Shown piece by piece: positions 1-64,000 of a stretch of 64,000 nucleotides of DNA (position 1 is its first letter; every line of letters begins with the position of its first letter). Source of the stretch: Sacculina carcini (Eukaryota > Arthropoda > Thecostraca > Sacculinidae). The notes under the pieces are model-generated. The model saw only the letters and a program-made list of their open reading frames with translations, was not told the origin of the DNA and did no database searches. The DNA is taken from the NCBI GenBank assembly GCA_916048095.2, contig OU696577.1:4372001-4436000 (forward strand). Reading direction: 5' to 3'. The position numbers and the translations under genes are program-made.

Positions 1-202
1 TTGTTACTTCATCCATTTGTTCCGCCATCTGCTCCAACTGTTCCTCCAGATTACCTGTTTTATCCGACTTCATTGATTCAACAACAGCTCTTAAGTTTGA
101 GATTTCCTCACTCATGATCTCAATTTTCCTCGCATTTTCTTTTACACTAATACCTCCTGGACTTCTGGAATGTTCCTTCCTTGGTCTGCCTCTGCTAGAC
201 AT
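1..202 (-). CDS. LINE ORF1-like N-terminus, runs off window edge
   Basis: An open frame reads leftward from an ATG at 200-202 to the window edge (67 codons, no stop). The first ~15 residues are basic and Ser/Pro-rich (MSSRGRPRKEHSR). They are followed by a heptad-like, Glu/Met/Leu-rich stretch (IEIMSEEI, LEEQLEQMAEQMDEV) that should form a coiled coil. Basic head plus coiled coil is the usual start of non-LTR ORF1 nucleic-acid chaperones, and the similar minus-strand ORF1 at 38319-38847 supports that reading. A host coiled-coil protein is possible, because the diagnostic RRM-like part lies outside the window. Confidence 0.45.
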   Translation of the reverse strand, partial: MSSRGRPRKEHSRSPGGISVKENARKIEIMSEEISNLRAVVESMKSDKTGNLEEQLEQMAEQMDEVT

Positions 203-324
203 AATGGTTACTTTGACAGACAGACAGTCTTACCTTTAGGCGCTCTTACTCGGCAAACACCAACTCCCTCCTCTGTATCTGCTCACTAATATGACACTGT
301 CACCGTGGACTCGCTCAAACACAA

Positions 325-417
325 CCACTCACGACCAAACGCACACACACACGACCAAACGCACACACACACTGTGTGCGCACACACACACGCACACACA
401 CACACACGACACAAACG

Positions 418-451
<34 letters not shown>

Positions 452-515
452 CACACTGTACACCCACACCCACACACACTGTGTGTGTGTGTGTGGGTGT
501 GTGTGTGATTCACGT
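325..515. repeat. (AC)n then (GT)n microsatellite
   Basis: About 150 bp of imperfect CA repeats pass directly into about 35 bp of GT repeats (join near 478). The tract is therefore partly self-complementary and could fold into a hairpin. All long open frames across it are low-complexity His/Thr or Cys/Val and are not genes. Confidence 0.9.
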
Positions 516-559
516 TTGCGTTCGTGTTGTGTACTGTGTTTGTATGTATGTGTCTGTAT

Positions 560-760
560 ATATGTATGAGTGTCACGCTGTGAATTGTCCAGGCCCTGCG
601 GCGGCGAGCCAGTGACCGGCTTGCCGCTGATTGGTTGTTGCGGCGGATGAGGACTGTGCGTGTGTGTGTCGTGTTCGTGGTGCGGTTGTGGCGTGACGTC
701 TTGTAGACACGCGTGGGGCAGTGACGCCCACGCGCGCCTGTCTGGATATATCTGAGTTTT
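560..760. other. GC-rich segment with hairpin, possible LTR relic
   Basis: A CpG-rich island in AT-rich surroundings, with a short hairpin (arms near 711-718 and 727-733). It resembles the segment just before the Gypsy-2 gag at 28640-28830: both run GTGTCGTG..., GTCTTGT, a GCGTGGGGC hairpin, then CGCGCC and GTCT. The likeliest reading is a relic of the same LTR or leader. No ends or target duplication are visible. From 760 to about 1150 I see nothing but AT-rich sequence. Confidence 0.3.
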
Positions 761-1194
761 TTTAGTTTCGCTTACACTTACATAAGGACGGGAGCATTCA
801 CACATGCAGTGTGATTACATTTGGATTAATATGCTTCTTTTGGCGATGTTAGCAAAATGATATTAAGTCACCTTTGGTGGTTTGTTGTAAAAAAGGTACC
901 AGATCGGAGAGACGATGGAAAAATATAACCAAATCGAAAAGAGGATAGAAAAGAGGGACTGGTGTATTTTATTCCTTCAGAACTACACAAATATAATGAT
1001 TTTTTTAAAGCTATTTTTATGCAGGCTAGGTTATTTTTGGGTAACTTTTTCCAGTTATCAGAGGTTATTTTAGGTTACTTTTTGGGTTACTTTTTCTCGA
1101 AAATATAGTTACTTTTTTCTGATTATTAGCTTACTTTTTTGACAGCCCTAATTATAACGCTAAAATTAGAATAATACTTGAGCAAATGATGCTG

Positions 1195-1886
1195 GGGAAT
1201 GATGTTAAATTATAAATGTTTTGGAAACATTCTGATGTAATGTTTCTTCATTTTTCATTGTGTTTCATTTGTGTTTGAGTTCTGAATTATTACGCTCGAC
1301 GGGCAGGTTTAAATATGAGGCTGTTCGAGTCAAACTATTTTGTCAAAAAATAAAAGTATTCTCATTTATACTTTTCTATTGGTTAAGACTTTTTATGGGG
1401 TTACCTTTTTCAATTTGTGTGACCTTTTTTTTTAATTGAGCATGAATTGTTCCGTACGACGGGCGGGTAAAATGCTACTGGGAACAAAATAAACTACTTA
1501 ATTTAACTGTGTAATTGTATTGGCTTAATTTCAAGTTGTATAAGCATATGCATATACTGCTTTAGCGGAAGCATTAACCTGCAATTATAGAGATGACAGA
1601 AAGTTTCATTGTTTTGATAGTGTTACACTTCTGGATTACTACACACGAAGGACGGGTTTAAATTTGAGGAGTGTTGAGGGAAAAAACTCCGACAATAATT
1701 TAAACAAGAATTTACTAATTTATATTTTTCTATTGGATAAGCTTTCTGCTTTTTCATTCATTTTATTGTATTAATCGTTCCGCACGACTGGCGGGTTTAA
1801 ATATGAGGATGTTGGAGGGAAAATAGTTTGCCAAATCTAAAATTAAAATATTCATTTTTAGACTTTTTTATTGAATAAGACTTTTT
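1195..1886. repeat. GGGCGGG-core repeat array, left part
   Basis: AT-rich sequence in which a ~30-bp core recurs about every 130-170 bp (1285-1320, 1444-1475, 1635-1668, 1772-1807). The core has the form GAATTnTTCCGCACGACGG followed by GCGGGTTTAAATATGAGG. Cores of type A continue into AAATATGAGGC and then GAGGGAAAATA. Type B cores (for example 1444) continue into a stretch ending ATGCTA. The same array resumes at 5151 after Gypsy-1. It has no coding potential and I do not recognise it. Confidence 0.6.
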
Positions 1887-1891
1887 ATGGG
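1887..1891. repeat. Target-site duplication of Gypsy-1, left
   Basis: The bases ATGGG immediately precede the left LTR and recur directly after the right LTR at 5146-5150. A 5-bp duplication is typical of Gypsy integrase. Confidence 0.75.
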
Positions 1892-2071
1892 TGATGTGTC
1901 GGTGCTGTCTAATTAAATATCGAATTGAATCAGAAAGCCTTGTGTTGGAAACAACCGCAAAATACAACACCGATTCGGTAAACGTGCTTTCCCCTCTCCT
2001 TCACAAATTTCTCCAAGTCAGAACGTTTTATCATGGCTTGGCTACGCTAAATATGACACACATATATATCA
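1892..2071 (-). repeat. Gypsy-1 3' LTR
   Basis: About 180 bp, highly similar to 4955-5145. In element orientation it starts TGATAT and ends ACACATCA, so it has TG...CA ends. It lacks about 11-13 bp near its outer end that the other LTR keeps. Confidence 0.85.
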
Positions 2072-2085
2072 CCCTTCCCCTTCAG
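2072..2085 (-). other. Gypsy-1 polypurine tract
   Basis: On the minus strand this reads CTGAAGGGGAAGGG and abuts the 3' LTR. That is the expected position and composition of the plus-strand primer. Confidence 0.7.
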
Positions 2086-2184
2086 ATCACAAGCTCAAAT
2101 CTGCGAACGATACACAAAATGAAACGTTAAACATCGCTCAGAGATAGACACAACGCTATTTACCCCAGAATAAACAGGATATCA

Positions 2185-4205
2185 CTAATAAAAACGCTGG
2201 GGAGGACGCCGAATACGACTGGAACGTCTCAACACAACATGACCTGCACTATCAGGGGCAGATTGCTCGGCTTCGACTTTAACTTCACCACCATCACCCT
2301 GGTCTTCACCCTGATGATCGGACGTGGTCCGCCCATGCTCCGTAACATTCTCTCCAACACATCCGTCTGTGGCAGTCACAGGAACCGTCGCATGTGCAGA
2401 GTCGCATGCCTGCTCAACCGCTCTGCCACCACCGCCGTCAATCTCTTCTTCCGCTGAACATCTTCCGCGAATATGGTCGAAATGTCGCCGTAGCACTCGA
2501 CCATCACATTCCAGCTCAGCTATTTGGCCATTCACAGATTTCACGACAGCCGGCGACCATTCACGATCGCTGTTAAACAGCTGGACATAAATCGCATCAC
2601 CGATTTCGAAAGGACGGACTGTAGAGCTGCGATTGTTCCGCCAATTGTACTTTTATCGATTGTCGTACATACGATCTCGAATTGACGATCCGAGACGATT
2701 CAGATGAGTCATCATCGGCCTGCCATTCAGCAGCTCTGCTGGAGTTCTGCCTACCGCAGCCAACGGTATAGTCCGATACTGAAAAAGGACATGAAGTAGC
2801 CTGGTTTGCAGCGAAGAAGAACGCTGCTTCTTCAGTTTCTGCTTCAGTATACCAACTGCGGTCTCGGCTTGTCCGTTGGACTTGGGATACCACGGTGGAG
2901 TAAACACATGCCTCACACCGTTTCTTTGCAGGAACCACTTCATCTCCTCGGATGCAAATCCCCGAGCATTATCCATGACGACTTCTCTTGGTATGGTCAT
3001 GATCTGCGAATGACTGACGTTGTTTTTCTACTGTCGTCACGCCACTAGTAGAAGTCACCACATGAGCATCGATCCATTTGCTGGAAGAATCCACAACAAC
3101 CAAAATCCACCGGCCTTCCATAGGTCCCAAGTGATTGATATGCACTCTGCTCCATGGCGCGTCTTCAATTTTCCATGACTTTTCTGGCACAGTAGGAGCA
3201 TTTGGACGGCTCTCTTGACAAACAGCACAACACTTCACAACATTTTCCACATCAAAATCAAGTACAGGCCACCAAACATACATACTAGACTTCGCTTTCA
3301 TAGCGGCTATACCAGGATACCCTTCATGAAGGTGTTTTAGAATCACTAGTCTCAACTGCGATGGAACCACTATTCTCGTACCCCACAGAAGCAATCCATT
3401 TTCGGTACTCAGCTCGCAAGTCCGCTGCACGAACAGCGCCAACTCTCCCCAACCTGTTCGAGGGCGTTCCGGCCAGCCTTCCATCACAGCCTGGTACACA
3501 CGCGACAACACCGGATTTCTGGAAGTACACCTGCGAACACTCAAGAGAAATTAGGTCACAATCAACCGTTTCAAGCAGCAGAACTGCGTCCCCTGGAATA
3601 GGTACATCAATGTTTTCCCCGTCACACAAAGGAAGACGACTCAAGCAATCACAATTTGCCTGATATTTACCGGCCACATATTCAAGCTGATAATCATATG
3701 CTTGTAACGACACCCTCCACCTTGTCACACGTGGTGGCACCATCATTGTCAAACGTTTGCCGTTTCCGAGCAAGCCCAACAATGGCTTGTGATCGTTTTT
3801 GATGCGAAACCTTCTCCCGTACAGATACTGGTGAAACTTTTTTATTCCGTATATCACTGCCAGTTCTTCTCGATCTAACTGACTGTAATTCTTTTCAGCA
3901 GGACTGAGGGAACGTGAACCGTAAGCCGCTGGTCTCTCGGCATTGTTCTCTACAATCGACAACACATCACCGATCCCATATGGACTGGCGTCCACTGAAA
4001 GTACAAGTGGGGATGTGACATTATAGTGGGCTAATAACGAAGCACTGCTCAGCATCCGCTTTGCTTGTTCAAATGAAATTTCCTGTTCTTTACCCCACTT
4101 CCAACTTTTTTTCTCATGAAGAAGCTGGTACAGCAGCGCTGCCACAGTTGACAAATTTTCCATGAGCTTACCATAGTAATTCAACATTACAAGACACGAC
4201 CTCAA
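2185..4205 (-). pseudogene. Gypsy-1 pol remnant: RNase H and integrase
   Basis: Frame 3324-4205 opens in the RT-connection region (LVMLNYYGKLM). It continues with RNase H signatures: LSVDASPYGIG, AAYGSRSLSPAEKNYS, LDREELAVIYGIKKFHQYLYG, and the end motif CDCLSRLP. The integrase zinc-binding region follows (HEGYPG..., CAVCQ) at about 3240-3330. The core begins with VVVDSSSKWIDA near 3070-3110 and, after a frameshift, continues with VVMDNARGF and PKSNGQAE at 2880-2990. The 2185-2544 frame ends in a tail (RRSSRIRRPPQRF) common to Gypsy integrases. At least two frameshifts separate the pieces. Protease and RT motifs are absent, so this copy cannot reverse-transcribe itself. Confidence 0.85.
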
Positions 4206-4216
4206 TTATGATACAA

Positions 4217-4877
4217 TTATTGCCTGGTACAGGACACTAAATCACAGTTCTCACGAAAACAACAATTGTTTATCTTCAGCTCATTACTAGTCTTTTTACG
4301 CACTGTCACATTTTTGTTCTGCACAATGTGCACCTCAGTCTGATTCATTACTTGCGCTTGCTGACGACTTGACTCAAACGTCGTAGCAATCATTTGCAAT
4401 TTTTGTATTGTCAACTCAGATTGTTCCAAAAACTTACGCCTTAATTCCGGGTGCAAACAACCAGCTACAGCCTGATTTACCAAATGTGAATCAATTTCAG
4501 ACGCTAAAAAGCACACGTTTTCACTTGTGATCTCAACTGAGCAACAAACTGAACCATACTGTCACCCTCTTTCTGTTTCAACTGATGAAACACAACGCTC
4601 GTAGACACTATTTCTTTTTGGCTCGTAGTGGCCCTTCAACTTGGCTACCGTATTTGTGTACCCATCTGCATTTTCCAAAGAAACTGACTCTGGCAAGGTT
4701 TTGGAAAATTTCTTGCACTTCCAATTCCAATAAGTGAAGCACCACAGCCTTTTTCTGAGAAGCACTACTTATTCCCACTGCTTCAAAATAATACTCCAAA
4801 CCACGAATCCACCTTCCGAAATCCGTTCCCACTGGATACGGTTCCAATTGCGACAAACTCAAATTAGCTGAAGCCAT
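4217..4877 (-). pseudogene. Gypsy-1 gag remnant
   Basis: I take the start at the ATG at 4875-4877 (MASANLSLSQLEPY), about 80 bp inside the 5' LTR, rather than the longer upstream ATG. Capsid-like sequence follows (FGRWIRGLEYYFEA, AVVLHLLELEVQEIF). It passes through three frames: 4608-4877, 4562-4765 and 4217-4516. The last holds a typical gag helix region (FLEQSELTIQKLQMIATTFE). The expected zinc knuckle is reduced to a Cys-rich end (CFRENCDLVSC). The sequence ends at the internal deletion that removes protease and RT. Confidence 0.75.
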
Positions 4878-4940
4878 AGCTACATAACAAACTACGTATT
4901 GAAAAATCAAACCCAATACTTATTCAAAATCAAATTCAAT

Positions 4941-4951
4941 CCTCGTCGCCA
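4941..4951 (-). other. Gypsy-1 primer-binding site (tRNA-Ser-like)
   Basis: On the minus strand, three bases after the 5' LTR, the sequence reads TGGCGACGAGG. TGGCGACG is complementary to a 3' end CGTCGCCA, as in serine tRNAs. Gypsy-3 has the same site at 33056. Confidence 0.65.
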
Positions 4952-4954
4952 CTT

Positions 4955-5145
4955 TGATGTGTCGGTGCTGTCTAATTAAATATCGGATTGAATCAGAAAG
5001 CCTTGTATTGCAAACAACCGCAAAATACAACCCCTATTCGGTAAACGTGCTTTCCCCTCTGCTTCACAAATGTATCCAAGTCAGAGCGTTTTATCATGGC
5101 TTGGCTACGCTAAATATTACACATATATATATGACACCCATATCA
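4955..5145 (-). repeat. Gypsy-1 5' LTR
   Basis: About 190 bp, the longer LTR copy, starting TGATATGGGTGTC and ending ACACATCA in element orientation. The duplicate ATGGG follows at 5146-5150. Confidence 0.85.
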
Positions 5146-5150
5146 ATGGG

Positions 5151-5690
5151 TTTACTTTTTCTTTTTAAATTTGTATTCGTTTTATTTTATGAATTCAATA
5201 TTTATTCTATTTTATGAATTTTTCCGCACAACGGGCGGGTTTCAATGCTAGATGGTGATGTTAAGTTATAAATATATTTCGGAAACATTATGATGAAAAA
5301 GTTTATTCATTTTTCATTGTTTCGTGTCTGAGTTCTGAATTATTCAGCACGACGGGCAGGTTTAAATATGAGGCGGTTTAGACAAACTATTTAGTCAAAA
5401 TAAATATAAACATATATAAATTTATGTTTTTTATGGATTTACTCTATTCTTTTTTAATTTATATTTCTTTTCTCTTATGAATTGAATACAAATTTGATAC
5501 GAGTATGAATTGTTCCGCACGTATGAATTGTAGTATGAATCGTAATATGAATTGTTCCGCACGACGGGCGAGTTTACATGCTAGAATTTTCATTGTTTTT
5601 ACGTGTTTGTGTTCTGAATCATTCCGCACGACGGGCACGTTTAAATATGATGCGGGTTGAGGGAAAATATTTTGTCTATATTTTATATCT
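5151..5690. repeat. GGGCGGG-core repeat array, right part
   Basis: Continuation of the array at 1195-1886. Cores lie at about 5214-5250 (type B), 5336-5372 (type A), 5549-5583 (type B) and 5618-5655 (type A). Type A and type B alternate, so the higher-order unit is roughly 300-340 bp. An extra partial core at 5510-5545 shows local slippage. Confidence 0.6.
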
Positions 5691-5704
5691 ATTATATCTA
5701 TATC

Positions 5705-5705
<1 letters not shown>

Positions 5706-5769
<64 letters not shown>
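5706..5769. repeat. (TA)n microsatellite at left end of PLE-A
   Basis: Around 30 TA units directly abut the Penelope-like element. Matching (TA)n tracts flank the other PLE ends at 8283, 58612 and 59117. Confidence 0.95.
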
Positions 5770-5773
<4 letters not shown>

Positions 5774-5795
5774 GAAGCAGGCTATTATGTATGCA

Positions 5796-6359
5796 CGATT
5801 TGTTGAAATCAACAGCAATCTGGGCACTGTTGTGCTGGTACGATAGCTTCTCTATGATTCGCACGATTTTTCTGTGTTCAGGAGACAACACACTCAGTTG
5901 TTCATTGAAGTTTATTCCTCGAGGTACCTTTCGGCTATCACTAGCCATCGTCAGGAGAAGTAGATATAACACAATACAAATCAAAATACACAATATCAAA
6001 CAGTACACGATAAACGGTGTTTATATACAAGGTGAGACAATATATCACTCATGTGCCAATGTGGCACCTACATAATGACACCTATGCGGAAAACGGTTGT
6101 TACAAAATTAGCACCTATGTGCCAAGGTCGATTGGTGTCGCATGGATGTGAGGGCGACATCTAGCTGTTGTTGAATGTTAATTTCACATTTATTTTTCTT
6201 CATAAATACAGCTTCAATTATTTTGAGCCTACGGATGTCATTTTCTCTGTAAATGATTTCGGTGCTCTCATCCATCTCATCCTTTCGGTCCAATTTTATT
6301 TGATGCTGCTGGCGGTAGTGCCTCGCAATGGCTCCGTCTTGAAGGTGTGCTGAAATTCG
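5796..6359 (-). repeat. PLE-A left pLTR, inverted
   Basis: About 560 bp, the inverse of 7731-8282. On the minus strand it encodes the end of the GIY-YIG domain (SAHLQDGAIARHYRQQHQ, then KIIEAVFMKKNKCEIN), followed by noncoding terminal sequence with the hammerhead at 5915-5959. It differs from the right copy by scattered substitutions and small indels. Confidence 0.85.
5915..5959 (-). ncRNA. Hammerhead ribozyme in PLE-A pLTR
   Basis: On the minus strand all core parts occur in order. Stem I strand UUCUC is followed by CUGACGA, then stem II GGCUA-GUGA-UAGCC (one extra U before it). GAAA comes next, then GGUACC, then UC with cleavage expected after the C, and the stem I partner GAGGAA. Stem III is the palindrome GGUACC with no room for a loop, so it would have to pair between two molecules or two units. 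Hammerheads with very short stem III are known from Penelope-like elements. Activity here is inferred, not shown. Confidence 0.75.
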
Positions 6360-6387
6360 TGTTTCGTCGAAATCCAAGTTTCGCCGA

Positions 6388-7922
6388 ATGACCCGAAATC
6401 CAACGGATGCAATGAAAATTAAGCTAAATATAATTATCCGCAAGTGCAATACCACGAGTGAAAACAAATTGGCCATCATTGAAGGCGACCATAGATTGGG
6501 CTATGCGTACGGCAACATAAAAATGCATAAAGATGGTTATCCTATTCGCCCAATTATAAGCCAGACACCGTCGGTCACATACAAACTGCAAAAGAGCTCA
6601 ACGCCTTGATTTCACCGTACTTCTCCTACGATTTTTGCATTAAGTCATCAGAAGAATTTTTGAAAATTCTGGAAGCGACTCAGCCCAACGGGAAAATGCA
6701 CACGATGGATGTTGAATCTTTTTTCACGAATGTTCCTGTTGACGAGACCATATATATAATTTGTCACCATCTCTACCGCAGCACACAACAAAAATTCCAT
6801 ATTCCTGAGGCGTATCTCCTAGAATTGTTGTGTGCCTGCACGAAAGAAGCACCGTTCTACGCACCAGATGGGAAGATGTACATCCAACACGACGGTGTAG
6901 CGATGGGTTCTCCTCTCGGCGTGCTTTTCGCCAATTTCTACATGGGCCACGGTGAAACTACTACGTTCGCAACAGAACCGACTTGCAAGCCACCAATATA
7001 CGCCAGGTACGTCGATGATGTATTCATATGTGCCGAGGAAGACGCCGTACTTCAGTTAGCAAATCAGCTTCAGCGAAACTCATGTTTGAAGTTCACACAT
7101 CAGCAGGAAGCGAATTGCAAACTGAATTTCCTGGACGTTGCAGTAGAACCACACGAGACCTCATTTTCCACTGCCGTCTATACGGAAAATACAGACCTAG
7201 GCTTCTGTCTGAACGCCGCTAGTGAGTGCCCGCAAGCGTATAAGATGAGCGTGATAAGGTCGTTCGTGAACAGAGCGATTACGCATTGCTCAACATAGTC
7301 TGCAACGAGCACAGAGCTGAAGAGAGTCCGGCAACTACTGGTTAACAACGGCTACGAACGAACGACCATTGATCGTGTAATACGCGACAAATTGTCAAAA
7401 TATATCGAAGAAGAGAGAAAACACAAAGAGACAATGACCATCAAATTGTACTGCAAGAACATCATGTCTTCTGCCTATCGAGATGATGAGAACGTCATTA
7501 GAAGAATCGTCGATAGAAACGTACAGCCAACAGAAGAAGGCCCCAAGTTGCAGCTTGTCATTTATTACAAGACACGCAAAACACGCAGCTTAGCAATGAA
7601 GAACAGTTGCCTTCCCAAGACCAGCATGTTGCAAGAAACCAATGTAGTGTACCAGCATACATGTACAACTGGTGACTGCAGTCGCCGAAACTCGCATTAC
7701 ATTGGCTACACAACAACAACGCTGTCCAAACGAATTTCAGCACACCTTCAAGACGGAGCCATTGCCAGGCACTACCACCAGCAGCATCAAATAAAATTGG
7801 ACCGAAAGACTATGGATAAGAAAACCGATATCATTTACAGAGAAAATGACATCGTTAGGCTCAAAATAATTGAAGCTGTATTTATTAATAAAAATAAATG
7901 TGAAATTAACATTCAACAATAG
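6388..7922 (+). pseudogene. PLE-A reverse transcriptase with GIY-YIG endonuclease
   Basis: The RT fingers (HRLGYAYGNIKMHK, YPIRPIIS) are in the first frame. A one-base shift near 6590 joins the second frame, with motif A (TMDVESFFTNVPVDE), motif B (HDGVAMGSPLGVLFANF) and motif C (ARYVDDVFICAEED). The same frame continues through one TAG (7296-7298) into a linker and the GIY-YIG nuclease. There NVVYQHTC and [17 protein letters not shown] are the family signature, ending CEINIQQ at 7922. Penelope-like proteins fuse telomerase-related RT to this nuclease to cut their target and prime. RT catalytic Asp residues are intact, so the two lesions are the only obvious defects. Confidence 0.88.
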
Positions 7923-8281
7923 CCAGATGTCGCCCGCCCACCCATGCGACACCAATCGACCTTGGCACATAGGTGCTAATTTTGTAACAACGGTTTGCCG
8001 CATAGGTGTCATTATGTAGGTGCCATATTGGCACATGAGTGATACATTGTCTCACCTTGCATATAAACACCGTTTATCGTGTACTGTTTGTTATTGTGTA
8101 TTTTGTTTTGTATTGTGTTATATCTACTTCTCCTGACGATGGGTAGTGAAAGGTACCTCGAGGAATAAACTTCAGTGAACAACTGAGTGTGTTGTCTCCT
8201 GAACATAGAAAAATCGTGCGAAGCATAGAAGCTATCGCACCAGCACAACAGTGCCCAGATTGTTGTTGATTTCAACAAATC

Positions 8282-8282
<1 letters not shown>
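7731..8282 (+). repeat. PLE-A right pLTR, direct
   Basis: The terminal region after the GIY-YIG stop. It carries a tract of GGCACATAGGTGC-type repeats, then the hammerhead relic at 8128-8165, and ends at the (TA)n tract. Confidence 0.8.
8128..8165 (+). ncRNA. Hammerhead relic in PLE-A right pLTR
   Basis: Same order as at 5915: UUCUC, CUGACGA, then GGGUAGUG, GAAAGGUACC, UC, GAGGAA. A deletion of about seven bases removes the 3' side of stem II, so no proper stem II can form. Predicted inactive. Confidence 0.6.

Positions 8283-8368
<86 letters not shown>
8283..8368. repeat. (TA)n microsatellite between PLE-A and PLE-B
   Basis: About 86 bp of TA repeats with one AAAT interruption. PLE-A ends on its left and PLE-B terminal sequence starts on its right. 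Confidence 0.95.
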
Positions 8369-8371
<3 letters not shown>

Positions 8372-8457
8372 CGCATAAAGAAGTTGCACTCACGCACCCG
8401 GTAATGTTATATGATGAAAAAAGTATACTTCATCGGGCACAATTATTTATGTATTAG

Positions 8458-8490
8458 TACGACGTTTCGCCTCAACAAGGCTTTATCAAG
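8458..8490 (-). ncRNA. Hammerhead-like motif of PLE-B, altered core
   Basis: On the minus strand the sequence reads CUUGAUAA, GCC-UUGUU-GAGGC as stem-loop II, then GAAAC and GUCGUAC. Layout matches PLE hammerheads, but box 1 is UUGAUAA where the catalytic consensus is CUGAUGA. The related copy at 59267-59296 and the opposite-strand copy at 59985-60016 have the same altered box. Probably non-cleaving or strongly altered. Confidence 0.45.
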
Positions 8491-8795
8491 TACTGTTTTA
8501 TAAAATACATAAAAAAGACGAGCCAAGAACACAACATATTTAGTAGATATAAATGAATATAAACATTAAGACACGCGTATATGATTTTGACACACTTTTA
8601 AGTAAATAATATAAAACTAACAATCGACAATTACATGCAATAAATATTACCATTAAATCAGAATTTGCAATTAAGTTCAATTCCTTTGCAGCCGTTCATG
8701 ATGCAGCTGGAGTCATTTTCTTGAATTTATGCTGCCTCTGCATATCTTCTAGTAGCATCGTCTAATATTCCGCTGTGTATAACTGTCCACTTTAT

Positions 8796-9831
8796 CTATA
8801 CTTCCATTTTGTTATGCTCTTCCATAAAATGCTTTATAATTGGACCTCCCAGCTTATAGTTGGAGTGTTCCAGGATCCTTACACGTACTGGTCGCGAGGT
8901 CTCACCAATGTAGATTTTTCCACATACCGTGCACACTATCTTATATATGACATTTTTCCTCCAACATAGTTTTCTGTCGGGACTCATGGATGTGGCACAG
9001 GTATCACATTAAGGTTCGCACCTGAAACGCTCTCTTGGTGGAGCGAAAATCCGCTTCAGCGGTCGACCCGGGTCGAACCACATCCGTATTTTCCCCTGGA
9101 GACCTGTTCGCTTGATGAGGGAATAACATTGTCGGCGACTGCTCTCACCCAGATACGGTAGTTTGATAAAATATTTGTCTTCCTTGCTTTCAGCTTGCTT
9201 GTCTACTCTGATATCTCTAATTGCTTTGTTCTCGCTTCTTTTGATCACATAGTCGGGGTAGCCATTTTGTCTAAATCGGTTCTCAATGGTCTTAATGGAA
9301 GTCTGAAGTGTCGCCGGTGTAGTGACTCTTCTCGAAGCCCTCACAAATTCCCCATATGCTATTGCACACTTAGCACTTTTTGGACCATTAGACATCCAAG
9401 ATGTGATTGAGCCGCTGTGGTGAGGCTTCATGTATACCTCAGATACAAATTGTTCACCGTTGTAGCTGATGTTGCAGTCCAAAAAAGCCAGTCTGCCATT
9501 CTTCGGCAGCTCAATAGTAAACTCAATAAAATTTGAGATGGAATTGGCGGTAGCTAGCAACACTGCGGTGTCAATGTCGTCATACCAAGCTACAAATATA
9601 ATATCGATGTATCTCTTGTATTTGAGTGGCCGATGAAATGCCGTTTGAAATTGATGGTCCAAATAGTCGGCGAATATGATGGCCAGTTGAGGAGCCAGTG
9701 TATTTCCCATTGATAATCCTTCGATCTGTTTATAGAGTTTAGCTCCCTGAATGACGACATCATTTGATATGGCCATATTGACCAAATCAACAATATCCTC
9801 AACCGCCATCTCATGAAACATATCGTCTTTC
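8796..9831 (-). pseudogene. PLE-B RT and GIY-YIG nuclease
   Basis: The RT begins after the inverted segment with DDMFHEMAVEDIVDLV. Motif B is QIEGLSMGNTLAPQLAIIF and motif C is YKRYIDIIFVAW, where the second catalytic Asp of the usual YxDD is replaced by Ile. A linker leads through one TAA (9009-9011), in the same frame, into a Cys-rich stretch (CDTCATS). The GIY-YIG signature (NVIYKIVCTVCGKIYIGETSRPVRVR) ends at 8796. Missing N-terminus, a mutated active site and one stop make it inactive. Confidence 0.85.
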
Positions 9832-9945
9832 GACATTGACACCGCAGTGTTGCTAGCTACCGCCAATTCCATCTCAAATTTTATTGAGTTTACTATTGAG
9901 CTGCCGAAGAATGGCAGACTGGCTTTTTTGGACTGCAACATCAAC
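9467..9945. repeat. Inverted repeat inside PLE-B RT
   Basis: Arms 9467-9580 and 9832-9945 are inverse copies of about 114 bp encoding the same RT segment (FIEFTIELPKNGRLAFLDC on opposite strands). The 251-bp spacer is ordinary RT sequence. This is the self-priming or twin-priming type of 5' rearrangement seen in PLEs. Confidence 0.8.
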
Positions 9946-12267
9946 AATGCACAACAATTTAAAAACACCATGCACAGCCTGGGCTATATTGCTTTAATAA
10001 AATCACCCACTAGAGTAACAACTTCCAGCACAACCGTCATAGATAATATATTCACAAATATCACTAGGCACCGTATAACTTCTGGCACAATTTCCTTTGA
10101 CATAAGTGACCATTTACCAGTATACTGCAATATTAAAGATTTCATCAAGCCTCCTCCGGCTAACACATATACACTGAAAAGAATTATACAAGAACAATCT
10201 AAACAGGCTTTTATTAATGAATTACAATTAGTTGATTGGAGCTGGATTGAGGCAGAAGATGTTAATGATTCCTTTGATAAGCTCCTGCATGTATACCAGA
10301 CAATAGTAAATAAACACTTTCCACTAAGAAAACTTCATCATAAGGATAAAAATTACTTGCCATGGTTGACAAAAGGATTGACGATATCATGTAAAAATAA
10401 AAATATTTTGTACAGGAAGTTCATCCGATGCAAACTGGTGGAGGACCACAAACACTACACAAAATACAGAAACAAGCTCACCAATCTATTAAGAGTAGCC
10501 AAACAAAACCACTATGCAGAAGTATTGTCAAAATGCAACAACAACATCAAACACACTTGGAAATATATTAGGGAAATAATTGGGAATCCAAAAGTCAGTA
10601 ATAATTACCCTGCTCTTTTTCATCAGGACAACAATATTGTCACTGATCCAATGCATATTGCCACTAAATTCAATGATTACTTTATAAATATAAGTCAAAT
10701 ACTTGAGAAAGATGTAAAATATAGAGAGTACCAAAATGTGTTATCCAGAGACTATCGTGACAGTATGTTTCTAGAGCCCATAAGCAAAAGTGAAATTTTA
10801 AACATAATTAGGGCATGTGAAAGCCAATGTTCAGATGATATTTATGGTTTAAACATGCAACTGATAAAATTCTCAAGTATATACATTTTAGAACCATTAC
10901 GTTACATATTCAATCAATCTTTCCAAGTAGGGACATTTACCAAAGGCATGAAAACGGCAAAAATATGCCCAATACACAAAGCAGGAGACAACACAATTTT
11001 CTAATTACAGACCAATATCTCTACTACCTCAATTCTCGAAAATATTAGAAGTGTTTTTGAAGAGACTGGACAATTATGTTGAGAAACACACGATCATTAA
11101 TCACGGGCAGTATGGGTTCCGAACTAATAAAAGTGTTAATCATGCAGTACTTGATTCTCAAAATTATATCACAGATTCATTAGATAAAAATTGACAACTA
11201 TCGGTATTTTCATTGACCTTAAGAAGGCATTTGATATGGTTGACCACGATCTGCTCTTGAAAAAATTGTTGACTTATGGTATAAGGGGCAAGGCACATCA
11301 ATGGTTACAAAGCTATCTAGAGTCAATGACACAAACCGTTTCTTTTGATAAATATTTTTCTGAACCACGGAACGTACAGTTTGGAGTACCACAAGGCTCA
11401 GTGCTGAGTCCCAAACTGTTTCTTTTATTCATCAATCATTTATTTGACTATTTAAAACAAAGTAAATTAGTTCTGTTTGCTGATGACACGAATTTGTTTT
11501 TTGCAGGTAAAAATGTTGGGGACTTGGAGAATATAATGGATATTGAACTAGAGAAACTAAGTTGGTGGCTTGATATGAACAAATTGTTATTAAATATTGA
11601 TAAAACAAATTATATTGTGTTTGGTAAGCGACAATCAAAAGATTTCGACATTAAAATTAGAAATAGGCAAATAAAAAGAGTAGCACATACAAAGTTCCTT
11701 GTTGTGATATTTGAGGAAAATATTTCATGGAAAAAACATATCAAGTGGCTTGAAACAAAGATCTCCAAAATTTCGTTCATGTTAACAAAGATTAGACCAC
11801 TCATTACTCAAAAACCATACTTGCTACTGTATAATTGCTTGGTGAAATCCCAGCTGGGCTATTGTATTGAAACCTGGGGATCCACATATTCATCTAACCT
11901 TCAGGCACTATTCAAGCTGCAAAAAAGAAAAATCAGATTAATTGAATATAACTCTCAAAATGAAAGCACTAAACCAATGTTTAAGGACTTTAAAATGTTA
12001 TCTCTCGAAAATCTAAGAGACCTAAACATCTCAGTTTTCTCTTATCAAGCTTTTCATAACAAACTCCCAAGCAATCTTCAATGTATATTTCAGATCAATA
12101 GTCGACATCCGGAAATTTTTTTATATCATCTAATACAAACACGTTACAGACAATTTTGTTCTCACAATGTAGGAGCAGGCATGTGGAATAGAATCCACAA
12201 GAGAATAAAAAGGATACTCAAATTACATTTATTCAAGAGAAATATTTCATCATGGCTCTTAGATTGA
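9946..12267 (+). pseudogene. J-LINE a endonuclease end plus reverse transcriptase
   Basis: Endonuclease C-terminus (IDNIFTNI, ISDHLPVYC), a linker, then RT. Palm motifs: NYRPISLLPQFSKILE, IFIDLKKAFDMVDHDLL, GVPQGSVLSPKLFLLF, LFADDTNLFF, followed by thumb (KFLVVIFEENISWKKHI) and a C-terminal SQLGYCIETWGSTY region. Two single-base frameshifts, both in short T or A runs near 11000 and 11190, split an otherwise uninterrupted frame. Its first ~33 codons (9847-9945) are inverted PLE-B RT, read in frame. Clade is Jockey/CR1 by motif style; I cannot place it more finely. Confidence 0.82.
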
Positions 12268-12640
12268 GAAGTATAAAGTCCATTTGATTCGTCTATTAAT
12301 CGTAATAATTGGCAGATTAATATTGCCGTCAGATGTGTTCACGTGTACATAAGCGAATTGTGTAGATATATTGCGAGCATGTGTGCATGAGTATATTGCG
12401 TGTGTAAAGCGTCTGGATATAGTGTGAGTATGGATATAGTATGTATGCAGGGCTACATTGTGTGTGTGTGTAAACTATGTAAATATATTGTGAGCATGTG
12501 TAGATGCATTTGAGCATGAGAACATTGTGTATGTATTACACGACGTTATAATGTTTAGGGTATGTATCTAATGGAAAAATTACTCTTGGTGTTATCAATG
12601 TTGGATTAAAAATTCCATTAAATTGTATATTTTTATTTTT
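9946..12640 (+). mobile_element. J-LINE a, 5'-truncated Jockey/CR1-type LINE
   Basis: Starts in the middle of the APE endonuclease, fused to the inverted end of PLE-B, and continues to a complete RT C-terminus at 12267. The region 12268-12640 is TG-rich noncoding 3' sequence, followed by a (TA)n tract. Nothing else is visible in the 3' region. Confidence 0.75.
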
Positions 12641-12657
12641 ATTGTATTTGCGCGTTT

Positions 12658-12659
<2 letters not shown>

Positions 12660-12738
<79 letters not shown>
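12660..12738. repeat. (TA)n microsatellite
   Basis: About 39 TA units at the 3' end of J-LINE a. Confidence 0.95.
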
Positions 12739-12742
<4 letters not shown>

Positions 12743-12816
12743 ATGTTTCTTGCTTATATGTGAATTTTAATCAAATTCAATTCAATTCATAATTGCTCGG
12801 GATCAATGTTATAGAT

Positions 12817-12890
12817 CAGGGGCCTCAAACGTGAAGAAAGCGGTGGATCAAGCTTATGAAATAAAAATGCCCCGCGGGCAGCAACTATAG
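12817..12890. mobile_element. hAT-type terminal relic
   Basis: The start CAGGGGCCTCAAAC, followed within 70 bp by CCCCGCGGGC, resembles the terminal repeats of hAT elements of the CAGGGGxxxxxAAAC kind. The other end and target duplication are not found. Confidence 0.35.
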
Positions 12891-12949
12891 ACAATATAAC
12901 GTTCAATTTCACGTGTAGAATGAATTCATATACAAACTAACGGATTTGA

Positions 12950-13195
12950 CCTCAAGATCCAGAACGGATCGTGTTTGAGCTCTGAATTATTCAGCACGAC
13001 GGGCGGGTTCAAATATGAGGCGGGCTGAGGGAAAATATTTTGTGAAAATATATTAATAAATAATTAAATTTAGATTTTTCAATTTATTACAATTTTCATG
13101 TGTACCTTTTTTTAATTTGCAATATGTTTATGAATTAAACATGAATTTCATTTTTATGAATTGCTCCGCACAACGGGCGGGCTTATATGCTAGTT
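12950..13195. repeat. GGGCGGG-core repeat, distant copy
   Basis: One type A core (12984-13022, followed by GCTGAGGGAAAATATTTTG) and one type B core (13159-13192), spaced as in the array at 1.2-5.7 kb. This shows the family is dispersed as well as tandem. Confidence 0.6.
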
Positions 13196-13708
13196 AGGTA
13201 TAAACAACACACTCCATGTGTGTGCAAATGACACACAAAGTCACTGTAACTCGCACAGTTGAAATTATCCCATATGGCGCGCCTCATTATGCCTCATATG
13301 ATCACCTAATCGTGACACTAGCACTATGTCTGCTCAAACATGAACACTCGCATAAACAACAGCTGCCGGAATAGTTTCAACATTGTGGAATGTGCCAAGT
13401 TTTGAACACGCAGTGCAGTGCGGTATTGATAATTATGAATGTCTATTCACCGTACTGCACTTCATCAATAATAATTGATGACCAGATTCACTGTAACACA
13501 AGACCAATTACAACACTATTATTGCGTGAATACCAGCATTTATGTTATACTATAAAATTTATATAATGTGCTATTAATCGTTGTGAGTCGTGATTATGAG
13601 CACCGATTAATCAGTTTCGCTGAAATATCAGTGAATGAGTGTCAGCAATTATTGCATTTATACTAAAACATCTGCATAATATTTTTTTCATATTTTTTTC
13701 CTCTTGTT
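13196..13708. other. No gene recognised
   Basis: AT-rich, stop-rich sequence. I see no coding, RNA or transposon signature. Confidence 0.6.
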
Positions 13709-13785
13709 TAAGTCTGTTTTTATTTGGACTAAGTCTATTTTAATTTGGATTAAGTCTATTTTAGTTTGGATTAACTCTATTTACA
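13709..13785. repeat. 21-bp tandem repeat, about 3.5 copies
   Basis: Units starting TAAGTCT at 13709, 13730, 13751 and (as TAACTCT) 13772, an exact 21-bp spacing, with TTTGGA near each unit end. Confidence 0.8.
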
Positions 13786-13889
13786 AATTATATAGGTTTA
13801 CCTGTAATCAACAATATTTATAATAATAATAATAATTACCAGGGAATACTTGACATTGTCCGATCTACATTAAATATAATTTAGGCAGG

Positions 13890-13979
13890 CCAGGTGTACA
13901 ATTACCATGGGTCCAGATATACAATTACCAGGGGTCCAGGTGTACAATTTCCAGGGGTCCAGGTGTAAAATTACCTGGA
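13890..13979. repeat. 23-bp tandem repeat, about 4 copies
   Basis: Units beginning CCAGGTGTACAATT or close variants start at 13890, 13913, 13936 and 13959. No function is suggested. Confidence 0.85.
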
Positions 13980-15137
13980 GCTATCTTGTACAAATGTGAA
14001 TACATATAATTTTGGCATCTATTTTCGCCCCACTCATCCATGCTTTCCTTAATTTGTTTCTCTGTTGTTGGCATTGTATGTGGTTATTTCCTCTTTCCCA
14101 CACTGTCCGGTCGTTTTGCGTCTTTCCGCCGTGTATTCTTCCTGATGCATCATTTTCTGTGGCGGTGTGAGAGCGCCCGAAAAAGCGCCGACAGTCAGCG
14201 CCGGTTCCTATTGTTCTTGTGCAATGCTCGCCTCGCTTGCGTTACCGCTGCAAGCTTTGCTAGTGTGTTTCTGCTAACTTTCGTGCATGTTTCAGCAAAG
14301 CCGCTCACGCAATCACGGCTTCAGTCATTTGCCATTGGAGCCAGCCCAACTTATGAAGGCTTCGATAATATGTTGTCAAGCACAGGCATCTTGCAATTGC
14401 TGGATTGTGGAAAAGGTTTTTAGTGTGGTGGAGCTATTTTTTGGGCTGATTCATATCTCTCCCATCCCCAAATCTTGGCACAGCTCCTGCGTCCACGCAA
14501 TAGCACGTGATTTTTTCCACGAATTCACAATCGCTTGTTTGTTGACTGTGTTTACTTGTATTCGTATGCTCGTATGTGAGTGCGCGTGTGTATATATATT
14601 TTGGGTATGTTTCCTGATTTTTTTCCGCATTGATGTTTTTTCGCATTGGCAATTGTTTCATCTGTATTGTTGTTGAATATGTGGTATTTATGTAGATTTT
14701 TTTCATTTTTATAGTGTAGTGTCAATTATTTATGATATTTCCCCCTCATTTCAAGTGATTTGTGTTGGGTTATTCATATAATTCAGTAATTTGTTTTGAT
14801 TTAAATGTTGGTAACAAAGAGTGGTGATCATTTTATGATATCAAGCTATTTACGCCGGTCGTTGCGAAAACGAATCGCTCGACATACCGTTAGTTATTCG
14901 AGCATGTACAAAACTGTATAGCTGTCACTGAAACCATCTCACTGTCATTAGTTTGGCAGACTTTTGTTTCAGCTTTAAACTTGAACAATTAGTGTTAAAC
15001 TTCATTTGTTCGAGTGAGACGAAGTTTTGCGCACGCGAACCGCATTTATATTCACAATCACAAATAGACACTGCTAGCAAGACTGAGGCATCGGAACAAT
15101 GGCATAAGTGTAGGATTAGTGAAAACCTAGCGCACTT
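13980..15137. other. No gene recognised
   Basis: Two overlapping plus frames (14040-14423 and 14287-14676) exceed 120 codons but lack motifs, and their composition is like the surrounding noncoding DNA. One is hydrophobic at its start. I do not call a gene. Confidence 0.5.
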
Positions 15138-15268
15138 ACACACACATACATACACATACACACACATCCGCACACATACGCACACACACACACACAAAAC
15201 ACGTACAATACACACATTCACACGCACAATACAAACACACACGTGCGCACTCAAGCACACACGCACAT
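15138..15268. repeat. (CA)n-rich microsatellite
   Basis: Imperfect CA repeats with T and G interruptions. They lie 26 bp beyond the stop codon of the minus-strand T-LINE, so they may derive from its 3' tail. Confidence 0.85.
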
Positions 15269-15293
15269 ACCAATAATACTACTGTTCCATTTT

Positions 15294-18200
15294 TTATACA
15301 GTATTCTCGCTACACAACAAGAGTTCGTAAATTATCTCGCAGCGTACACAATGACTATATTTATCAGAAAAAATGTCGTCCATTAGACTAAAATTAAACA
15401 CACCACGGAGGGGCTGGGTGAGCGGACAGTACTGCATCACATGTTTCTCTGTACTGCCCCGCATCTACATTTCCTCTCCTCTATCGGAATGGTTCCTCGT
15501 CCTGTTCTGTTCCACCTCCCAAATTCAATTTCCAGAAAATGAGCCGATAAACGGAATCGGGTAAACGCTATACTGTGGTGTTCTTGTATCTCAGTGACGC
15601 CGCGATATACCGAGTTGACCGTGATTTCCGGGTTGATACTCACGTATGTCTTGCGTCGCGATGACGCCGTGTCAATTATGACATTTCTGAGTTGTACGAG
15701 GTCGTCCGCTACGTCGTCTATGTTGGCTCGCAGAATGCTTCTCATGCACGTGCGGGTTCGATATTGCGTGGACAAAACGCACTTCATGACCGACATCAAC
15801 GGGTCATCACCCATTGCCGCTCTTTCCGCCTGTATTCTTGTAAAAAATCTCCGCTGCCTGCGACTAATCAGCGCTTTCAACGAGGGACAACCCAGTTCGA
15901 CGTAGCATATATCATTGCATGTGGATAGTCGCACGCCGAGCAAGTATTTCAGTGACCAGTTATATAGTTTCTCCACCGGTCTAATGTCAGCTTCCATCCA
16001 GGATTCACATCCGTACAACAATGCTGATTTGACGCATGCATCTAAAACGCGTATTTTGACCTTGAACGGTATATTGTTGTTCTTTTGGAGAAATGATACA
16101 AACTTGACGTGTGCCATTTTTGTGTCAGCGTGGGCCCTGACGACGACGACGAAATGGACCCGTCGCCGGTAAATACTGCTCCCAGATGCACGTATTTCTC
16201 GCATACTTCCACTGTCAAACTGCCCACTCTCAGTGTGGTCTTGTCATTCTCAGTGCCGTTGAGTACGAAAAATTTCGTCTTCGCTTCATTTATTGTCATT
16301 CCTTAGTTTTCGCAAAATTGCATTATTAAGGACAACTTGTAGATCATTTTTTCTCTGGATGTAGCCAACAAAAGCGTATCTTCATCTTCGTATCTTGTAA
16401 CATAAGCGTATCTTCCATCATCATCAGTATATGGATCCATTTTAGGAAGCCATCATCATCACAGTTTTCTTTAATAAGTTTTATCAAATCGTTCACGTAC
16501 ATTATAAATAGCAGGCAAGATGAAGTCGAGCCCTGGACTCGTGGACTCCGTGGTGTAGTCCGTGGTGGACTCCGTGGGAGGTGGACTCCGTGGTTAGCAC
16601 ACCAGCCTCACAAGCGGGAGGACCGTGGTTCGAATCCCGGCGTAGCAGAATTTTATTGGGTCATTTCTATAATCCACAGCCACTGTCCACCCAGCAGTAA
16701 ATGATGGGACCAGATGTCAGTCATGCGTTGTGTCATGCATTCTGGGGAGGTGGCCCTCTCTAATACGTCTTACGTACATGTGGCGCCATAGCGTGGAGAG
16801 GGTCGGTTCTGCGGTGACACCGAGCTGCACCTGTGTGTTCATAAGCTTCGGCTTCTTACCATGTAGCAGCTGTCACTTAGGCATTTAACTTTTAACCTTT
16901 TACCCTGTCGGACGCCCATAGTTGCTGCAAACACCGCCGTCCCGACTATACTTTCTGTGATGCAGTACATGGAAACAATCATATTCAGTATGACCGCTCC
17001 GCAACCCACGCGTTTCAGTGTGTGGACTAGTGTATGTCGCGGCACCTTGTCATAAGCTTTGCTGAAATCTATAAACGTAACGAATAGTTTCCTCTTCCTC
17101 TTGCGAGCCAGGTCGACCAACAGGCGCAATGTCACGATGTCTTCAATACAGCCACGTCCCTTTTGCGCTCCTGCCTGCTCACGGTACGGTTTGAACCACT
17201 GTTCAAGTCGTGTGCAGAGAATCATATCGAATAGTTTGGCTAGGCTGTTCGTGATACTGATTCCTCTATAATTTTTCGCTCCCCTCCTGTTCCCACTCTT
17301 GAAATTTGTGCAAAATTTTGCACGAGTCCAGCTGCGAGGATATTGTGCCGAGAGAAGTATTTAGTTAAACAACGACCTTAGGAGTTACAATCACTGCACA
17401 GGTAGGACCTTCAACACCCCTGGCGCCACTCCATCAGGCCCGGATGCCTTTCTTGCTTTTTTACCTGGCTGTCAACCTCCTCCGGTTCTATTGCATAATC
17501 CAACGGTGGGATTAACGGCAGCTGCTTGTGCATGTCGGGGTCGACGCTGGGAGTAGGAACATTTAGCAGTGTGTTGTAGTAGTCCCTAAACTCTTCATCC
17601 GCAGGTTTCTCTTGGGATACTCTATCGTTTAAAAGTCCCTTCAAGTTTATGGCTTCTCACACGTGTCCGTCATCGTTGTCACTGACTATTCGATACTATT
17701 TCGTGTCTACGTGCACACTGCCGCTTCTTGAAGGCACGGTTTCGCTTGTTTTTATCTTCATATACAATATGTTCGCAATATTCTCTACGCACCCATCTAT
17801 ATCGCTCACATCGAAACTCGCCAAGTCTGTATTACTCAAGCTATTACAGAGATTACACTGGTTTATGCGATCAAACGCGACAGGGCGACGCACAATAGAG
17901 TTCGGTGATTTCGGTCTGTCGTCATCAGGATATACATGCACTCCGAGTTGGTATGATCGACGAAAAACTGAACACGTACTGCTACCGAAATGCATGTTAA
18001 TACTAATCGGGGCGTGGTCCGACGGCAGAGTCCATTCTGTGTACAGCGAACTCTCCAATATCTGGCAACAACGCACTAGACACCAAACACACATCAAGCT
18101 CTGACACCCATCTTCCATGTTTCCGATACGTCATATCGCTCCTATAGTGTTGTGTCGGGGTCTTCAAATGATTAACCAGTACAAGGTCATTTTTAGCGCA

Positions 18201-18470
18201 TATGTTTGACGACACGTACGCATTTCGTTCGGGTTCGACATATCAGGAATAATCGGATAGGCGAAATCATTGGAACCCGGGCCTTCCACATACGGGAGCA
18301 ATGACCGAGCGCTTCTACCAAATTTCGTATTCAAGTCAACAATTATGACATGTTTAACGCTGCCATCTGGAATTATTTCTTGTATGGCTGAAAACGCGCG
18401 ATATGAGTAATATTCAGAGCCCTGGGAGGAACACAACAGAAACAGAAAACTACAGTAGGTATAAATGATA
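15294..18470 (-). mobile_element. T-LINE, APE-type LINE split by a SINE
   Basis: A minus-strand non-LTR element with APE endonuclease (17700-18470), RT (16040-17640, interrupted by the SINE) and a C-terminal zinc-binding end (about 15360-15450). The 5' end is truncated near 18470, next to the hAT end. I recognise the sequence style as an APE LINE but cannot assign a clade with confidence. Confidence 0.75.
15294..18470 (-). pseudogene. T-LINE endonuclease-RT polyprotein
   Basis: Endonuclease pieces: HVIIVDLNTKFGR (18320-18360), ELDVCLVSS and PSDHAPISINMHFG (17990-18110). RT: NYRGISITNSLAKLF (~17270), EQAGAQKGRGCIEDIVTLR, FVTFIDFSKAYDKVPRH (17040-17080), then MGVRQG at 16907-16925, where the SINE sits. 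RT resumes on the far side with STSSCLLFIMYVNDL at ~16500-16535; the active site there is degraded. The C-terminal half is long and open (15437-16204: SALLYGCESWMEAD, YNWSLKYLLGVRLSTCND). It ends, after a frameshift, in a CxC...HxxxxC knuckle and a stop at 15294-15296. Several frameshifts; inactive. Confidence 0.78.
16536..16902 (+). mobile_element. tRNA-Val-derived SINE inserted in T-LINE
   Basis: A pol III type 2 promoter is visible: A box near 16591-16603 (TGGTTAGCACACC) and B box GGTTCGAATCC at 16627-16637. Between them GCCTCACAAGCGG looks like an anticodon arm reading CAC (Val). A unique body and a TTTAACC-rich tail follow. The duplication CCCTG is at 16531-16535 and 16903-16907. Insertion falls between the RQG and STSSC codons of the LINE RT. 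The 5' end carries three or four extra copies of TGGACTCCGTGG, a local slippage of the tRNA-like start. It is not a tRNA gene, since there is no acceptor stem. Confidence 0.8.
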
Positions 18471-18496
18471 TAGACATCCATACCTATTCGTCTACA

Positions 18497-19825
18497 CCAG
18501 GGGTCACCAAACTTTTTTCACAGTGGGCCGGATAACTGAAAGAATGACGAGCGCGGGCAGCATAATCATTATGTTCAATACTTGCAAGCCAGAACGAAAG
18601 CTCTGGGAGAAAAGACGAAAAACTAAGCTTAGCATTCCATGTTAATCAAAAAACAAAGACAACCAATATTTTATTTACTAAAAAGTTCTCAAAGAAGGCA
18701 CCGTAAGCAAAAGTATACATTAGACCTAATGTGCACATATCTGAATCTCACAAACTAAACAGCAAAAAAGTGAGATTTGTGAAACTGACGTTTGGCTTTC
18801 AAGATATCATCAATGTTTGGTTTGGAATTGCTGCATCAAATTAAGATAATTGCTTTAAAATGTTCATCAGTCAGTCTCATTCGACGTGTTGACTTCACAT
18901 ACTTGAAAAACATTTTGAAAATGTTTGCTCACAGACATAAGTTGTTCCAAACACTGATGGCATACCAGCGGCAAATTTCTTCAATTTCGGAAACTCAGGA
19001 TCAGGTAAGCAGCGGTAAAATTCGACAAGTTTTCCTTCTCTGTGCTTCTCTTTCAACAAGTCATTTGCTTGCAAATCAATGAGCTCCAACTGTAGTTCAA
19101 CTGGTACTTCATCAAGGTTACAATCAAACGGATTCTGGAACAGAAGAATGTCACTCTCAGTTCTGTCGAGATCTGAAAATCTCTCCAAAAAATGTTTCTT
19201 CAAGTCACGAATAATCTTTTTTGGAAAATCGAGGTTGACATCTTCAGCGATTGAAGCGCAAAACTATCTGAAACAGTGAAAATGAGAGAAGTTTTCTCCT
19301 TCCAGTTGTGCTTCAAACAATGACAGCTTTCTCCGAAATCCTTTGATGATTCTGTAGAGATCACAGATGAGGTTATCCTTTCCCTGAAGTTTCAAGTTCA
19401 GTCCATTCATGTGGGATGTGATGTCGACCAAAAAAGACAACTTTGACAGCCAGATAGGATCTGACAGCTGTGGATCGGCTCTATCTTTTTCAGTGAGAAA
19501 AACATCTATTTCGCTTCGGAGCTTGTAAAAACGAAACATGACTTTACCACAGCTGAGCCATCTCACTGCTGTGTAATAAGGCAAGTCACAGAAATCAGAA
19601 TGAATTTCTTCAAGAAAAGCCTGGAACTGACGGTGATTGAGTGCATGTCCCCGAATGAAGTTCACAGCAGAAACGACTGGTTTCAGTACACAAGAAATAT
19701 CTAAGGCTTTCCCACAGAGTGCTTGCTGATGTATGATGCAGTGTATGAACAGAGCGCCTGGAATTTGAAGATCTTCCAACTGAGTCCTGATCTGCCTCAC
19801 CAGACCCTTCCTCCCTCCAGCCATG
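18497..19825 (-). mobile_element. hAT transposon, 5'-truncated
   Basis: The left boundary CAGGGGTCACCAAAC at 18497 is a hAT terminal repeat. Transposase sequence lies inside on the minus strand. The transposase 5' end and the other terminal repeat are lost where the I-LINE begins near 19830-19850. Confidence 0.75.
18840..19824 (-). pseudogene. hAT transposase (GTF2I-repeat/ZBED-like), partial
   Basis: 19264-19824 holds the catalytic-middle region common to domesticated-type hAT transposases (IHCIIHQQALCGKAL, VNFIRGHALNHRQFQAFL, RWLSCGKVMFRFYKL). After a frameshift, 18895-19203 holds the C-terminal dimerisation region (FPKLKKFAAGMPSVFGTTYVCEQTFS). A further shift to about 18840 gives RMRLTDEHFKA. 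The N-terminal zinc finger and first catalytic Asp are missing. Confidence 0.8.
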
Positions 19826-19849
19826 TTTTACCTCTACATGTTTTACGAG

Positions 19850-22505
19850 CTGGACTGTTGAGAACAGTCTGTATGGGAGTGACCACTTCCCTATATGGAT
19901 CTGTCTTAATGCGGTACCTAGGGTGGGAACACGACCACCGAGATGGAATTTCAAACGAGCTGATTGGGTCCGCTATGATTGCTTGACACTGGAAGCCATG
20001 GGCAACCCCACACTTCGACCCAGCGTCGAAGATTTTACTGAGGCCATAGTCACCTGTGCCAAACAGAGCATTCCGCGCACGGCATCGCGTCCCCGGCGGC
20101 GTCCTGTTCCTTGGTGGACAGACGCGTGTTCTGCGGCGTTGCGAGAGCGACGTCGTTGCTGGGGTCGCTTCCGGCCCAACAGCACGGTGGCAAACATGCT
20201 TTGCTTTCGCCACTCTCGCACACAAGCTCGATGGACCTTTCGCGAGTCGAAGCGGGCCTCGTGGGTGTCCCATTTGTCCAGCATTAATCGGCATTGTCCT
20301 ATATCCACCATATGGGACCGTATAAAGCGCATCTCTGGGAAGTACCGTCCCACTCCACTGCCTTCTCTGAAGATCAGTGGCGTGGACGTGATAAATCCGG
20401 AGCATGTTGCTGACGAAATCGGCCGATATCTAGCGGAGCGCTGTCGTGCAAACGTAGACGACCCTGACTTTGCGGTGATCAAACAGCAGTGCGAGAGATC
20501 ACCCGTTGATTTCTCAACCAGCTGTCAGCTGTCAATCAACAGCGATTTTTCTGCATATGAGCTGAGAACAGCCTTGCGATCGCTTCGCGATGTCCCTGAA
20601 GGCCCTGATGAGGCTCACAACCTCATGCTGAAACCTCTGTCGCCCGCAGTGCTGTCCACCTTGCTGCAGGTCTTCAATGATCTGTGGAGTGGTGGGCAGT
20701 TTCCAGCCTGCTGGCGACGGGCAATCGTGATACCCATCACGAAACAGGGCAAATCGGGCGATCACCCGTCTGACTATCGCCCGATATCGCTGACCTCCAG
20801 TCTCTGCAAGCTGTTTGAGAAAATGGTTTGCAGACGGCTGGTATGGTTTCTGGAACGCGGTCGGCTGTTCAATGATGCTCAGTGCGGATTTCGCCAGGGT
20901 CGCTCAACGTTAGACCACTTGGTGACCATCGACTCTCGCGTGCGTGAAAGTTTCACACGAGGTCACCACGTTGGGGCGATATTCTTTGACATCGAAAAGG
21001 AATATGACACCACATGGCGACATGGAATTCTTCGCAAACTGCATCGCTGTGGTGTCAGAGGCAACATGGGGAGGTTCGTACACAATTTCCTTTTGCACCG
21101 CACATTCTGTGTGCGTGTTGGGAACTCCCTGTCTCGTTCGTTCGATCAGGCAGAAGGCGTTCCACAGGGTAGTGTGGTCAGCGTGGCCCTTTTTGCCATA
21201 ATGATCAACGACATTGACAATCATTTGCCTCCCTCGATTGGACGGTCTCTATTTGTGGACGACATTGCCGTATGGTGTTCTTCCCGCAGCACTGTTGCTG
21301 TCCAGCGTCAACTGCAGCTGGCGGTGAATAAAATAGAGACTTGGGGAACGCGTAACTGCTTCCGCTTCTCGACGTCCAAAACGGTCGGTTTACACTTCTG
21401 CCGCCGTCGAGGTGCCTGCCCTGACATGTAAGTGGAATTGTACGGCAGTGCTGTCTCATTCCAACGCACGTTTCGGTTTTTAGGGGTCACGTTGGACTCG
21501 CGCTTGACCTACACCGACCATATTTCACAGCTGAGAACCACATGTCTAAAGGCACTGAATGTGCTGAAGACTGTTTCCCGCATGCGGTATGGAGCAGATC
21601 GACAGTCCCTTCTCCTTCTGTACCGCTCGTTAGTCAGGTCGCGTCTCGATTACGCCAACATTGTATATGATCTGGCTTCGGAGTCAGCAAAAAGCGGTTT
21701 GAATGTCGTACACCACGCAGGGAAACTCATTGCCACCGGCGCGTTTCGCACGTCGCCAATCGTCAGCCTCCTTGTTGAGGCTGATGAGGCTCCGCTGGCG
21801 CTCCGTCGTCAAGAGCTGGGCATGCGTTATTCTTGCAACATGGCAAGCACCCATGAAAACCCCGCGTATGACGTGGTATTTTCCCAGCATGTGCCTGAGC
21901 AGCACCTTCCAGGACCTCAGTGTTCTGTGCTGTTTTGCAGCAAAATGAGGGCACTGCTGGAGTCATGCGGGATGGGTGCTAACGACGTCCTCAGACAAGA
22001 ATACACGGCGGAGTCACCCTGGGAATTGGTCACACCCGAGGTCGACGTCTCGCTAGCAGCTCTGCCGAAACACCGTACGGTGCCCAGTGTGCTTCTCTCA
22101 AACACACTGGATCGAATTCATTCTTACGGACGGTATACTGCCGTGTACACTGATGGGTCTAAGTCGGCCAGTGGTGTGGGTTGTGCGTTTGTAAGTGGAG
22201 GTACGTGCCGCTCGAGCACGCTGCCACCGAGCGCTTCCATTTACACGGCTGAACTGTACGCTATCCTGCTGGCCCTGGTTTTTATTCGCTCATCTTCATT
22301 TTCTTTGATTGTAGTTCTATCCGACTCCCTTAGTGTTTTAACTTCATTATCGTCTTTCTCCTTACATCCTCCTATACAGAGGTTTTTATTTAATCGGTAC
22401 ATTTCTCATGTCCATCATTTTAGGGTAGTTTAGCTTTAAATGGACTGGGGGGTGTCGTATGATCCCAGAGGCCGGTGCACCCCATAAACACAAATAACGA
22501 AACGA
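19850..22505 (+). mobile_element. I-LINE, I/R1-type LINE with RNase H
   Basis: 5'-truncated within the endonuclease (its last motif, SDHFPIW, is at about 19875-19895), then full RT and an RNase H domain cut short. A short 3' region with AATAACGAAACGAA ends near 22505. RNase H after RT points to the I superfamily. Confidence 0.75.
19865..22433 (+). pseudogene. I-LINE endonuclease end, RT and RNase H
   Basis: A single reading frame from the endonuclease end to 22433 with only one stop (TAA 21429-21431). RT motifs: DYRPISLTSSLCKLFE, AQCGFRQGRSTLDHL, IFFDIEKEYDTTW (the usual Ala is Glu here), GVPQGSVVSVALFAI, LFVDDIAVWCS. After the thumb comes RNase H: VYTDGSKSASGVGCAFV, then YTAELYAILLAL and VVLSDSLSVL, with D, E and D of the active site present. 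The last part of RNase H is missing and the frame ends in unrelated sequence. Upstream, the hAT fragment is joined directly. Confidence 0.85.
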
Positions 22506-22523
22506 AGCCTGGACAACCAGCAC

Positions 22524-22596
22524 GTTGGTGTGGGTCCGGCACGTTGGTCTGGTCCGTCTGGTTGGTCTGGTCCGTCTCGTTGGTCTGGTCCGTATA
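22524..22596. repeat. 18-bp tandem repeat
   Basis: GTTGGTCTGGTCCGTCT units start at 22543, 22561 and 22579, with a diverged unit at 22524. Confidence 0.8.
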
Positions 22597-22676
22597 GGGT
22601 GTCTCGAGTGCCTACAAATTGGTCCGTTGATCTCGCTGATGGTATGTCACGGCATATTAGCCACGTGAGATAGGTG

Positions 22677-22966
22677 AACGACGACGGCAATGATGATGGT
22701 GACAGTCAGCGTTATGCGGCAGTAAAAGATGACACTGCAAGTGATGTAGCTGAAGGTGAACACTCGACAAAAATCAACGTGAATACTGGAGCTGACTGTG
22801 CATGGCAAGGCAGACTTCGGGACCCCTCGTTGATTCAAGCTCCTTTGCGTTATAGAGACTCATACTCATCGGAACTGACTTGGGGAGGTATAATTATATG
22901 TTCACAATTATATAACAGTATGGCTTTGGTTTTAGCATCGAGCGTTGCGTGCGTTGTTTGTGATTG
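22677..22966 (+). pseudogene. Possible Gypsy pol C-terminal tail
   Basis: A 97-codon frame with an acidic Asp/Glu-rich start and an end PLRYRDSYSSELTW, similar in style to the basic or aromatic tails after Gypsy integrases. It is followed by about 300 bp of sequence that could be an LTR. Weak evidence; no integrase is adjacent. Confidence 0.25.
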
Positions 22967-23805
22967 AGTGTATGTATATGATATGTATGTGTGTTCGTGT
23001 TAGTGTGAGAACGGTGATCAGCTGACTGTGTAGGCTGAGCTACATGACAGTGACCTGTGTTGGCAGTGATCTTAGTGACAGTGTGTTTGAGGAGATGGGA
23101 GAAGGGTGTGCGTTGTCGCTGTCGCGTTATTGTTTTTCATTGTTGTCGAGGGCCGGTTGTTATTCATATTTATTGTATTGTTTTGTCTTGTTCAATATAT
23201 TCTACATTATTCTATGGACTAAAATCTAACATCAGAGCACATTGGGGTTCATCCTAAAACCATAACAATTAAAAATACCTGAACAGAAGATGTTTTTGCA
23301 ACAAAAAATCACCAACAAGTGTACCGTTGTACTGTTGCTGTGATTCGTCCGCGATATTGTAGGCCACCTAATGCTGGTGGAACATCTCTAAATAGGTCTG
23401 TCAGAGTTCTTTTTTACTGCAGGAAGCGATGGAACGATGGAGCCGTGGCCTTGGTTGGGTGTGGTGCAGCAACCTTGACCAGGCTCAACAGAGCTGTATT
23501 TTTACCTGCAGCTTTGTGAGCACTACTGATAGATGCGCCATCCCACTCCTGACACCACTGATGCGTCCCCACAATTCTACTCAGAGAACAAATGACGAAT
23601 CACACACAGGACTGTGCTGTGCATGCTGTCTTTTCACGCACTACCCGAAACACAATTGAAATTCAAACGTTCACTGTCCGCTGGCATTCCACCACTCACA
23701 CAACACACACAAATACATATTCAGTTTTCATAAACACAGTGACAATAAATATGGGCTCAAAGACACGCGCCTCCGCCAATCACACATCACATACTTACAA
23801 ACATA
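22967..23805. other. No clear gene; possible LTR
   Basis: TG-rich, then mixed sequence. Near 23240 the bases ACATTGGGGTTCATCCTA look like the end of an LTR followed by a proline-tRNA-type primer site (TTGGGG...), but I find no partner repeat. The remainder to 23805 has no recognisable feature. Confidence 0.3.
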
Positions 23806-23807
23806 CA

Positions 23808-23843
<36 letters not shown>

Positions 23844-23866
23844 AACACACACACACATAACAATAT
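23806..23866. repeat. (CA)n microsatellite
   Basis: About 30 CA units with small interruptions. Confidence 0.9.
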
Positions 23867-24184
23867 AGATAATATAGCGTCGGCTATAGCCATACGCTGT
23901 GAGCTTTTAAGGATAATTGCACTCAAACGTATTTATTGCCATTATTGTATAACGCACAAGGTATCAACAATTTCTTTGAGGCTTGTAATAATATAATATT
24001 TAAAATATGCATTTAAGCATATGAATGGTAGGAATACTAAGGCTAGATTGACATTGGCTAGATTGTCATTAGGTCATCCTTCCGAAGACAGGCCACATTT
24101 TTAGTACTGTTGAGTGACTATCACCCCCCTCTTCCTATGACCGATTTAGTCGCTGACCATTCTATCATATGTACATTGGGAAGG

Positions 24185-24299
24185 AATCGAGGGTCGATCG
24201 ACAGACCTGCATGTGTTTGATACATGCAGGTCTGTGTCAAACGGGTCACATGTGACACATTTGTCAAACACATGCAGGTCTGTCGATCGACTCTCGATT
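24185..24299. repeat. Long inverted repeat (hairpin)
   Basis: Arms 24185-24220 and 24264-24299 are 36 bp each with one mismatch. The 43-bp loop contains a third partial copy of the arm sequence (CATGCAGGTCTGTGTCAAAC) and a palindrome TCACATGTGA. Each arm also contains GTCGATCGAC, itself a palindrome. No coding frame. Flanks 23867-24184 and 24300-25190 show no gene. Confidence 0.9.
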
Positions 24300-25429
24300 A
24301 CTGCATCGTTATGGTGTGTTTTCTAGGACTTCGTCGCTGGGTGCGGCTTTGCCTGCTGTACATCCTCCCGTGGAATGTGGTTTCCAGATCACCCGGACAT
24401 ATTTGTCTCCGAAGATATGAGGCCGTGTATGATTAGTCTAATGTCATTTAGTGTGTGCTCGCTGTATGTACAATGTTTCACCGGTTAGACACGTTTTTTG
24501 TTTGTAACAAGAAAGGGGGTTTGTTTGTGTTTCTTCGTCGGTGTTCTTTGTTGGTGAATTCAACCAACCTCATTTGACATGGTCACGGACCTAGTGAGAC
24601 ATACAGATGTAATGGTTTGAGAGTCCCTAGTACCCGGTATCGTCGCCTACCTGGTGATGGTTGTGCCTGATATTCAATAATCCTTGTGCAATGATAACCT
24701 TGCAATTGTGACCACTGTAGTTGAGTTCAATTTTCATGTGTGTGTGTGTCGATGCAATATATACGAATCAATTTTTTTCACGGCTGCTAATTTTGAGCAT
24801 TGATTTGTCCCATACACGCACACATCATATGTTATATGTAGTATTAGTACATATGAAGGACTACTAAATACAGGACGTTCACGGCCCGATATCTGAGTCA
24901 GCGAGCGGAGGTCATTGCTTCCCTTGTAACACGTCGTTATTCACTCGACGAACATTAAAACTACACAATTAACGTTGTTAATACGACAAATATATGCACT
25001 ATTGACCTAGTAAAGGTAATATGAGCTAAAAAACCAGCATACACAATTATTTGTTGCCTCAAAAAATTTATTATTCTTGAACATTTGTGATTGAAAGCGA
25101 CCAATTGATTGAGCTTTTTAAATCAAAATGCATTCATTTTCTCGAAAAATGGATTATGCCTGAACATTTATGATTATACAAACGACAAACTATTATCATT
25201 ATTATTAATTACAGGCAAACCCAGTAGCATGGGAAGAGTGCAAGCACTATTACCACCCTAAGGTGGCCCCATGTACCGGAAGCGCCCAAAAGATTCAGAG
25301 AGAAAGAGAGTTCGAAAAGAAAAAAGTCTAAAAAGAGAGTTGGAAAGAAAATAATAAATAAATAACAATAAATAATAAACCATCATCCGATAACAATCCA
25401 TAATGTCACTCCGCCCACGTTCCTCAATA

Positions 25430-25880
25430 AATAATAACAATCAACAATAAATATGTGATTCAGTAAATAACAGCCATCAATAAATAAGAATAAATATTAA
25501 TAAATAAGTAATAAATAACAATCAAGAACAATAAACATGATTCAATAAGAAACATCCAACAATAAATATAAATATGATTCAATAAGTAACCACAACACAA
25601 ATAAATATGATTCAATAAACAACACCAATAAATATGATTAAATAAACAACAACAATACATATGATTCAATAAACAGCAACAACAATAAATATGATTCAAT
25701 AAACAACAACAGCCAACACTGAGTAAAAGTATAATTTAATAAATAACAACAACCAATAATAAATAGTAATAAATAGAGAGTAAAATAAGAATAAATATAA
25801 ATAAATAGAAAATAAATGAAAATATGCATGAATAAATAACAATAAATATGATTAAATATACAATTAATAAGACTCAACAG
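25430..25880. repeat. Minisatellite in 2A-LINE 3' UTR
   Basis: Units around ATGATTCAATAAACAACAAC, spaced about 24-30 bp, degenerating leftward. The same minisatellite is in the second 2A-LINE copy at 42670-43200. Confidence 0.75.
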
Positions 25881-25909
25881 TCAATTCCGCATTTTCAGTA
25901 GCATTTCAT

Positions 25910-26365
25910 TTACTTGAATTGCCTCAAATTGGCCTTGAATTTCGTCAAATTGTTCTGCGAGAAAGCCTCCTCCTTCAACGTGTTCCAAGTAGACACAGTG
26001 GCCGGAAGAAAGCAACGTTGGAATTGTTTTGTACGACAACGAATTGGAGCCATGCACTGGGAATGCTGTTTGGATGTAAACCGTGTGCTTCTTGCTGCCA
26101 CGAAATCATCAGGAATTGACTTGCTCATCGGATGATTGTCGTTGTGCTTGATCTTGTACAGCATGCACACGCTGCTGACTTTTCGGCGATGGCAAAAATC
26201 ACCAAGAACCAAGTCACCACAGAGGAACTTGCAAGTTCTAACAACTCTGTTGATGAGATTGAGGTGACAATCCGCAGCAGAAGACCACACGGGGGCGCAG
26301 TACTCGAGTATTGGCAAAATGAAACAGCGAAAACAACTTTTTGAGATTGTGCTGCTACCGAACAT
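25910..26365 (-). pseudogene. 2A-LINE RT C-terminal region
   Basis: An open frame of 151 codons (FRCFILPILEYCAPVW, LCGDLVLGDFCHRRKVSSV, TVSTWNTLKEEAFSQNNL) nearly identical to the end of the RT at 43279-44163. It lacks the catalytic palm. Confidence 0.85.
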
Positions 26366-26496
26366 CCGATATGCTTTTCTTATAATTCCCAGTTTCCGCG
26401 ATGCCGAACAAACTAGCTAAATTAGAATGTGACTCTCAAACGTCTGGACAGTGGACAGTCTGGAAGATATCAAGTGCTCGAATATTTTGGATAAAT

Positions 26497-27904
26497 TTTA
26501 TATATTTATTTTTTAATTTTTTTATTTTAAATTTAATATTTTGGACAAATAGTGCCGCATGGCTGCCGATATGGGCGCATCGCTCAGTCATCAGCTGGGT
26601 GATGTGGCTGATATTGTCGAGCGCTGGACAAATGGCTTCCTTGACAATGGGTGCCCCCAACAGTGTTAGCTTATCCAATGGGGTGTACCGGGCAAATCTG
26701 AAGAAGGAATCTGTTGCTTCTGAAAGTTGTTCAGCGATGGTGTTGATCCCTGAGTGAAGACCTCCAACTGTGTTCAGGTGTGTCACTTCGCTCTTGCTCA
26801 TATTCACCTCCAAACCGATACTCTCAAGAGCTATGGTGGCCCGATGAATGTCGCTAATGACTACATCAATAGGACCTGCGATGGTGGCATCATCCAAGAA
26901 CCACACATTCATCGGCGATTGCATCGATTGGGCGATCGGGTCTACCGCCAAGGCGAACCAGAGCGGACCCATGGAGTTACCTTGTTGCACTCCTCTGCAA
27001 GACCACAGGCGCATAGTACCGAGGAAAAGCGGAGATGACTGAGAGTAGGCTTGTCGAAGGATGGAAGAGCTGCCGGGAAGCGTTGGCTAACAGCATTAAA
27101 AACTGCCCGTCGATGTACACTATTGAATGAGTTTTTCAAATCGAGCTTGCAGGTGACGTTAGTACCTCTCGTTGACCGTTCAGTAAATTGCCGGACCGCA
27201 TTCACTGCTGCCTCGCAGCCGAGGGGCGTTCCAACACCGAGCTGCACCGGCCGAAATTTTGGAGCTATGGCGGCTGTCATCCGACCGGCGACTAGCTTAT
27301 TAGCAAGTCTCCGATAGGTACATCCAATGGCAATAGGTCGCAAGCCTCCATCCTTTGTCTTCACGGTTACCAACCGAACACAGAAGAATGCGTTTTTGAC
27401 CATGTCCGAGACGGAGCCGTATAGAACGCAGTTCATCAGCTTTGTCAAGCTGGAGCAAAAACGACGACCATCTTCAGCCACACCTTTTCCGGTGAGCTGA
27501 CGCAGATGCATAGGTCAGATGCCGTCAATGCCAGCCGAAGAGCTGGGATTAAAACTTCGAAGGACAGGCTCCATCTCGTCCTCACTCACTGACAGCTCCG
27601 GTGCAAGTGATACATCCGTGCTGAGATCTTCACTGGCTGGTGCTGGCGGATGTTTTAGCTGCATAGCGGCGTAAACTTCATCACACGGCGTGGCCATAGT
27701 TTCATCCGACGAGAGTAGCCGGAGTGCACCTTTGAAATCGCCATCCGCACATTTACTACGCACACGTCGACCCAGTACTGCATTTGTGTCGGTTTTCTTA
27801 GACCGGCTTGTGCCAACTACCTTAGATCCAGAGCTCTTGCTTCTAGCCAGTGGTCCCGTATAGGCGTATGAAAGTAACCGCCACCATGCAACCACTGAGC
27901 GACT
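26497..27904 (-). pseudogene. NR-LINE reverse transcriptase
   Basis: Continuous in frame with the zinc-finger ORF: after TAA 27905-27907 the same frame runs to TGA 27515-27517, then on to about 27010. A frameshift there leads into the palm. Motifs: EPVLRSFNPSSSAGIDGI (start of RT), GGLRPIAIGCTYRRL, LGVGTPLGCEAAVNAVR, CKLDLKNSFNSVHR (motif A), GVQQGNSMGPLWFALAV (motif B), VWFLDDATIAG (motif C), LTLLGAPIV. C-terminal sequence after about 26560 is replaced by repeat-derived sequence. Two stops and one frameshift. Confidence 0.82.
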
Positions 27905-28588
27905 TTACAGTGCATCGTTGATAAGGCTACTGAGGTCCAGTGCGATTTGGTGACGTAAGCGTTTTGGTTCGTGCTGGGCGACAATGTGTTCAGACCGAAG
28001 CGTCGCTAGTGCGTCTGCCAAGTCGGTCGGTGGAGCAGCTGTCTCGGTGAAATGACCGACAGCGTCATCAAATCCTGTCGAATCAAGACAGGTCCGGCAG
28101 TGCCAAGTTCGCAGCACATCAACATGGGCCCGTTTTAAGCCAGCGCACGTGAGATGGTACACACGTTGGCAGTAGTTGCAAGTAACTAACCTCTTAAGGC
28201 TATTTACTGTTATACAAGAGGAGCAGGGTATGTGTGCAGCATCAATCCGTTGTGCGCCCTCTTGTTGGTGGCCGTGGTTTTGGCTGTCAGTAGGGCGCTG
28301 ATTGGGCTCATTAGGGTTAATCTTCATTCCGGCAGCGCCACACCGCATCAGACGGCACGGAGCGCATGATCGCACTGTAGGCGTGAGTATGCAACCTCCT
28401 CCTGTGCTGCATGTCGAGAGGGTGCTGTCGTCCAAATGGTGGCGTTGATAAAACACATTACATGCTCTACAGGCCACGGCTCCGTACTTCGACTGACAAG
28501 GACCCGGGTCTCTGCATATTGTGCAGGCTGACATCCGTACAGTTATGGCCAAATACCGAAGATCCGAAATATATTCACAAAAAATCAA
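27905..28588 (-). CDS. NR-LINE N-terminus: nuclear-receptor C4 domain plus PHD finger
   Basis: 227 codons. Residues 22-88 match a nuclear-receptor DNA-binding domain. Finger 1 is C22-x2-C25-x14-C40-x2-C43, with KYGAVACRACNVFYQR at the recognition helix. Finger 2 is C60-x5-C66-x8-C75-x2-C78 and ends RSCAPCRLMRCGAAGM. Family spacing is C-x2-C-x13-C-x2-C, then C-x5-C-x9-C-x2-C, so each finger differs by about one residue. Residues 122-167 form a PHD finger: C122, C125, C137, C140, H145, C148, C164, C167. After a Q/N-rich linker the ORF continues, through one TAA, into RT. I infer that the fingers bind target DNA or chromatin. The start could instead be Met19. Confidence 0.85.
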   Translation of the reverse strand: MIFCEYISDLRYLAITVRMSACTICRDPGPCQSKYGAVACRACNVFYQRHHLDDSTLSTCSTGGGCILTPTVRSCAPCRLMRCGAAGMKINPNEPNQRPTDSQNHGHQQEGAQRIDAAHIPCSSCITVNSLKRLVTCNYCQRVYHLTCAGLKRAHVDVLRTWHCRTCLDSTGFDDAVGHFTETAAPPTDLADALATLRSEHIVAQHEPKRLRHQIALDLSSLINDAL

Positions 28589-28639
28589 TGAGTATGTATT
28601 AGATTAGTGCTGGATATTGTGTATGAATGATTATTTTGT

Positions 28640-28840
28640 ATCAGCGTGAGTGAAGGTGCTGTATGTGTATATGAGCGTGCGTTTGAATGGTGGATTGTCC
28701 GGTTTGCTGACTGCGCGTGCCAAGTGGTGGCGTTATGTTTCGGTAGTCGTTGTGTGAGTGTCGTGGAGTGTGTGTCGGTGTGCGGTGTCTTGTGGGCGCG
28801 CGTGGGGCTGCAATGCCCCCGCGCGCCCGTCTTCTAATAC
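28640..28840 (+). other. GC/TG-rich leader with hairpin, candidate Gypsy-2 5' LTR end
   Basis: Contains a strong hairpin (arms about 28796-28808 and 28815-28826, GCGCGTGGGGC against GCCCCCGCGCG). It shares an ordered set of motifs with 560-760. No primer site is recognisable before gag. Confidence 0.3.
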
Positions 28841-28920
28841 ATATTTTGTTTTTGTTCTTTATGTCTGCTTTTACAAGTTATTTCGTCTTTCTACAAGCAT
28901 ATCTTAAATCTCATCTGACT

Positions 28921-29680
28921 ATGGCTGTGAATAACGCTGAGCTGGGTAGCAGCATGGACTTGCGCCTAATTCCAGAGTTCAGTGGATCGGACGGTGAAGA
29001 TATCAGTGAATGGCTCGATAGACTCACGCTGGTGTGTAAGCTGCGTTACATTTCTGATGTGGCAACTGTGATTGCACTGCGTCTTTCTGGCGGTGCGTTT
29101 GCCGTGAATCAACAGCTGAAACCATTTGAGAGGAAGAGTCATGAGAATATTTGTTCCGCTCTCAGGGCTGCATTCGGTGCAGACCCCTACACAGCGTATG
29201 AACAATTTCATGATCGCAGGTTACGGACTAATGAAAGTCCCGATGTCTATCTCGCCGACCTCAAGCGGTTGGCGTCATTTTTTTGGTGGAGTCCCTGACA
29301 AGGCTCTGGGATGTGCTTTTGTCGCCGGCCTGCCTTCAGAAGCTCGTCAGCTACTACGTGCAAGCTCGCGGATGGATTTAATGGACCTGCCGCAACTGCT
29401 TGAGAAAGCCCGGATACTTCTGCAAAAGAATCAGAACAATGAATCCTGCTTGGCGCTTAGTGCGATTCGCCAACGGTCGATGGATGGAGCCATCAAGTGT
29501 TTTCATGTGGCGGTATTGGGCACATCAAACGCGACTGTCCCAGCAATCGTGTCGCGGCGAACCCTCGTGAAAATTCATGAACACATCCGAATCATTCGCG
29601 AAGGCCGGGAAACGACGACGGAGAGGAGCGCTCAGCGCCGGCATTCTCTCCGAAACAAAATTGAACGAGGTGCTGCCGAC
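28921..29680 (+). pseudogene. Gypsy-2 gag
   Basis: I prefer the ATG at 28921 (MAVNNAELG) to upstream starts in TG-rich sequence. Capsid-like features are IPEFSGSDGEDISEWLDRL, ALRLSGGAFAV and SPDVYLADLKRLASFF. A frameshift near 29280 leads to GCAFVAGLPSEARQLLRA. A CCHC knuckle (CFHCGGIGHIKRDC) can be read at 29497-29540 with another frameshift. The sequence is cut by the D-LINE at about 29687. Confidence 0.75.
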
Positions 29681-29834
29681 CGCATATGTTTTGTTTTGTT
29701 TGTTTTTATTCACACCAACCAACAGGATGACATCCCAATTATAGGCGGAGTACACATAATACAATTCACGAAAGCGAATAGCAAATATAAGATTCTAAAA
29801 CTTGGAAAAAAAATGTATATATATAAAGTCAATT

Positions 29835-32071
29835 TTAAAAACAGACTTTGCGAAGTGCAGAACGACTGACATTAAGGATGTCTATACCTGGCTGCATATT
29901 CACTAGCTTGTTGTAGTATAGAGGCAAGCGAGCGTGCCATATTCTACCAGTGACCACGGTGCGCGTTGGTGGTATATGCAGGGGGTCCCGGGGGCGCACA
30001 CCTGGTCTTGGTACTCTCCATCCGACTCGTGACAGCAGCTGCGGAGAGTCGAGTCTGTTTTTCATTAAAGAATAAAGAAACGCGACGTCGAGCCATCGCC
30101 TGCGAATGTCAAGTGGTTGGAGGCCGTACATTGAGTGGAGTTCGGTGTGATTCATCTCGGTTCGATTGGCCTGCAGGTACTTGAGTGTGCGGAGGAATCT
30201 GTTCTGTATCAGCTGCAGCCTCTGTGTGTGCGTTGGTGCTGCGCCTGCCCAAATCACACTGGCGTACTCGATGGTCGACCGCACATTCGAACAATAGGCG
30301 GCAATCAGGCTTCGTGAGTCGAAGTTCCGTGGTAGACCTTGCATGCATCTGGTGAGCACACCAAGTGAGCGATTGGCTCTGCGAGCGACGTCATCAATGT
30401 GTTGTGCAAAGGTGAGCTTGGAGTCAATGACGACCCCCAGGTCACGTGTAGTGGTCACCTTTTGCACTGTGTCGCAGCCTATCGTGTAGGTGAACTCAAC
30501 TGGCTTCTTTTTCAGCGTGATACACAAGTGTGAGCATTTCGCAGGGTTCAGTTTGAGACCCCACTTTTCACACCACTCACACAGAGTGTTGAGCTGCTCT
30601 TGCAGACTCTCACAGTCGTTGCTCGCCTTGACCGTCCGGAAAAGCTTTACGTCATCTGCGTATAGTAGTGCTGAGGTGCCCAATTTCTCAGCCAAATCGT
30701 TCACGTAGATGATGAAGAGGAGGGGGCTTAGAACAGACCCCTCCGGCACTCCGCTGGTTACCTGCGACCACGGTGATGACACTCCGTTCACCAGCACTCG
30801 TTGCCGGCGTCCCGTGAGATAAGATCTCAGTAAATCATGTAGCGAGCCTTTGACTGGCTTCTTTTTCAGCGTGATACACAAGTGTGAGCATTTTGCAGGG
30901 TTCAGTTTGAGACCCCACTTTTCACACCACTCACACAGAGTGTTGAGCTGCTCTTGCAGACTTTCACAGTCGTTGCTCGCCTTGACCGTCCGGAAAAGCT
31001 TTACGTCATCTGCGTATAGTAGTGCTGAGGTGCCCAATTTCTCAGCCAAATCGTTCACGTAGATGATGAAGAGGAGGGGGCTTAGAACAGACCCCTCCGG
31101 CACTCCGCTGGTTACCTGCGACCACGGTGATGACACTCCGTTCACCAGCACTCGTTGCCGGCGTCCCGTGAGATAAGATCTCAGTAAATCATGTAGCGAG
31201 CCTTTGACGTCATACGCTTCGGATAGCTTGTGGAGCAGCATACGATGGTCAACACTCTGGAATGCCGACTAGAAGTCCGTGTATAGAACGTCCAGCTGAG
31301 TTTTCGCGTCGATTGAGTCTCCGGCAAAGCTCACCAACGCGGCCAGATTGGTGACACAAGAACGCCCTGGGCAGAAACCATGCTGGTTCTTCGAAATCGC
31401 TGGCAGAACATGACTCGCTGGCAGAACAGACGCGCCTTTACAATCTCCTCAAGTACTTTGGCAAACACAGGCAACAGGCTTATGGAGCGATAGTTAGTTG
31501 CCTGCTTGCGGTCACCCTTCTTTGGAACGGGGATTACATTCGCGTCCTTCCAAGTGCTAGGGAAAACGCCAGTGTTGAGGCAGATTTGGAAAATCTTGCT
31601 CAATGGGACAGCGAACTCTGCTGCACACTCTCGCACAATGCGACCACTGATGTCATCAGAACCGCACGCTTTGTAAGCACTCACTTCCTGAAGACGCTGC
31701 TTCACCTCCTCCTCCGATGTTTCTATGTGATGCAGCGTATCTTCGCTGAAGTTGGAGATGCTTGGCAGTGTTCCTGTGCTGCGCTCAGTGAATTTGTCAG
31801 CGAAACATTTGTTTAGGAGTTTTGCTTTTTCCAGGTCACAGTCTGCCGTTTCATCCTTGTAAACAATGTCAGGAATCGAACTGCTGCCCACACTTTTACT
31901 CACTGTGCGGATGAAAGAATACATTCTTTTAGGGTTGTCTCGGAAGCAGTTAACCATTTTAATCAAGTGGTTTTTATATTTCTCCGCCATTAGATTTTTC
32001 AACTCGTTATCGTTAATGGTATCAAACAGCGTGTTCTTGTCGACACAGGTTGTAGCAGGAGTATTGCTCAT
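29835..32071 (-). pseudogene. D-LINE reverse transcriptase with tandem duplication
   Basis: 31331-32071 carries the RT start (STWKDANVIPVPKKGD, TNYRSISLLPVFAKVLEE). A short damaged region follows with motif A (DF*SAFQSVDHRMLL, one stop). The 468-codon frame 29835-31241 then has motif B and C twice: GVPEGSVLSPLLF and LLYADDVKLF, 118 codons apart. It is followed by a normal thumb (RDLGVVIDSKLTFAQHI) and C-terminus. A Glu replaces Gln in GVPQG in both units. The duplicated protein cannot fold as one normal palm. Confidence 0.85.
30499..31206. repeat. 354-bp in-frame tandem duplication in D-LINE RT
   Basis: Copy 1 is 30499-30852 and copy 2 is 30853-31206, 118 codons each. I see only about two base differences between them (for example CATTTCGCAG against CATTTTGCAG), so the duplication is recent. 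Confidence 0.9.
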
Positions 32072-32092
32072 GTTTCTTGTTGCCGTGAGTGG

Positions 32093-32795
32093 TCACCGCA
32101 AATAACGCACGTGCTAACAATGAGTGGAGATCGCTTTTCCGCACTCGGTGCAGAGGTGGTCACCCTCAATGTCGGCGACAAGAGTTTATCGGACGTTGAA
32201 GTCGTCGTGTCGGAGTCAAAGCCGTTTGGATTTGCATTCATTCTCGGTATGAACGCTATAACTGCGTTAGGTGGTGTTGAAATTTCACAAGACGGTAACG
32301 CTCGATTTCGTTCTGTTGACGAGCGGCGTCCGCGTCAACCATCGCATACGGCTTGTGGCACAACTGATTTGAAAGGCAATGTAGCGAACATAAATGACGA
32401 TGGAAAGGATTTCTGTTTGTCATTTCACAAGAGGGATGGGTTCTGGACCGCCCGTTGGTTGAAGTGGGCTGAAGGTAAACAGCCGGAACTTCTGAAAAAC
32501 AAGAATGCTGAATACCGCGGAAACAACATATTGCGAGTTGAATACACGAATGAAGTGCAGCAGTGGATCCAGAATGGATGGCTGGTGAAATTAAAAGAAA
32601 AAGAACTTGGAATAAAAAGAACTTGGACCACCTAAAGGACTGATTCCTCTAATGGCCGTTGTGCAGGCTAATAAGCATAAAATCCGCTCTGTACTAGATT
32701 TCAGAGAGGTCCATGATCATGAAAGCAGCTGTGGAAAATGCCCTAAAGCAAGATCCGATTGTTGATAGTGGCACATCGGTTTATGTTGATGATAT
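32093..32795 (+). pseudogene. Gypsy-2 protease end and RT, internally deleted
   Basis: The frame 32111-32635 has the end of a retropepsin-like fold (KPFGFAFILGMNAITALGG), then RT N-terminal sequence (EGKQPELLKNK, QQWIQNGWLV). A frameshift follows, then IPLMAVVQANKHKIRSVLDF. About 100 residues of fingers and palm are then missing, and sequence resumes at MKAAVENALKQDPIVDSGTS, ending in the active site YVDDI at 32781-32795. Gypsy-3 is inserted immediately after. The protease active-site DTG lies in the part lost at the D-LINE insertion. Confidence 0.75.
32791..32795. repeat. Gypsy-3 target-site duplication (imperfect)
   Basis: GATAT before the 5' LTR and TATAT after the 3' LTR (36297-36301); four of five bases match. 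The outer frame reads on as YVDDI then FINEGV. Confidence 0.6.
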
Positions 32796-33052
32796 TGTAG
32801 TGGCGTGAGTGGCATATTTCATTTATATTCGTGTGTTATGTATTCTTGGCGCCACAGACGTAACATTCACGGGTTTCAGCCTTTGTGACCATATTTGGTT
32901 ATATCTGGTAGTGGGTAATCGGTGAGTTTATATAAGGCGGGTTTGTTATGGAATCGGGGTCAGTATGTGCGTTGTAGTATATGGTTTCTTATCGATAATA
33001 TATTGTGTTTTGTGAGTCGAGTTCTGCAGGTTACGTCCCGGGCCACACTACA
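32796..33052 (+). repeat. Gypsy-3 5' LTR
   Basis: 257 bp, TG...CA. It is about 58 bp shorter than the 3' LTR because of one internal deletion after TATCTGGT; otherwise only scattered differences. Confidence 0.9.
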
Positions 33053-33055
33053 AAT

Positions 33056-33065
33056 TGGCGACGAG
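33056..33065 (+). other. Gypsy-3 primer-binding site (tRNA-Ser-like)
   Basis: TGGCGACGAG, three bases after the LTR, identical to the Gypsy-1 site. Confidence 0.65.
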
Positions 33066-33107
33066 TAAAACTATTATTTTTGGGTTTAATTCTGCTATAA
33101 TCATCTG

Positions 33108-33932
33108 ATGATGCAGCCCGATTCGGTCCACGTGCCTCCACCATTCTTGCCGCACCCCGGTAAGCCTGCGGTCCCCTGGGCCGACTGGAAGGAGATATAC
33201 GAGAATTATCTGGTCGCCATCGATGGCGACTCATTCTGAGATGCCCGGCGTCGAGCTCTGCTGCTAAATTTCATCGGAGCAGAAGCTTTCAGAGTCTATC
33301 GACCACTCCCTGCGGAACCCAAAATCGAAGGTGAGTCGGAAAGCCAAAAGGTTACGCGTCAGCTCACCGAATACTACTCGCCAAAAGTGAACGTTATCGC
33401 GGAGAGGCTCACCTTCAAGAAGCGAAGACAAGAATCCGGCGAAACGACGACTGACTATATATGGGCGTTGCGTACATTGGCGCTACACTGCAAATACGGC
33501 GCACTGACCGACGAACTGATGCGTGACCAGGTGGTGGAGCACACTCCCCATCCCAGACTGCGCGAACGGTTTCTACAGGACCCTTCACTCATCTTAGACA
33601 GTCTACTGCAAACCGCCAGCGCGTTCGATATGTCGCGGCGTCAATCAGCGCTAATGACGGCACCGCAAAAGCCGAGCGACGTTTCTTTCGAGGAGACAAA
33701 CGCAGTGTGTGAAAGGAAACCGGCATTTCCAGGACACACCGAGCAGCTTCGCACGTCTCCGACAGTTGTTCAAACTGTGGGCGCTCTCACGAACTGCCAC
33801 ACAGTGAGTTTTGTCCCGCTCGGAAGGCGACATGCAACAAATGTGGTCGCACCGGCCACTGGGCTGTTGTGTGTTTGTCGTCGAAGTCCAAGAAAGATGG
33901 CGGCAACAACAGGCGCTGCGTCAAAGACGTGA
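33108..33932 (+). pseudogene. Gypsy-3 gag
   Basis: Starts at 33108 (MMQPDSVHVPPPF). One TGA (33237-33239) interrupts a frame that otherwise runs to 33932. Gag features are GKPAVPWADWKEIYENY, LLNFIGAEAFRVY and ETTTDYIWALRTLALHC. A CCHC knuckle (CNKCGRTGHWAVVC) is read in a second frame near 33837-33880, leading to protease. Confidence 0.8.
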
Positions 33933-35852
33933 CAATCCTTTCTTGTTCATCGTCCGGTCGCAAGATGACATGCGAAGCTACCGTCACCACCGAGTCCGGT
34001 AAGACCGCCAGCGTGACCTTACAGATCGTCACAGGCGCCAGCGTGTCGGTACTCAGCCTACCACTGGCCAAATCTCTGTTCAAGGGCGCTGAGGTCAAAC
34101 GCACTGACACCCGGCTATACAGCGTGGGTCGACGACCGCTCAAAGTAATCGGCACTCTCCCGGCGACGGTCAAGGTGGGTCAACGCGAGTCACGCTCGGA
34201 GTTTTCAATAATTGACTCACAGTCGTCTGAAGGGCTTCTCGGCCTCACGACAATGGTCGATCTCGGCCTGACAATCAGACCTGGCGAAGGAGTCGTCGGA
34301 AGCGTTGACGACGAGGCACCCGAAACTCAGCAGTTACCGGCGATTGACGGATACTGCCACCGCATCAAGCTCAAGCCTGACGCCAAGCCAACGGCATACT
34401 CCTTGAGGCGCTTCCCGTTTTCGGTGCGAGGCGAGGTGTCGGCCGAGCTTCAAAAGCTGATCAAGGACGGTGTGATCGAGAGGACGGAGGCTTCACAATG
34501 GGTGAGTACCATCGTTGTTGCGTAAAAGAAATCTGGCGGCATCAGACTGTGCGTCGACTTGCGAGGGCCGAACAGCCAGAGTATAACGGAAGTTCACCCT
34601 CTGCCGACCATTCAGGAGCTCATGAGACGATTGGAAGGTAAGTTTTTCAGCAAACTTGACCTACGATCTGCGTACCACCAAATGTCGATCCACCCCGATT
34701 CTCGTGCCATCACTGCATTCATAACGCATGGCGGTCTTTTTCGTTATGAGCGCGTACCTTTCGGTCTCGCATCGGCCGGCGCAGCGTTTCAGCGTCTGCT
34801 GGACCATCTACTGGCTGGTATCGACGGCTGCGTCCATTATATGGACGCGGAATTATTTATTTATTTATTCCCATCCGAAAGATAACTGGTAATGTAACAT
34901 GTTTCGCCCACGGGCGACATATGAACAACGATTATACACAATGCTTCACTTCGATATCGTGTGCTGCCGGCTGACGCGCGAGATTCACGACCATAGACTA
35001 CGGGAGATCATGCAACGTCTCAACTCCGCCAACGTCACGCTCAACCTCGACAAATCAGCCATCGCCAAGTCAGAGCTGATTTTTTGCGGGCTCAGAGTTT
35101 CGTCCAGAGGCGTGTCTCCATCGGACGACCACATCAGGGCGGTCCGCGACGCACAGGCGCCCGCTGATTCCAAGGAACTCCGCAGCTTCTTGAGATTGTG
35201 CAGCTGGCTGTCGCAATTCGTGCCGCAGTATGCGTCCGCCGTGAGCCCTTTGCAGGATTTGCTGAAAAAGGGAGCGCCGTTCGACTGGGCGCCAGAACAC
35301 GATCGAGCGCTCAACGACGTCAAGAACTTCATTGTATCGTCAAGCCCACTCAGCCGTCTTGACCCGGCCAAGAAGACGGTCGTTACCTCCGATGGTAGCG
35401 ACAAGGGCGCCGGCGCTATATTGTCACAGCTGGACGATGGTGGCAGAGAGTCGGTGGTTGCGTTTTGGAGCCGGATATTCTCGCCAGCCGAACGTAAGTA
35501 CTCTGTAACCGAACGAGAGATCTTGGCCGCTGTACAGGCGATTTAAAAGTGGAAGGTGTACTTGTGGGGACGCGAATTTATTCTTCGTACCGACCACAAT
35601 GCGCTGAATTCGATTCTCTCTGCGCAATTCAGTGGCAGAGCCGGAACTCGCGTAGCTCGTTGGCAGGCGCGTCTAATACCGTATGCTTACAGTGTGCAAC
35701 ATGCTCCAGGTCACAGGATCCCAGGTGCTGACGCTCTGTCTCGGCTGCCACCGACTTCTTCCGAGTCCGAGTGCGACGAGGACGAGTGCGCCGACTTCTA
35801 CGTGATCGCCACGCTGGAGGACCGGCCGAGTATTCGACTAGCCGAAACGTGA
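33869..35852 (+). pseudogene. Gypsy-3 protease, RT and RNase H
   Basis: Protease: LQIVTGASVSVLSLPLA, where the catalytic Asp of the DTGA motif is Val. RT: IRLCVDLRGPNSQ after one TAA (34523-34525), KLDLRSAYHQMSIH, VPFGLASAGAAFQRLLD, then YMD at about 34840-34848. The second catalytic Asp is lost to a ~100-bp insertion at 34852-34960, after which RT resumes with LREIMQRLNSANVTLNLDK. RNase H: VVTSDGSDKGAGAILSQ, FSPAERKYSVTEREILA, one TAA near 35545, TDHNALNSIL, ADALSRLP. Gypsy family by order and motifs. Confidence 0.85.
34852..34960 (-). mobile_element. Small retroposon 3' end in Gypsy-3 RT
   Basis: A foreign stretch interrupting the active-site codons. On the minus strand it ends GGATGGGAATAAATAAATAAATAA, a LINE or SINE 3' tail. 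Its 5' limit near 34960 is approximate. Confidence 0.5.
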
Positions 35853-35981
35853 CGAGCCTGCGACGTCAGCGCTTCCTATACAGGAGCTGACGCCGTCGGC
35901 TAGAGGTCGTCGTCGCTGGCGACCGGCCCGGCTGCGTGATTTTGTTCGACAGTGACGTCTTCTTTTTGTAGTGCTGGGATA

Positions 35982-36296
35982 TGTAGTGGCGTGAGTGGCA
36001 TATTTCATTTATATTCGTGTGTTATGTATTCGTCGCGCCACAGACGTAACATTCACGGGTTTCAGCCTTTGTGACCATATTTGGTTATATCTGGTCGTGG
36101 TTGTTGTATTCTATCGCTCATTGGCTGATTCGTGTACTTGTTGGTCAGTGCCTGGCGGTTAATCGGTGAGTTTATATAAGGCGGGTTTGTTGTGGAATCG
36201 GGGTCAGTATGTTCGTTGTAATATATGGTTTCGTATCGAAAATATATTGTATTTTGTGAGTCGAGTTCTGCAGGTTACGTCCCGGGCCACACTACA
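35982..36296 (+). repeat. Gypsy-3 3' LTR
   Basis: 315 bp, same ends as the 5' LTR, with an additional CTCATTGGCTGATTCG region absent from the 5' copy. Confidence 0.9.
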
Positions 36297-37307
36297 TATA
36301 TTTTCATAAACGAGGGTGTAATATCGGGTGATGATGTGAAACTCCATCTGGAATCTGACGGACTTTTGAGTAAAAATGTCGAAAACATTAGTGATGGTGT
36401 AAGTGTTGGGATTGCGAGTCTGGGAGGAGCAAGGCCGTCTCGTTTGCACGCGAGACAACGAACTGCCGGAGCTTCCAGCGGTTGTAACAAGACGCTCAAT
36501 TTTTTCATATTGTGGTGCTCTCATTGCTCATTATCCAATCTGCAGGTGGGCTAGAGTGGCCGCAACATTCATCAAAAGGAAAGCAAATGCAATATCAAGC
36601 CGCTGGGACGATATTATAGATGATAGTTATATCCGGTACATTGTTTCCGACTTGTACGAAAAGTTAAGAATGGAAGATGTTACGAGAGGCTACTGAAACG
36701 TTGATGGTGACTCGGCTCGTGTGTGGGTTGACGCAAGCCCAATAGCGGTCTGAGCTTGTCTAGAGTGCGATGGTGAAATCATTGAAGACGCTAGCTGGCT
36801 GCGGCATGAAGACGCCACTCACATCAATATGGCGGAATTGGATGCAGCGGTGAAGGGGCTGAATTTGGCCATCGCCTGGAATATGAAGAATGTAAAGTTG
36901 ATGACTGATTCTGCCGTGGTCAGCAAATTGATCGTTGATGCATTGACAGGGAAAGCTCGTGTAAAGACTAAAGCGGCCGATGAGATGCTCATACGGCGCA
37001 GAATCGGCATCATCAAGGACCTGGTGCGAGAGTATGGCATGAAAATTCAGGTGACCCTCGTGAAATCTGCCGACAACAAAGCCGACCGGCTGACCCACGT
37101 ACCGTCGCTGTGGTTGAATCGCGAAGGTCATCCTGTGCTGACGAGGACTTGTGCGGCTGGAATATCGGTGGACAAAATGGAGTCAATCAAGAAAATCCAC
37201 CATGACTCATCACCATTATTTTTCGCCCGCAAGGTCGACACTTCGCTGACTCGTCGAGACGCTCACGACGTGGTTAAGCATTGCGATGTGTGTATTCCAT
37301 CGATCTA
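36297..37307 (+). pseudogene. Gypsy-2 RT end and RNase H
   Basis: Resumes exactly where the YVDDI codons stop: FINEGVISGDDVKLHL, then after a frameshift VLGLRVWEEQGRLVCTRDNELPEL and RWDDIIDDSY. RNase H follows: VWVDASPIAV (stop), CDGEIIEDASWLRHEDATHINMAELDA, KLMTDSAVVSKLIVDAL, SADNKADRLTHVP. This RNase H style belongs to a Gypsy lineage common in invertebrates. It carries at least two stops and one frameshift. Confidence 0.82.
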
Positions 37308-38174
37308 GCTCCATCAAAGTGGAAAGCCGGTCATTTGAGTGTGTTAAAGGTGTGGGACAGAATTGGAATTGATTTTACACATTACGGTGGTTCACATTTT
37401 CTCTCCATTATTGACTGTGGGCCCTCTCGCTACACTGTCTGGAAAGCTGTTCGGATGCAGACAAGCGCGGTTGTCGTGTCGATTTTAGAATCGTTGTTTC
37501 TGGAAAGATCTGCACCTCGGGAGATTGTCCTTGACAACGACACATCATTCAGAAGCAGGGAGTTTCAGGCGTTGGCAGACATATGGGGGATACGTTTACA
37601 CTTCCGTTGTGCTCATGTCCCATCAGGAAACGGCATTGTCGAAAGATGTCACCGCACAGTGAAACTAATCGCTTCTCGTACAAATTGTTCTATACCTGAA
37701 GCTGTGTATCTGTACAATATCAGACCTCACAACGAATCTGAGTCCTCATGCCCTCTCAATATGATGTTTCGTTATATTGGTCGTGTAAAAGGTCTGGATC
37801 AACGAGGACACGACGAATCCATCAATGAGAGCTCGGATCATCCGTTCAGGCCTGGTGATTCAGTTTGGGTGCGACCACCTAATTATCGATGCAACGAGAT
37901 ATACTTACCTGGCGTCGTGACACGACTCCGATCGAACCAGTCGATAGAGGTCGACGGGGTGCCACGGCACGTGCGAGATCTGCGCAGGCGATCGACGGAG
38001 AATGACGTTCCTGCATCAGACACTACCAGTGATGACGAGCTGTTGGTTTATTCTGCACCTCGTCAAGCCGCTAGCGATAGCATCGAAGGACATAGGCAAC
38101 CTTGTCGTAGGTCAAAGCGTCAGCGCAGACCAACTCGGTGCGTTTGTTGCCATTGGCAACAGGGAGGAGTGTAG
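37308..38174 (+). pseudogene. Gypsy-2 integrase
   Basis: The zinc-binding end (HDVVKHCDVC) is just upstream at 37264-37300; a TAG at 37306-37308 separates it from the core in another frame. Core: WDRIGIDFTHYGG, IDCGPSRYTVWKAV, EIVLDNDTSFRSREF, VPSGNGIVERCHRTVK, so the D, D, E residues are present. The C-terminus has DSVWVRPPNYRCN and ends in RRSKRQRRPTR. It is close to intact. The frame 37281-38174 is 297 codons. Confidence 0.85.
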
Positions 38175-38318
38175 TTTAATGTATGTGTATGTGTGCGTGT
38201 CTGCGTACTTTGTTCTAGTCGTGCGCTGGTTAGCAAGTGATGTGTGCGGGGCAGCGCGGCCACCCCTTTTGCGGGCAATTCCATTTGATCGATTAACGAC
38301 ATTCGGGGACGTTCAAAT

Positions 38319-38847
38319 TCAGTGTGTTTGTCGCAACTGAAATGCGAGCGCGCTGTTTTGTGGAGTGAGGTGATCGTTGATATATATGTTCTTTCTAGCC
38401 GTTTTTTTCAGCGCGGCCCTCGCCTTAAAAAATTCTTGGCGCTTTCCCGCTCTCTCGAAGCGGATCAAAAGAGGCCGAGATCGTCCAGGTTTTTTCTCCC
38501 CGAGACGGTGAGCAGACTCGATGTCCTCCGCCGACACTTCAACTCCAATGTTGCTGGCTAGGCTTTAACCAGTTGGACAGGACTCTCACCTGGTCCCTCG
38601 GAGATGCCCGACACACACAGTTTTTTTTCGCCGACTAGCTTGCTCTAGCATGGATATTTTTTGTTGTGGCAGTTGTAGCTCTTCCCTTATTTCGGCGAGT
38701 TCTTCATTTTTTTGCAGCAACTGCAGCCGTCACTGCTGCCTCAACTGCCGGGGCCACGATCTTGTCTCGGAAGGCTTCAAGAATCTTCTCATTCTTCATA
38801 CACTCCAGCATTGCCTCCAATATTGATTGCGCCGCTGTGCGAGCCAT
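38319..38847 (-). pseudogene. LINE ORF1 (coiled coil and RRM-like), fragment
   Basis: Start ATG at 38845-38847 (MARTAAQSILEAMLE). A coiled-coil stretch (KNEELAEIREELQ) follows after a frameshift, then the core: DIESAHRLGEKKPGRSRPLLIRF, KARAALKKTARKNIYINDHLTPQNSAL. AHRLG...RPLLIRF...ARxxLK and the INxxLTP motif are typical of L1-type ORF1 chaperones. The C-terminus is cut at the Gypsy-2 end. No matching ORF2 lies next to it. From 38880 to 39085 only degenerate TAACCGTA-like sequence is seen. Confidence 0.7.
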
Positions 38848-39085
38848 GCTAATATTCACTTAAATCAAATTACTTTATAACATTTACACAAGCTCACAAG
38901 TCTTCTCACTTCAAACAGCAACTCCAACAAAAATACACTCACACTAACTTATGAATGAACCGTCTTAAAATAATTTCAAATTCAGTATTATAGCCTAACG
39001 GAAAAATTGGACATTTAGATTCGCTAGCCGTAACCGTACTTGCTAACCGTATTTAACCGTAACCGTAATTGGACATTAGACATCG

Positions 39086-39640
39086 CTAACGATAACGCAT
39101 CGCTAACGAATGTGCCTTTAACTGAGGATTCTCCACCCAAAAATTAAAATATCCACATATATACAGTTTTTCACCAAACATTGAAATTAGAATTTCGACC
39201 ATTGACCACCAAACATTGAAATTAGAATTTTGACCATTTTCGACCAAAGACTCCTCAATAAACCCCGGTCCAGATGAATAGCCAAGCCTATATATAACTA
39301 GCATACAGAATGATTTTGGGTGGCCTTGTTCCCCAATACGTACACACAGATACTCAAATGTGTTCGAGACTATATCTAGTGAAAATTTACAAGCGACAAA
39401 TGTTATATACAAAGACAATACCTCCACCGGTAGTATCACGACAGTGATGTAATCACGCAGGAAGGGCTGCAGAAATTCGCAGGAAGGGCTGCAGAAAAGG
39501 CGGCACTCTCCTCGTTTGCGAGCCATGATTCTATTATGCAGAAAAAATATGTGTCATTAGAGAGTATGTCACATACCAGTGGTAGCTTGTCGCTAGCAGA
39601 CCTCATGTTCCACATGGCGCAATTTATACGAGACTTGGTG
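39086..39640 (-). pseudogene. P-LINE APE endonuclease fragment
   Basis: INCAMWNMRSASDKLPLVCDIL and FCIIESWLAN are the N-terminal endonuclease motifs. YICGYFNFWVENPQ at about 39115-39155 is the equivalent of GDFN. A 22-bp tandem duplication at 39456-39499 shifts the frame between the two halves. Confidence 0.7.
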
Positions 39641-39819
39641 ATTTTCGGCTTGTTACTCCGACTATCTGTGAACATGCTCGTTGATTCTCTACACACGGAC
39701 GTTGTTGCAGTGTCTTCCTGGCGGCTGGTCACATTCAGTTTCCCGATTTCTGACAAACAGCGATTGTCATGGTGCGAGCGTTGAGATAGTCTCTCGTAGC
39801 AAGAAAACAGGGACATTTA

Positions 39820-40918
39820 GAGTCGAATGACGAGTGAGAACTTTCAGTTCGTCCACCACGTTCACAGTTAACACATTTGATTGAGTCACCTTTTAATGGA
39901 CATGAAGATGACGAGTGTTCACCCGCACACCAGCCACAATGCGCATGAGTTGACCTGCAGTATTTTGCCTTGTGTCCATGGCGTTGGCACTTGGTACAGC
40001 CGAATATCCAGAAACGGTCGTAAACACGACATCGCTTGTTACCGATATATAGATCTCCATCATATACATCATCACATCTCTACACCATCTTCATCATCAT
40101 CACCACCTCACGAACACGCGGAGAAACACTGACCACAACTGTTTTTGAGAAGTCGGATGTTTTTCTGTTGAACAGAAGCCTCAAGTCCTGGGGCTTTTGT
40201 ACAGCCATCTCGACCTTGCAATTCTTCTTGATGATGGCTTCAATTATCGTATCGTCTTCTACTTCACGGCTGACCGCTGCAATCGTCAACTTTGGGAGAA
40301 TCTTGTCTGGAATCAAGGTCTTCGTCTGTGGAATTTTATTAATTGCATGGGCGGCTCACTTCGTGGTCTCCTGGTCCGGCATACTCACTTTTACAGCGCC
40401 CTGCTTCGTTTTTGTCGCATTGCCCACCGGAACATTGTTGAGAGCGTTGGTGATACTTTTCCTGCACACAGGTTGGTCACCAGCCGGCTTCACGATGACG
40501 TTGTACGTATTCCTCGCAGTTTCAACATACGAGTGTTATGTGGGCGGTCTTACCGAGGCTTTCATTTGACCTTTGATGTCATCTATAGATATCTTCAGGT
40601 CATCCAGCATTTTTCCAGTATTTTCTCCATGTTGTTATCTCCTCATCGTAATACTCGTATCCATCCACTTGATCAGCTCGGCCAAATTTTCGTGGCGGGC
40701 TTCCACGCATTTTCGCAGCTAAAAGCACTTTTGCCTGTGAAGTACTGCAGAATCGAGTATCGCGGCAATCCGGCACATGATGCGTGCACATATTTGCTGC
40801 ATTGTGCACATAGCAGCGCCGACTCTTTCACCACATCCGCACATATGCGGCAGGCAGAGTTCGGGGGAGGCAGAGCCGCCCGGGAGGGTTGAATAACGGC
40901 GATTTTCGACGAACACAT
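39820..40918 (-). pseudogene. P-LINE ORF1: PHD finger and zinc knuckles
   Basis: Near the N-terminus (40673-40918) lies a PHD-type finger: CRICADVVKESALLCAQC, then YVHASCAGLP and FSC. The middle (40080-40316) is a gag-like region (IPDKILPKLTI, VEMAVQKPQDLRLLFNRK). The end (39850-40015) has zinc knuckles: CTKCQRHGHKAKYC, CGWCAGEHSSSSC, CVNC. Several frameshifts. Confidence 0.7.
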
Positions 40919-42446
40919 AGCGGCAGAGTACAGGGGTTAATCCTCGCACACTGACAAGGGAGTTGAACGATCAACAACGCACTACACCTTTCCACTGATA
41001 ATAATCTCCCCCAGTGTATTCGAGGGAAACTGAGACGAACACAGGAAAGAACAACGCACACAAACAAGACACCAGGGATACCAGCAGGAGCACAAAAAAC
41101 ACGTCCTCACTCGTCAAAGGCAAAACTCAAACTCAAACACACACACACCACATGTGAGTGGTGAGTTTGTGATTTTTCGTCCACCCATTGAGTTTGTGAT
41201 TTTTCGTGAGCGAGTGCGGTTGTGTTCGAGCTGATCCTGTCTGATTTAGTGACGTGTGTTTGAGTGTTTGGTGTGTACACATTGCTGCGAACGGTGTCCG
41301 TTTTGTCAAACTATATGTGTGAGCGTGTGTGTGTGATGGCGCGTGTGTGTGTTAGTGTATGTGTTTGAGTGTGTGTGTGTCTGTGTGCGTGCGCGAGATA
41401 GAGGAAGTGAGTGAGCCAGTGAGTGAGCTGTGAACAGTCTTCATTGATTGCCTCAAACGTCAATTCGGGTGTTCTCGGGTTTCAGGGTGAGTGCTGTCCT
41501 GTCTCAGTAGAAACAATGTCAGGGAAAGGCCCAAAACTGAGAGAAGAAGGGTGAGACCTATGAGTCGAGCGTTGAGAAAAATACGTCGAAAATCGATGAA
41601 CTGCGAGAAAAATTCCATCAACTGAAGTATGGGATCTAAATTATCTAATGTATATCATAAATTCATAAATTATCTAATATATATCAGTCAGTAATGACTA
41701 TTACCAAAAGATAAGAATTAATGAAAGTAAAGTTTAATCGGAGGTGCCGTTCTATTATTTGAATGTTCCCCCAAGATGTCGTTCTATTAGAGGTGCCTTT
41801 CAAACAGACGTTTCTACGGTGTATCAGTCAATTTCAAATTCACTTTGGACTTGTCTGGGTATTATACAAAACTTTTTAGTTTCATCTGATATTTTGGATA
41901 ATAAGTTTCTTTAAAACTTCAGAGGTGAAGTGAATATTCGTAATAAACTTATTATGTCTGATAATTTAATGTTGTATGCCCGCCGTGGTGAAACTGCCTA
42001 ATGACCTTTGACGAGATGGCGCCACTGTTAGAGTATCCGTGTCTGTGTGTTACGCCGGCCGATTAATACAGCGATGTGGTGACCACGTTCAATGCCAGTG
42101 GAGCGCGTGTGTGTGTGTGTGTACCGTCGACCTAGTTGTCCACATCTAGGTCACTCGTCCCTCGTCAACGCTATATCCTCCTGTCCTTGTGTCGATCAAT
42201 GGCGTGCGACCTAGCTTACTTGTAGCCGATTTATGTCCGTGTGTCTATTGTATGTTTGTTTGTTCTTTGCAATCAAATGGCTTGTGTTCATTTCAATTGT
42301 TTTATTGGTTTCTTATTGACGACTGCGCTTCAACTCGGTCAACTTTCGCTTTTATTCTCAACCCCCCACTAATCGTCGGCATTAATTTTATTGTGCCTAC
42401 CTGAATACCAATTATACTTGTTGAGTTGTGTAAATCAACCTCCGTT
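40919..42446. other. TG-rich intergenic DNA, no gene
   Basis: Contains GT-rich tracts (41140-41400, 42105-42125). A short frame at 41515 (MSGKGPKLREE) followed, after a shift, by a coiled-coil-like run (KIDELREKFHQL) might be another ORF1 start. Nothing firmer. Confidence 0.45.
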
Positions 42447-42669
42447 TCTATTATTATTATTATTATTAATTACAGGCAAATCCAGTAGCATGGGAAGAGT
42501 GCAAGCACTATTACCATCCTAAGGTGGCCCCATGTACCGGAAGCGCCCAAAACATTCAGAGAGAAAGAGAGTTCGAAAAGAAAAAAGTCTAGAAAGATAG
42601 ATGGAAAGAAAATAATATATAAATAACAATAAATAATAAACTATCATCCGATAACAATCCATAATATCA

Positions 42670-43260
42670 CTCCGCCCACGTTCCTCAATAAATAATAACA
42701 ATCAACAATAAATATGTGAATCAGTAAATAACAGCCATCAATAAATAAGAATAAATATTAATAAATAACAATCAAGAACAATAAATATGATTCAATAACA
42801 AACATCCAACAATAAATATAAATATGATTCAATAAGTAACAACAACACAAATATATATGATTCAATAATCAACAACACCAGTAAGTATGATTCAATAAAC
42901 AGCAACAACAATAAATATGATTCAATATACAACAACAACAATAAATATGATTCAATGAACAGCAACAACAATAAATATGATTCAATAAACAACAACAATA
43001 AATATGATTCAATAAACAGCAACAACAATAAATATGATTCAATAAACAACAACAGCCAACACTGAGTAAAAGTATAATTTCATAAATAACAACAACCAAT
43101 AATAAATAGTAATAAATAGAGAGTAAATTAAGAATAAATATAAATAAATAGAAAATAAATAACAATAAGCATGAATAAATAACAATAAATATGAATAAAT
43201 ATTAAGATTAATAAGACTCAACAGTCAATTAACAGTCAGTCAGTCAACAGTCAGTCAACA
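42670..43260. repeat. Minisatellite in 2A-LINE 3' UTR
   Basis: ATGATTCAATAAACAACAAC units of about 24-30 bp, more regular than at 25430. Between 43200 and 43290 a CAGTCAGTCAACAGTC repeat follows. Confidence 0.8.
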
Positions 43261-43278
43261 ATTAATAAGACTCAACAG

Positions 43279-46200
43279 TCAATTCCGCTCTTTCAGTAGC
43301 ATTTCATTTACTTTGGCCTTGAATTTCTTCAAATTGTTCTGCGAGAAAGCCTCCTCCTTCAACGTGTTCCAAGTAGACACAGTGGCCGGAAGAAAGCAAC
43401 GTTGGAATTGGTTTGTACGACAACGAATTTGAGCCATGCACTGGGAATGCTGTTTGGATGTAAACCGTGTGCTTCTTGCTGCCACGAAATCATCAGGAAT
43501 TGACTTGCTCATCGGATGATGGTCGTTGTGTTTGATCTTGTACAGCATGCACACGCTGCTGACCTTTCGACGATGGCAAAGATCACCAAGAAACAAGTCA
43601 CCACAGAGGAACTTGCAAGTTCTAACAACTCTGTTGATGAGATTGAGGTGACAATCCGCAGCAGAAGACCACACGGGGGCGCAGTACTCTCGAATTGGCA
43701 AAATGAAACAGCGAAAACAACTTTTTGAGATTGTGCTGCTACCGAACATCCGATATGCCTTTCTTATAATTCCCAGTTTCCGCGATGCCGAACAAACCAG
43801 CTTCCGAATGCGACTCTCAAACGTCAGCTTTGAGTCTACATGTACTCCCAATATTTTGAGCTCATCACACACGCTGAGTTGGGCGTCATTTATGAGGATA
43901 GCTCCATGTGAAGGCTGAACGGTACGTGACCTAGAAACCAACAAACATTTAGATTTCGAAGTGTTCAGCATCATATTCCACCTCTCACACCACTTCAGGA
44001 CGCTGCTGAGATCGTCGTTGACCGTTTGACGCACCTGTGGTCTGTCCGAAGGAGATGAAATTACAGCCATCGAGGTGATATCATCAGCATATCCATATAC
44101 AGGGTTGCGTGTGGTTGTGTACAGGTCAGCGGTGTAAATGTTGAACAAAATAGGACCCAACACATTTCACTGCGGGACACCGGACACAATGCTCTGCCAG
44201 CCACTGTATGCTCCATCGATGGCAACACGTTGTACGCGATTGGAGAGAAACTGATGCAAAACACTTAGCAAACGGCCGCCGACTCCAATGTTTCTCAGTT
44301 TTTGCAACAAGCCCTGGTGGATCACACGGTCAAATGCTGCCGAGAAATCCAACTGCACAATCCAGGCTTCACTGCCTTTGTCTAGCACTTGCTGGAGCTC
44401 ATGCGTGATAGTAAGCAGAGCGTCAGTCGTGCTGAGTTTTTTGCGGTGTGCAAATTGGTTTTCCGACAGCAGATTGTTGCTCTCCAGGTACTTGGACAGT
44501 CTGGAAGATATCAAGTGCTCGAATATTTTGGACAGAATCGGCGTAATTGATTGATATTGAGTTTAAGAAAGAATTAAGTATTAAGTATTGAGAAAGCGGC
44601 GATATTGGCCGGTGGTTTGCAACATCAGCTGAATTGGTTCCTTTTGGTATGGGCGTGATATTCGCAACCCGCCAACATGATGGGAACGAACCAGTCTTCA
44701 TCAAGCGCCTGAAAAGAGCACTGAGCTTCGGAGCTAGAGTATCTGCCGTGTTCTTGAAAAATAGCGGAAACATATTCAGAGGGTCTGTTCCTCCGTGGGC
44801 ATCAAGGTCTTTCATGAGATTCGCCACTTCTTTTGATCGGAAGGCAATGCCTTTGATATTCGGGGCGAGGACAGATAAATCGTCAGACGGAATGGACCCT
44901 TGACATTGCTTGGTATTGAAGTAATCCATAAGCAACTCTGCCTTCTCTGTTGGGTTTCTTTTGAGCTCACCGGTCGCTGAAAATAAAGTAGGGACAGACA
45001 GGTCATGTCCAAACACTGACGATTTCAACGTTGACCACCATTTGTGGGCGTCATTGGCAGATGTTAGCTTTTCAGCAAGTTTCTTTGAGTGACGTGTTTC
45101 CGCTTCTGAATACACATGCTCAGCTTGCCGTCTGGCCTCAGTGTAGACATTCCATGAATCGGCTGAGCGTGATTGGAGCCACTTGTGGTAAGCCTCTTGC
45201 TTGGATTCACGTGCGCTGCGACATTCGTCGGTGAACCAGGCTTTTTCATCAGAGCGAAAACGTAGTTTTTTAGTAGGCACTCTCCTTGAGATGACATCGG
45301 TAATGTATTTGTTCAATGCATCGATGGGGCATTCCTTCTGCTGCAGATTTGAAACTTTAATTGCTTTCAATTCATCATTCACCTTCACCCAGTCAACATT
45401 GTTCTTCATGTGCACGAGCCTTGAAATCGTGTAAGGAGAAACCTTCTGTCTCAATGTCAACTTCACGGACAGCGACGAGTGATCTGAACTTCCTATTGGA
45501 GCTTCCACGTTTACACTCACGATATATGAGACGTCTGTCATAACCAAGTCCAAACAGTTTCCCGCTTGATGTGTGGGACCGGACACCATTTGGGAGCAGC
45601 CAGAAATGTTGCAGAAATCATATGCTGCTTTACCATGAGCGTCTGTAGGAGATGTCGACAAGAGCCACTCACGGTGATGGGCGTTCATGTCTCCTACAAA
45701 TACAAATGCTGACTTGGTGTCCTTCTCCTGAATTGTTGACATGGCTGACAATAGACATTCGTAGATAGAGTCCATACTGTCTGGATTTTGGTAGGCTCCA
45801 AAGATGTAAAAATTCATCAAGGCGGTGTTGACACGCAGCAGCATAACTTCATGACAAGTGCAGTCGTGCGCTGTAATTCTCGTTGCTGAAAAGCCTTTGC
45901 GTACGTACACTGCCATGTCACGCCACCTGTTTTTTGAGTCACGTTTGATTAGCAATGGCTTACTGAAACCTGGCATCAAGAGCTCAGATTGGTCCCGATA
46001 ATCGGACACAAGCGTTTCGGCACAGATAACGATGTCCTTGGAGCGACTGGCTGCTGTCAAATCTCTGATGTTCTTATACAAGCCCCTGATGTTGGCGAAA
46101 AGTATATTTGAAAATCGTTTTTGTGGTCGAGCAGGACCGGGATTCATTTCAACATCACCACACATCATCAGCAGAAACGACAAATCCACGGTGTGAGAAG

Positions 46201-46660
46201 GCACACACACAACGCAAAGCAAACTTACAAATAAACACATAATGCACGACGCATGCGAGCACAAAAACACAACACATAACTCATGCATACGAAATGAACA
46301 AAACGAAACGAAACAAAACGAAACAAAAAACAAGCATACAACACACACAATACAAAGCAAACATACACACAAATACACACACAACAAGAAACACACTAGA
46401 AAACACATGTGAGAACAATTTATTGAGAGCTCATTGATAAACACACATCGCAAGGCAAAATGTCCAATGGGCGACAACAAAGACAGGGTATGAGAGCAAC
46501 ACAGAATTAGTTGGCACCTCAGTGCGAGGAAAGAGCTGGGCGCTGACGGAAAACGGGAAAACCGGCCGTTAGCCGTCGGGGCGGGGCTACAATTTTCAGC
46601 CCGCAACATCAACAAAACAGACATGAGGCATAAAATAATACATATATCCATGAACAGCAC
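43279..46660 (-). pseudogene. 2A-LINE polyprotein: 2A, APE endonuclease, RT
   Basis: The N-terminal ~165 residues are hydrophobic and Cys-rich and end in a 2A motif (residues 169-176). Endonuclease follows: FANIRGLYKNI, FVFVGDMNAHHREW, IGSSDHSSLSVKL. RT: WRVANITPIPKG, HRPIS, then a ~46-bp insertion flanked by CAATATC that breaks the frame at about 44525-44575. The remaining frame, 43279-44514, has WIVQLDFSAAFDRVIHQ, SGVPQ, a stop in place of Gly (44164-44166), VLGPILFN, YGYADDITSMAV, and a thumb. With one insertion and one stop the copy is close to intact. Confidence 0.88.
46133..46156 (-). other. 2A ribosome-skipping motif
   Basis: Encodes DVEMNPGP, matching the D-x-E-x-N-P-G-P consensus, preceded by a hydrophobic Leu/Met-rich run (LSFLLMMCG). 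Skipping between Gly175 and Pro176 would release the N-terminal part from the endonuclease-RT. 2A motifs at this position are known in some CR1-type LINEs. Confidence 0.8.
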
Positions 46661-46689
46661 TTATATTTATAGACAAAGTTAAATTAAAT

Positions 46690-47045
46690 AATATACAAGC
46701 TGAACTGAAAAGTGACGAAAAAGAAGGTGATGAGAGAATTCAGCAGGAAGATTGCAAAGCAACTATGGCTGCGAACACCTAAAACTGCATGATACATGTA
46801 TACCCATGCATCAGCATGCACCTCAGCATGACCTGCAGCATGAAAACTGGGAGCAGACTACTACATCTGTGAAAAGCTTCCTCGCTGAGAAAATGCAGCT
46901 GAGCAATTGTATTGTAGAAAGAGCCTACAGAATCGGCAGCAGAGTTTTCACGAAGCCGAGAAGTGTTGTTGCAACATTTAATAATTACTCAGATCGTGAG
47001 GCAACAATGAGAAACGCGAAAAAATTAAAAGGTATCCGGTATATC
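46690..47045 (+). pseudogene. J-LINE b ORF1, first part
   Basis: Encodes KSFLAEKMQLSNCIVERAYRIG, KPRSVVATFNNYSDREATMRNAKKLKG, the RRM-like core of L1-type ORF1 proteins (AYRIG, then a beta strand with R-S-V-V-A-T-F). It stops at the insertion of L2-LINE a near 47045. The second part is at 51367. Confidence 0.7.
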
Positions 47046-47214
47046 ACTCTCCCAGCGACAGTTGTGGTGTATGGTTGCTTTCGCGCGCTGCTCAAATTTA
47101 TGATTCTGTAGTTCTTTCTTACCTGATACTTCTTGTCGCTGGGTGAGTATTCAGTTTGTTTTTTAATTGTTTGGAATTGTTTGGTTGTTTCTCACCTGAA
47201 TCTCACGTTGCGCA

Positions 47215-48256
47215 ATGTGTCAATGCTGTATTTGTAAATCTCCCGGTGAGACTTCCAAATGGGTTGGATGCAACTTATGTGATTCGCGGGCCCACGTCAA
47301 ATGTGCCTCTCTAACTGGTATCAGGACGGACCTACTGAAAATGGTCAATTGGGTGTGTTCTCCCTGTCTTGGTCGAGCTAAGTTCGCGATCCAGTTGGCT
47401 GGAGATTTCTCTTCGTTTGGCCAGCGCCTGCAGACCATTGAGGGCACTCTAAATGAACTACGTCAGCCACCACAGGATTCCTCTACCACTCCACGACCGT
47501 CTCCTCAACCGAAACAGTCACATGCTGTGGTTTTAAAGTCGAAGACTAGCTCGCCCATTTCGACATCGTCTGTTGCTCCGGCTCTGCGCGATATTCCGGT
47601 GTGCCTCGCGCCCTGCTGTCAATGGCGGACTGGTGCTGCGCTGCGATTCCGCCGCTACAGCCAAAAAGGCTGCCGATCGTGTTCGCATGGCCATGCCGGA
47701 CGCTGAAGTCTCACTGCCGACTGTCACGCAGCTTCGCCCGAAGATTACTATGGCTAACATTCCTCCCAACTTTTCTTCTGATTCTTTCGTTTCTTCACTA
47801 AAGCAAAAAAATTACTGTCTGTCATCTGTGCCTGACTCGGAGATCAAACTTTTATTTTTCACCACTCCTCGTAATAATATATCACATGCTGTTTTGTCTG
47901 TTTCACCAGCTGTGCGTTCAGTCATCAAAAATGCCGGTGACCGTCTCTTCATCGAACTGCGTTCATGTCCAGTTTACGATCGTTACTGGGTAGCTCACTG
48001 TGGTCGATGTGCTGGTCTCGGCCACAAAGAAACACACTGCACACGTCCGGTGATGTGTGGTCATTGTGCAGGCCCTCATAGGTCTGGTGACTGTGACCGC
48101 TCAGCACCTGAATGGTGCAACAATTGTGCTTCGTCTTTGCGTCCACATAACCATTCATCTTTCAGCTCTTCCTGTCCTTCTTTCTTGGCTGTAAGAAATT
48201 ATATCCGGCTCCGCACTATGTCCTCCGGTCCGTCCGTCTCTCCTTCTTCCACCTGA
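47215..48256 (+). pseudogene. L2-LINE a ORF1: PHD finger and CCHC knuckles
   Basis: Residues 3-53 form a PHD-type finger (CCICKSPGETSKWVGCNLC, AHVKC, WVCSPC). A Ser/Pro-rich linker follows. A frameshift near 47640 leads to the second half, with a gag-like fold (VTQLRPKITMANIP, LKQKNYCLS) and knuckles CGRCAGLGHKETHC and CGHCAGPHRSGDC, then CNNC. PHD or esterase domains in ORF1 are known in CR1/L2-type LINEs. Confidence 0.82.
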
Positions 48257-48304
48257 CTAGCCTCCCAAGCATCCTCTCCTAAGCATTCCTCTAATCGCTC
48301 TTCC

Positions 48305-51169
48305 TTGTCTAGTTCCTCTCTTTGGTCTAATATTCCTATTGGATTTATTAACATTCGTTCCTGTCGCAATAAAACTACTCATCTCTGCCATATCCTATCC
48401 CTCCACTCTCTCGCAATTTTGTGTCTTGTTGAAACCTGGCTCTTTGACTCCGACATTCCTTCTTTCTCCTCTAACATTCCCACAGGTTACTCCTTCCTAC
48501 ATAAATCTAGGTCAAATACCAAGTCTTCCGGTGGTGGAGTGGGCTGCATTTTCTCTAAATCTCTACATGTTTCAGTCTTATCTTTTCCGTCTCTTTGTTC
48601 TTTCTCATCCTTTGAATTCCTTGCTCTACAACTTTCACCGCCTTCTCCTCCGAAGTTCTGTATCACCATTATTTATCGCCATAATCATCCTGGCACTTGC
48701 TCTTCTTTTTTCACTGAATTTCCTACTCTCCTCGACTGCATCATATCCTCTTTCTCTAGTCGCTTTATTATCCTAGGCGATTTCAACTTTTGGGTGGATT
48801 CGCCTAGCTCTAATGTCCTTGCTTCTCGATTTCTAACTATCTTAGACTCTCATGGTTTGTTCTCTCCTGTTTCCTCGCCTACTCATATATCCGGTCATTC
48901 CTTAGATCTTATCCTTTTCCCATCGCCTGTCCTTACTACCGACAATTCCCCCTCCAATGTAACTGTCTTTCCTTCCGATCTTTCTTTGTCTGACCATAGT
49001 CTTCTTCTTACCACTCTTCCTTGTCTCGCCTCGCTGCCTCCTCATACTCCTGCTTTGATTGCCTATCGTAACTTTAAAGAATTCGATCCGATGCAGTTTT
49101 ACCTATTACTTGATTCCTTATTACCTCTGCAAACGCTTTATTTCCTGAATCCTTCGGACATCTATCCCCACCTATCTTCTGCTTTATCTAAAATCAGTGA
49201 CTCTTTGTTTCCTTTACTTATCCGGCGCAATACAACTAATTCTTCTCCTCCTTGGTTTAACTCTCAACTTCGTCTATTGAAAAGACATCAACGTTCACTT
49301 CTACGAATCTGGAAACGTACATCTCATCCATCTGATTGGTCTTCCTTCTCTGTTTCCCGCTCTTCTTATATCTCGGCCTTGTCTGCAGCGAAACAAAATT
49401 ACTTCTCCTCCCGTCTCTCTTCGCTCTCCCGATCCCCTAAGTCTCTTTGGACAACTCTAAACTCTCTCACTGGTTCTCGATCTAACTCCTCTTTATCTAA
49501 TCTAACTGCCTCTCAATTATCTTCTCATTTCACTAATAAAGTCCTAACTGTTCAATCTAAACTCCCCTCTTCCAATATCCCTTTTACACATACTCGTGTG
49601 TCTCTACAATTCACTTCATTCTCGCAAATACATCTTTCAGATATTCTTACCATGATATCTTCCCTCAAAATTTCCTCCTCTCCGGCTGATCCTATTAATT
49701 TTAGAGATATCTCCCCTTCAATATTTTCTCTTGTTCCTTATATATTACATCTCATTAATTCATCATTTCTTCATGGCCAATTCCTATCTGATAAACATGC
49801 CATCGTCCATCCTATCCTTAAAAAACCTACATTAAATCCGTCTGAATGCGCTAATTACCGTCCTATATCTCTTCTCAGCTTTCCTTCAAAACTCCTTGAA
49901 TCAGCTATTTTTTCCCAGTTGTCTCCCCTTATTTCCCAGGTCCTTCATCCTTTCCAATCTGGGTTTCGCTCCTGTCACTCTACGGAATCCGTCCTTATTT
50001 CACTTACTCATTAAATCTTATCTAAATTTTCCTATCGTCAATCAGTTCTCCTTGTTCTTCTCGATATGTCTCTAGCCTTCGATCTTGTCAATCATGCCAT
50101 TCTCATCAATGATCTTTCTTCTCTGGGTCTATCCTCGTCAGCATTGTCTCTCCTCAAATCCTATCTCTCTGGTCGCACTTTTTCAGTAAACTTCAATTCA
50201 ACTGTTTCAAAATCTGCTTCTCTTATTTCTGGTGTCCCTCAAGGTTCTATCTTGGGTCCTACTCTTTTCAATCTTTACATGTCTTCTCTCTGTCCTGTCC
50301 TTTGTAAATACAACATTCCTTTCCATATTTATGCCGATGATATACAACTCCTAATTCCTTGTCCTTTCTCTCATGCCACTCTTCTCAATGATATTCTCTC
50401 TGATATTACGTCCTGGACCACCTCTCGTCGCCTCATTCTCAACACTTCTAAGTCTGAATTTCTTATCCTTCACCCTCCGCGCATTTCTCCTCCATTACTC
50501 CCAATCGCTGTATCTTCCTCTGTTCGAAACTTGGGTGCTATCTTCGATTCCAACTTGTCCTTTTCAAACAATGTTGTCTCTATTTCGCGCACCTGTCGTT
50601 TGATTTTACGCAGTCTATACCCTATTCGATCCTGTTTAGACCAGCCTTCTTCTATTAAATTAATACAGTCTCTTGTTCTTTCTCGTCTTGATTATTGCAG
50701 CTCACTCCACTACATTCTTACCAACAAATCCCTGAAAATCCTTCAAAAAATAATTAATCAATCCTGTCGTTTTGTGCTCCATCCTACACCTTGCCGCCAT
50801 ACCTCTCAATTCTTGTTCCAATTCCACTGGCTTCACATCATTCCTAGGATTCATTTTCGGCTGTGTTGTCTCATATATAAAATTATGCACAATAGCTCTT
50901 CCCCGTCCTATCTTTCTGATCTTCTAGTTTCTTCTAATGACTTTAATTCTCGTGTTCATCGTCCTTTATCCTGTCCTCGCGCTATCAACGAGTCACCTTG
51001 GTCCGCAAAATCCTTTTCTTTCTATGCGCCTCGGGTCTACAATGATCTTCCTTCCTCAATCACTTCCTCTTCATCCTTTAGTAGATTTTCCTCCTCACTT
51101 CGTAAATATCTTTTTCCTAAATCTTTTGATCCCACTTCTCGCACTCTTACACCTTACGCTTCCCTATGA
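48305..51169 (+). pseudogene. L2-LINE a ORF2: APE endonuclease and RT
   Basis: A single frame of about 955 codons with just one stop (TAA 50012-50014). Endonuclease: IGFINIRSCRNKT, LCLVETWLFDSD, FIILGDFNFWVDS, SLSDHSLLLT. RT: VHPILKKPTLNPSECANYRPISLL, HPFQSGFRSCHSTES, VLLDMSLAFDLVNHAIL, SGVPQGSILGPTLFNLYMS, FHIYADDIQLL, NLGAIFDSNLSF, and a complete C-terminus. I chose the start at 48305 by frame opening; the natural start may be an ATG slightly upstream or at 48339. Confidence 0.88.
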
Positions 51170-51299
51170 CTCTAATTTACAATTACTTATGTTTTTACTT
51201 ATTTTCATTTTATTGATCTCCATTATTATTAAAAAAAAATTCCTTTCTGTGAATTTTCTACTTCTGTTCTCACATCTTGATATCGTGTACTGTTGTTTC

Positions 51300-51366
51300 T
51301 AATTGTTGTCTCTTTCGCGCTTGTTTCTGTGTGAGCGCTATACAAATACATTGTTGTTGTTGTTGT
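51300..51366 (+). repeat. L2-LINE 3' end with (TTG)n tail
   Basis: GAGCGCTATACAAATACA followed by about five TTG units. The same end occurs at 58533-58567 and, inverted, at 53468-53510. It probably acts as the RT recognition site for priming. Confidence 0.8.
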
Positions 51367-51694
51367 TATATACTAAAGTGATGACCTATGTGCTGCCTCT
51401 CAGGAGGAGAAGGCTAAAAAAATGCCTCTCCTAAAACAAGCAAAGGAGGAGGGCAAAATCGCCTTTTTTCGTGGTACGAGACTCATCGTCAAAGAAAGAG
51501 TTCAACAGACACTGAATCTAACGACAACTTCAACAGCGACAGCACAAGCTAACCAAGACATCAGACAAAAACCTGCGGCCGAAACAGAGTCAAGTCAAAC
51601 TGTTCCAGCGGACAATAATAATACGAGCATCAATGAACAAGCACAACTCGTAGCACTCGTACAAGCATCAATGAACGTACGAGTCAACAGGTGA
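51367..51694 (+). pseudogene. J-LINE b ORF1, second part
   Basis: SDDLCAASQEEKAKKMPLLKQAKEEGKIAFFRGTRL is the C-terminal region of L1-type ORF1 proteins. It continues directly from the part broken off at 47045. The Thr/Gln-rich end stops at 51694. Confidence 0.75.
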
Positions 51695-51805
51695 CCAAGA
51701 GGACCCAACTTCGCACTCGTAATAAGTAAGACTGTATCACTTTCTCTAGTGTAATTTATCTAGCAAGTTTATATATATATATATATATATATATAGCATT
51801 AAAAC

Positions 51806-53459
51806 ATGGATACAGAAAACACTGAAGTGACTAGCAATTCTGACACTGTCAGCGAAACTGTCATTTTCAATGATGATTTCGACGTCGACACAAATTACAC
51901 AAACACAATTAATATACCAGACTCAAAATATTTATTTGCGTACGATTTTCCAATTAGACGGGCAAACTGTTTCACAATATGTAGTATGAATATACGTAGT
52001 ATACCAAAAAACTTCCAAACATTCTGTGACGATATTATCTCTACCATTGGTCTAGATCTTGATGTCATAGGTTTAATGGAGACAAGATTGGATGCAATGA
52101 TCACGAAATTATACACTCTTCCTGGTTATAATATGCTTACTGAATGTAGGAACAGATTCGGCGGTGGAATAGCTGTTTATATCAATAGTAAAATTATAGC
52201 CTAAAAATTAGATAATATGTCTTTTCATTATCCTTGTATTGAGTGTATAAGTGTAGAAACAGAATATAACAATTAACATTATTTGATTATTTGCGTTTAC
52301 AGGCCACCAAATTCTGATTATCAAATGTTTCTTGAAAAAATTCATGAAAATCTAGATATAGCTTACCGGAAAAAATACTCTGATATATATGTGTTTGGCG
52401 ATTTCAATATTGACCTATTAAGAAATGTCAATATAACAACTGATTTCAAAAATTGCATGCATTCATTCTCTTTATATCCTCTGACATCAAAGCCCACTAG
52501 ATTGACAAACACAACAGCCACACTACTTGACCAAATATGGACAACAAATACACACTCAAACTCAGCCAACTACATAATTCAAAATGATATTTCAGACCAT
52601 TGTCCCATTTTGTTATTTTTTAAAAATAGTAATAATGACAAGGGTAGGATGAATTATTCATATAGAAGAAGTTTTTGCAAACAAACAATAGAAAAAATTT
52701 GACAAGACATATCCACCACTGATTGGTCAGCAGTAATGGAGTGTTCAGATGTTAATATAGCGTACAATTTATTCATCATGATATTTCACAAAAAATTCGA
52801 GGACAACTTTCCTCTTTACATCCAAAAAATCAAACCGAAACAAAATTTAAATCCTTATTTAACAAAAAGTCTAAAGGATTGTATACGTAAAAAACATAAA
52901 CTTGAGAAACTATAAAAAAGAGGCCAATCACGTTCAAAGAAGAATACAAAAAATACAGAAACACCTTAACTCGAACACTGAGAGCAGCAAAAAATAAATT
53001 TTACAAAGATCAATTGAAAGAATTTCAAGGTAATCCGAAACAACATTGGCGTATAATAAACACTATCCTAGGGAGAAACATAGTAGAGAAAAACGAAAAT
53101 AGCTGAATTAGTGCCCGTGTTTAAAACAGGAGATAGAAACAACATTAATAACTACCGACCAATCTCTCTATTACCGGCAGTAAGCAAAATAATTGAAAAG
53201 TTAATCTCAAGAAGACTAAATAAATACCTAGAAAAAAATAACTTATTACATGAAAATCAATTCGGGTTCAGGCCCAAACCTTCCACGGAAACTGCTATTC
53301 TAAAATTTACTTCAGAAATCTACCAAAAATTAGACGAAGGAGCTTTTGTAATAGGAATGTTCTGAGACCTCTCTAAAGCGTTTGATTCATTAGACCATGA
53401 GATATTAATAATAAAAAACTGAAAACATTGGAATTAGGGGACTTTGTTTAAAGCTATTT
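51806..53459 (+). pseudogene. J-LINE b ORF2, endonuclease and RT start
   Basis: Endonuclease: CSMNIRSIPKN, VIGLMETRLDA, then (after TAA stops at 52202 and near 52275) IICVYRPPNSDYQ, VFGDFNIDLLR, NDISDHCPILL. RT start: a deletion near 53100, then VPVFKTGDRNNINNYRPISLLP, HENQFGFRPKPSTET, and motif A with a stop (GMF*DLSKAFDSLDHE). It ends at the L2-LINE b insertion. A TA-rich stretch at 51771-51795 precedes the start. Confidence 0.8.
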
Positions 53460-55744
53460 TAGAGCTAACAACAACAACAACAACAACAACAACATGTATT
53501 TAATATAGCGCCAAATATACAATGGTGCGATGACAGGATGACAGGAAAAAAAAAATATAGTATGTATGTTTATAAAATAAATGAAACAAATGTCAGAATA
53601 GCTAAGAGCATGACAGACAAAGTTTAACAGGCGTATATACAAAAGAAAAACACGAACCCATTCAACAGGGAGAGGTAGACACAAGAAGATGTGCATGCAG
53701 AGCAGATGAGAAGGATCGAAGTGAAGGGGATGACCGGATACGAGAAGGCAAGGAGTTATAGAGACGAGGAGCAAAGAAGTAGAAAGCTTTCGCCGACCAA
53801 GGCGACTCCAAAACTGCTCGAGGACAGTGAAGAGAGTGAAGACGACGACCTGAGTGTTGAGGTTCAGATAGTAGAGAGCGGAGGTAAGAAGGAGAGGAGG
53901 GTGAGCGGATAATTTTAAAGATAAGACAGCACAGTTTATAGTTGATCCGAGCCTGAACAGGAAGCCAGCCAAGCTTATGTAGGTAGGGAGAAGTTGGCGT
54001 GCGCGGAGGAAGACGGAATACAAAGCGACATGATTGGTTCAATAACATTTGTAGGGAGCGAAAAGATTTAGATGAGGCGTGAAGAAACAAAGAGTTACAA
54101 TAGTCTAGACGAGGGAAAATTAAGGATTGGATGAGAGTAATGGCCGAGTTATTGTCAATGTAAGCACGGATGGGATAGAGTTGTCTGAGAATGAGCCTGC
54201 AGGATCGCGATATATGCGCGAAATTGTTGGCAAATGACAGAGAGGGATCGAAGTAGACGCCAAGATTACGAACACAGGCAGATAGGGAGACAGAGAGAGA
54301 CGGGGGAGAGATTCTTGGAGGATGGAAGACCATGTATTCAGTTTTAGAATGGTTGATGATGAGTTGGCGGGAAGATGCCCAGGATGTGATGTCGCAAAAA
54401 AAAATTAGAGAGCAGATTATGAGAGAGTTTTGATAGCGGAATGTATAGTTGCAGATCATCAGCGTAGATATGGTATGAAATGGGGAATTTACGTAGAATA
54501 GGGCAGAGAGAAGACATATACAGATTGAAAAGGAGAGGACCAAGAATAGAGCCCTGAGGCACACCATTAGAAAGCAAAAGAGGGGAAGAAGAGGAAGAGT
54601 TAGAACGTACAGAAAATGAACGGCCAGAAAAATATGAAGTCATGAGAGAGAGAGCAGAAGAGGATAAGCCAGCAGAAGCGAGGTCTTTGAGCAATATAGG
54701 GTGATATACAAGATCGAAGGCGGAGGAAAGATCAAGTAGGACGAGGAGGACTGAATCACCAGAGGCAAATGTTTGGAAGATGTCATTTACAAGGGAAAGT
54801 AAAAGAGATTCGGTAGAATGATGTGAGACGAAACCGGACTGGAATGGGTCGAGAATAGGATTTATCACAGGGGAGAGTTGTTCGTGAATAGCTGACTCAA
54901 GGAGTTTGGAAGGAAGACTTAAAAGCGATATAGGACGATAATTCTTAGGACAGTGAGGATCGAGGGAAGGTTTTTTGAGAATAGGGTTAACTATAGCATG
55001 TTTGTCGGCTAAGAAGGATCCATGGAGGAAGGAAGAGTTGATCAGATGACAGAAGACTGGAGCTAAGAGATGTACATAGTCCGAGAGGGCCGAAAAGTTT
55101 ATTGGATCAAGGGGACAACGGGACATTTTCAGCTTAGAAATTAGGCGAGAGGTATGATAAATATTGATGTGCGAAAAACTCGAGAGGTTTAAATTAGACT
55201 TTGTATGAGTCAGAGGCATGCTAGACGTAGGAAGTTGAGATCGGATAGAGTTTAGTTTATCAGGGAAGAATTTGGCGAAGACGGAAGCAGGTATGGGGCA
55301 AGGTGAGGTAAGTCCGGCAGTTAAGGATCTTAGGATTGACCACTGATTCCTAGGAGCACGGGAATTGGAAGAAAGACGAGAGCGGTAGAAGTTGGCTTTT
55401 TGAGAACAAAGAGTAGAGAGAAACGAGCGACGAGATAAACAAAAGTTAGACCAATCCGAAGGTAGACGGGTGAGGCGCCAGCGGCGTTCAGAGCGACAAG
55501 ATGCTGCCCTAAGAGAGAATAATTCAGACGAGAACCAGGGAGGGGGACGATTTGCAGAGCGGACATGATGAGTGATTAGCGGAAATAATTCGTTGTTGAT
55601 GGTAGAAAGAGCAGAAGATAAGAAGTCGAAAAGAAACCGCGGGTGGATAGAGAGATAAGAAGTAGGCGTTAGATGAGTGTAAAGCAAGGAGTGAAACGTG
55701 GCAGGGATGAAAGACTTGTAATCTCTAGCAGAGAAGGTGGAAAA
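53460..55744 (-). mobile_element. L2-LINE b, inverted, 5'-truncated
   Basis: Same family as L2-LINE a, minus strand, inserted into J-LINE b ORF2. (CAA)n at 53468-53495 is its tail. GCTA before the tail and at 55745-55748 is a likely target duplication. Confidence 0.82.
53662..55744 (-). pseudogene. L2-LINE b ORF2 (RT)
   Basis: Two frames joined at an A9 run (54393-54401). 54400-55744: WSILRSLTAG, NPILKKPSLDPHCPKNYRPISLLS, VLLDLSSAFDLVYHPIL, NGVPQGSILGPLLFNLYMS, YHIYADDLQLYI. 53662-54400: TSWASSRQLIINHSKTEYMVFHP, VRNLGVYFDPSLSF, and C-terminus SPWSAKAFYFFAPRLYNSLP. The endonuclease is missing. A single homopolymer slip may be the only frame defect. Confidence 0.85.
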
Positions 55745-56766
55745 CATGGCTACATGGAAAACAGATTACAAACAGTATTTTATAATAACCGATACTCTAC
55801 AAAAAATATTTAAACAAAGGTGTACCCCAGGGGTCGATTCTGGGGCCCATTCTTTTTCTTATATATGTGAATGACCTTTCTAATTCTAGCAAAAAACCAA
55901 GCTTCACCCTTTATGCAGATGATACAAATGCAATTTTGGCTAATAATATTATTGACGATTTACATAGAGAAATTGAAGAAGAATTAAAACATGTACATGA
56001 ATGGATATTACATAATCACTTGAAACTAAATACTAAAAAATCTAACTTTATATTGTTCCAAAACAGGTCAAGACATCACACTTTTCCGACTGTTTATCTA
56101 AACGATTAAAAAATGGATATAGTTGGAAAAACAAAGTTCCTCGGCGTTATTATCGACGAAAATATAAATAGGAAAGACCATATTGAGCATGTATTTGGCA
56201 AAATTTCCAAAATTTGTGGTGTTTTATATAACGTAAGATACCAGTTAACGACAGAAGCCTTAATTAGCATCTACTATACTCTTATATATGCTCATCTAAT
56301 ATATTGCAGCGCTAATTGGTCTTGCACATGGCCTTCCTTCCTTCTTAGAATCAAACTTATCCAAAACAGAGTCTTACGATGCATTGCTCACAAAAATAAA
56401 TTCGGATCTATCAGCGATATTTACCAAAATTTAACAATTCAACAATTCCACACAATTCGGAACAAATTATTGATCTTACTCATCAGTAAAAATCTCAAAT
56501 GCAAAAACCGTAAACACAACATATTCACTCGGGAAAGCACTGTAATTAGAACTCGAAGTAGTTATAATTTAACTCCACAAAGATTTCGAACAATGTTATT
56601 CAAGTACAGTATTCTGTATTACGGGTCGCAGTTGTGGAATGATTTGCCGATGTCTGTGAAGGAATTGTTATATACTAAGAGCGACATGGAGAAAATAAAA
56701 CAAGCTATAAATGTTTATTATAAAAAATTTACCCACTTAACTCAGGTCAAAAGTTGTATGATGTAG
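55745..56766 (+). pseudogene. J-LINE b ORF2, RT end
   Basis: Resumes with YMENRLQTVFYNN, then GVPQGSILGPILFLIYVNDL (55823-55882) and FTLYADDTNAI. One stop near 56107 separates the thumb frame 56113-56766 (KTKFLGVIIDENINRKDHI, LIYCSANWSCTWPS, YGSQLWNDLP). From 56767 to 57350 the sequence is TG-rich 3' region without further features. Confidence 0.82.
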
Positions 56767-57379
56767 TTTTGCTTTGCGATCAATTGTTAAGTATTCGTGA
56801 ATTTATGAATAAATATGAATCCGGCAATGAGAATAGATATGTATGAATGTGTTTATGCATGAGGTATTGGTATGTTGTGTGTATATATGTGTCTTTATGT
56901 GTTTGCTTCCAAAATATTTTCCTGTTTGCGCATTGTGGGTATGTGTATCATGTGTGTATGTAATTGAATACGTGTTAGGTGTTGTATGGTAATATGTGCG
57001 GAGACGAGTATGGAAGTTGTATACGCGTGCACTTTGTTTGCATATAGCTGCATGTTTGCGTATTATTTCATGTGTATATGTGTATGAGAATATGTGTACG
57101 AATATATATGGTAGACTGTGGTAGGTATGGTTATATGTTTGTTGTGTTTCATTGTATATGAATAGTGTTTATATGTGATTGCGCGCGCATGTGTGTGCAC
57201 GTATGTACTTGTGTCTATATAACCTGACTTGATAGCATTATTTCCACCTGTACAAGTGAAATGTAAGCCTGTCTATGAGCATTAGCTCGACGGGTCTTTT
57301 GCCAATTGTGATATTTATTGTTTGAACATTGTATATTTGTTTGTGGCAATACATGGTTAAATACAAAATACGAAAATAC

Positions 57380-57690
57380 ATAGGTGTATGCAAGATAATG
57401 TCACACATTGGAGCCTAGAAATAAAGCTATTTATGTACACGGAGCGAGCGTTGTCATGATGAAGTTTGATGCCATGAACATTCAGTTCTGGTCGCTTTCG
57501 TCGGATGGCTTCTCTCAGCTTATGAAGGATTGCAACGTATCCACGTATCCAGCTTATGACGGATTGCAACGTATTGATCAACCTGGGTGAAACAGCATGG
57601 TGTGGAATTTTTCCAAAACGGTTTTCTCTCTTGGATAAAACGGTGGCGCAAATACATCGATCGTCGTGGTGATTATACTGAAGGGTAATT
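57380..57690. pseudogene. Tc1/mariner-type transposase fragments, two orientations
   Basis: On the minus strand (57424-57550) LREAIRRKRPEL and GIKLHHDNARS match the second catalytic Asp region of mariner-type transposases (HHDNARPH). On the plus strand (57592-57690) FFQNGFLSWIKRWRKYIDRRGDYTEG followed by a stop matches the transposase C-terminus. The two fragments point in opposite directions, so the remnant is rearranged. Terminal repeats are not seen. Confidence 0.6.
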
Positions 57691-57809
57691 TATTGTTGAA
57701 TATGTTTCACACAATGATTTGAAAAAAATTCGCGTGTCAATGTTTATCGTAATACATTATTTATAAGCAAACAGGCATTTCTTTCTGGTCCACCCTCGTA
57801 TTTATCGTA

Positions 57810-58567
57810 TTAAATGCTACAACGCGTCATTAATCAATCTTGTCGTTTTGTCCTTCATCCTGTTCCTTGTCGTCACACTTCTCGATTTCTTTTTCAATTT
57901 CGCTGGCTCCCTATTATTCCACGTATTCACTTTCGCCTGTGCTGTCTGATATATAAGCTTCTCCACGATCCTCATCAGCCATCCTATCTCCGCCTTCTCC
58001 TCACTCCTTGCCTCACTCCTTCCCGAATTCCTCTTCCCCTTGTATGCCCTCGTGCTGTAAATGAATCTCCTTGGTCCTCCAAATCATTCTTTTTTTCCGC
58101 CCCTCGCCTTTACAATTCCATCCCAGTTCACATTACTTCTTCTCTTTCCTACAATTCTTTCCGCTCTAAGCTCTCCAAACACTTTTTTGACCTCTCTTTT
58201 GACCCAGTCTCCCACACTCTCACACCTTTTGCATCACTATAACATGTTACTTTAGCATGTTCTTACTCGTATTCCTTCTCTCATTTGCATGCTTACTATA
58301 TCTACGCTATGACTATATTCTCCCGAGTTGTGTTTGCTGTGTTGTGTTGACATTATGTTTCAGTCGTGTTGTCTTGTCCGTCATGTCCGTCTGCTTTGTA
58401 TGTTTTGCCCATATTTTGTCTCTATATTTATTGTCATTTATTGCATATTTGTAGTTCACTTCTTTTGCATCTGTCCTGTTATTTGTATTCCGTGTTCCCA
58501 ACTGTTATAATCGTGTCGCGCCCGAGCCCTTCGGTGCGCTATAACAAATACATGTTGTTGTTGTTAT
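57810..58567 (+). mobile_element. L2-LINE c, 3' fragment
   Basis: 5'-truncated copy: the last ~140 residues of ORF2 (57814-58242), 3' UTR and a GCGCTATAACAAATACATG(TTG)n end at 58533-58567. Confidence 0.82.
57814..58242 (+). pseudogene. L2-LINE c RT C-terminus
   Basis: LQRVINQSCRFVLHPVPCRHTS, FRWLPIIPRIHFRLCCLIYKL, NESPWSSKSFFFSAPRLYN; open, and closely matching the end of L2-LINE a at 50750-51169. Confidence 0.85.
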
Positions 58568-58606
58568 CGAATAAAATATATGTATTATATATTGTATATA
58601 CTTATA

Positions 58607-58611
<5 letters not shown>

Positions 58612-58640
<29 letters not shown>

Positions 58641-58657
58641 AGTATATATATATATAA

Positions 58658-58704
<47 letters not shown>
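58612..58704. repeat. (TA)n microsatellite
   Basis: TA repeats with three AAG interruptions, left of PLE-A copy 2. Confidence 0.95.
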
Positions 58705-58706
<2 letters not shown>

Positions 58707-58707
<1 letters not shown>

Positions 58708-59114
58708 AGTGTGTGTTATCCATGTTTCGGTCCAATTTGATTTGATGTTGCTGGTGGTAGTGCCTGGCAATGGTTCCGTCTTGAAGGTGTGCCGAAATTC
58801 TTTCGGACAGCGTTGTTGTCGTGTAGCCAATGTAATGCGAGTTTCGGTGATTGCAGTCACCAGTCGTACATGTATGCTGGTACACGCTGTATGTATGCTG
58901 GTACACATTGGTTTCAGTGAGCGAGGTCAACCTTGTGTGTGTGTGTGTACATATGTATTGTTTGATATTGTGTATTTTGTTTTTTATTGTGTTATGTCAG
59001 TTTCTTCTGACAATGGCTAGTGATAGCCGAATGGTACCTCGAGAATTAAACTTCAGTGAACAACTGAGTGTGTTGTCTCCTGAACACAGAAAAATCATGC
59101 GAAGCATAGAAAAG

Positions 59115-59116
<2 letters not shown>
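58707..59116. mobile_element. PLE-A copy 2, head-to-head remnant
   Basis: 58725-58925 is the GIY-YIG region in inverse orientation (minus: [35 protein letters not shown]). 58935-59116 is the terminal pLTR in plus orientation. RT is absent, so the element is an inverted stub plus a tail. Confidence 0.8.
59002..59045 (+). ncRNA. Hammerhead relic in PLE-A copy 2
   Basis: UUCUUCUGACAA, stem-loop II GGCUA-GUGA-UAGCC intact, then GAAU, GGUACC, UC, GAGAA. Box 1 CUGACGA has become CUGACAA and GAAA has become GAAU, so predicted inactive. Confidence 0.6.

Positions 59117-59178
<62 letters not shown>
59117..59178. repeat. (TA)n microsatellite between PLE-A and PLE-B
   Basis: 31 TA units; same position as the tract at 8283-8368. 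Confidence 0.95.
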
Positions 59179-59180
<2 letters not shown>

Positions 59181-60066
59181 CATAAAGAAGTTGCACTCAC
59201 GCACCCGGTAATGTTATATGATGAGAAAAGTATACTTCATCGGGCACAATTATTTCTGTATTAGTACGACGTTTCGCATCAGCAAGGCTTTATCAAGTAC
59301 TGTTTTATAAAATACATCAACAAGACGAGCCAAGAACATAACATATTTAGTAGATATAAACAGAGCCGTAGCAACCGCCCCCCGTACCCCCCGGCCGGGG
59401 GGGCCAGAATGTTGAGGGGCCCCTTTGCTTCACGTATTATGTGATTATGTCTAATAAATGCATTCAATATTCACAATGGGGGCCCCAAGTGTTGCCTTCG
59501 GGGGGGGGGGGCATAATTCCTCGCAACGGCTCTGGATATAAATGAATATAAACATTAAGACACGCGTATAGGTTTTTGACACACTTTTAAGTAAATAATA
59601 TAAAACTAACAATCGACAATTACATGCAATAAATATTACCATTAAATCAGAATTTGCAATTAAGTTCAATTCCTTTGCAGCCGTTTATGATGCAGCTGGA
59701 GTCATTTTCTTGAATGTATGCTGCCTCTGCATATCTTCTAGTAGCATCGTCTAATATTCCGCTGTGTATTATTGTCCACTTTATCGATACTTCCATTTTG
59801 TTACGCTCTTCCATAAAATGCTTTATAATTGGACCTCCCAGCAGCCACGGGATTGTTAGTTTTCTATTATTTATTTAAAAGTGTGTCAAAATCCTATACG
59901 CGTGTCTTAATGTTTATATTCACTTATATCTACTAAATATGTTGTGTTTTGGCTCATCTTTTTGATGTATTTTATAAAACAGTACTTGATAAAGCCTTGT
60001 TGAGGCGAAACGTCGTACTAATACAAAAATAATTGTGCCCGATGAAGTATACTTTTTTCATCATAT
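59179..60066 (-). mobile_element. PLE-B copy 2, 3' terminal part with inverted end
   Basis: 59179-59850 matches the PLE-B terminal region at 8369-8850, apart from the MITE. After 59855 the terminal region turns back: 59869-60066 is an inverse copy of part of 59179-59630. RT is absent. Confidence 0.8.
59361..59534. mobile_element. hAT-type MITE with 8-bp target duplication
   Basis: 174 bp, ends CAGAGCCGTAGC and GCAACGGCTCTG (11 of 12 inverted match). Flanked by GATATAAA at 59353-59360 and 59535-59542. The interior has runs of C and G near both ends and no coding capacity. PLE-B copy 1 shows the unoccupied site (single GATATAAA near 8551). Confidence 0.9.
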
Positions 60067-60889
60067 ATATATAGTGTGTGTGCGTGTTGTTGTGAGAGAT
60101 AGAGTGCGGCTACGTACTCAGAGACAGGGAAAATACAGTGTTCGCTTGACCCTTTGAACCACATACCCCATGTCGAGAGCATGAGCGTCTCCGTGTTCTC
60201 CATGACGATCATCAGCAAAGATGAAACGACGGCGTTCTTCCTTGGTCTATCCTGTACCAACGCAGTTTGAGTGCGTTCGAGGTTGTCGGCAGGAGAACAA
60301 GAGTATCACTAGTGCGCGCAAAATTTACCGTTGCGCACAGGCGTGTGTGTGCGTGTCTGTGTGTGTGCGTGTTTTGGACGGACAATCTTTTGAGTGAAGA
60401 GCGAGGGGATTGTGTTCTCCAATAGCGACAGTGGTGATTGAATGACTGGAGGACATCTCAAACAGACATTCACGGACATTCATGGACAAAGAGGGATCAT
60501 AAATTTGGTGGTGATTAAGCGTAGCAAATAGGTTCTCTCGCTGCCCTTGCACGAGAAAATAACCAATCTAGCCCAATTATACAACAAGTTGGAAACTTGA
60601 TAGTTGTATGTATACGGTAGAATAAAGAACACTAAGCTGTTGATGACGCCAAAATAAGAAGCTCCAAATATCGGCAAAATCTACAGACGAAACCGCATAT
60701 AACAGCATAGAAGCAGAGATGGGAGCACAGGAAAAAAGTAAGTGAATATGGAGAATGAGAATATAGAATATCAAGAGAGTATACAAATACAGGGTGATTG
60801 CTGGTCGTAACGAGAGTGCTTCATAGACACGGCTTCAAAATCGAACCCGTCAACATTCCATGAGCCTACTGTTGCACATCGGCTCTGGT
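60067..60889. other. No gene recognised
   Basis: Starts TG-rich, then mixed sequence with no motif I recognise. Confidence 0.5.
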
Positions 60890-61000
60890 TTTTTTTAATT
60901 ACGGGCAAATACAGTGGTATGGGATGAATGCAAACACTATTACCACCATGCGGTCGTCCCATGTACCGGAAACGCCCGGAGGTTCTAGGTAGTTTAAGAA
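60890..61000 (-). mobile_element. LINE 3' end related to 2A-LINE
   Basis: About 110 bp resembling the conserved 3' end at 25206 and 42460 (plus: ATTACGGGCAAATACAGTGG..., CCATGTACCGGAAACGCCC) but more diverged. No coding sequence is attached. Confidence 0.6.
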
Positions 61001-61114
61001 AAGCGAGCTTAGTATGAGCGAGCACAATCCAAGGGACACCCAAAAACTCAACCAGAAAAATTATAGAAGGGCATCCACGTAATCACCCAATTCAAATTAT
61101 TCACAAAGGAATTC

Positions 61115-61216
61115 ACACACACACTCACACACATACACACTCACACTCACACACACTCACATATACACACACACTCACATATACACACTCACACTCACAC
61201 ACACTCACACTCACAC

Positions 61217-61268
<52 letters not shown>
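61115..61268. repeat. (CA)n with CACT interruptions
   Basis: CACACT-type units then about 28 pure CA units. Confidence 0.92.
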
Positions 61269-61270
<2 letters not shown>

Positions 61271-63589
61271 CAAATACCCACACCAACAAAGAACAAATTG
61301 TTGACGTATTGTGTAATTTTTACGTATAAATATTTTCCTCCGAGAAATAAACGTACTATGTTGCTCAAAATTCTGCCAAACGTTCAACACATGCACATTC
61401 CCACCAACGTTCTACATAGAATACGCAAAACGTATACACACTACATAATATACATAAAAATCATGCACTATACGCGCCACACAAAATAAATAAAACGCTA
61501 CATAAAAAGCATACGCTCAACATAAAATACATTAAACATAATCGTTGTTCAGTGTCCGACGATGACGGTCTTGCTTTAGCGCCACTATGTGCTGGCATGT
61601 CATTGTAGAGTCCCATCCTTGATCCACATGATGTTACCTAACGAAGGTGGATATGGTCGTTGTTGTATGTAACCGATCGTGATATTGTGGTAGCGGCTGC
61701 TACGCAAGTCTGTCTGTGCCGCTGGGTGTGTTGGACACGTTCCAGTTTTGTAAGTTTATAATTTTCAATGATGTATTCGGAGTAATACTTTTAGTATCTT
61801 CAAACTGCCATATATTTAATCAGTCGTAATTTTTCTACAGTGAAAGAATGCCCAATTTTTTATTCACAATTTCTTATCTGAACCGTGTGATTCGCTTTAT
61901 ATTCAATTTAGATCTAGGAATTTTCAGCATGTACTTGTAACATTTGGGTATATAATTGCAGTGTTACAATTGCAGTTATTTTATACATGTAAATAATTGC
62001 AATGTGTTAAAAGAAATTGTGCTTGTAATGTTCGGCGGACTTTTAAGCAACGTAGTACGTTTATTTCTCTGAGGAAAGAGATAATCCGTGAATAACATAT
62101 AATTATACAGTTTGTTGTTTTTTCATTGTAAGCATCGTAGTACGCCAATTTCTGGGACGAAAAAAGTAATGTTTGGAAAACATACAAATTGGTATTTGTT
62201 ATTGTTTATGTAAGACGAATGTTTTATATTAGTTTTTCACAAAATACTGTTTTCAAACCCTGTTATCATACATGATGATTAACTCAATAAGTAAATTAAA
62301 CGCTATATTATATATATAAGTGCAGCAAAGTACTATGCAAACAATGATATTAGTGCTTCCAACCACAATTTTATTGGGCTTATTTAATGTTTTTTATTTT
62401 GCTAGTAGCACTATCTCTGCTAGGATGTAAATATCTCATATGAAGAAAAACAAAATTCATTAAACATCCTAAACTACATAAATTATATAATTAAAGCTCA
62501 TTTAATTACTATCGTAGGTCCCGGTCATAAGGTCATGCCACTCTTCAAACCTGAAATACTACATTTGTTGTAGTACGGTCTAATAAGCCCACCCAAAATG
62601 TGAATATTTCTCCGGTACCATTTTTTTGATGCTCTGCTTGTTCCACATTTACAATATGTTGGAAAAAATTCGTCATTCAATATCATTCACAGTATTAATT
62701 TACGTTTTCATCAACCTATTGCTTATGTTTGTACTTTTCGAACGTTGATATAACTGATACTATAATGAAGCTTGTTCTTTTGGAGAAATCAGACTTTGGA
62801 AGACTGAGTTGTATACACTGAAATAGATGTGGCAATTAAGCACACCATGGAAAATATGTATTAGCATTTTGGATTAAATTTTGTGTTTTATGTCCGGTGC
62901 CTACGGTATTAATATAAACCAAAAAGAAAGTGTTTTTTTTCTAGGTGTTTTGCAATATTTTTTTTTCATCAAGAACAATATACCGTTTCTTAGGGTTTTA
63001 TTATCGGTTACCACCGATTTTACCATCGTATTTTTGTGAACGCTATAACGTTGAATTGACCAATCATGATAAGGAAAATCGAACTATTCACAGCGATTAG
63101 GGCGAATTTATCGTGGCGAATATATGCGCGCCAAAGCATTATCGGTGTAGATACACAGTGTTGAGACTAAAGAGTTAAGACTTAAGAGTTAGAGACCGAT
63201 GAATTACCCACAGCGGAAGTGCGTAGTTTAAGCGAGCGTGTTCCGTACTGAACATTGATCTTGGTCGAGTCCTCGAAGGTGGGGTCGGACGAATGTTTAT
63301 TTGCCGTGCGTGACTCATGTTTATGATGACGCAGAAGTCTAGTATGAAGTGGAAGAGTCGTGTGAAACAAGGCACAAAGGTCGTCATCATCGCCATTCTG
63401 TGTCCACTCTTTTTGAGCGAAGTGCGTTGACCGGATGCAGATGACAAGAAATCAACACTCCTGGGATGCGGAGATCTGCTTTTGGCACTCATGATGTTTG
63501 TACAATCCGATACCCGAGGCGGTTTAGGTCGACCTTGCTAGAACAGGAAGTTGATGATGGAAGCGGTGGCGGGAAATACCTAGTCGATC
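61269..63589. other. AT-rich DNA, no gene recognised
   Basis: Low-complexity, stop-rich sequence on both strands. The longest frames are under 110 codons and show no motifs. Confidence 0.55.
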
Positions 63590-63900
63590 ACGGCGCCATC
63601 TGTGGGTTGTTGCGCGCACAAAAAATCCGTGACGTCACAGAGTAGTAGCAACTGCCTGTCGCTGCCAATATCGGGACAGTTGGCTTGCGGCGGTGTGCGT
63701 TGGTGTGTGTCGCCGCATACCCGTGTTTCTGTGTGCCTCTGCGTGTGCGCGTTTCATTGGTGTGGCACTCTATGTGAACTTTGTCTCGTAGTTTTCTCGT
63801 TTCCTGTACACGTGCTACCGTACTTCTTTTCTGTGATTGCGTGATGGTGAGCTGTGATTTTAGTTCGTTAGCTTCCGGAAGAATGTCGAACAAGAGTAAG
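63590..63900 (+). promoter_or_regulatory. Candidate host promoter and first exon
   Basis: CpG-richer than its surroundings, with a perfect CRE/ATF palindrome TGACGTCA at 63630-63637. An ATG at 63883 (MSNK) is followed by AAGAGTAAGA, a good 5' splice site, and a pyrimidine-poor CATTCCAG 3' site at 63964-63971. Joined there, the frame ends within eight codons, so either another acceptor is used or the exon is noncoding. Confidence 0.25.
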
Positions 63901-64000
63901 ATAATGTTTGTCATATTTTTACTGTTCTGTTTTGCACGGTTTTTTATTGAAAATTTCTATTCCACATTCCAGCTGGGAGCATTGTGTATAATTAACCTGT

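Follow-up and report, generated by a model that had tools for sequence, protein, structure and literature searches.

A LINE family of Sacculina carcini with a nuclear-receptor-type C4 domain and mostly CA-repeat flanks

The closest described systems are LINEs that encode a restriction-like endonuclease (RLE). In R2, as outlined in PMC12180492, contact with the target is made through the Myb domain and the N-terminal zinc finger(s), upstream of where the first nick falls; this nick is cut by the C-terminal endonuclease and serves as the priming site of the reverse transcriptase (RT). Five RLE clades are distinguished in the relevant passages of PMC4640811, which also describe microsatellite-specific HERO families, the fish element Togen specific to (TG)n, and nematode NeSL/Utopia families with a Ulp1-like protease as an extra N-terminal domain.

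The family described here, found through a copy in a stretch of 64,000 nucleotides that was analysed as a whole (the window), resembles R2 in its single open reading frame (ORF) with an N-terminal zinc-binding region (that of R2 contacts DNA), a C-terminal zinc knuckle and an RLE-type motif, as well as in its RT, which is closest to R2 among solved proteins. It carries a nuclear-receptor-type C4 zinc-finger DNA-binding domain (DBD; zf-C4, PF00105) and a PHD finger where R2, according to the accounts in PMC12180492 and PMC5035012, has zinc finger(s) and Myb, and its flanks are mostly (CA)n, whereas R2 inserts in 28S rDNA. With Togen and HERO it shares microsatellite insertion, the (TG)n of Togen being the other strand of (CA)n, and, to judge by its motif, probably RLE coding, but the descriptions of those elements in PMC4640811 mention no receptor-type domain. 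Some NeSL/Utopia families are likewise RLE LINEs with an extra host-type N-terminal domain, although theirs is a different one and the targets given for them in PMC4640811 are spliced-leader exons and U2 snRNA genes. A microsatellite target therefore has precedents in Togen and HERO (PMC4640811); what appears new is the nuclear-receptor DBD in such a LINE. A word search of open-licence PMC found no description of a zf-C4/nuclear-receptor domain in a LINE. To our knowledge, DBDs of this type are considered the property of nuclear receptors and related proteins.

Like the DBD of nuclear receptors, the LINE domain has nine cysteines in receptor spacing together with recognition-helix and exit motifs. 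Unlike in nuclear receptors, it is fused to a PHD finger, an RT and an RLE-type motif, and a ligand-binding domain had zero Pfam matches at E <= 0.1 in eight full-length proteins. Its recognition-helix letters are also other than those of the EGCKG type, which is that of many receptors.

The window copy and its domains

The window holds a broken copy of a many-copy LINE (non-LTR retrotransposon) family on the minus strand at 26543-28595, as delimited by blastn to two other loci, L031 and L032 (95.4% identity to L031 over 2054 bases, spanning 28595-26543). Its zf-C4 and PHD finger are encoded by the frame 27905-28603 (minus), within which the first ATG-to-stop reading (27905-28534, minus) comprises both domains and then a conserved stretch. 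The first-pass annotation, made from the letters alone, had proposed a LINE ORF opening with a nuclear-receptor-type C4 domain followed by a PHD finger, and this arrangement was found to hold in the window copy and in other copies. The nine cysteines it had named (C22, C25, C40, C43, C60, C66, C75, C78 and C83) are read as described in the frame 27905-28588 (minus), and the domain (28322-28528, minus) scored 37.1 bits (E=4.5e-9) with the Pfam profile, above and not below the cut-off of 21.1, in agreement with its assignment as a receptor-type DBD. In a profile search of the genome, the same domain (C9:4400322-4400528) reached 40.4 bits. When the 227-residue piece was compared with PDB sequences, nuclear-receptor DBDs headed the best 60 of 128 matches, led by NR2C2 (7xv6, 7.2e-8) and including RAR alpha (7.4e-7).

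The PHD finger (28088-28225, minus) has a Pfam score of 23.7 bits (E=4.9e-5), slightly below the cut-off of 24. Its C4HC3 ligands, like the zf-C4 cysteines, are invariant in a nine-row alignment of relatives, the rows of which were chosen for having the domain. As for the frame continuity of the first-pass annotation, the frame, interrupted by one TAA and one TGA, does run on into the LINE RT, but only as far as its first half (LDLKNSFNS motif, 26942-27514); the GVQQG and FLDD motifs sit in another frame (26436-27086), so that the window copy also has a frameshift. The RT as a whole (26763-27358, minus) is thus split over the two frames, with RVT_1 scores of 29.7 bits in the first and 24.8 bits in the second for a cut-off of 29.6.

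Decay of the window copy is seen as stops, a frameshift and the lack of both ends; it has no knuckle, RLE motif, 3' UTR or A-tail. As its 5' part, endonuclease part and 3' end are missing, the copy is presumably unable to move by itself. An A/T-rich sequence (26436-26542, minus) adjoins the broken 3' end, the L031 alignment ending at 26543, and beside this end an RT tail (25910-26416, minus) is by eye almost identical to the end of another LINE at 43279-44166 (minus). The 5' flank (28596-28795, given without strand) is AC-rich in the element sense with zero perfect (CA)5 runs, and (CA)5 was absent from the 700 nt upstream of the copy (L001); this flank is possibly a decayed target microsatellite.

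A family with one long open reading frame

When the 264 Mb genome was searched with the window protein, at least 155 matches were obtained at E <= 0.001 (150 of 270 first-look candidates scored), many of them in open frames some 1030 codons long. Some relatives have a single open frame of about 1020-1070 codons with zf-C4, PHD, RT and a C-terminal RLE-type motif, and the C-terminal piece of the protein P0002 gave at least 150 genome matches (150 of 1177 candidates scored). Twenty loci were fetched which, having been chosen for long open frames, are not representative of all copies; masked letters make the frames of L043, L045 and L050 look longer than they are, and that of L042 breaks before the C-terminus. 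The description of the family draws on single natural open-frame copies. The nine-cysteine pattern was present in 18 of the 20 loci, the misses being L032, where the first cysteine pair lies outside the frame, and L045, where letters are masked. Among six subfamily representatives grouped by sequence (L031, L033, L034, L036, L046 and L047), zf-C4 passed the Pfam cut-off in all six (27.1 to 38.0 bits), as did RVT_1, which also passed in all eight full-length proteins scanned, and PHD passed in five (L046 scored 21.2 vs. 24).

These results bear on two doubts raised with the first reading, that a single host exon had been caught by chance and that the continuous frame was peculiar to the window copy. 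Neither was borne out: other copies carry zf-C4, both among the representatives and in the genome scan, and have zf-C4 and RT in one ORF. The PF00105 profile itself gave at least 147 genome matches (150 of 213 candidates scored), many coinciding with window-protein matches. Those outside LINE places were headed by six of 98.7-115.1 bits; the three that were read (L051-L053) look like host receptor DBDs, which we take to be of HR3/ROR, FTZ-F1 and NR4A types.

The RT places the family near R2. The best solved RT matches were R2 retrotransposon proteins (2e-11 with P0002 alone, 2.4e-23 with an alignment profile), followed in the profile ranking by R2Bm and LINE-1; the profile match stops before the C-terminal knuckle/RLE part. 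In that part, CxC...GHH...C is invariant in the nine-row alignment and most rows have CxCG...GHHxLSC followed by RPDG...WDxT. Among 120 listed database relatives, the R.DG...WD.T motif was found in all 120, and 52 of them matched a strictly defined knuckle. The first-pass annotation had suggested looking for a C-terminal restriction-like nuclease, and other copies carry an RLE-type motif at the C-terminus; judged by motif and order, the C-terminus would be an R2-like PD-(D/E)XK endonuclease. The ORF order is zf-C4, PHD, a conserved linker, R2-like RT, zinc knuckle and a domain with the RLE signature, as seen in many copies and in the six representatives. C2H2/CCHH fingers and Myb had zero Pfam matches at E <= 0.1 in the eight proteins.

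Eight coding regions of one subfamily are only 0.5-2.4% apart, which suggests recent activity. A-rich tails were seen at most inspected 3' ends and the 5' ends were variable; genome-wide, 206 exact 3' ends of subfamily A were found vs. 28 exact 5' ends.

Head-to-tail pairs or small arrays were noticed at L040, where 3759 bases separate the copies and CA repeats lie in this interval, at C31:5951942-5956303 and C22:6176749-6184737, and at C23:5954705-5956119 and C23:6081797-6083211, with copies 812 bases apart at both C23 places. In addition, 12 of the at least 150 matches of the P0002 C-terminal piece (C4:3338475, C2:3991130, C1:9778225, C11:7383605, C21:2975402 and seven others) share one shape, with 91-93% identity over query residues 1-182 and an open frame that measures 221 codons, or 232 in a single case, which looks as though a C-terminal fragment had spread independently.

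Kinship and origin of the C4 domain

A group of LINE domains scores 67.6-68.5 bits with PF00105, those at C36:1812108, C7:5692387, C20:7504600, C20:7519729 and C23:5034332, places which were assigned to LINEs by their match to residues 21-226 of the window protein (zf-C4, PHD and the following stretch), that is, to the part outside the RT. Two of these five domains, L054 and L055, were read, and L054 is the most receptor-like example, matching the androgen receptor DBD with E=2.8e-13 across all 68 residues. Two database proteins, P0003 and P0012, also combine an RT with a zf-C4 above the Pfam cut-off. Since all six representatives pass, the best example aligns so closely with a receptor and these two proteins share the combination, it is nearly certain that this is a LINE family carrying a nuclear-receptor-type DBD.

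The alternative of a convergent cysteine cluster unrelated to receptors could draw on the low scores of some representatives (only 27-30 bits) and on the second finger, which is one residue shorter than that of receptors in 9 of 11 aligned LINE domains. Against this, L054, L055 and P0012 reach 56-68 bits, are near the receptor consensus along the whole domain and align throughout with the other LINE domains, making convergence very improbable. In a tree with six receptor DBDs (three from the host and three from PDB alignments), all 13 LINE zf-C4 domains fell together on one branch (100/100), the nearest to the receptors being L054/L055 and then P0012; the program warned of long branches, among them L046 with P0012. 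The pattern agrees with a single capture and subsequent divergence, as far as six receptors, a small sample, and a short domain can indicate.

Comparison of coding changes suggests that zf-C4 is kept, yet changes faster than the RT. In five close pairs (of 11), the zf-C4 had dN of 0.013-0.068, dS of 0.108-0.485 and dN/dS of 0.08-0.25, on few changes, whereas in the six distant pairs dN was 0.49-0.59 in zf-C4 vs. 0.21-0.36 in the RT, with dS mostly saturated.

In the protein database, the first 200 residues of P0002 matched two proteins among 1291 candidates, P0003 (PF00105, PF00628 and PF00078; 47% identity) and P0004, and the N-terminus of P0012 matched itself alone among 189 candidates. The RT-RLE part gave at least 773 matches (8000 candidates scored), and among the best 120, whose named hosts are crustaceans and Lepidoptera, PF00105 was found in two (P0003 and P0012), PF00628 in 20 and PF00443 in 14. 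A profile of LINE zf-C4 domains, in whose building P0003 and P0012 were included, recovered these same two from the 120. A C4HC3 PHD-like pattern was present in 46 of the 120, and none of sixteen N-termini inspected had a zf-C4 before it. When viral contigs were searched with the window protein, seven stretches matched a pattern and zero were relatives. The PHD is found in relatives that have no zf-C4 too, and so is probably the older of the two parts.

A tree of the RT-RLE part, built from 38 rows (7 of our own and 31 of the 120 relatives), places the nine zf-C4 elements within one clade of 18 (100/100), beside nine whose recorded proteins have no zf-C4. The label needs two changes on this tree, and a single clade of zf-C4 elements, as expected from one gain without loss, was rejected (p-AU 4e-49). 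That these elements do not form a single clade calls for losses, for multiple gains or for miscalled starts. We read the tree as a putative capture of zf-C4 at or near the base of the 18-element clade with later losses, two gains requiring equally few changes. Several of the records without zf-C4 may be truncated proteins or have wrongly placed starts; P0004, for example, starts inside the PHD.

The 14 relatives in which PF00443, a ubiquitin carboxyl-terminal hydrolase domain, accompanies the RT (P0016, P0021-P0023, P0025, P0031, P0032, P0034-P0036, P0057, P0063, P0071 and P0091) include two named as such hydrolases in Amphibalanus amphitrite; here the same RT-RLE core carries a further domain of host type. 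In P0053, P0039 and P0081, GDVETNPGP and variants of it stand before the PHD finger; we take this motif to be a 2A-like peptide, and relatives of this type may make two proteins from one frame.

Insertion at CA repeats and its possible reader

An all-against-all blastn of the loci was dominated by CA repeats, which revealed the repeats and fixed the orientations. At most 3' ends the element closes with a short UTR and an A-rich tail, after which comes CACACA in the element sense, and many elements start after CA repeats of the same sense. Within 200 nt past the stop, sense (CA)5 was found in 14 of 17 loci and the antisense form in 1 of 17 (L042, L045 and L050 left out), compared to a background of 2.5% in random 200-nt stretches of the window. 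The misses were L033, L034 and L048; of these, L034 has a CACAAA-type repeat after it and L033 an AC-rich sequence. Bins of 200 nt more than about 1.5 kb downstream of the same loci had sense (CA)5 in 17 of 133 and antisense in 8 of 133, so the neighbourhoods of these LINEs are themselves richer in repeats. Eleven other retroelement ORFs in the window had sense (CA)5 within 600 nt of their end in 0 of 11 cases and antisense in 2 of 11.

For subfamily A, the exact 3' UTR end occurs 101 times on the forward and 105 times on the reverse strand of the genome. AA plus (AC)5 followed within about 60 nt after 66 of the 101 forward ends (35 fail the strict pattern), a count of sense (AC)5 only, the antisense form being the subfamily A anchor followed by GTGTGTGTGT. 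Since the reverse count (454) tallies places repeatedly, reverse anchors were compared by hand, and up to C8:7416969 the pattern followed 37 of 54. Taken together, a strong insertion preference for (CA)n in one orientation is very probable.

It could be argued that the flanking (CA)n grew from the element tail after insertion, as the CA run comes directly after the A-rich tail in many copies and A-rich tails can seed microsatellites. However, sense (CA)5 also lies within 700 nt on the 5' side in 20 of the 30 best matches (antisense in 1 of 30; background 7%), where the window copy is one of the ten misses, six copies are common to the 5' and 3' sets and four of the positives come from one C22 array (L009, L011, L012 and L023). 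Moreover, 6 of 8 distinct full-length copies of subfamily A have the CA run directly against identical 5' letters, and some tracts measure at least a hundred bases (L040, L041 and L043). Growth from the tail is thus improbable, and (CA)n is preferred as the target.

The first-pass annotation had proposed that the receptor domain directs insertion to half-sites of hormone-response elements, as might be expected of a receptor-type DBD. A preferred insertion site is supported, but half-sites of this kind are not: AGGTCA, AGAACA, AGTTCA and AAGTCA were each found in 0 of 16 of the 200-nt 3' flanks covered by the count (L042, L045, L048 and L050 dropped), which are mostly (CA)n, where the window background (6.5-19%) predicts about one to three of 16. 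Half-site targeting is therefore highly unlikely. The annotation further took the PHD finger as a possible guide to marked nucleosomes.

The explanation that we favour as a whole, and regard as likely, is that of a receptor-DBD LINE whose captured domain holds the protein on (CA)n. A PHD-RT-RLE element would have captured the C4 domain from a host nuclear receptor; by analogy with R2, held on rDNA by its N-terminal zinc finger and Myb domains, zf-C4, with or without PHD, would hold the protein on (CA)n/(TG)n DNA, where the endonuclease would nick and the RT, starting at the nick, would copy the RNA by target-primed reverse transcription. It is plausible that the CA repeat is read by the DBD. 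A main role for the C4 domain in reading the insertion site is nevertheless given even odds, because its recognition-helix letters vary by subfamily (RACNV, RACNI, RACDI, RACLV, RACQA, PACRQ and PACKI, with PSCRE in the L054 type) while most of the subfamilies whose flanks were read have CA-rich flanks despite these differences. This fits weak or modest specificity, or targeting by another part.

Such another part is named by a competing explanation which has a substantial though lesser share of our belief: the LINE goes to (CA)n, but the site is picked by the RLE, the RT or the PHD, or else through pairing between the A/CA-rich end of the RNA and the target strand, and zf-C4 binds the element RNA, or DNA non-specifically, or serves dimerisation. 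It has in its favour the variable helix letters beside constant flanks and faces the purifying selection on zf-C4 in the close pairs and the fact that receptor DBDs are, as a rule, sequence-specific binders. Precedents for it are other RLE LINEs that use microsatellites, as described in sections of PMC4640811, and some vertebrate R2 zinc fingers which, in the account of PMC12180492, contact mainly DNA non-specifically, or RNA. Our preferred reading, with zf-C4 holding the protein on the repeat, may be extended to a captured receptor DBD re-tuned to (CA)n/(TG)n and a PHD choosing the chromatin state, a two-part host-derived address on an R2-like machine, but this extension is put forward tentatively, at somewhat less than even confidence.

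A receptor DBD fronting a many-copy LINE would represent traffic from host transcription factor to transposon, the reverse of the direction usually described, and the subfamilies supply naturally occurring variants of such a DBD on an R2-like machine whose target can be measured. Swapping of LINE targeting becomes testable by domain exchange, which is relevant to R2-type gene-insertion tools.

Two further elements were noticed in the window. At 47200-51169 (plus) lies a CR1-like LINE, identified by eye, whose first frame opens with a PHD-like C4HC3 cluster and is followed by a cysteine-knuckle frame and then RT frames, making it a second PHD-like LINE in the window. At 29835-31268 (minus), an RT frame has an internal repeat of about 118 residues in which the GVPEGSVLSP block occurs twice, a tandem duplication inside one ORF.
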